From: a virus
DNA length: 27,025 bases
Strand: one strand, 5' to 3'
IMG/VR virus record: IMGVR_UViG_3300042914_002041
Coordinates: 1 to 27,025 of that record
Part shown: piece by piece, positions 1 through 27,025 of the stretch
How positions within the stretch are numbered: position 1 is the stretch's first letter
Layout: the number at the start of each line of letters is the position of its first letter
Program-made: the position numbers and the translations under genes
Notes under the pieces: model-generated
The model's input: only the letters and a program-made list of their open reading frames with translations
Databases searched by the model: none
What the model was told of the DNA's origin: nothing

Positions 1-953
1 GGGAGCTTGGTGCGCCGGAGAAGCTCCTGCACCACCGCCGCCTGGTACTGGACTTGCTCGATCCCGATCGTCGCCGGCTGGTGCTTCGCGGCCATGTCCT
101 GGACGAATCGCAGGACGCCGTCGAACGGAGCCCGAATCCGAGCGGCATCGACGACATGGACCACGCCGGCATCGTCCCGAGTCAGGACCACCGCGGAGGT
201 GTAGTCGGCGTCGGTCTTGGTGGAGATCGCGAGGTCCACGCCCATGAACCGCTGGCCGGCGGGCACCGGCGCGGCTCGGAGCCACTCCCGCTTGATCCTC
301 GCGCCCTCGGCATCGACGAACTCGGCGAGGTACTCCTGCCGGAACGCGATCGACGGCAAGGAGCGCCGCGCCTCCTCGATCTCGTCGGGGTGAATGTAGG
401 GGTTGCTCGAGGTCGGCATCTGCCAGCGTTGCCAGTCCGGATCGGCCTCGGCTTGGTCGTACAACACCTTGAAGTAGTTGGAACCCTTGGGGGTCGAGAA
501 GAACCACGCGGACCCGCGGTAGTCGGTGAGGGTCGGCCGGATGGCTTGGGTCCATGCCTCCTCGAGGTAGGCCGACATCGCGGCTTCATCGACGCCGACC
601 CACCCGTACTTCCGGCCGCGGGCCACGGTCGCCGGCTCCCCGAGGGTCCAGTAGTCGATGGCGGTTCCGTTGATCAGCTCGATGCGGGGATACGGGGAGA
701 CGACGGCCCGGCGGATGATCGGGTGGAAGATCTTCCGCTGATCGTTGTATGCCTCCTCGAGGAGCCGATAGGTCGGAGCGAACCATCCGCAACTGAATCC
801 CCGCTCGAGGAGCGGACGGGCCATCAGGATGGCTCCCATGGTGGTCTTCCCGAAGCGTCTCCCGCAGGAGACCACGTTAAACCGTTTAGCCTCGCGGAGT
901 ATCTGGCGCTGGCCGGGATGCGGTCGCGGTAGTACCAGCTCGATGTCGGCCAT
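1..953 (-). CDS. terL: Terminase large subunit (N-terminal 317 residues, runs off window)
   Basis: ATP-driven DNA packaging motor of tailed phages, which docks on the portal and cuts concatemeric DNA. The visible part starts at an ATG (951-953) behind a GAGGG stretch and overlaps the stop of the upstream 40-aa gene. The ATPase domain shows a Walker A, CGRRFGKTT (residues 30-38, Lys36), a Walker B, VGVDEA (119-124, Asp122/Glu123), and the coupling motif FFSTPKG (151-157). A new beta strand, MGVDLA (237-242), probably supplies the first metal-binding Asp (Asp240) of the RNase H-like nuclease. The frame is still open at base 1, so the rest of the nuclease domain lies outside. Terminase small subunit is encoded just upstream. 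The family call is very secure; the exact terminase class is not determined. Confidence 0.97.
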   Translation of the reverse strand, partial: MADIELVLPRPHPGQRQILREAKRFNVVSCGRRFGKTTMGAILMARPLLERGFSCGWFAPTYRLLEEAYNDQRKIFHPIIRRAVVSPYPRIELINGTAIDYWTLGEPATVARGRKYGWVGVDEAAMSAYLEEAWTQAIRPTLTDYRGSAWFFSTPKGSNYFKVLYDQAEADPDWQRWQMPTSSNPYIHPDEIEEARRSLPSIAFRQEYLAEFVDAEGARIKREWLRAAPVPAGQRFMGVDLAISTKTDADYTSAVVLTRDDAGVVHVVDAARIRAPFDGVLRFVQDMAAKHQPATIGIEQVQYQAAVVQELLRRTKL

Positions 954-1075
954 CAGCCCTCGCGCCGATCGAGGGCCTGTTGCATGGCGTCGAGGATCGA
1001 GACCACCCAAGCGCAGAGCAGGACACCGAGCCCGACTCCGAGCGCCAACCAGAGGATGATTCCCCATGCGCTCAT
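953..1075 (-). CDS. 40-aa single-span membrane peptide
   Basis: Small protein with one strong hydrophobic segment (about residues 4-28, Gly/Leu/Val rich) followed by a short charged tail ending DRREG. The ATG at 1075 overlaps the TGA of the terminase small subunit gene (ATGA), and its own stop overlaps the start of terL, so it is translationally embedded between the two terminase genes. No family recognised. A tiny membrane protein in a phage could be a holin-like or accessory lysis peptide, but position beside the terminase gives no support for that. The longer open frame extending upstream in the same phase is an out-of-frame shadow of the terminase small subunit and was not used. Confidence 0.7.
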   Translation of the reverse strand: MSAWGIILWLALGVGLGVLLCAWVVSILDAMQQALDRREG

Positions 1076-1437
1076 TCGGCCACCTCGGGTTCCTTGTCCT
1101 CGAAGCGGACGCGGATCTGGACCGCGCCTCCGTCGGCTCCGGTCTGCTCCTGCCGTGCCGACCAGTCCTGTTTCATCTTGCGCTCGAGCCACCACGCCGC
1201 GGCTTGCCACGAGTCGTCGGCCGCGGTGCGGACCCGCTGGACCATCGCCAGCTCGGCGTCGGCCTCGGCAGCTTTTACGTCGTCCGCAAATTCCGGATAT
1301 CGCACCAGCCATCGACCGAACGTGTCCTGATCGATCCCGCCGGCCCACGAAGCCGCTCGGCGGGTATTGCCGGCGCGGAGCGTCTCGACGATCCTCTGGT
1401 GCCGTTCTGCGTTGTATTTTGGCGGTCGTCCTCCCAT
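1072..1437 (-). CDS. terS: Terminase small subunit-like DNA-binding protein
   Basis: 121 aa. It begins MGGRPPKYNAE, the usual opening of a class of small terminase proteins, and continues with a helix-turn-helix (about residues 12-45: a helix, AASWAGGI as turn region, then TFGRWLVRYPEF). A long helical middle (FADDVKAAEADAELAMVQRV) and AAAWWLERKMKQDW are typical of the oligomerisation region of this family. The protein recognises packaging sites and recruits terminase large subunit, which is encoded 120 bp downstream. The start ATG (1435-1437) shares one base with the stop of the preceding 80-aa gene (TGATG), with a purine-rich GAGGAGG upstream. A transcription factor with a similar HTH is the alternative, but the neighbour makes the terminase role likely. 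Confidence 0.88.
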   Translation of the reverse strand: MGGRPPKYNAERHQRIVETLRAGNTRRAASWAGGIDQDTFGRWLVRYPEFADDVKAAEADAELAMVQRVRTAADDSWQAAAWWLERKMKQDWSARQEQTGADGGAVQIRVRFEDKEPEVAE

Positions 1438-1679
1438 CAGACGTTTTCCTCCTCTTCTTCGCCGTTATTGAAGAACTCGTCCTGAACGTAAAGCTGGGCG
1501 GCTTGGACCATGCCCATTGCCAGGACTGGATCGGCGGTGTTGACGTATCGGGTGTGGCTGGTCATGGCGATCGGGTCGGTGGTGTGGACGACGATATAGG
1601 TGGCAATGCCGTGTTGCATCGCGGCTTTGGCCAATACCAGGAACTGGTCTGCGTAATCGTCGATGTCGTTGTCGGTCAT
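1437..1679 (-). CDS. 80-aa acidic hypothetical protein
   Basis: Unknown protein of 80 residues. It starts with an acidic N-terminus (MTDNDIDDYAD), has a mixed alpha/beta middle with HTTDPIAMTSHTRYV, and ends in a run of five glutamates (NNGEEEEENV). The ATG at 1677-1679 overlaps the TGA of the upstream zinc-ribbon gene (ATGA) and its stop shares a base with the terminase small subunit start, which fixes both ends. A longer in-phase open frame upstream is a shadow of the zinc-ribbon gene. No membrane segment or catalytic motif seen; no function assigned. Confidence 0.75.
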   Translation of the reverse strand: MTDNDIDDYADQFLVLAKAAMQHGIATYIVVHTTDPIAMTSHTRYVNTADPVLAMGMVQAAQLYVQDEFFNNGEEEEENV

Positions 1680-2275
1680 TCGTCGGATGTCGTCCTCTCG
1701 AAGATACGGTCGAGCCGTTTGTTCACCAGCCGCGCGGTATCCCGATACCGCTCGGGACAGGTCGGATGTATGAATGCCATCCGGTTCTCGATCTTCAACA
1801 ACGGTATCCCACCCTGCGGGATCGAGATGCCGGGTTTGTCCTCGCGGGTCGCCCACGTCTTGCCCTTCCACCAGCGGTGCGGGTTGACGTTTTGGTGGAC
1901 CTTCTGGACACCGAGTGGGTTCTGTACCAGGAAGACCACGCAATCGCGAGCGCCGGCGGCTTGCCAATGTTTGCATCGATGCGCGATCCACTGGCAGAGG
2001 GATGTGAGATCGGGGTTCCCGCGGTGCGGTATCCCTCGCCGGTCCGAGTTGAACCGCTCGCGTTGCTCCGGCGATCGTCGGTAGTCCCGCTTCACCAGGC
2101 GATCCATCTTGCGCTTGCAGGTGATGCAGGTTCGGCGAAGGCTATAGCCGGATCGGGTGCGGTTGTTCTTGACTCGGAATACATCGAACGGGCAGAGCTG
2201 GCCGCACCGGATGCAAACCCTCGATGTGAAGACAAGGGGCTCGCGCCCCTTGTCGCTGTTGGGATGTCGTGGCAT
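1676..2275 (-). CDS. Zinc-ribbon protein, possibly nuclease-related
   Basis: 199 aa. The N-terminal part carries two CxxC pairs (Cys21/Cys24 and Cys50/Cys53) separated by a stretch with Phe and Gly in the pattern C-x2-C-x8-F-x11-G-x5-C-x2-C. This pattern is common in phage zinc ribbons that sit in front of HNH or endonuclease VII-like domains. A basic region follows (KRKMDRLVKRDYRR), then a domain with several His, Trp and Arg residues (NPHRWWKGKTW, HPTCPERY) in which no clear HNH motif could be picked out. It starts 3 bp after the preceding gene and overlaps the next by 4 bp. It may be an HNH-type packaging nuclease as often found beside terminase genes, but catalysis is not demonstrated by the sequence. 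Confidence 0.75.
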   Translation of the reverse strand: MPRHPNSDKGREPLVFTSRVCIRCGQLCPFDVFRVKNNRTRSGYSLRRTCITCKRKMDRLVKRDYRRSPEQRERFNSDRRGIPHRGNPDLTSLCQWIAHRCKHWQAAGARDCVVFLVQNPLGVQKVHQNVNPHRWWKGKTWATREDKPGISIPQGGIPLLKIENRMAFIHPTCPERYRDTARLVNKRLDRIFERTTSDE

Positions 2276-2278
2276 GGC

Positions 2279-2512
2279 TTATTTGATTTGGTCGATCCAG
2301 TCGCCGGTCTTCATGAGGTCGCGTTGCGCGTCGGCCAGTTTGCGCTCGGCTTCGGCGATCTTGTCGCGGAGCTTGACCCAGTCGCCGCCGCTCTCGTAGT
2401 CCATGAGCCGGCGGTTGACGCTGGCGTAGAGTCTCGCCATCGACGCCGCGGTCGCTTGCATCTCGAACTCGACGGCCTCGAGTTCCTTCTGAATGTCCGC
2501 CAACGTCTTCAT
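2279..2512 (-). CDS. 77-aa coiled-coil hypothetical protein
   Basis: Almost entirely helical and charged: heptad-like Leu/Ile/Ala spacing runs through LADIQKELEAVEFEMQ and again through KLRDKIAEAERKLADAQRDL. The ATG (2510-2512) overlaps the TGA of the upstream DUF2829-like gene, and the gene ends with TAA 3 bp before the zinc-ribbon gene. No enzymatic motif or membrane segment. It could be a small structural or regulatory coiled-coil partner of one of its neighbours; nothing more can be said. Confidence 0.72.
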   Translation of the reverse strand: MKTLADIQKELEAVEFEMQATAASMARLYASVNRRLMDYESGGDWVKLRDKIAEAERKLADAQRDLMKTGDWIDQIK

Positions 2513-2727
2513 GCCTCAACCTCCCAACCGTCCTCGAGGAGCGCCCACAGGAGCCACTCCTTGTCTTCCGAAACGTCCCGAACGAAAATCGGGGTGCCGT
2601 GCGCGATGATGGTGTAAACGCCGATCTCGTCGTCGCGCCATGCGCTGATCCAGCAATCCTTGGTCCATCGACCATGCCGAATCCGCTTGCCATCCCGCAT
2701 GGCTTGCAGAGCTTCAGATCCACTCAC
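2509..2727 (-). CDS. DUF2829/Tad2-like small protein (second of a tandem pair)
   Basis: 72 aa from a GTG start at 2725-2727. This start overlaps the upstream stop (GTGA) and lies behind a GGGAGG ribosome-binding site; the longer in-phase frame beginning at 2799 would overlap the previous gene by 76 bp and was not chosen. The pattern EALQAMRDGKRIRHGRW near the N-terminus and a Trp-rich C-terminus ending DGWEVEA match the layout of DUF2829 proteins (helix with A-x2-x-G-K-x-V-x-R-x2-W, closing acidic DW-x-V). Members of that family include Tad2, which sequesters the cyclic ADP-ribose signal of the Thoeris defence system. Family membership is inferred from pattern only, and an anti-defence role is a hypothesis. 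Confidence 0.66.
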   Translation of the reverse strand: MSGSEALQAMRDGKRIRHGRWTKDCWISAWRDDEIGVYTIIAHGTPIFVRDVSEDKEWLLWALLEDGWEVEA

Positions 2728-2936
2728 TCCACTACCTCCCAATCGTTCGATCGCCACTGGTGCGCCATGTAGCTGGCGCTCCGACATCGGAGCCGCCATT
2801 CCCTCGAGCCGGCGAATCGAGGGGCCGGACGATCGTCCTCGAGCCGCTCGACCCAGACGTGGTAACCGGATGGCCAGACGTTGCGCCGAACCTTGTATCC
2901 GGCCAACACCGCGGCGAACGCTTCGCGCCCGGTCAT
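2724..2936 (-). CDS. DUF2829/Tad2-like small protein (first of a tandem pair)
   Basis: 70 aa, starting at ATG 2934-2936, which overlaps the stop of the upstream low-GC gene (ATGA). N-terminal MTGREAFAAVLAGYKVRRNVW and C-terminal WRSNDWEVVE reproduce both conserved ends of the DUF2829 fold; the middle holds HVWVERLEDD and a basic, Arg-rich loop. It resembles the protein encoded immediately downstream in both end motifs, so the pair probably arose by duplication and divergence. DUF2829 includes Tad2, a Thoeris inhibitor that binds the signalling nucleotide. Fold assignment is moderately sure; the ligand is unknown. Confidence 0.7.
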   Translation of the reverse strand: MTGREAFAAVLAGYKVRRNVWPSGYHVWVERLEDDRPAPRFAGSREWRLRCRSASYMAHQWRSNDWEVVE

Positions 2937-3259
2937 TCGGGCCTAAGCTTGTGAAAGATATTTTCGGCGAGTTCTCCTCTAGCTACCCAGCAATACTGGG
3001 CGAGATCGAGGACCGATCGTTCTACTGGGTAGTTCCAATAGACCGTCAGAGTGCCTTCATGATCTTCGAGTCCAGCAATGGGCCATCCGTGATGAACATC
3101 GAAGACATCGAACTGCTTGAATATCGGCAAATTGGAATACCGATTCGCAAAATCCAAGAAGAATTGAACCAGCCGCGTATCGGAGGTAAACATCAAGCGA
3201 TTCGCGTCGCAATTCTTGAAGTACTGTTCAAAAATCCCCGAATTAAGATCTGATTTCAC
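2933..3259 (-). CDS. 108-aa hypothetical protein, low GC
   Basis: Unknown protein beginning MKSDLNSGIFEQYFKN. It starts at GTG 3257-3259, which overlaps the TGA of the DUF3310 gene (GTGA) and sits behind a GGGGGAG ribosome-binding site. It is rich in aromatic residues (FEQYFKN, FFLDFANRY, VYWNYPVE) and looks like a small globular cytoplasmic protein. The DNA here is visibly poorer in GC (near 47-48 percent in the stretches counted) than the genes on either side, which suggests recent acquisition. A plus-strand open frame crosses the same DNA but lacks a supported start; overlap with both neighbours favours the minus-strand gene. Confidence 0.72.
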   Translation of the reverse strand: MKSDLNSGIFEQYFKNCDANRLMFTSDTRLVQFFLDFANRYSNLPIFKQFDVFDVHHGWPIAGLEDHEGTLTVYWNYPVERSVLDLAQYCWVARGELAENIFHKLRPE

Positions 3260-3486
3260 TTGGTCTCCCCCATCTTGTCGAGGACCGTCTTATGGGCGTC
3301 GGCCCGAAGCGTCGAGCCGGTGATCGCGAATGTGAGGTACCAGGCGGCCTTGATCAGGTCTTCGCGGCCACCCTTGTCCTTGTACCGGGCGAGGTACTTG
3401 ATGACGTTCCCGAGGGCGAAATCGAGTCCCCAGTCGTCGATCACCTGAATCGCTTGAATGGAACCCTTGCGGTAGTGTTCGCTCAT
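3256..3486 (-). CDS. DUF3310 (SaV-like) phage protein
   Basis: 76 aa. The family signature is clear: HYRKGSIQAIQVIDDWGL, then FALGNVIKYLARYKDKGG, then EDLIKAAWYL. DUF3310 proteins are common in tailed phages, usually near replication or nucleotide genes. The fold resembles helical nucleotide-pyrophosphohydrolase-like proteins, but their role is not settled. The ATG (3484-3486) overlaps the TGA of the upstream 48-aa membrane peptide gene, and the stop overlaps the next gene's GTG. The open frame extending upstream is a shadow. Confidence 0.88.
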   Translation of the reverse strand: MSEHYRKGSIQAIQVIDDWGLDFALGNVIKYLARYKDKGGREDLIKAAWYLTFAITGSTLRADAHKTVLDKMGETK

Positions 3487-3629
3487 CGATCCCACCCGCG
3501 GATCTTGGCCGACTTGTCCAGCCGTTCGTCGTAGCGCTCCGCGGCGTCCATCGCGTAGACAACGCCGACCAAGATGATCAACACGGCAAGCGCCGCGTTC
3601 CCGAGTCGTTCCCAGTTTCGATTGCTCAT
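3483..3629 (-). CDS. 48-aa single-span membrane peptide
   Basis: Small open frame beginning MSNRNWERLGN at ATG 3627-3629. It has one hydrophobic span (about residues 11-26, NAALAVLIILVGVVYA) and a charged C-terminal tail (ERYDERLDKSAKIRGWDR), implying a short N-terminus and a longer soluble tail. It is preceded by AAGGGATAGAAC directly before the ATG, an element shared with other genes here, and its TGA overlaps the DUF3310 start. Function unknown; small membrane peptides in phage early regions often act on host envelope or defence, but nothing here specifies that. Confidence 0.7.
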   Translation of the reverse strand: MSNRNWERLGNAALAVLIILVGVVYAMDAAERYDERLDKSAKIRGWDR

Positions 3630-3643
3630 GTTCTATCCCTTGT

Positions 3644-3668
3644 GGAAAGTCCCCGGCCGGAGCCGGGG
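3644..3668 (-). terminator. Hairpin after the SSB-like gene, probable terminator
   Basis: Perfect 7-bp stem, CCCCGGC (3651-3657) pairing with GCCGGGG (3662-3668), with a 4-nt loop. On the minus strand it is followed by ACTTTCC, a short U-tract. It lies 24-48 bp after the stop of the SSB-like gene and before the 48-aa gene. The U-tract is weak, so termination may be partial. Confidence 0.5.
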
Positions 3669-3691
3669 AACGTCGACGAGATGGCGGCCGC

Positions 3692-4177
3692 CTATTCGGC
3701 GAACGGGTCTTCGATGTCGTCCTCGACCGGAGGCTTGCGGACCGGCTTCGGAGCCGCCTTGGTGGCAAAGGGCTTGACCGCGAGGATCACGTTCATCTCC
3801 TTCCCGCTGTTGGTCTGGATCAGATCGACGGTGACCGACCAAGGCCGGCTCTTCAGGTCGTCGATGTCGAGCCGGGAGAACTCGGCGCTGGTGAGACGCC
3901 GGCCGAGCATCGAGTCCAGAAGCTTGGTGAGCTTGGCCATGTCGTTGCCGTAGTAGGTTTTGGTGAACTGGGTGAAGCGGAACGGGTTGCCGTTGTCGTC
4001 GCCGACCTCGATGGTCTCGAACCGGAACCGGAAGTTGGGCTCGAGCTTGGTGCGATCCTCGAAGCTCGGGCGATCCACCACGTCGACTCCCACCAGCGCA
4101 CACTTGTAGGTGCCGGCCTCGACGTTGGCCCATTGATTGCCGTCGGCGAAGCCGCCGTTTTGAGCGAAAAATCCCAT
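3692..4177 (-). CDS. Putative single-stranded DNA-binding protein
   Basis: 161 aa starting MGFFAQNGGFADGNQW at ATG 4175-4177 behind AAAGGAAAC. The body looks like a beta-barrel protein (alternating strands: GTYKCALVGVDVVDRP, FRFRFETIEVG, WSVTVDLIQT, NVILAVKPF). The C-terminus is proline- and charge-rich and ends in an acidic tip, EDDIEDPFAE, reminiscent of the DDDIPF tip through which bacterial SSB recruits partners. It is a replication gene by context: its own promoter lies upstream and the helicase and primase follow on the far side of the repeat region. Assignment as an SSB or OB-fold protein is inferred from architecture, not from a diagnostic motif. Confidence 0.6.
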   Translation of the reverse strand: MGFFAQNGGFADGNQWANVEAGTYKCALVGVDVVDRPSFEDRTKLEPNFRFRFETIEVGDDNGNPFRFTQFTKTYYGNDMAKLTKLLDSMLGRRLTSAEFSRLDIDDLKSRPWSVTVDLIQTNSGKEMNVILAVKPFATKAAPKPVRKPPVEDDIEDPFAE

Positions 4178-4190
4178 TGTTGTTTCCTTT

Positions 4191-4232
4191 GCGCCATCCG
4201 GCGCGTCTCGATTGGACGCCACGATGGCGTCC
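4191..4232 (-). promoter_or_regulatory. Two hairpins in the 5' leader of the SSB-like gene
   Basis: Two perfect short stems lie between the promoter and the start codon: GGACGCC/GGCGTCC (4214-4220 with 4226-4232) and GCGCC/GGCGC (4191-4195 with 4200-4204). The first is at the expected transcript 5' end; the second abuts the AAAGGAAA ribosome-binding site. Such leaders may stabilise the message or act as a translational operator. Their function is an inference. Confidence 0.5.
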
Positions 4233-4238
4233 GAAACA

Positions 4239-4268
4239 ATACTACAACACGTTATCGAAATAATGCAA
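4239..4268 (-). promoter_or_regulatory. Sigma-70-like promoter with operator-like element, SSB operon
   Basis: Reading the minus strand: -35 TTGCAT (4263-4268), an 18-bp spacer, and -10 TAGTAT (4239-4244). The spacer contains CGATAACGTG, the complement of CACGTTATCG at 4248-4257, a version of the element also found at the two plus-strand promoters. Transcription would start near 4232 and read the SSB-like gene. Confidence 0.55.
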
Positions 4269-4299
4269 CAATTCCGACCATCCTGAAACGGCGCGTACC

Positions 4300-4332
4300 G
4301 GTACCGGAGCCCCTTCGGGGGGCGTAGGTACC
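4300..4332. repeat. Inverted repeat flanked by GGTACC
   Basis: GGTACC at 4300-4305 and 4327-4332 flank a GCCCC/GGGGC stem closed by a TTCG-type loop. It can form a stable hairpin or cruciform on either strand. It lies between the SSB promoter and the iteron-like region and may be a second transcription stop for the helicase operon or part of an origin. Confidence 0.45.
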
Positions 4333-4351
4333 GTGTCGCGCCCAAGGACGG

Positions 4352-4465
4352 AAGGGGGGTCTGGGGGGAAACCAAAAAACCGGTATCAAACCAGTATCGC
4401 GGAAAAGTCCCCGACCCCCCCCGTAGGGGGGGGGAGGGGCAGGGTTGATACCGGTTGATACCGGT
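4352..4465. other. Candidate replication origin with iteron-like repeats
   Basis: Two abutting 10-bp direct repeats TTGATACCGG (4445-4454 and 4455-4464) face an inverted copy CCGGTATCAA (4380-4389) and a degenerate one, CCAGTATCG (4391-4399). Between them are a long C/G hairpin and an A-rich patch (4369-4379), and two G6 tracts (4354-4359, 4363-4368) stand at the left edge. The cluster directly follows the helicase stop codon and sits beside the SSB-like gene. Tandem iterons plus adjacent helicase and primase genes is the arrangement of many plasmid and phage origins. The 4178-4465 interval contains no supported gene. Confidence 0.5.
4401..4439 (-). terminator. GC-rich hairpin with U-tract after the helicase gene
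   Basis: A C8/G8-9 stem with a 3-nt loop (4415-4434), extended by CCCC/GGGG across a small internal mismatch (4409-4412 with 4436-4439). On the minus strand it is followed by ACTTTTCC. It is 30-60 bp past the helicase stop, as expected for a factor-independent terminator, and could also form part of the neighbouring origin-like region. Confidence 0.6.
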
Positions 4466-5797
4466 TCAGAAAATCCCGAGCTTCCAAGCCACCCGCTGGC
4501 CATCCTCGATCCGCTCGACCGACATCGCGGCGTAGAGCTGGTCAAGCTCGGCGATGATCTTGTTCCGGTTGCCCTTCACCAGCTCCACCACCCGGTTTGT
4601 CGAAATCGCCTCAGAATCGCTCAGGACGGCCAGAATCCGATCGGATAGGGCAGAACTGCCAATACCGCCCTTGCGCCCGTGTATGGACAACGTGGACGCC
4701 TCCTTGGCCGTGTCGCGTTCGACAGGCTCGATCCGGAATGAACCGTCGTCCAACGAATCGACGCAGAACGCGATCTCCCCGACCGAATCCTCCTCGAGGT
4801 GCCGGTGCTTCGTGATCCGGAAAACATAGGCTCCGGAATCCTTCTCGATGGCCGCCATGATGTCCGCCTGCGCCGCGATCTCACCCGCCCCGCGGGTCGC
4901 CTCGTGGGCCACCGGAGACCCGGTCCCGCTCTTCCGGTGGTGGTGGAGGCAGACCACCGCGGAGCCGGCGTCCATCATCTCCCGAAAGCATTTGAACAGC
5001 ATGGCCATCTCGGTGTTGCTGTTCTCATCCTTGCCATGGACTCGGACGAAGGTGTCGACCACCACCAGGCGGATCTGCCGGTCGCGGATGTGCTTGACAA
5101 CCTGCGCCAGATGGTCGGGGTCGTCGAGCCGGACGTTCGAGCGCTGGAGGATCGAGAGACGGTCCGGCGGAACCCGCAAACCATCGAGCCGGCGGAAGAA
5201 CGCGGACGGTCCCATCTCCTCGTTTATATAGAGAACCGATATAGGTTTGAGGACGTTCCGAGACGCCAGCCAGCGGTCGCCGGTGACGCATGCGCGGACC
5301 AGATCGACCGCCGCCCAAGTCTTTCCGCCACCCGGCGGAGCGGTGATGAAATGAAGCCCGCCGGCGATCACCAGATCCTCGACCAGCCATTCGGCATCAC
5401 CCGATTCGGCGGCCAGCTCGGCCAAGCGGTCCAGCCCAATGAACTCGAGCGGAGACTTTGCCTGCTCGAGGATGCTCTGGGGAGTCGCGTCCTCGAGGCC
5501 GCCCTCGAGCCACCGGACCCATCCCCGCTGGATCTTGTCGCGGATGTCCCCGACCGACATCGGAGGATCGAGGTATGTCTGATTCCACCATTCCGCGAAC
5601 GCCACCGCGGCGTCGAACGGTACCCGCTTGGCGCGTAGGAATCCGAGGAGCTTGGTGGCGGCGTTGTCCCGACCGCCGAACGGTCCACCGCCCTCGGGGT
5701 GGCGCTCGAACAGGTCGTTCCACTCCCCGCCCTTGCCACCCGGCGAAGCAAAACCAGCGTCATCGTCGTCGACGATGGCGTCGTAATCGATCGGCAT
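4466..5797 (-). CDS. Replicative helicase, PriCT plus RecA-like (AAA_25/RepA type)
   Basis: 443 aa. Residues about 40-100 form a PriCT-like helical domain (GGRDNAATKLLGFLRAK, then AEWWNQTYLDPPMSVGDI). The RecA-like core follows: Walker A APPGGGKT (153-160, Lys159), Walker B IRLVVVDTF (242-250, Asp248) and a His cluster, CLHHHRKS (283-290), typical of hexameric RepA/DnaB-like helicases of the AAA_25 group. The last roughly 70 residues (SDRILAVLSDSEAISTNRVVELVKGN onward) look like a winged helix. It should unwind DNA at the phage origin with the primase encoded immediately upstream. Start ATG 5795-5797 is preceded by AAGGGATAGATA, which carries the TAG stop of the primase. The origin-like repeats start right after its stop. 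Confidence 0.9.
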   Translation of the reverse strand: MPIDYDAIVDDDDAGFASPGGKGGEWNDLFERHPEGGGPFGGRDNAATKLLGFLRAKRVPFDAAVAFAEWWNQTYLDPPMSVGDIRDKIQRGWVRWLEGGLEDATPQSILEQAKSPLEFIGLDRLAELAAESGDAEWLVEDLVIAGGLHFITAPPGGGKTWAAVDLVRACVTGDRWLASRNVLKPISVLYINEEMGPSAFFRRLDGLRVPPDRLSILQRSNVRLDDPDHLAQVVKHIRDRQIRLVVVDTFVRVHGKDENSNTEMAMLFKCFREMMDAGSAVVCLHHHRKSGTGSPVAHEATRGAGEIAAQADIMAAIEKDSGAYVFRITKHRHLEEDSVGEIAFCVDSLDDGSFRIEPVERDTAKEASTLSIHGRKGGIGSSALSDRILAVLSDSEAISTNRVVELVKGNRNKIIAELDQLYAAMSVERIEDGQRVAWKLGIF

Positions 5798-5800
5798 TAT

Positions 5801-6721
5801 CTATCCCTTCGTTTCGCAATGCTCCAGCCAGCTCTGGAGCCAGTCGGCATCGTATCCCATGGCCTTGGCGAAGTCCTCGAGCTCGGACCAGCCATCGCCA
5901 CGCGCCACCATGTGGACCACGCACCGCTTCACCCAGCCCTCGACGTCGGTCTCGAAGCCGCCCGCCGGCCATGGCATCCGGCCATGAAGTTCGCGCAGGT
6001 CGGGGATGCGTTCGTCGTCCTCGTACCCCGTGGTCCAGATCCATCGATGGACCCGCTCGTCCTCGGTCGTCCAGTCCGGCGGTGGCTTGAGCCGGCCGAG
6101 TCCCAGGCGCTCGTAACCCGTCATCCGATCCCCGGCCACCACCGTCTTTCGGGCGATTGTCGGCCGCAGGAGCTTGACCTGCTTCGGCTCGGCCTTGTAG
6201 TTGATCGTTCCCGCCACCCGCAGGATTCGGGCGAGGTCGTGGGTCGAATCCACACCCGGCAGGATTCGGTGCTGGTGGGCCTTGACGCGCATGGTGGCCT
6301 TGTCCCGTGCCTCGCGCTTGGCCACGTTCTGGACCGCGGAGAGGAACCAATAGCCGTGCCATCCGTTGCCGGTGTGTACCACCATGTCGGCCTCGCAGAG
6401 AAGCTCGACGTCGGCACCCTCGACCTTCGCATCGAGGTCGACCCAGAAGCATCCCATCTGCTGGACCATCTGCGCGGATTTCCCGCCGCGCTCGCACCGC
6501 GGGAGGACGCCGACATAGACGTCACGTCCCTCGGAGACCCACGCCCCGATCTTGTCGAGCATGTCCTCGCACGGGTCGCCCTCGAGGCACGTCGGGAGGC
6601 CGAACCATTCGCTCGCGGCCCGTTTCGCATGGAGCGTCCGAACCTCGATCCAGCCTTCCCGGTATGGGCCGAACAATCGCCGGAGGTAGGCCCGAGCCTC
6701 CTCCCGCAGGTACTGCGCCAT
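5801..6721 (-). CDS. AEP-type (RepB/prim-pol-like) DNA primase
   Basis: 306 aa. Archaeo-eukaryotic primase features appear in order: FWVDLDAK (92-99) with the two metal-binding Asp residues 95 and 97, WHGYWFL (121-127) giving the strand with His122, and HDLARILRVAGTINYK (161-176), the R-x-(P/A)-G-T-x-N-x-K signature that binds nucleotide. The C-terminal third (from about 210) is helical and probably accessory. No zinc-binding DnaG domain is present. It would synthesise primers for the helicase encoded directly downstream, 3 bp away. The ATG at 6719-6721 follows AAGGGATATCAG. The PriCT domain that often follows this primase fold in one chain is found here on the helicase. Confidence 0.85.
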   Translation of the reverse strand: MAQYLREEARAYLRRLFGPYREGWIEVRTLHAKRAASEWFGLPTCLEGDPCEDMLDKIGAWVSEGRDVYVGVLPRCERGGKSAQMVQQMGCFWVDLDAKVEGADVELLCEADMVVHTGNGWHGYWFLSAVQNVAKREARDKATMRVKAHQHRILPGVDSTHDLARILRVAGTINYKAEPKQVKLLRPTIARKTVVAGDRMTGYERLGLGRLKPPPDWTTEDERVHRWIWTTGYEDDERIPDLRELHGRMPWPAGGFETDVEGWVKRCVVHMVARGDGWSELEDFAKAMGYDADWLQSWLEHCETKG

Positions 6722-6733
6722 TCTGATATCCCT

Positions 6734-7093
6734 TCAGATTTCGATTTGGAAGCCGACATGGTCGGCGATCGCCCGAGCGGCTTCGGGCCAACTGTAACAT
6801 ATCGCGAACCGATATCCAAACGGCTCGAGCTGTTCGCGCCACTTGGCCTGCTCGACCGTGAGTCGGCCTTTGGGAGCCTTCATCTCGATCCATAGGCCGG
6901 GAGCCGGCACCGGAAGGAAGATGTCCCAGACGCCGGCGCGAACCCCGAGCGCCTTGAACTTCGCGGCGGTTCGCGGGTCGCGGTACCCCCCGTTCGGCGT
7001 GTGGTACGCCAGCGCCAGCTCGGGATGCTTCGTCGCCATCAACCGGAGCCACGTCACCAGAGCGATCTGCTCCTTATCCTCGAGGTGTTTCAA
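6734..7093 (-). CDS. VRR-NUC domain nuclease
   Basis: 119 aa. The VRR-NUC (PD-(D/E)xK) arrangement is complete: Glu8 in EDKEQIALVTWL, HTPNGGYR (31-38), Gly54-x2-Asp57 in RAGVWDIFLP, Glu70-x-Lys72 in LWIEMKAPKG, and Gln82 in LTVEQAKW. Stand-alone phage VRR-NUC proteins act on branched or flapped DNA in replication and recombination. The start is TTG (7091-7093) four bases behind AGGAGG and overlaps the end of the sigma gene by 20 bp; the next Met is too far inside the fold. It belongs to the same unit as sigma factor, primase and helicase. Confidence 0.9.
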   Translation of the reverse strand: MKHLEDKEQIALVTWLRLMATKHPELALAYHTPNGGYRDPRTAAKFKALGVRAGVWDIFLPVPAPGLWIEMKAPKGRLTVEQAKWREQLEPFGYRFAICYSWPEAARAIADHVGFQIEI

Positions 7094-7889
7094 CTTGCCT
7101 CCTGAGTCGCTTGAGCAGGGATCGGAGCTTCTGCTCGATGTTGGCCGGACTGCATCGCTCGGCCGCGGCGATCTCCCGCAAGGACATCGGATCGGAACCG
7201 TCGAGCCCGAATCGCATCGTCAGGAGCCGGCGGTAGTTGTCCGGCAGTTGCTCAATGTGATCCATGATCCTGTCCATCTCGATGGAATCGACGATCGATC
7301 CTTCGTGGGACTGGTGTGCATCGATGGTGGACGCGTCCTGGTAATTTGCCAGCGACAGATCCTCGAGGAAGAACAGCTCGAATGCCGACATCCGTTTGAG
7401 GTCGGCCAGCATCGCGGCGTTGCAATCAAGGTGGGCCATGATCTGCTGGTCGCTCGGATCGGCCCCGTGTTCGCGCCGGTGGGCGTCGAGGTACTTGTTC
7501 ATCCGGCGGTATCGGTAGACGGTATGCTCGGGAATCCGCGTGGCCATGCTCGATTCGAGCGTCATCCTTCGGACGCGGCTCGAGATCCAGTAGGTCGCGT
7601 ATGTCGAGAACTTCCACCCCATGGCGGGATCGAACCGTTCGACCGCCTTCGATATGCCGACCAGAGCCTCGGTCATGGCGTCGTCGACGATATTGCCCTT
7701 GGACCATTTGGCGATCATCTTGAGAGCCAGGCCCCGGTGTTGCCGGAGCATGGTCTCCATCGCATCCTTGGCCTCGATGCCCTGCTGGACTGCAAGGCAA
7801 AGGACCGCGTCCTCTTCCTTGGTGGGGATGCGGTCCTCGATTGCCAGCCTACGGACTATCCCGCGGACCATCGCGGGAGTCACTTTCAC
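7074..7889 (-). CDS. Sigma-70 family RNA polymerase sigma factor
   Basis: 271 aa from GTG 7887-7889, which overlaps the stop of the XRE repressor (GTGA); an ATG six codons later (7871) is an alternative start. Region 2 is clear: RGLALKMIAKWSKG, then DPAMGWKFSTYATYWISSRVRR (88-108) matching 2.3-2.4. A helical region 3 follows (RIPEHTVYRYRRMNKYL), and region 4 has LPDNYRRLLTMRFGLDG then SLREIAAAERCSPANIEQ as its HTH (about 215-255). There is no long region 1, so this is a group 3-like or minimal primary-like factor. Phage sigma factors redirect host polymerase to phage promoters. Coupling to the repressor gene suggests the two are made together. Which promoters it reads is unknown. Confidence 0.9.
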   Translation of the reverse strand: MKVTPAMVRGIVRRLAIEDRIPTKEEDAVLCLAVQQGIEAKDAMETMLRQHRGLALKMIAKWSKGNIVDDAMTEALVGISKAVERFDPAMGWKFSTYATYWISSRVRRMTLESSMATRIPEHTVYRYRRMNKYLDAHRREHGADPSDQQIMAHLDCNAAMLADLKRMSAFELFFLEDLSLANYQDASTIDAHQSHEGSIVDSIEMDRIMDHIEQLPDNYRRLLTMRFGLDGSDPMSLREIAAAERCSPANIEQKLRSLLKRLRRQVETPRG

Positions 7890-8092
7890 CCGGTGGACTC
7901 GCCGGCAAGTCGGGCTTGCCGTCGCCGGATGATCATGGCCATGACCTGATCCGGTGCCATGCCCAACGCCTCGGCCAATCGGGAAAGGTTGTCGTCCTTG
8001 GGGATCATCCTGCCGGACAACCAAGCGGAGACCTGCGGCTGGTGCGCTCCCATGCGGGAGGCGATGTCGTTTTGACTCAATCCTCTGATCAT
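7886..8092 (-). CDS. XRE/Cro-type repressor
   Basis: 68 aa, essentially one helix-turn-helix domain: LSQNDIASRMGAHQPQVSAW (5-24), with the recognition helix HQPQVSAWLSG, then NLSRLAEALGMAPDQVMAMI completing the five-helix bundle. There is no C-terminal dimerisation or autocleavage domain, so it resembles small Cro-like or phage-plasmid control proteins. The ATG (8090-8092) lies at the edge of the divergent region before erf, which holds a perfect inverted repeat suited to a dimeric repressor. The start has no ribosome-binding site and a TATACT only 6 bp upstream, suggesting a leaderless message. Its stop overlaps the sigma start. Confidence 0.88.
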   Translation of the reverse strand: MIRGLSQNDIASRMGAHQPQVSAWLSGRMIPKDDNLSRLAEALGMAPDQVMAMIIRRRQARLAGESTG

Positions 8093-8098
8093 GCCCCA

Positions 8099-8104
8099 AG
8101 TATA
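8099..8104 (-). promoter_or_regulatory. -10 element for a possibly leaderless repressor transcript
   Basis: TATACT on the minus strand, 6 bp before the repressor ATG. Transcription from it would begin at or beside the A of the start codon. No good -35 is visible at 16-18 bp, which fits a promoter needing activation or a second sigma factor. Confidence 0.4.
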
Positions 8105-8126
8105 TCAGCGCACGGTATCCCCGCCC

Positions 8127-8156
8127 TTGCGTTCTGATAACGGGGCACGTTATAGT
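8127..8156 (+). promoter_or_regulatory. erf promoter with overlapping palindromic operator
   Basis: -35 TTGCGT (8127-8132), 18-bp spacer, -10 TATAGT (8151-8156). Inside is a perfect inverted repeat, ATAACG (8137-8142) and CGTTAT (8148-8153), with a 5-bp centre. The right arm covers the start of the -10, so a bound repressor would block polymerase. It is followed by GGAGG and the erf ATG at 8175. This is the main control point between the divergent minus- and plus-strand units. Confidence 0.65.
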
Positions 8157-8174
8157 GTCTGCCGGAGGTTGGAA

Positions 8175-8693
8175 ATGAATCACTCGACGGATATCTCGAA
8201 GATCGCCTTGGCGCTTGTCAAGGCACAAGCCGCCATGCCGGCGGTCGGCAAGGAAGGCAACAACCCGGCGTTCCGGTCCAAGTACATGACGCTCGACGGC
8301 ATCCTCTCGGTCGCCGTCCCCGTGTTGACCGCGAACGGCATGGCCCTGGTGCAAGGCTCCGAGGTCGTCGCCAAGGACGACAACGATCGGCCGGTCTCGA
8401 TCACGGTCGAGTCCCGCCTGATCCATGAATCGGGCGAATGGATTGCGTCGAGCGCCACCATTCCCGTATCGAAGCCGGACGCCCACGGCATGGGCTCGGC
8501 GATCACCTACGGTCGGCGCTACTCGGTGGCATCCCTGCTCGGCATCATGGCCGGCGAGGACGACGACGCGAACGGCGCGGCGAACGTGGCGCCGCAACCG
8601 CAAACACGGCAGACCACGCAACCCTCGAGGCCGGTAAAGCTTCGGGGATTCCACATCTCGGAACCGATTGGAGGAAACAATGGCAATGGTTGA
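8175..8693 (+). CDS. erf: ERF-family single-strand annealing recombinase
   Basis: 172 aa. ATG 8175-8177 follows GGAGG; the in-phase frame extending upstream reaches through the promoter and was rejected. ERF superfamily pattern: an N-terminal helix with KIALALVKAQAAMPAV, NPAFRSKYMTLDGI (30-43), a beta-rich middle, and the diagnostic GSAITYGRRYSVASLLGI (107-124). The tail is Gln/Thr/Pro-rich and disordered. ERF proteins anneal complementary single strands and help circularise or recombine phage DNA. It is the first gene of the plus-strand unit under the operator-bearing promoter and overlaps the Gam-like gene by 14 bp. Confidence 0.92.
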   Translation: MNHSTDISKIALALVKAQAAMPAVGKEGNNPAFRSKYMTLDGILSVAVPVLTANGMALVQGSEVVAKDDNDRPVSITVESRLIHESGEWIASSATIPVSKPDAHGMGSAITYGRRYSVASLLGIMAGEDDDANGAANVAPQPQTRQTTQPSRPVKLRGFHISEPIGGNNGNG

Positions 8694-9255
8694 AATCGAC
8701 GGTGAGCTTTGGGACGACGAGACCGGGAACTACCTCGGCCCCGTCTCGGTGTGGATCGATGGCGACATCGATTCGGAGGAGAAGGCTCTGGTGGCGATGC
8801 GTCGCCACCTCGAGCTGGAGACCCAACTGGCGGCGCGAAAGGCCGAGCTGGCGATCGTCCAGTCGAACATCGAGCGGCTGGTGAAGGACGCCGGTAAACG
8901 GCTCGAGTGGTTCGCGAGCAGGTATGGGGAACAGCTCAAGGGCTTCGCGATCGACAACATGCCGAGGGACAAGGCCGGCAACATCAAGACCAAGACGTGG
9001 CGATGCCCTTACGGCACCATCTCGATCCGGTCGGTGGCTCCGAAGGTCGCGGTGATCGACGAGGGCAAAGCGATCGAGTGGGCCGAGCGGTCGTGCCCCG
9101 CGGCGGTCAAGATCAAGCGCTCGATCCTGATCTCCGAAGTCCCCGCGGAGATCAAGGCAAAGATGCTGGCCAAGCCGGAAGCCGCCGAGCAGGTGGGGTT
9201 CCGCGTCGTACCGGGCGAAGAGGTCGTCCACATCAAGACAGGAGTGGCGGAATGA
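8680..9255 (+). CDS. gam: Gam-like host-nuclease inhibitor / Gp157-like protein
   Basis: 191 aa from ATG 8680-8682 behind GGAGGAAACA. A long coiled coil (about residues 30-75: MRRHLELETQLAARKAELAI onwards) is followed by KTKTWRCPYGTISIRSVAPKVAVID, the strand pair characteristic of Mu Gam-like proteins. A C-terminal segment, KAKMLAKPEAAEQVGFRVV, matches the Gam ending in which a residue string with PEA precedes a GI/GFRV strand. Mu Gam coats double-stranded ends and protects them from exonucleases, which fits its pairing with the ERF annealase. The related siphovirus Gp157 family is the alternative name. Confidence 0.82.
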   Translation: MAMVEIDGELWDDETGNYLGPVSVWIDGDIDSEEKALVAMRRHLELETQLAARKAELAIVQSNIERLVKDAGKRLEWFASRYGEQLKGFAIDNMPRDKAGNIKTKTWRCPYGTISIRSVAPKVAVIDEGKAIEWAERSCPAAVKIKRSILISEVPAEIKAKMLAKPEAAEQVGFRVVPGEEVVHIKTGVAE

Positions 9256-9494
9256 AGCGGACATCGAATCGGAATCGGATCAAGGCGGCGCTGTCGCAGA
9301 TGTACTACGCGGCGCTCGAGCTGAAGGCCATCGGGTACGACGACGAGGACGGCATCGGACTCGCGGATTCGTCGGAAGTGCGGGATGCCGAGCATCGGCT
9401 CGACGAGATCGCGCTGGCGCTCCGAATGGTGCTGGTGAACATGGAACCGGTCCACCGGAATCCGCTCGAGCGGATGTTCGGCATGAAGGACTGA
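9252..9494 (+). CDS. 80-aa helical hypothetical protein
   Basis: Starts MKRTSNRNRIKAALSQMYYA at ATG 9252-9254, overlapping the Gam-like stop (ATGA). Two amphipathic helices (IKAALSQMYYAALELKAIG and AEHRLDEIALALRMVLVNM) joined by an acidic loop, with a basic N-terminus. No family recognised. It is part of the recombination unit, after which a fresh promoter begins. Confidence 0.7.
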   Translation: MKRTSNRNRIKAALSQMYYAALELKAIGYDDEDGIGLADSSEVRDAEHRLDEIALALRMVLVNMEPVHRNPLERMFGMKD

Positions 9495-9502
9495 AAATAA
9501 AT

Positions 9503-9554
9503 CGGCACGTTTTATCGGGATGCCATTGCGCCCCGGTAACGCGTGCCGTATTAT
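9503..9554 (+). promoter_or_regulatory. Promoter with two operator-like copies, ParB-like gene
   Basis: -35 TTGCGC (9526-9531), 17-bp spacer, -10 TATTAT (9549-9554). The spacer carries CGGTAACGCGTGCCG (9534-9548). A second copy in opposite orientation, CGGCACGTTTTATCGG (9503-9518), agrees with it at 13 of 16 positions when inverted, and CGGCACG (9503-9509) and CGTGCCG (9542-9548) form an inverted repeat. The elements match those at the erf and SSB promoters. The 9495-9589 gap contains no gene. Confidence 0.6.
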
Positions 9555-9589
9555 TGACGTGTCGGGTCCACCGACTAAGGGATAGAACA

Positions 9590-9925
9590 ATGGAAACAAT
9601 GATGAAGACTTGGGCGATCGAACCGTTGCACGGAATCATGGACTGCGAAAAGTTCCGCGCGTTGGTCGCATCGATGGAAACCGAAGGATGGGTCGGACGC
9701 CCGATCCTCGCGATCGGCACGGAGGAATGTGCCCAAGCGATCACCGGCACCCATCGCCTCTATGCGGCCCGCGAAGCCGAGATCGACGTGCCGGTTGTCC
9801 TGATCGAGACCGACATCGACTGGACCGAGGAATACCGAATTTCGACCGAGGTTGATCGGCGCGAATTGGTCGAAGCGCTGGGAACCCAAGAGGCGATCGA
9901 GTTGTTGTTGGCCGAAGACGAATAG
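9590..9925 (+). CDS. ParB/sulfiredoxin-fold protein
   Basis: 111 aa from ATG 9590-9592, preceded by AAGGGATAGAAC. The core GWVGRPILAIGTEECAQAIT then GTHRLYAAREAEIDVPVVLI (53-72) has the strand-loop-helix layout of the ParB N-terminal fold, with GTHR in place of the usual G-x-x-R box. The rest is a short acidic helical tail. No ParB helix-turn-helix or ParA partner is present, so this is a stand-alone domain as found in phage ParB-like nucleases or regulators rather than a partition protein. It has its own operator-bearing promoter and ends 2 bp from the convergent endolysin gene. Confidence 0.72.
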   Translation: METMMKTWAIEPLHGIMDCEKFRALVASMETEGWVGRPILAIGTEECAQAITGTHRLYAAREAEIDVPVVLIETDIDWTEEYRISTEVDRRELVEALGTQEAIELLLAEDE

Positions 9926-9927
9926 AC

Positions 9928-10446
9928 TCAAAACTTGATCTTGACGAACCCGCCCCTGCTACCCAGCATGGCGCGGGTTCTTCGCTTTTGATACACACCG
10001 TCCCCGTCTCGATTGACGCTGGTGGCCGTGTCCGGTCCGGTATTGCCCTCCACGGTCGTCCAGATGCCCGCAGACGGGCAATCGACCACGATCCCGATAT
10101 GGGCGCACCGTTGCTTGGCCTCGAACCAGAAGACCGCGAGATCGCCCGGTTCGACGTCGTCCAGCTCCGCGGTTCGAGCCGGCACCCACAAGCCGTTGCG
10201 CTTCGCCCACGCCTCGTAGCTGGGAACCCACCCGGAATCCGGGAATCCATCGGGAAGCTCCTTGTCGAGCCGCTCCGCGGCCTTCTCGAGCCGGAACCGG
10301 ACGAACGCCGCGCACCACGGGGAACCTGGAGGGATGCCGACCGCCGCCTGGTACATCTCGACCCACTTGCCCCGGTTCTCCCCATCCTCGACGACTCCGA
10401 CATTCTCCAACGCCTGCCGCGCCGCCAATCGCGCAATGTTTCCCAT
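9928..10446 (-). CDS. CHAP-type peptidoglycan hydrolase (endolysin)
   Basis: 172 aa. CHAP/NlpC-like motifs: GSPWCAAFVRF with catalytic Cys45, a long insertion, PGDLAVFWF (100-108), CAHIGIV with His116, and TVEGNT (131-136) giving the third polar residue. The N-terminus is a helix (ARLAARQALENVGVVE); no signal peptide, so export would need a holin, or wall degradation would occur from the outside. Starts at ATG 10444-10446 behind CCGGAGA. It is the last gene of the structural unit and convergent with the ParB-like gene. A virion-associated wall hydrolase is an alternative to a lysis endolysin. The cell-wall binding domain usual in larger endolysins is absent. Confidence 0.82.
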   Translation of the reverse strand: MGNIARLAARQALENVGVVEDGENRGKWVEMYQAAVGIPPGSPWCAAFVRFRLEKAAERLDKELPDGFPDSGWVPSYEAWAKRNGLWVPARTAELDDVEPGDLAVFWFEAKQRCAHIGIVVDCPSAGIWTTVEGNTGPDTATSVNRDGDGVYQKRRTRAMLGSRGGFVKIKF

Positions 10447-10497
10447 GTCGTTCTCCGGTATAATGGAGTCGCCGGGATTCCAGCCTCCGGTTCGATT

Positions 10498-10540
10498 GGC
10501 CAGCCGGCGTTCTATCCCTTCTCCGGCTGGCCTTTGCTTT
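10498..10540. terminator. Perfect 10-bp hairpin between tail and endolysin genes
   Basis: GGCCAGCCGG (10498-10507) pairs exactly with CCGGCTGGCC (10523-10532) around a 15-nt loop that contains the AAGGGATAGAAC element (minus strand, 10509-10520). On the plus strand it is followed by TTTGCTTTT, so it would stop plus-strand readthrough from the recombination unit; on the minus strand no U-tract follows. The 10447-10540 gap has no gene. Confidence 0.6.
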
Positions 10541-13500
10541 TCAGCTGAAGCTTTCCCCGTCGTCGACCGAGGAAATCTCGACCACCGCGCCGGAACTGTT
10601 TCCGTAGAGGATGTACCACTTGCCGAGACGCCACGTCACCGCGGTCTTCGCGTCGGCCACGCCTCCGGTGACAATGTTGGAAACCGCGGTGATCACGTTG
10701 TCTTGGGCATCGCGAACCTGACGCTTCAGGTTCGACCCGTCGGTAAATACGATCAGGCGCTTGCCGAGCGGATTCGTCGCCACCGAGGCGTTCTTGCCGG
10801 TCGAGTTGATTGTCGTTGCCACTGATACTGTCATCCCTTCGTCGTCGGTGTACCGCTCGGCGATGCCGCCTCCGGCCTTGTCAATCACGATCCACAGCCG
10901 CCCGATTGCGGATGCCTTGTCGTATGCGATCGCCACGCAGTCGACATCGCCGACCGTTGTGATGACCTCCTCCCAAAGGTTTGCATTCGGCCCCGCTGCG
11001 AAATAGAGCCGGAGCGTACCAGCCACGTCGAGAGCGTACGCAACCCGCTGGTTGGGCGCGGTATCGATCGAGACGCAACCAGCCTCCGCCAAACCCTTGG
11101 CGCGAAAATGACGGCGCTTGCGAGCTTTGGCCTGGTATGTCCCGCCAGTACCTCCGTCGAAGTCGAGCGTGATGTCCCCGCCGGCACCACGGCCGAACGG
11201 CGTCCCCGTCTGGGCATAACCATCGCTGTTCGTCGAACCAGTACCGCGAGCCGTCGATGCCTGTGTCAGCGTCAACGTCGAGCTGGTGTCGTTGAGGCCA
11301 GCGCTGGTGAGAGACAAACCCACGCCTTGCGTCCGCAGGATCTTGGCGGCCTTGAGCGTCAACGCACCACTCGTTCCGCTGTTTGCATGCTGAAACACGT
11401 CGCCGACATTGCCAGGACAATTCGACAATCGTGTGAATCCGCCTTGCCACGGTAACGTCAGCGCGCCGTCGGCATTGGTCCTTTGCGTCGCATCGATGCC
11501 GGATTGCCACGCTCCCGCCGTCGCGCCCACCGGTGCCTTCCACCAGTAGCCACCGCCGAGGATGCCGTGCATCTCGCGCTCGCGGTTGTACCAAGCAGCC
11601 GATCCACTTCCCACCGAAGGCGCGGCGATGGTCGAGGACCATTTGGGACAGAGCCTAGCCGGATTGATCCTTCCCGCCAGCCACTCGATGGATCGCTCGT
11701 ATAGGCTGTGGGTATACACGCCGCTGGCACCGCCGACCGTCGTATCCCACTCGGTGTCCGACCACTCCGCGGCGATCAGCCGTCCCTCGAGGTCGACCTC
11801 GTACGATTGCCGGACCTTGTGGTACGTCGTCGTGTCTGCCTCCGAGACCACCGTGGCCGGCCTCTGCTCGATCCATGCGTTGTGCGTCGGCAGATTGGTG
11901 CAATAGATCGTATTGGTGAGGGTGCGCTTGCCCTTGATCGATGTGATCGTAAAAGTGCGGGAACTGCCGACCTCGATGCGGATCGTAGTGGCATAGGTCG
12001 GTCCCGCATAAGGTCCGGTGCCCGTGCGTGGGTATGAGTCCTCGTTCCCGCCGTCGGCAGTCCAGTCCTGACTGTAAGGGTATGTCGTGTCGGTGGCGTC
12101 GGTGGTCGCGGTCTCGCTCGTTGGGGAGCATAGATCGATGACCCATGTCGCGCTGTTGCCGGATCCCGGCGCGGTGATCGCCGTTCCCGCGCTATCCTTC
12201 GTCCAGCTCTTCGATCCGATCTTGATGGTCACGGCCGCGCCCGCCCCTGCACCGCCGGTCTCGGCCACGATGACCTCGAGGTAGCGCCATCCCATCAAGC
12301 CCTGCCACGCGGGCGTGTTGCCGGTGTAGGATCGCTGGACGCCCCACGGCGTACCGCCCAGCGCGGTATCGGTACCGGTCAGATCGTCGGACTTCTCAGG
12401 CGTCTCGATCGACAAGGCATCCATCTTGCGATCCTTCAGCAACAGCTTGAGATCGGCAGTCGGCTCGGACTCGGTCGTTGCCGAACTGGATTTGATCCCG
12501 ATCGAGATGGCGCCCCAGTTGCTGGCCAGCGTGTAGTCGTCCTCGTCCTCGACCGTGGTGCCATCCTTTACCCAGACCTCGCTCGACTCGTACCGATACT
12601 TGCGGCTGGTGTCGGTATACGCTCCGCCACTGGCCGTGACATCGACGGTCGTCCCCGCTCGTTCGTACTCGAGCGTCATGGTGTCCGGATATGACACCTC
12701 CATCGCCCGAAGCTGGGCATCGAGGCTGTATTCCAGCGGGACCGCGAGGAACCGTTGGGAGTAGGCCGATCCAACATCCCCGATCGCATCCGATACGCAA
12801 GTTGCCGTCACCTTGACACCGTCGGTGTTGTTGGCATATGCCGAGCCGTGCGTCCCGCTGGCGCTGATGTTCTGGTCGATCTGGGCACCGCGCCAAGTAC
12901 CGGAGATCTTGCCGTTGATCGAGAACGCCGAATCATCGAAGAGCTGCTCGGCGAAAGCCTCGACCTCGGCATCGACGTAATCAGGGATGGCAAGCTCGGT
13001 CGAGCTGGCGAATGTGCCGGAGCGCGTGGCGCTGGCCGACCCGAGGTTGACCTCGATGCTGTAACTCCCGCCGTTTCGCGTGCGATAGAACAAACGGTAC
13101 TCGACGCCGTGCGGCGGGTCCGGCATGAAGTTCACCGCGTTGGACCCGGTCCCGCTCGGTGTCGCCGGCTTGGTGACCTCTAGGCACAGTTGGCAGTCGA
13201 TCGATATCTGCCAATCACCCGTCGAGTCGATCGAGATGTACTGCTTGCCGCTTGGCGTGTACGTCGTCAGGCCGTCGTCGGTCGTGGTCCCGCCGACCGC
13301 ATCGGTAACCACCACGCGCCATCCGATCTCGTAGGTGTATTGGCTTGACGGCGGCGTTGGGATATTGACGATCTCATGCGGATCGAAGGTGAACGAGCCC
13401 GCGCCTGGAATCGACAACGAACCCCAGCTCTGGCCGTCGTGCGTCGGATCTTCCGGAGGTATCACTCCGTCTCCGTAGCGGGTCCATTCGATCTCGCCGA

Positions 13501-13552
13501 CCAGATCGCCCGATCCCGTCAGTGTCTCGTCGCGTAGAACGTAAACCGCCAT
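10541..13552 (-). CDS. Large tail-tip / receptor-binding candidate, C-terminal Asp-box region
   Basis: 1003 aa, the largest gene. The N-terminal part is beta-rich and Ig/fibronectin-like (SGDLVGEIEWTRYGDG, YEIGWRVVVTDAVGGTTT). Thr/Ser/Gly-rich repeats of strands fill the middle. The last roughly 250 residues resemble a beta-propeller: regularly spaced hydrophobic strands (VAYALDVAGTLRLYFAAG, IGRLWIVIDKAG, GKWYILYGNSSGAV) and two Asp-box-like motifs, YTDDEGMTV and SSVDDGESF. It shares one base with the hub gene upstream (TAATG) and is the last tail gene before the endolysin, where receptor-binding proteins usually lie. No enzymatic residues are identified. The chain ends within the last Asp-box, so the propeller may be short or trimmed. 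Confidence 0.75.
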   Translation of the reverse strand: MAVYVLRDETLTGSGDLVGEIEWTRYGDGVIPPEDPTHDGQSWGSLSIPGAGSFTFDPHEIVNIPTPPSSQYTYEIGWRVVVTDAVGGTTTDDGLTTYTPSGKQYISIDSTGDWQISIDCQLCLEVTKPATPSGTGSNAVNFMPDPPHGVEYRLFYRTRNGGSYSIEVNLGSASATRSGTFASSTELAIPDYVDAEVEAFAEQLFDDSAFSINGKISGTWRGAQIDQNISASGTHGSAYANNTDGVKVTATCVSDAIGDVGSAYSQRFLAVPLEYSLDAQLRAMEVSYPDTMTLEYERAGTTVDVTASGGAYTDTSRKYRYESSEVWVKDGTTVEDEDDYTLASNWGAISIGIKSSSATTESEPTADLKLLLKDRKMDALSIETPEKSDDLTGTDTALGGTPWGVQRSYTGNTPAWQGLMGWRYLEVIVAETGGAGAGAAVTIKIGSKSWTKDSAGTAITAPGSGNSATWVIDLCSPTSETATTDATDTTYPYSQDWTADGGNEDSYPRTGTGPYAGPTYATTIRIEVGSSRTFTITSIKGKRTLTNTIYCTNLPTHNAWIEQRPATVVSEADTTTYHKVRQSYEVDLEGRLIAAEWSDTEWDTTVGGASGVYTHSLYERSIEWLAGRINPARLCPKWSSTIAAPSVGSGSAAWYNREREMHGILGGGYWWKAPVGATAGAWQSGIDATQRTNADGALTLPWQGGFTRLSNCPGNVGDVFQHANSGTSGALTLKAAKILRTQGVGLSLTSAGLNDTSSTLTLTQASTARGTGSTNSDGYAQTGTPFGRGAGGDITLDFDGGTGGTYQAKARKRRHFRAKGLAEAGCVSIDTAPNQRVAYALDVAGTLRLYFAAGPNANLWEEVITTVGDVDCVAIAYDKASAIGRLWIVIDKAGGGIAERYTDDEGMTVSVATTINSTGKNASVATNPLGKRLIVFTDGSNLKRQVRDAQDNVITAVSNIVTGGVADAKTAVTWRLGKWYILYGNSSGAVVEISSVDDGESFS

Positions 13553-15762
13553 TAGATCTTGACGCCTCGATAGACCGCTCGACGAACGCGGAATCCATCC
13601 GACCGTTCATCGATAAACTCGATCGTCGGGATCGCGATGATCCGGTAGTCGCCCTTCGTCGATGTGCCGTCGGTATCGATGATCCGAATCACGTCGCCGA
13701 TCCAGACCGGCCGATTATTGCTCGCGATCACCAGCAGGTCCGATTCCCACTCGACGAGCTGGCGTCCGGTCGTTAGCCTCGAGTAGAGGATGGTCGCCGC
13801 ATCGTCCACCGCGCCCTGCGTGGTCAGCATAGGGTCGCGCAACTCGTACAGGATCGGCCTGCCGCGCCAGTTTGCCGGCCTCGATGCCGGAGCGGTGCCG
13901 GCGGTCTCGGCCGCGGTGTCGATCGCACCCGAACGCAGGATCGTCCCAGTGTTGGGGTCTTGGCCGACTACATTCACGCTGGTCGATTCCGGCGTCTCCC
14001 GATACTCGGAGAGACGGCGCACCACCCGCTTCGGGCGAAGCAATGCCGTGACGCCGCCGGCGGTCGCATCCGCGATCGATTGGTACAGCGTGATCTGGGG
14101 AGACGTGGACAAGGCCGAGGGATTGCGGAACTGGTACTTGTAGCCGGTCGTCGTCGGCACCCACCCGGTGATCCAAGTCGCGAAGTATTCGTTCTTGATC
14201 TTGTCGAGATACCCGCCGACAGTGTCCCCGTAATCGGGAGCCAACGCGTATTGACCCTTGCTGATGTTGGTCGTGTATGGGAGCGTCAGCGTCACCGTGT
14301 CGATGATGCCGTAGGTCGCAAATGGATATCCCGCCTGGAGCGTCAGATCGGCGATTGCCACGTCACCGGCGAGCCCGTCGTAAGGGAAGCTCTCGACGAT
14401 GTAGGACAGGTCGAAATCCCTCGAGCGATCCTGCCCCGAGAATTTGAGGATGCGCTGGCCCTTGGTGGTGTCGCCCTGCTCGAACTCTACCTTCGGCGGC
14501 GTGAGCGTCCCGCGGAACAGATCGATGTAGGCCGGCGAGACTGCGCCATCGGACAATGCGATGCGGACCGGACGATCGCTGGTGATGTCGGACTGGCTCA
14601 CGCCGGCGGTGGAAAGCGCCGCCGCCCTGGCGGTGATCTCGCAGGTGGTCCGGCCATCCTCCCCGCAGGACAAGCTCAGGGATTGGATATGACAGGTGAC
14701 GTCCACATCGCCGGCATAGGTCGTCGATGTCGCGGGATCGTACACCATGTCGATCGCGTAGATCCCCGCGGTGGAAAGGTTGCTCGAGCCGGCTCCGAGC
14801 GCCACCTTGAGTCGGACGTCGGTGATCGTCCCATTCGGCGTGTAGGCCGTGCCGTCGTTTTTGACCACCGAATTTGTGACCGTCGGAGTACCGGAGCCGA
14901 CCGTGTCGTACGCCGAGGTAGCCGTGAATGTCGCTCCCGTCGGTGGTGCGTACCGAAGCTTCTTGACCGGCGAGAGGATATATCCGCTGGCCGCGAACTT
15001 GACTTTGGCGAGCTGGACCGAAGCTTGGCCGCTCGGAACCGTCCAGTTGAACGTCGCGTTCGGGACGATGGTGTTGGTGGTCGATGCCGCCGACAGATCG
15101 CTGAAGACATGGCTGAACGCCACCCCGTAGTTGGTCGTCACCACCAGCTCGCGGCGCCGCATCGGCAGGAGCATGATCGAGACGAACTGCTGATTGGGGG
15201 ATTGCACCCATGCCGCGCCAACGCCAGGTTGTAGGTTGGTGTCGTTGCGCCCGTAGGTGCCGACCAACGTTCCCGACTTGTAGACCTGAACCAACCCGTT
15301 GGCAGCGAACCAAAGCGCCACCGATCCCGAACCGGTCCCCCAACCGCACTTCAGGAAAATGGAATCGTCCATATCCTTGAGGCCGGGGATGTACAGGTTG
15401 AGGTACATCGCTTGATTGGTGTTGCCCATCGTCGAGGCCGTGGTGACCGTCTCGGTGACGTTGAGCGATTGCAGGTAGTAATCCCCGCTGGCCTTGATCT
15501 GGAGCTCTTTCCAGGACGCGCTCGTCGTAAGCGTATAGTCGGTCTTGCGATACCTGACATAGTCGCCGGTGTAGCTGGTGCGCCACGCGGCGGTCACCGG
15601 TAAAGGAGCCAGCATGGTCGTGAGCGTCGCCGGGTCTTGCCATACGTTCGAACTGTTGGCGAGATCCCACGTGGTGCCGTCGCCGGCCACCATCAAGCGC
15701 CCCTTTTGGGGACGTGGTTCCGCGACGTCGAACTGCACAAGGAGCGGCCAAGCTTCAGCCAT
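13552..15762 (-). CDS. Tail hub / baseplate protein
   Basis: 736 aa, directly after the tape measure. The N-terminal half contains jelly-roll-like strands (YLNLYIPGLKDMDDSIFLKC, SGSVALWFAANGLVQVYKSG). The second half has the feel of a gp27/hub-like barrel: CHIQSLSLSCGEDGRTTCEI, IALSDGAVSPAYIDLFRGTL, KGQRILKFSGQDRSRDF, and a C-terminal DLLVIASNNRPVWIGDVIRI followed by the RVRRAVYRGVKI strand. These strand patterns are typical of proteins that map co-ordinate frames at the tail tip. It starts at ATG 15760-15762 overlapping the tape-measure stop. A distal-tail plus hub fusion would explain why only two genes separate tape measure and endolysin. Confidence 0.78.
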   Translation of the reverse strand: MAEAWPLLVQFDVAEPRPQKGRLMVAGDGTTWDLANSSNVWQDPATLTTMLAPLPVTAAWRTSYTGDYVRYRKTDYTLTTSASWKELQIKASGDYYLQSLNVTETVTTASTMGNTNQAMYLNLYIPGLKDMDDSIFLKCGWGTGSGSVALWFAANGLVQVYKSGTLVGTYGRNDTNLQPGVGAAWVQSPNQQFVSIMLLPMRRRELVVTTNYGVAFSHVFSDLSAASTTNTIVPNATFNWTVPSGQASVQLAKVKFAASGYILSPVKKLRYAPPTGATFTATSAYDTVGSGTPTVTNSVVKNDGTAYTPNGTITDVRLKVALGAGSSNLSTAGIYAIDMVYDPATSTTYAGDVDVTCHIQSLSLSCGEDGRTTCEITARAAALSTAGVSQSDITSDRPVRIALSDGAVSPAYIDLFRGTLTPPKVEFEQGDTTKGQRILKFSGQDRSRDFDLSYIVESFPYDGLAGDVAIADLTLQAGYPFATYGIIDTVTLTLPYTTNISKGQYALAPDYGDTVGGYLDKIKNEYFATWITGWVPTTTGYKYQFRNPSALSTSPQITLYQSIADATAGGVTALLRPKRVVRRLSEYRETPESTSVNVVGQDPNTGTILRSGAIDTAAETAGTAPASRPANWRGRPILYELRDPMLTTQGAVDDAATILYSRLTTGRQLVEWESDLLVIASNNRPVWIGDVIRIIDTDGTSTKGDYRIIAIPTIEFIDERSDGFRVRRAVYRGVKI

Positions 15763-17285
15763 CAGAACCTCCGGATGTTGCCGGGAAGTCCGGTCTTGCG
15801 GGTCTCGTCGCGGATGATTCGGCGGACGCTACGCTCGAGGTCGATCCCGCCTGGGATCAATCCAGAGGCCGAGAAATCGCCGAACCTGAGATTGGCTTGC
15901 CCAGACATCTCCGCGGCGGTGACGCCGTAGGCTCCGATCGGACCACCACCGAGCGTTTGCCGACGAAGCTGCAAAGCATCCGCAGTCGTCTTGGTGTTGG
16001 CCTCGATCTTGCCGAGGATATCTACCGACTTGCTTGCGCCTGGGAGCGCCGGCATCGATGCCAATCCTGCGGCGAGGCCGGCGAGAATCTGGACGATGCC
16101 GCCTCCTCGGGATTGGCCAGCGCCACCAGTCGGAGCACCCGTGCCTCCCGTGCCGGGTATAGCCGGCAGTGTTGGAGTGCCTCCGCCGGGGATCTGAACT
16201 GGAGTCGGCTTTGAACCACCCTTGCCGAACATCGAGTCCATCATCTTGTTGATTCCAATGTTGGCAGCGGTGATGATGCCGACCGCCGCCACAACGCCGG
16301 CGATTGCCTTGGCTGGGTTGGCAATGGCAAATGCCAGCACCTCGGCGAGAGCCACCGATTGGATGGCCTTGCGAAGCGTCACGAATGCTTCGGTCATGAT
16401 TGCGACATTTTTGATCGCACCGGCCACCACCGATCCGACCAGGAATGTGAACGCGATACGCATGATCTGATCGACCTGCTGGCCATTCTTCGACAGGCGG
16501 TCGAACAGATCGGTAAGTTTGCCGACGGCCTCTTGGATTCGCGGTCCGAACGCCTCGAGGAACTTGGCCACCAATCGCCCGACCGACTCGTTAAGCTGGC
16601 GGAAGGAATCCTCCATATTGACGATCATATTGCCGATCCCACCCGAGACCGCTGGGACCGTATTGGCGATCTGGATAAATCGCATCGCCACTTCCTTGCC
16701 GGAGAGTCCCATGGCAGCGATGTCTTCTGCTCGCGTCTTGCCGAATGCTTTGTCGAGCAGCATTGTGGCATTCGGGAGCGAATCGCGGAGGATGTTGATA
16801 TCCTCCTGGAGCGGCTTGGTACTGTTGGCAATCTGCTGAATACCGTTGATCGCACGGCCGAACTGATCTGGAGTAGCAGCCACAGCTGCGGCCGCCTTGG
16901 CAATGCCCATCAAGCCTTGCTCGGCTTCCTGCGTGGACAACTTCGCCGCCTTGAGCTGGATGAACCCCATGTAGGCTTGCTCGAGGTTGATCGCCGGGAG
17001 CTTGGCGATGTTGGCCAGATCGCGGGTTACCTGTTGCAATTCGGCGGTCCCGCTGGTGTTGGCCTTGAGAGCTTGCTGGAGCGCCTCCATCTTGGCGGCG
17101 GCATCGAGAGCCGACCGGCCCATCGCGTAGGCTCCAGCGGCCGCGCCGGCGAGCCCCAAGGCGGTCGCCATCTTGTCGGCCGCGCCGGTGACGCCGGTCA
17201 GCTTCTTGCTGAATCCGTCGAGGTCGGCACCGGCTTGGGATGCTCCCTCGACCGTGACCAACGCACTGAGCGTCGCAACCCTCAT
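15762..17285 (-). CDS. Tail tape measure protein
   Basis: 507 aa. Residues about 60-215 match the tape-measure N-terminal domain: LQQALKANTSGTAELQ, LPAINLEQAYMGFIQLKAAK, GRAINGIQQIANSTKPLQED, LRDSLPNATMLLDKAFG. Hydrophobic helices follow (about 280-350: FTFLVGSVVAGAIKNVAIMT, AIAGVVAAVGIITAANIGI). A Gly/Pro/Thr-rich linker (about 358-400) and a basic C-terminus complete the chain. The protein sets tail length and is passed to the membrane during DNA entry. By the usual 0.15 nm per residue it predicts a short tail near 75 nm. The ATG overlaps the stop of the frameshifted chaperone frame (ATGA). Confidence 0.93.
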   Translation of the reverse strand: MRVATLSALVTVEGASQAGADLDGFSKKLTGVTGAADKMATALGLAGAAAGAYAMGRSALDAAAKMEALQQALKANTSGTAELQQVTRDLANIAKLPAINLEQAYMGFIQLKAAKLSTQEAEQGLMGIAKAAAAVAATPDQFGRAINGIQQIANSTKPLQEDINILRDSLPNATMLLDKAFGKTRAEDIAAMGLSGKEVAMRFIQIANTVPAVSGGIGNMIVNMEDSFRQLNESVGRLVAKFLEAFGPRIQEAVGKLTDLFDRLSKNGQQVDQIMRIAFTFLVGSVVAGAIKNVAIMTEAFVTLRKAIQSVALAEVLAFAIANPAKAIAGVVAAVGIITAANIGINKMMDSMFGKGGSKPTPVQIPGGGTPTLPAIPGTGGTGAPTGGAGQSRGGGIVQILAGLAAGLASMPALPGASKSVDILGKIEANTKTTADALQLRRQTLGGGPIGAYGVTAAEMSGQANLRFGDFSASGLIPGGIDLERSVRRIIRDETRKTGLPGNIRRF

Positions 17286-17829
17286 CCAACACCTCCCAGC
17301 ATTGCGCCGGCCATCTCGGCCTGGTGCTTCTCGATCTCCTGTCCGACCAGCGCGATCTCGGCGATCTGGTCGAGGTCGAGGTCTATCTCAGTTGGGTGGC
17401 GGTGCAGGTAACGAACGGAGTAGTACAGGACTTGCCCTGCTACTCCGCGGATGCGTTTTTTGCGTCGGCCACCTTGGCATCGAGCAGATCCAATGGGGAC
17501 CATGTCATGAACTCGGTCAAGATCCGATAAAAGACCGCGGCGTTGGCTCGACCCAAATCCGCGAACGCTCGGTAGGGATTCTCCCCGTCGTCGTCCGGCC
17601 CCGGCAGATAGCACCGGCCGAGGATGTAGATCTGGTAAATCAGCGCCTCGGGGAACTCGGCGTATCCGACCCGCAGATCCTTGGTGAGCGCCGCATCGGG
17701 AAAGAGATCCGCGGCCTTCGGGGAACGGAAGCGGAAAACCGCCCCGTCCCCGGCCAGATCGGACAGATCGATCGACAAGACGCCCTTGTCGGAATCCTTC
17801 GGCAGTTCCTTCAGTTTTGAAAGGGGCAT
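17282..17829 (-). CDS. Tail assembly chaperone GT (made by -1 frameshift)
   Basis: Frameshift product of the G gene. Ribosomes that slip one base back on A-AAA-AAC (17455-17461) leave G after residue 125 and read 57 more residues, RIRGVAGQVLYY... through AEMAGAMLGGVG, ending at 17282 just inside the tape-measure start. Total about 182 aa. The extension is helical with an HRHPTEIDLDLDQIAEIAL stretch and lacks its own plausible start and ribosome-binding site. In lambda-like phages the equivalent GT protein bridges tape measure and tail tube protein during assembly and is not found in virions. Coordinates span both frames. Confidence 0.88.
17417..17461 (-). promoter_or_regulatory. -1 programmed frameshift signal (slip site plus hairpin)
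   Basis: Heptamer A-AAA-AAC (17455-17461) is in the zero frame of G. After an 8-nt spacer comes a stem GGAGTAG (17440-17446) with CTACTCC (17417-17423), continued by CAGG/CCTG (17436-17439 with 17426-17429) across a 2-nt bulge and closed by a 6-nt loop. The G stop codon lies inside the stem. Spacing and order are those of classical -1 signals. Confidence 0.88.
17440..17829 (-). CDS. Tail assembly chaperone G
   Basis: 129 aa, starting MPLSKLKELPKDSDKGVLSI and ending ADAKNASAE. Beta-rich N-terminus (VLSIDLSDLAGDGAVFRFRS), then helical segments (FPEALIYQIYILGRCYL, ANAAVFYRILTEFMTW). Position between tail tube and tape measure, with an out-of-frame C-terminal extension, marks it as the lambda G-type chaperone that coats the tape measure. 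It starts 6 bp after tandem stops (TGA TAA) of the tube gene. No strong ribosome-binding site is visible, so translation may depend on termination of the tube gene. Confidence 0.88.
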   Translation of the reverse strand: MPLSKLKELPKDSDKGVLSIDLSDLAGDGAVFRFRSPKAADLFPDAALTKDLRVGYAEFPEALIYQIYILGRCYLPGPDDDGENPYRAFADLGRANAAVFYRILTEFMTWSPLDLLDAKVADAKNASAE

Positions 17830-17835
17830 ATATTA

Positions 17836-18276
17836 TCAGGTCCAAGCCGTCGCAACGCCATTGGCTCCCAATGTTACCGTAACGGTTTCGGTGACCGCTT
17901 CGTTGTTTGCAGCGTTGAGGCCCCAGCCGGTCACGACGCCGATATAGGTCTTGATCGCCGAGGTCAAACCACCCAGCGTGAATACGACTTGGATGTAATA
18001 ACCCTCTTGCTCCGCGCAGATCGGACCCACCACGGAATCGACGAGCAGCTCGAGCTCGAGCGTACCGCTCGCCTTGGTCACCTGCGCTTTGGTAGTCGTA
18101 TCGCAGAGCGCAGAGACGTCCGTGGTCGCGACCGTGGTCGATACTCGTGCAGACCGAGCGATGCAGGTGTAGGTCTCGGCGGTAAACGTGCCCGGCACAC
18201 CGTCCTGGAAACCGCCGAAAGCGATTGTCACGGTGCAGTTTTCGCCGACAAGGGCAGATGTTCGTGTGAATGGCAT
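17836..18276 (-). CDS. Major tail tube protein
   Basis: 146 aa, short for the family. Beta-strand rich and low in charge: ENCTVTIAFGGFQDGVPGTF, YTCIARSARVSTTVATTDVS, TLELELLVDSVVGPICAEQE, EAVTETVTVTLGANGVATAW. Pattern and gene order (tail terminator before it, chaperones after it) identify the tube subunit, which polymerises around the tape measure. ATG 18274-18276 has an AGGAG ribosome-binding site spanning the upstream stop. It ends with tandem stops. Confidence 0.8.
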   Translation of the reverse strand: MPFTRTSALVGENCTVTIAFGGFQDGVPGTFTAETYTCIARSARVSTTVATTDVSALCDTTTKAQVTKASGTLELELLVDSVVGPICAEQEGYYIQVVFTLGGLTSAIKTYIGVVTGWGLNAANNEAVTETVTVTLGANGVATAWT

Positions 18277-18284
18277 GGTTGCTC

Positions 18285-18761
18285 CTAGGATTGCGTCACC
18301 ACGCGGTAGACCGCCGTGACACCGAAATCGATCCGACCACCCTGCGCCAACTGGAACGTCTGACCGGGGATTTCCCGCCGAATCTGGAACCGCGGCGTGG
18401 TGGTCGAGACGAACTGGTTGTCCAAGAGGGTGTCGATTCGGTCCATGATCGAAGCCACTCGGACCATCGATACCGCTCCTGTCTGATTATCCCACACGGT
18501 CACCCGGTAGCTTGGGCGCGAGAAGACCCGCGATCCGCAGAGCGCCGTCTCGTCGGCCGCCGCGGAGTCCAGCGTGAAGACGACGTAGGGCACCTGCGGT
18601 GCCTTGCGGGATACCGGGTCCACCTGCGGCGCGAGAGTGTTGTAGACGCCTTGCTGGTAGTTCGCCGGCTTGTTGTCGGGGGCCAGCAGGTCGGCCAGCG
18701 TGGCGTCGGCCTTCAGCGTGTCGTAAATCCAGTTCTCGATCGTCGCCGGTTCGTATGCCAT
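18285..18761 (-). CDS. Tail terminator / completion protein (DUF3168-like)
   Basis: 158 aa. PATIENWIYDTLKADATLADLL, GVYNTLAPQV, VPYVVFTL, YRVTVWDNQTGAVSMVRVAS and a closing FGVTAVYRVVTQ strand follow the DUF3168 / gpU-like terminator layout. These proteins cap the tail tube and connect it to the neck. ATG 18759-18761 shares one base with the gp10-like stop; the adjacent GTG three bases earlier is an alternative start. AGGTGG supplies the ribosome-binding site. Confidence 0.82.
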   Translation of the reverse strand: MAYEPATIENWIYDTLKADATLADLLAPDNKPANYQQGVYNTLAPQVDPVSRKAPQVPYVVFTLDSAAADETALCGSRVFSRPSYRVTVWDNQTGAVSMVRVASIMDRIDTLLDNQFVSTTTPRFQIRREIPGQTFQLAQGGRIDFGVTAVYRVVTQS

Positions 18762-19189
18762 CACCGACCACCTTTCATGATTGCGGCGATCGCTTGAGCG
18801 AATGGTCGAGCGTGTCGATCGACCGCAGGCCGAAGGAACGGAAACGGCCCGTTGTGGTTGCCGGAAGGCCCAATCCAGCCGATCTCCAGCGGGATGGCGT
18901 ATTCAGCACCGACCGCCACTTCCGCGCTGGTCTTGCCAATCGATCGATGCATGATCGAGTTCGCGAGATTGCCCGTGTCGCTGTTGGGAGCGTTGCCAGG
19001 CTCGGCCGCGTAGTGGATCTTCCCGCCTCGAGCATACTCGTTACCGCGGGAACCTCGATCGAGGATGCTTTGTTTTGCGTCGCCTTCGATACCCGCCGCG
19101 GTGGCGAGCACCACCCGCTCGAGTTGGTGCAGATTGGCCCGGTAGCGTCGAAGCCCGGCATCGTCGAGCTTGGCCTTGATCCGGATCAC
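18761..19189 (-). CDS. HK97 gp10-like neck protein
   Basis: 142 aa from GTG 19187-19189, overlapping the stop of the Ig-like gene (GTGA); the longer in-phase frame is a shadow of that gene. Family signature: DAGLRRYRANLHQLERVV, NSDTGNLANSI (about 69-79), VAVGAEYAIPLEIGW, then PFPFLRPAVDRH. HK97 gp10-like proteins join heads to tails or take part in tail completion and are nearly always next to the DUF3168 gene, as here. Confidence 0.88.
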   Translation of the reverse strand: MIRIKAKLDDAGLRRYRANLHQLERVVLATAAGIEGDAKQSILDRGSRGNEYARGGKIHYAAEPGNAPNSDTGNLANSIMHRSIGKTSAEVAVGAEYAIPLEIGWIGPSGNHNGPFPFLRPAVDRHARPFAQAIAAIMKGGR

Positions 19190-19530
19190 GGCGCGAGGAT
19201 CTCCACCTCGACCGGACCGAACCGCCGAACCACCGTCGAGACCGTGAGGGCAATCGTAAGCCTCACCACCGCGGCGTTCGGGTAGGCCGCCGGGTTGAGA
19301 ACGGTCACGATTCCTTCGGTGGCGAAGCTCTTCGTGAGCGTCACCGAACCGCCGCCGAAGGAGTAGGCCGCACCGCTGGCCACGTTGGTGAACGTGGCCG
19401 AGAGCGTCCCGGTGGTGATGTCGATCGGGGAGCCGTTCAGGTCGACGAGCTGGACGACGTACCCATGCCAATCGCCGACCCATGCCGCCGCCCGCGTGAC
19501 CTGCTCTGGGTCCTCGTACATTAGATACAT
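19186..19530 (-). CDS. Ig-like domain protein, paralogue of fibre C-terminus
   Basis: 114 aa starting MYLMYEDPEQVTRAAAWVGD. One beta sandwich: WHGYVVQLVDLNGSPIDIT, TLSATFTNVASGAAYSF, AVVRLTIALTVSTVV, FGPVEVEIL. The order HG-x5-VD-x2-G-x2-D(I/L)T-x2-TLS and the closing FGP strand recur in the C-terminal domain of the 494-aa protein encoded just upstream, so the two are paralogous. It starts one base inside the upstream stop (TGATG). The role is unknown; as a neighbour of neck genes it may be a minor decoration or fibre-docking protein. Confidence 0.75.
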   Translation of the reverse strand: MYLMYEDPEQVTRAAAWVGDWHGYVVQLVDLNGSPIDITTGTLSATFTNVASGAAYSFGGGSVTLTKSFATEGIVTVLNPAAYPNAAVVRLTIALTVSTVVRRFGPVEVEILAP

Positions 19531-21014
19531 CAGATGTCCCTCACGTATATCCGCAATGGTCCGAAGACCTCGGTGTCACTGGCCCCGGTGGTGCGGGTGA
19601 TCGTCGCGGTGTAGGTGCCGGCCGTGTTGGTCACACTGGTCGGAATGGTCCAAGTCATCGCACCGCCGGCCGCGTAGGTTGACGTGCCGCTGATCGTGGC
19701 CACCAGCGTCCCCGCGGTGTTGTAGACCTTGGTCGACAGCGTCGCTCCGGTAAGATCGACGCCGGTACCCTGCGCGTCCACAAGGATGCAGTCGATCCCA
19801 TGCGTCGCGCCCTTGTTGATATCGAGCGGGAGGTCGCTGGCTTGCCCTTCTGCGCGGACCTCGAACGGCCCCATGCGAACGGTGGTCGATCCACCGCCGC
19901 CACCACCTCCAGACGGTGCCAACTCCAATGCATTTGCCGTGTATTGATATACGGCACCATCGGCAACAAGCATGGTGTCGAGGCGGTCGTTTACCGATCC
20001 GGCGGCAAAGTCGGTATCCTCAATCACGCCAGCCTGGAATTCGTGCACGTCGGCCGCGATATGCCCCGATCCGGTGATCTGCACCTCGACGTTGCTGTTT
20101 TGCGATCTCGGAATCCGGCTACCATAGGTGCCGGAGATCGTGTGTCCCGACATCGCCTCGTCCCAGACAGCATCGGCGATCGCCGAATTGGCGGTCGCAT
20201 CGACTACCGTGCTGGTGATTGCTCCCGCGCCGAACTTGGTCGCGGTGATCGCGCCGTCGGCAATCTCCGACACACTGATCGCGCCGGCGGCGATCGCATC
20301 GGCGGTGATCGCACCAGTCGCGAACTTGCCCGAGGTGATCGCACCGGTTCCGAGTTTGTTGGCGCTGATAGCACCGTCTTGGATCGCAGTGCCGGTAATC
20401 GCTTGGCTGGCAAACGCGGTGCTGGTTATTGCGCCCGTGGCAATCGCGGATGACGTGATCGCGCCAGCCGCCAGCGTAACTCCGGTCGTGACCGAGTTGA
20501 CCGATCCAGCCACGTTGCCGCCCACGTTTCCGGTTACCGACCCAACAGCGCCGGTGACCGAGGCCGCCACGATCGATCCACCACCGAGGTTGTAGCCGGT
20601 GCCGTCGGTCGCCTTCTCCAGATTTGCTGCGGCGGTTGCGTCGCCATTGATCTGCACGACGTTGCTGTCTATCTGGCTGTTGATCGTCGCAGGCCAACAA
20701 GCGAAATGGCGCTCGGTCGTGCCGGCGATCGATCCAACCGTGGCCGTGATGTAGATCGTATAGGTCTTGCCCGCCTCGAAACCGTTGCCACTCGAAATGG
20801 TCAGCTCTTCGCTGTAAAAGCCGGTGGTGTTCGCATCGTCCAGTTTGCCCATCGTGCCGGTCAGGATAGGCGTGCCCGTCTCGTCCTCGTATACACGGTA
20901 TGCCGGATCGCCAGTAGCATCGGTAGCCGCGCCGGTGCTGGCAGAGTGCGTGTTGACGGCGAAAACCAATTTGGACTGGTCGCCCACGTTGCGGAATCCT
21001 AGCCAGGAACTCAT
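19530..21014 (-). CDS. Fibre-like protein: Ig domain, decapeptide shaft, Ig domain
   Basis: 494 aa starting MSSWLGFRNVGDQSKLVFAV at ATG 21012-21014 (ATGA overlap with the upstream stop); the longer in-phase frame is a shadow. Residues about 13-105 are Ig-like (YRVYEDETGTPILTGTM, GFEAGKTYTIYITATVG). A Gly/Ala/Val-rich stretch (143-183) leads into nine exact 10-residue repeats of GAIT-type (184-273). Then come a linker with DRLDTMLVADGAVYQYTANA, an eight-glycine hinge, and a second Ig-like domain (about 400-494) related to the next gene. GAIT-repeat shafts are typical of trimeric phage fibres. Its location among neck genes, rather than after the tape measure, is unusual and suggests a neck or head fibre. 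Confidence 0.78.
   Translation of the reverse strand: MSSWLGFRNVGDQSKLVFAVNTHSASTGAATDATGDPAYRVYEDETGTPILTGTMGKLDDANTTGFYSEELTISSGNGFEAGKTYTIYITATVGSIAGTTERHFACWPATINSQIDSNVVQINGDATAAANLEKATDGTGYNLGGGSIVAASVTGAVGSVTGNVGGNVAGSVNSVTTGVTLAAGAITSSAIATGAITSTAFASQAITGTAIQDGAISANKLGTGAITSGKFATGAITADAIAAGAISVSEIADGAITATKFGAGAITSTVVDATANSAIADAVWDEAMSGHTISGTYGSRIPRSQNSNVEVQITGSGHIAADVHEFQAGVIEDTDFAAGSVNDRLDTMLVADGAVYQYTANALELAPSGGGGGGGSTTVRMGPFEVRAEGQASDLPLDINKGATHGIDCILVDAQGTGVDLTGATLSTKVYNTAGTLVATISGTSTYAAGGAMTWTIPTSVTNTAGTYTATITRTTGASDTEVFGPLRIYVRDI
20196..20465 (-). repeat. Nine 30-bp repeats encoding the GAIT decapeptide shaft
   Basis: Nine tandem 30-bp units, each coding ten residues that begin (G/Q)AI(T/S) and end in a small hydrophobic triplet such as AIA, KFA or KLG. 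No insertions break the period. The third unit begins QAIT. DNA copies have diverged more than the protein pattern, indicating selection on structure. Confidence 0.85.
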
Positions 21015-22102
21015 TTGACCACCATCCCCCCGAAGATCGGATACGCTCCACCACCAGATGGAAGCGAGACAATCTCGCAGATCAGCTTCATCTCGAGCGT
21101 TTGATTGGCCGTCGTCGTCCAAGATCCAGTCGTACTCGTCCGGCTTACTCGATTCCAAGTGTAATTTGCGGTCTGGTCGAATAGCGCAGGTTTCGCGGCA
21201 TCCGGAATATCTTGGAACATTCGGACGGTAATTGGTGATGCCGACGAGGACGCATCGCTGGTGGCAATGGATGCGATGTAATCGGATCCGGCAGTCAAAG
21301 TCGGTGGATCGTCGAAGTAATATTCGATGATCGCTGTTTGCGTCGTGTCTGCCGTCGCATAACTCGAAAACGTTGTCGTTTGCAGTGCAGTCGAATTATT
21401 TCCGCTGTTCCAGTTATATAAGCCAATTACAATGTCTGTTGTGGTGCCAACCGGGTCTCCAGCAAATTTTAATCCGATCACTTTGTACGTCGAGCAGACC
21501 GTTGTCGGAACATTGAAACGCATTCCAATTTCCGGCAATGTATTATTGACGATAAGTTGATTGGTGGATTGAGTAGATGAAAGCCAAAACGGCCAGCCGT
21601 AGTATTTGGCACCGCCGGCGCTATCCACAATGTAAAAGCATTCGGTGACTCGGTTGCCGCTTCTAGCGCCAGTGATCACCGTATACGGAACGAATGATTC
21701 ATCTGCGTTGGAAATCGCATAAGCAATCGTCGGAGCAGTTCCAGGATTCGCTGCCATCTGTAATCGAATCATGTACATCGTGCCCGCATTTAGCGTCCCG
21801 CTTGTTGCGAAAGTCAATTCATTCCAGCCGACCGTCAGAGGCAATGTTGCCGTGGTCGATACGATCGATGTCCCACTTGGCAAACCGGTTGCACCATTGA
21901 TTGTCTCGATGGTTACGTTCAGCGTCTGAGGTCCAGCCCCAGCCACTGTTGCATAAAACCCGACCTTCTTCACATCGATGGTTGCTTCCGCACAAAAACC
22001 CAGCCCGATATAAGTCGCGGAGGTTGACAATGCTTGAGTCTGTGGTGCGCCTTGTCCTCCAGATTCAATCGGCAGTCGCGCAGGAACATCGAATTTCGGC
22101 AT
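21011..22102 (-). CDS. Two-domain beta-sandwich protein, adhesin candidate, low GC
   Basis: 363 aa starting MPKFDVPARLPIESGGQGAP. Two jelly-roll-like halves are visible. Domain 1 (about 28-130) runs VKKVGFYATVAGAGPQTLNV to LNAGTMYMIRLQMA. Domain 2 (about 205-310) runs YKVIGLKFAGDPVGTTTDIV to LTAGSDYIASIATSD. Both share (K-V-x-G), (G-Y/F) and an L-x-A-G-x-x-Y turn, so they are likely an internal duplication. Such modules commonly bind carbohydrate in phage fibres. The GC content is visibly lower than in the surrounding genes, consistent with recent exchange. It is encoded between the holin-like genes and the shaft protein and probably works with the latter. Confidence 0.72.
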   Translation of the reverse strand: MPKFDVPARLPIESGGQGAPQTQALSTSATYIGLGFCAEATIDVKKVGFYATVAGAGPQTLNVTIETINGATGLPSGTSIVSTTATLPLTVGWNELTFATSGTLNAGTMYMIRLQMAANPGTAPTIAYAISNADESFVPYTVITGARSGNRVTECFYIVDSAGGAKYYGWPFWLSSTQSTNQLIVNNTLPEIGMRFNVPTTVCSTYKVIGLKFAGDPVGTTTDIVIGLYNWNSGNNSTALQTTTFSSYATADTTQTAIIEYYFDDPPTLTAGSDYIASIATSDASSSASPITVRMFQDIPDAAKPALFDQTANYTWNRVSRTSTTGSWTTTANQTLEMKLICEIVSLPSGGGAYPIFGGMVVK

Positions 22103-22368
22103 CAGTCCTGCTCCTTCACGTCAGCTACCGACAACAACGGCATCGAGCGGTCCGCTCGGACGAAGAACCCCACCAGCGCCGATATCAGCGCCGGGATCGC
22201 GGTGTTGATGCTCCGCACCACTCCCGCCTCGAGCCGTCGCCATACCTCCTCGAGGCCGGCGTCCGCGGGGAGCGGCGCTCGGAACTCCGCGTTCCACTCG
22301 GGGAGGACCGCCACCAGAACCGAGGCCAGCAGGACCGCGGCGAAACGCCCCTTCGACATGTTCTTCAT
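22102..22368 (-). CDS. 88-aa two-span membrane protein, holin-like
   Basis: Starts MKNMSKGRFAAVLLASVLVA at ATG 22366-22368 (ATGA overlap). Two hydrophobic segments, about residues 9-22 and 54-71 (SINTAIPALISALVGFFVRA), with an amphipathic loop between and a charged C-terminus. Size and topology resemble small class II holins or holin-related phage proteins. It is, however, 12 kb from the endolysin and sits among neck genes, so a lysis role is uncertain. The upstream extension of the frame is a shadow. Confidence 0.65.
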   Translation of the reverse strand: MKNMSKGRFAAVLLASVLVAVLPEWNAEFRAPLPADAGLEEVWRRLEAGVVRSINTAIPALISALVGFFVRADRSMPLLSVADVKEQD

Positions 22369-22607
22369 TTGCGTCGCTCCCGCTCTAGGTCCAGAAGCCG
22401 CGCCTCGATCTGCTCCAGGCGATGCTCGATCCGCGCCTCGAATGCCACCATTCCCGAGCTGAACGTCGAGACGAGCGCCTCGAGCTTGCTGATCCGCTCG
22501 GCGAAGATCCGGTGAAGATCTTCCGATCCCTTCCGCATGGTGTGGGCCAAAGTCAATCCGGAGATGACAACGGTCACCAACGTCGCCCATTGCACCAAGT
22601 CGCTCAT
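22365..22607 (-). CDS. 80-aa membrane-anchored coiled coil
   Basis: One N-terminal hydrophobic span (MSDLVQWATLVTVVISGLTL) followed by a long coiled coil (about 30-78: RISKLEALVSTFSSGMVAFE to EARLLDLERERRK). This is the layout of Rz-type inner-membrane spanins and of several short phage proteins encoded beside holins. No overlapping outer-membrane lipoprotein frame was recognised. It overlaps both neighbours by 4 bp (ATGA), so it is made together with the two-span membrane protein. Confidence 0.65.
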   Translation of the reverse strand: MSDLVQWATLVTVVISGLTLAHTMRKGSEDLHRIFAERISKLEALVSTFSSGMVAFEARIEHRLEQIEARLLDLERERRK

Positions 22608-22969
22608 CCCATCCGCTCCACCAGGCCCACCTTCTGGATCAACAGCTCGGTCTGGCCCTCGTCGGTCCCAATCACGTCGAAGATACGATCGGGCTGGCTG
22701 GGGAACGTCACCCGATCATGCGCCTGAATGTCGAAGCCGGAATGAACCAGCATCTCCCAGACCGCGGTGGAGCGAACAGCGTCGTCGATGACCTGTTCGG
22801 AGTCGGACTTGTTGATCATCCTCGCGGGGATGGTGTCGATCTTGCGCCATGTCGTCGTGACACCACCCATGCCGTCGGACTCGACGTAGGCCCGGTGGAC
22901 CTCGATGCGGTCCTGGCATAAACGCCGGACGAAGGACGCGGAGAGCCGTTCGCGAAGCTGGGGAGCCAT
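22604..22969 (-). CDS. Head closure / head-tail joining protein
   Basis: 121 aa starting MAPQLRERLSASFVRRLCQD at ATG 22967-22969 (TGATG). The central GMGGVTTTWRKIDTIPARM and the closing IQAHDRVTFPSQPDRIFDVI then LLIQKVGLVER are the pattern of the Phage_H_T_join / SPP1 gp16-like stoppers, in which a beta barrel closes the head after packaging. Gene order (connector before it, neck and tail terminator after it) supports this. The upstream in-phase frame is a shadow of the connector gene. Confidence 0.82.
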   Translation of the reverse strand: MAPQLRERLSASFVRRLCQDRIEVHRAYVESDGMGGVTTTWRKIDTIPARMINKSDSEQVIDDAVRSTAVWEMLVHSGFDIQAHDRVTFPSQPDRIFDVIGTDEGQTELLIQKVGLVERMG

Positions 22970-23469
22970 CAGACGATCACCATCGGCCGGAACTTCTCGG
23001 CCTGCTCGAGGCAATGCGCTCGGAGCTGGGAAAGCTTGACGTCCGCGGAGCCGTCCTTGGCGTCGATCTCGCCGACCACGCGGGAAGCCTTGATCAGCCA
23101 GACCTGCCGCGCCGCGGATCGGACGTCGTACCGCTCGACGTTGGCCGGCCCGGCATCGACCCACATAAGCTCTGGATCGGAGGTGCCCTCCGAGTAAATC
23201 CATCCTTGGTATTGGGTCCACGGCGCGGTCGGCCAGTCCGGCTCCGTGGTATCGCTCGTGCCGGCCCTACGCGCCTCGTACACGCGCCCGTTCGGGGTGG
23301 TGGGGACTATCCTGTCCCCGACCGCGTAGGCGGTGCTGGCGGTCCAGCTCGAGAACCGTGAGAACTGGTCGACCACGGTCCCGATATCGGTGGTCGATAC
23401 CTCGGGGTAGGCGGTCGCGTCGCACCAGAGCGAGACACGGGCGATGGCTTCGGCGCGGGTGAGTCCCAT
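22969..23469 (-). CDS. Head-tail connector with inserted carbohydrate-binding-like domain
   Basis: 166 aa starting MGLTRAEAIARVSLWCDATA at ATG 23467-23469. The N-terminal helix (1-37) and C-terminal helical part (110-160: YDVRSAARQVWLIKASRVVG, LSQLRAHCLEQAEKF) look like a gp6/gp15-type adaptor. Between them lies SWTASTAYAVGDRIV, GRVYEARRAGTSDTTEPDWP and LMWVDAG (about 41-107), the A-Y-x-V-G-D-x-V / Y-x-A / G-T-S...EPxWP layout of CBM5/12-like modules found in many phage structural proteins. The adaptor call rests on helices and gene order; the inserted module is clearer. It is the first gene after a strong terminator. Confidence 0.75.
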   Translation of the reverse strand: MGLTRAEAIARVSLWCDATAYPEVSTTDIGTVVDQFSRFSSWTASTAYAVGDRIVPTTPNGRVYEARRAGTSDTTEPDWPTAPWTQYQGWIYSEGTSDPELMWVDAGPANVERYDVRSAARQVWLIKASRVVGEIDAKDGSADVKLSQLRAHCLEQAEKFRPMVIV

Positions 23470-23484
23470 GTTCCGATTATCCCA

Positions 23485-23521
23485 CAAAGACGAAACCCCT
23501 CCGGTGCGTCCACCGGAGGGG
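23485..23521 (-). terminator. Factor-independent terminator after the major capsid gene
   Basis: Perfect 11-bp stem CCCCTCCGGTG/CACCGGAGGGG (23496-23506 with 23511-23521) with a 4-nt loop. On the minus strand it is followed by TTTCGTCTTT. It lies 32 bp past the capsid stop. It would lower transcription of the neck and tail genes relative to capsid. Confidence 0.85.
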
Positions 23522-23552
23522 TCGGTTCCCACCATGCGATGGGGGGCGGGGA

Positions 23553-24854
23553 TTAGGTGGCCGAGGAGGCTCCGACAATCAACGCACCGGGAGTCCGAGA
23601 GGACGCGGTCGCCGACTCGTTGCCGGCATCGAAAGCCTTGAACGCGAAGCGCTCGGTGGCCTTGAATGCGAGGAGGTCCGACTCGAAATATCGCTGATCC
23701 GAAACCTCGACAGTGACGCCTCGACGGTCGCCGAAGGCGGTGCCCACCGAGAGGTCGCCGAGCAGAATATACGGAGTCGAAGCCGCAATGGTCTTCACCA
23801 TGTTCTGAACGAAAACCACGGGATATCCGAACAGCATCGGCTGGGGACCATATGCGTTCGCAATTGCTTCCCAGTTGTTGCCATTCAGAGCTTCGAGTTG
23901 CGGGGCAACCGTGTTGTGGAAGATCTCCTTGTGCATATACCACTTGGCGTTCGTGGCATAGGTGGGGAGCTTGCCCACCATCGCGGACAAGTTCGAGATC
24001 GTCGGCTTGAACGTGTTCGGAGCGGCCCGGGCGGTGTCAAACTGCACCAAGCCGGCGATGTTCGCCTTGGTCGCGGACAAGTTCCACACGGCATAGATAC
24101 AACCATCAATGCCCGAAGTCGCATCGACCACGTTGTTGAAGATGACCTTGTCTTCTTCACGAGCCAACACATACGCGAAGTCACGAGCGAGCGTAGCGCC
24201 GAAGTCGATGATCGAGTCCTCGGACAATTCACGGGAGACCTGCGTCAAGACCGCCATCTTCTTGGCGGTGAGGTTGATCTGCTGGACGCCGCTGGACGCA
24301 AATCCCATGTCGGAATCCGTGATGGCCGCATTTTCACCCGGCCAGCGGACGGTCGTCGATGTGATGGCATTGGGAACGCTCAGGGTGTCGGACGACATCG
24401 GATAGATGCGGCAGTTCTGCCGACCAATGCCGAACTGCTCGCGCAGGTAGACCAGATCGGCCGACAACGGGTCGGGAACGGTCGCGCCACCAGCACCAAC
24501 GGTGCCTTCGACCTGAGTCTTGATGTTGTTCTTGACCCAGTCCAACGACTTACGATTCCCGGCGAGAGATCGAAGCCACTGGCCGAAGGCGTACGCCTTG
24601 AAATTGGCTTCGTCGCGAGTACCCGTGAACGGGTTTCGGGCGATCGATCCGGCCTTCCAAGGCTCGGACACTTCGGCCGGCTTGGCCACGGGGGCCATTT
24701 CGCCGAGGGATTTGATGGCCTCGATGCGCTGGGCAATACCATCGGCTTCGGCCATGATCGACTTCACCTGAGCAAGGTCGCCATCATTGGAGGCGAGTTC
24801 GCGAGCGGTGGCCAGAAGGGTCTGGCGCTTCTCGCTGAGTTGTTCGACGTTCAT
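23553..24854 (-). CDS. Major capsid protein (HK97 fold)
   Basis: 433 aa. The N-terminal roughly 110 residues are a helical scaffold (delta) region (EQLSEKRQTLLATARELASN, VKSIMAEADGIAQRIEAIKS). The mature domain starts near VEGTVGAGGATVPDPLSADL (115-134), followed by YPMSSDTLSVPNAI, the hallmark strand of HK97 capsids, then VQQINLTAKKMAVLTQVSRE and LAREEDKVIFNNV (the spine helix and loop). AFGDRRGVTVEVSDQRYFES closes the fold. The delta region is expected to be removed by the protease encoded just upstream. ATG 24852-24854 overlaps the protease stop. Confidence 0.96.
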   Translation of the reverse strand: MNVEQLSEKRQTLLATARELASNDGDLAQVKSIMAEADGIAQRIEAIKSLGEMAPVAKPAEVSEPWKAGSIARNPFTGTRDEANFKAYAFGQWLRSLAGNRKSLDWVKNNIKTQVEGTVGAGGATVPDPLSADLVYLREQFGIGRQNCRIYPMSSDTLSVPNAITSTTVRWPGENAAITDSDMGFASSGVQQINLTAKKMAVLTQVSRELSEDSIIDFGATLARDFAYVLAREEDKVIFNNVVDATSGIDGCIYAVWNLSATKANIAGLVQFDTARAAPNTFKPTISNLSAMVGKLPTYATNAKWYMHKEIFHNTVAPQLEALNGNNWEAIANAYGPQPMLFGYPVVFVQNMVKTIAASTPYILLGDLSVGTAFGDRRGVTVEVSDQRYFESDLLAFKATERFAFKAFDAGNESATASSRTPGALIVGASSAT

Positions 24855-25846
24855 TTAAGCTCCATGAGAAGACCGAGACGGGCGAGGATGTCGTCCCGCT
24901 CGGAGTCGGGGGAGGACTTGACCTCCACTTCGGCGATGGGTTCCGACCCGGTCTCCTGGTCTGCGTCCCGCAGAAGGTTCCAGACTTCCGGTGCCAGCCG
25001 TTTGGCATCGGATCGGCTGAGGCCGATTGCATCCCGCAACCGGCGCTCGGTGTTTCGGAGGGTCTCGGGGGAGACCATCCGAAGGCTCTTGATGTCAAGC
25101 TCGAGGGATTCGGCCACCGCGCCGACCTTCCCGGCGAACGCATCGAGCAATGCCAGGACGAACGGCAGTCGGTCCTGCTCGATGTCCGCGAGGGAATCGA
25201 TCGCCGCGCAGAGCGCCTCGTAGTGGCCCTCGATGGCTTCGTGGAGCATCTCGAACTTCATGTCGGCGAACGCGGCGTTCGCGAAGTCTTCGGGGGACTG
25301 GTCCGGAGCAGGCGGGGGGACCATCTCTTCCATCTCTTCCATCTCGCCCTCCATGCCCATCCCGTAGTAGTCCTCAATCGACTTCACCGTGTTGCGCCAC
25401 TCCGCGGGGGTCGGGGTGATCGACGCCTCGGCGATCGGCCAGCGGACGATCTGGGACGCCATGCCGGTCGACTTGCGCTCGACGAGATGCCCCGCGGCGC
25501 CGCTGGAGAAGCCCATCTTGCCCTCCTTGGCGAGCTTGGCGATCATTCGCCCATACTCGTCGGCCAGATCGATCTGCGCCTCGTACCAGAGCCCGGTCTC
25601 GTCCATCTTGACGTACCCGGTCCCGATCGACTTGCGGCCCACCTTCTGGTCCATCCCATGGTGGTAATAGAGGTTCAGGGGAACCCTCGAGCCGGCCTTC
25701 ACCGGGAAACCGAAGTCGGTCTCCGGTCCGAAGTAGTCGCCCTCGAGGTCGACCGCGTTCGGGGAACCGAAGCGGACCAAGTACCCCTTCACATGGCCGA
25801 GCCTGTCGCTCTTGACCGCGCCGCCGATCACGGAGTCCATTTCCAT
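24851..25846 (-). CDS. Prohead serine protease with C-terminal scaffold
   Basis: 331 aa. HK97-type (S78) protease: GYLVRFGSPNAVDLEGDYF, LYYHHGM with catalytic His62/63, KMGFSSGAAGH with Ser114/115, and PIAEASITPTPAEW with Glu140. Residues after about 160 (MGMEGEMEEMEEMVPPPAP onward) switch to an acidic linker and helices, probably a fused scaffolding part. It matures the capsid by cleaving the delta domain. ATG 25844-25846 lies just after the MuF stop. A second ATG two codons in is possible. Confidence 0.93.
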   Translation of the reverse strand: MEMDSVIGGAVKSDRLGHVKGYLVRFGSPNAVDLEGDYFGPETDFGFPVKAGSRVPLNLYYHHGMDQKVGRKSIGTGYVKMDETGLWYEAQIDLADEYGRMIAKLAKEGKMGFSSGAAGHLVERKSTGMASQIVRWPIAEASITPTPAEWRNTVKSIEDYYGMGMEGEMEEMEEMVPPPAPDQSPEDFANAAFADMKFEMLHEAIEGHYEALCAAIDSLADIEQDRLPFVLALLDAFAGKVGAVAESLELDIKSLRMVSPETLRNTERRLRDAIGLSRSDAKRLAPEVWNLLRDADQETGSEPIAEVEVKSSPDSERDDILARLGLLMELK

Positions 25847-25853
25847 GTCCTAG

Positions 25854-26930
25854 TTATCCCACAATGTCCTTGATTGGCTTGATGCGTGTGGTCGGTCCCC
25901 ACCGCGGATCTTGTCGTACCTCGACCATGTCGGCGATCGGGACGCCCTCCTCGAGCAATGCCAAGCGCCGGGGGCCGAAGATGCCGACCAGTTCCGAGCG
26001 GTCGAGGCCGGCCATGATCCGGTCGGCATCCACCGCTCCCGGCCGCAGGTCGGGGATCGATGGATCGCCGGTGATCTCGGCGAGGCTCGGCGTCACCGGC
26101 ACCATGACGCACCGGCAATTGGGGTGGGACGGCATGATCTCGCTGGTCCTGTGCATGGTGCCGGACAATGCCAGACAACCGAGGCAGACACGGGCGTCCT
26201 GCGTGGCCACGCGGCGGTAGGACGTCACCACCGGGGATGACTCGTAAATCACCCGTTGCCCTTCCCGCCCGGCTCGGATCATCTCGGTCCTTGCGATCGT
26301 TTCCGCTCGACGCCGTGGGAGGTCGGCGATTCGGACCATGTCCCTCGCCACCTCCCGCGGATTCCTCCCCTGCGCGATGCCGGACGACAGGGTGAGCTGA
26401 AGCGCAGAGGGAACGTCCTGCGCGATCGAATCGAACAATACCGCGAGCGGGGAACCGTCACTCGAGAACCCGACAAACTCGCGGATGGCTTCGTCGGGGA
26501 GGGAATCGAACGTGCCGAGGATCTCGGCGGCTCGAGCCTTGTCGCCCGTCGATGCCAGAATCAGATTGCCCGTCTCGGAGTTGACGAACTCGAGCGCCAG
26601 CTGTTGCCCTTGGGAAACGATCTCGACCGCTTCGGGGGAGAGTTCGCCGAGCTTGCCGCGGAGCTGGTCGATCAACCGCTCGAGCCGGTCCCGCATGGCC
26701 AGCGCCGCATCGGCCAGAGGTTCGCCGGCGGCTTCGCGCTCGACCAGCCGTCCCTCGAGCGCCTCGAGTTCGCGCAGGAGCTGGGCGGTGGCGGCCCGGT
26801 AGGATCGGCTGATGTCGGCCACCGCGGCCTCCTCGCGGTTGATCAATCCGTTCCTGAACCGCTGGGCCGCCTGGTATATCTCGGCGTCCCGGCCGGTGGC
26901 CTTTACCGCTCGTCCGGTATGCTCGACCAC
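25854..26930 (-). CDS. MuF-like head morphogenesis protein
   Basis: 358 aa. Helical N-terminal half (RSYRAATAQLLRELEALEGR, LERLIDQLRGKLGELSPEAV). The MuF domain is at about 195-280: ADLPRRRAETIARTEMIRAG, then VATQDARVCLGCLALSG and HPNCRCVMVPV, the R-T-E, D-x-R-x-C-x2-C and P-x-H-P-N-C-R-C signature. MuF proteins are minor head components bound to the portal. No extra toxin domain follows the MuF domain. The start is taken as GTG at 26928-26930, which overlaps the preceding gene by 28 bp; no strong ribosome-binding site is visible, so the start is uncertain. Confidence 0.88.
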   Translation of the reverse strand: MVEHTGRAVKATGRDAEIYQAAQRFRNGLINREEAAVADISRSYRAATAQLLRELEALEGRLVEREAAGEPLADAALAMRDRLERLIDQLRGKLGELSPEAVEIVSQGQQLALEFVNSETGNLILASTGDKARAAEILGTFDSLPDEAIREFVGFSSDGSPLAVLFDSIAQDVPSALQLTLSSGIAQGRNPREVARDMVRIADLPRRRAETIARTEMIRAGREGQRVIYESSPVVTSYRRVATQDARVCLGCLALSGTMHRTSEIMPSHPNCRCVMVPVTPSLAEITGDPSIPDLRPGAVDADRIMAGLDRSELVGIFGPRRLALLEEGVPIADMVEVRQDPRWGPTTRIKPIKDIVG

Positions 26931-27025
26931 CCGTAAAAAGGGTGGGACTGGTACGGCACCTCGGAGCCGTGGGCGCAGGTATCCGACTTGGTCTCGAGCT
27001 TCTCACCGCGCAGGATCTTGTCGCG
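26903..27025 (-). CDS. C-terminal 40 residues of a gene upstream of MuF (portal candidate)
   Basis: Open from the right edge to TAA at 26903-26905. It reads RDKILRGEKLETKSDTCAHG and continues to SSIPDER. It overlaps the MuF gene by 28 bp in another frame. By position it should be the end of the portal protein or of a small gene between portal and MuF; the fragment itself has no diagnostic motif. Confidence 0.5.
   Translation of the reverse strand, partial: RDKILRGEKLETKSDTCAHGSEVPYQSHPFYGWSSIPDER

Follow-up and report, generated by a model that had tools for sequence, protein, structure and literature searches.

Two adjacent genes for very small proteins in an environmental phage carry marks of the Tad2 family, and the question they raise is whether they form an anti-Thoeris locus, as was suggested in an initial annotation made from the DNA alone. 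The window analyzed here is a 27,025-base stretch, positions 1 to 27,025 of the virus record IMGVR_UViG_3300042914_002041. The two genes, termed copy A and copy C, belong to a run of small minus-strand genes (Table 1). The DUF3310 gene is the upstream end of this cassette run and is followed by the 108-aa orphan, A, C and the 77-aa gene, with an exact 4-nt start/stop overlap at each junction between 3483 and 2279. The pair and its GTGA coupling were found where they had been annotated. The claim of small orphan neighbors also held, since the 108-aa ORF had no match in Pfam, PHROG or PADLOC and the 77-aa ORF had no convincing family match. Copy C could alternatively be read from a longer ATG frame (2509-2799, 96 aa); the short start is favored because six relatives (L003, L004, L005, L007, L009 and L010) have ATG at the position of its GTG. 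Seven related contigs, all from this phage lineage, carry orthologs of both A and C at 79-99% identity; dN/dS is 0.05-0.25 in copy A and 0.02-0.22 in copy C. Both are therefore maintained proteins under purifying selection.

Table 1. The run of overlapping small genes around copies A and C, in order of transcription; positions are those of the window.
Feature	Position	Strand	Remarks
DUF3310 protein (PHROG: nucleotide kinase domain)	3256-3483	minus	PF11753, 55 bits; phrog_236, 1.8e-21
Cassette Y, 108-aa orphan gene	2933-3259	minus	bounded exactly by RTGA overlaps on both sides
Copy A, 70-aa short Tad2-like protein (MTGREAFAAV...NDWEVVE)	2724-2936	minus	ATG start
A/C start/stop overlap, GTGA	2724-2727	minus	site of copy B in L009/L010
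Copy C, 72-aa short Tad2-like protein (VSGSEALQAM...DGWEVEA)	2509-2727	minus	GTG start
77-aa gene downstream of copy C, ATGA-coupled	2279-2512	minus	

The assignment to DUF2829, now PF11195, was recovered from the single copies only in part, as weak N-terminal matches that missed the curated cut-off of 25 bits. Copy A scored 18.5 bits over residues 1-38 and copy C 17.6 bits over residues 4-37, so that membership in PF11195 would be assigned to neither on profile score alone. Their kinship is settled by array-mates from other phages, described below, which match PF11195 over their full length and above the cut-off (copy B of L009, 29.4 bits; the third copy of L012, 27.0 bits); 46 of 49 array-type proteins match it individually at E <= 0.01. 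When profiles of the A and C subfamilies were compared, they aligned with each other along residues 1-23 at an hhalign probability of 49%, and both gave a much stronger alignment with the array-family profile A4 (98.6% over the full length for C, 97.4% over residues 1-29 for A), so that the likeness noted between the ends of the two proteins is above chance. Profiles of array copies retrieved HgmTad2, SPO1 Tad2, ClbTad2 and ModTad2 from the PDB (best E 6.5e-5). The structures below agree, and the Tad2-like relationship first proposed for the pair stands: A and C belong to the Tad2-like superfamily as short and diverged representatives. Sequence searches of the PDB with the single copies gave chance matches only, and searches of NCBIfam and PADLOC with the copies gave no match. 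Seven array-type queries run by tblastn against 50,697 isolated-phage records returned nothing significant, and two scans of genome contigs found no relative.

Single-chain AlphaFold2 models were built from 47-49 aligned sequences and reached a pLDDT of 96.1 for copy A and 95.1 for copy C. Both show the order alpha1-beta1-beta2-beta3-alpha-alpha-beta4. For A, the expected Tad2-like structure was recovered against the PDB, where the top eight Foldseek matches are all Tad2 (probability 0.91-1.00, TM 0.55-0.62, E 0.018-0.11), and the membership of the modeled protein in the Tad2 fold is well supported. For C it was recovered only against viral models: no Tad2 match was returned from the PDB, the best matches in BFVD are annotated as DUF2829 or 'Thoeris anti-defense 2-like' (probability 0.99-1.00), and membership of the predicted fold is moderately supported. 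Fold-match E-values are modest overall (0.001-0.1). A Pfam match of copy C to SH3_6 (18.9 bits, cut-off 27) fell below the cut-off, was unsupported by the fold and was rejected.

The window pair is a small instance of something more general, exchangeable arrays of such genes, which the initial annotation missed. Tandem runs of 2-6 genes were found at 25 of 35 array-type loci, a figure that is not a prevalence because these loci were found by queries taken from arrays (several, moreover, come from related phages). As a control, loci fetched with canonical Tad2 showed an adjacent second copy in 0/80 cases, and 48 of 50 canonical records hold a single PF11195 copy by Pfam. Three copies (A, B and C) are present in the sister phages L009 and L010, and three also in L012, which is unrelated to the window phage. 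The longest runs comprise six consecutive copies (L040) and five (L056); in the 165-kb record to which L048 belongs, Pfam matches number ten in total. Successive copies meet in an exact 4-nt overlap at 33 of 36 junctions, including the GTGA of the window; the overlaps are nearly all ATGA or GTGA, with one TTGA. Recent tandem duplication as the origin of the arrays was rejected in view of the divergence of array-mates, which are mostly 20-45% identical. Arrays of this kind, which in other environmental phages comprise as many as six consecutive Tad2-like genes, are apparently undescribed.

With moderate confidence, we read A and C as minimal Tad2-like members of translationally coupled paralog arrays in which each paralog would sequester a different host signaling nucleotide. 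Canonical Tad2 is a homotetramer of V-shaped dimers, and each paralog would likewise form a small oligomer. Across 49 array-type members the ends are conserved and the middle is variable; the N-terminal helix with beta1 and the C-terminal DWEV may thus provide the scaffold, and the middle the specificity. A pocket lined by the conserved Trp21 and the variable center would bind and sequester the host nucleotide, for which gcADPR, His-ADPR, a cyclic dinucleotide or another nucleotide are candidates. If different paralogs took up different nucleotides, one array could block several signals at once. Tad2 proteins are known to act as sponges for gcADPR, His-ADPR and cyclic dinucleotides (PMC12043709; PMC13299392). 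The function proposed here, sequestering nucleotide immune signals, is also that of Tad1, Acb2 and Acb4, although those sponges have different folds (PMC11722364, PMC12043709).

The best of the alternatives, which we nonetheless consider unlikely, is that the copies inhibit other host proteins, with each paralog aimed at a different one. The precedent is AcrIIA7, which is described as an anti-CRISPR, is covered by PF11195 (PMC6739104) and thus has the DUF2829 domain in common with the array proteins; its structure (PDB 9kzr) was also retrieved from the PDB by an array profile (E 0.005-0.09). The diverged middle of the array copies would also fit an arms race with proteins. However, the likeness shown here is that of the domain: the AcrIIA7 chain has 158 residues and its reported target is type II-A CRISPR. 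The solved Tad2 relatives, by contrast, bind nucleotides, and the conserved aromatic Trp21 would suit base stacking.

Somewhat more doubtful is the anti-Thoeris reading itself, in which A and C are canonical Tad2 proteins that trap gcADPR or His-ADPR. The array copies do share superfamily, fold and a phage-encoded origin with SPO1 gp34.65, ModTad2, HgmTad2 and ClbTad2, and also Ala6, Gly13, Trp21 and the terminal DW; both window copies keep these three residues and end in D/G-W-E-V. The residues invariant in three canonical Tad2s (SPO1, Mod and Hgm) nevertheless include W21-N22-G23-K24, M26, W69, S72 and D75 as well as the terminal DW, and comparison with these proteins showed that A and C both lack two segments, the NGK-M of the beta1-beta2 loop and W-x-(P/A)-S-x-x-D. 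At the position of the Tad2 WNGK-M the window copies read WPSGY and WTKDC, and Trp21 is all that remains in them of the canonical segments W21-N-G-K-x-M and W-x-(P/A)-S-x-x-D. Residues 19-25 form the beta1-beta2 loop in our models. According to a review, gcADPR is bound at the beta1-beta2, beta3-beta4 and beta4-alpha3 loops, and the site for cyclic dinucleotides lies in an insertion between beta2 and beta5 (PMC12043709); judging by this description of the loops, the NGK-M and W-x-(P/A)-S segments probably belong to the pocket. The insertion is apparently missing from A and C, which at 70-72 aa are shorter than the solved Tad2s (about 88-104 residues). The array copies are also tandem, whereas canonical Tad2 is a single gene. 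It thus appears from the alignments that A and C have kept the scaffold and differ in the ligand-site segments, which argues against naming them anti-Thoeris proteins. Of the candidate anti-Thoeris locus, the Tad2-like kinship is supported; the specific function is not and is one possibility among others, PF11195 being a family that extends to AcrIIA7 as well.

The neighborhoods of the arrays bear on a third alternative. The 98 neighbor ORFs of 21 array loci include seven for ThyX, five for dUTPase/DCD, four for DUF3310 and three for SNase, and all four are missing from the 25 most frequent neighbor families of canonical loci. Some arrays contain fusions of a helix-turn-helix (HTH) and a Tad2-like domain: L024:4603-4995, with HTH_7 above its cut-off and the Tad2-like part at 55-116 (18.7 bits), and L043:4282-4689, with the Tad2-like part at 72-133 (19.0 bits). 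Close relatives of these fusions are found at L042:4042-4449, L062:260-667 and L067:404-811. The fusions are candidate ligand-responsive regulators; if the paralogs are nucleotide sponges, they may sense the same ligand class and regulate the operon. Because the arrays often adjoin ThyX, dUTPase and DUF3310 genes, a metabolic role is allowed, in which the arrays are accessories of nucleotide metabolism that bind (d)nucleotides, buffer them or control the phage's nucleotide synthesis, and have no part in defense; the fusions, as possible ligand-sensing regulators, would suit such a role. We rate it as improbable, and below both readings just discussed: anti-defense genes of an early region may have such neighbors in any case, related phages contribute many of the array loci, and the patchy gain, loss and swapping of copies fits counter-defense better than core metabolism. 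ThyX, a flavin-dependent thymidylate synthase, was seen directly beside or within arrays at L021:5715-6386, L042:5214-5855 and L057:868-1512.

The array copies have been shared between phages. Most are closer to a copy in another phage group than to any array-mate (72 of 74, a number inflated by about a dozen because L009 was not grouped with its sister phages in this count). The ortholog of copy C in the unrelated L012 has 78% nucleotide identity between dissimilar flanks, and the GC content of the L012 stretch is 50%, against 62% for the window; copy B is common to L009 and L021 (84% nucleotide identity). Among sister phages whole genes have been gained or lost exactly at RTGA, the direction of these changes not being polarized by an outgroup. 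In L009 and L010 it is copy B that occupies exactly the A/C junction. At another junction, the sequence of L005 and L007 reads ...gagaccaaGTGA and runs directly into ccgggcgcg..., that of the window and L006 reads ...GTGA-Y-ATGA before the same ccgggcgcg..., and that of L003 reads ...GTGA-X-GTGA before ccgggcgcg..., where X encodes 145 aa. Gene Y (108 aa) is present in the window and L006 and absent from L004, L005, L007 and L009, and L003 has X instead.

Support is mixed for DNA homology at the DWEV/MTG junctions as the force that drives this shuffling. Exact repeats of 17-27 nt lie near junctions in L009, L021, L040 and L056; identity at 4-fold sites, however, is 0.38 within arrays, barely above the 0.32 between arrays, and genes X and Y entered without DWEV/MTG junction homology. 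Ordinary mosaicism, with the pair as two small early genes that remain from an ancient duplication and the arrays as a by-product of shuffling at start/stop overlaps that has no combined function, would account for the insertion of unrelated genes (X, Y and Z) at the same kind of RTGA junction, but it is very improbable given that the arrays are specific to the short subfamily in the locus counts above, and reach six consecutive Tad2-like genes, and that dN/dS is well below 1 for A and for C.

Between sister phages, the presence or replacement of unrelated small genes (108 aa, 145 aa and 167-170 aa) coincides precisely with 4-nt RTGA start/stop overlaps (window 3256-3259, 2933-2936 and 2509-2512; L003-L010). 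The 77-aa gene of the window is replaced by a 167-170 aa gene at L004:882-1385 and L006:1870-2382; the first ~10 codons are nearly kept (MKTLA.IQKE) and the rest is unrelated, as if swapped behind a conserved start.

Two adjacent DUF2829 genes, P60-P61 of the isolated phage SpaA1, were annotated in 2012 (PMC3398947). They resemble the window pair in their arrangement but are of the SPO1-gp34.65 type, form a pair only and were left uninterpreted, with no array or cassette exchange described. DUF2829 proteins had also been noted among the neighbors of AcrIIA7 homologs in a 2019 survey (PMC6739104). Among papers available without subscription, our literature search found no description of tandem arrays, cassette exchange or HTH-Tad2 fusions. 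Tad2-like proteins and one adjacent pair are thus already known; the pair itself is a modest finding and the interest lies in the array system. Beyond the reading of A and C as nucleotide-sequestering paralogs, we tentatively suggest that the arrays are modular, multi-specific sponges: 2-6 short Tad2-like genes joined by 4-nt overlaps, exchanged as whole cassettes between unrelated phages, each possibly directed at a different immune nucleotide, with the HTH-Tad2 fusions of some arrays as ligand-responsive regulators. If the arrays are such sponge repertoires, phages would counter several nucleotide-based defenses with swappable tiny binders and not with one broad sponge, and would thus carry a genetically encoded, exchangeable repertoire against nucleotide-signal immunity. 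The variable middle of each copy would then offer a natural library in which to look for new immune signals, and the evolution of ligand-trapping specificity by cassette exchange becomes testable. The analysis further directs attention to a Tad2 subfamily whose members often fall short of the cut-off of the current Pfam profile.

Elsewhere in the window, a phage-encoded sigma-70-family factor was identified at 7074-7943 on the minus strand (Sigma70_r2, 33 bits; r4 weaker), with genes for a VRR-NUC nuclease (6734-7093) and an AAA_25/PriCT_1 protein (4466-5797) as neighbors. A Mu Gam-like protein (PF07352, 30.1 bits) is encoded at 8668-9255 on the plus strand, opposite to the replication genes.
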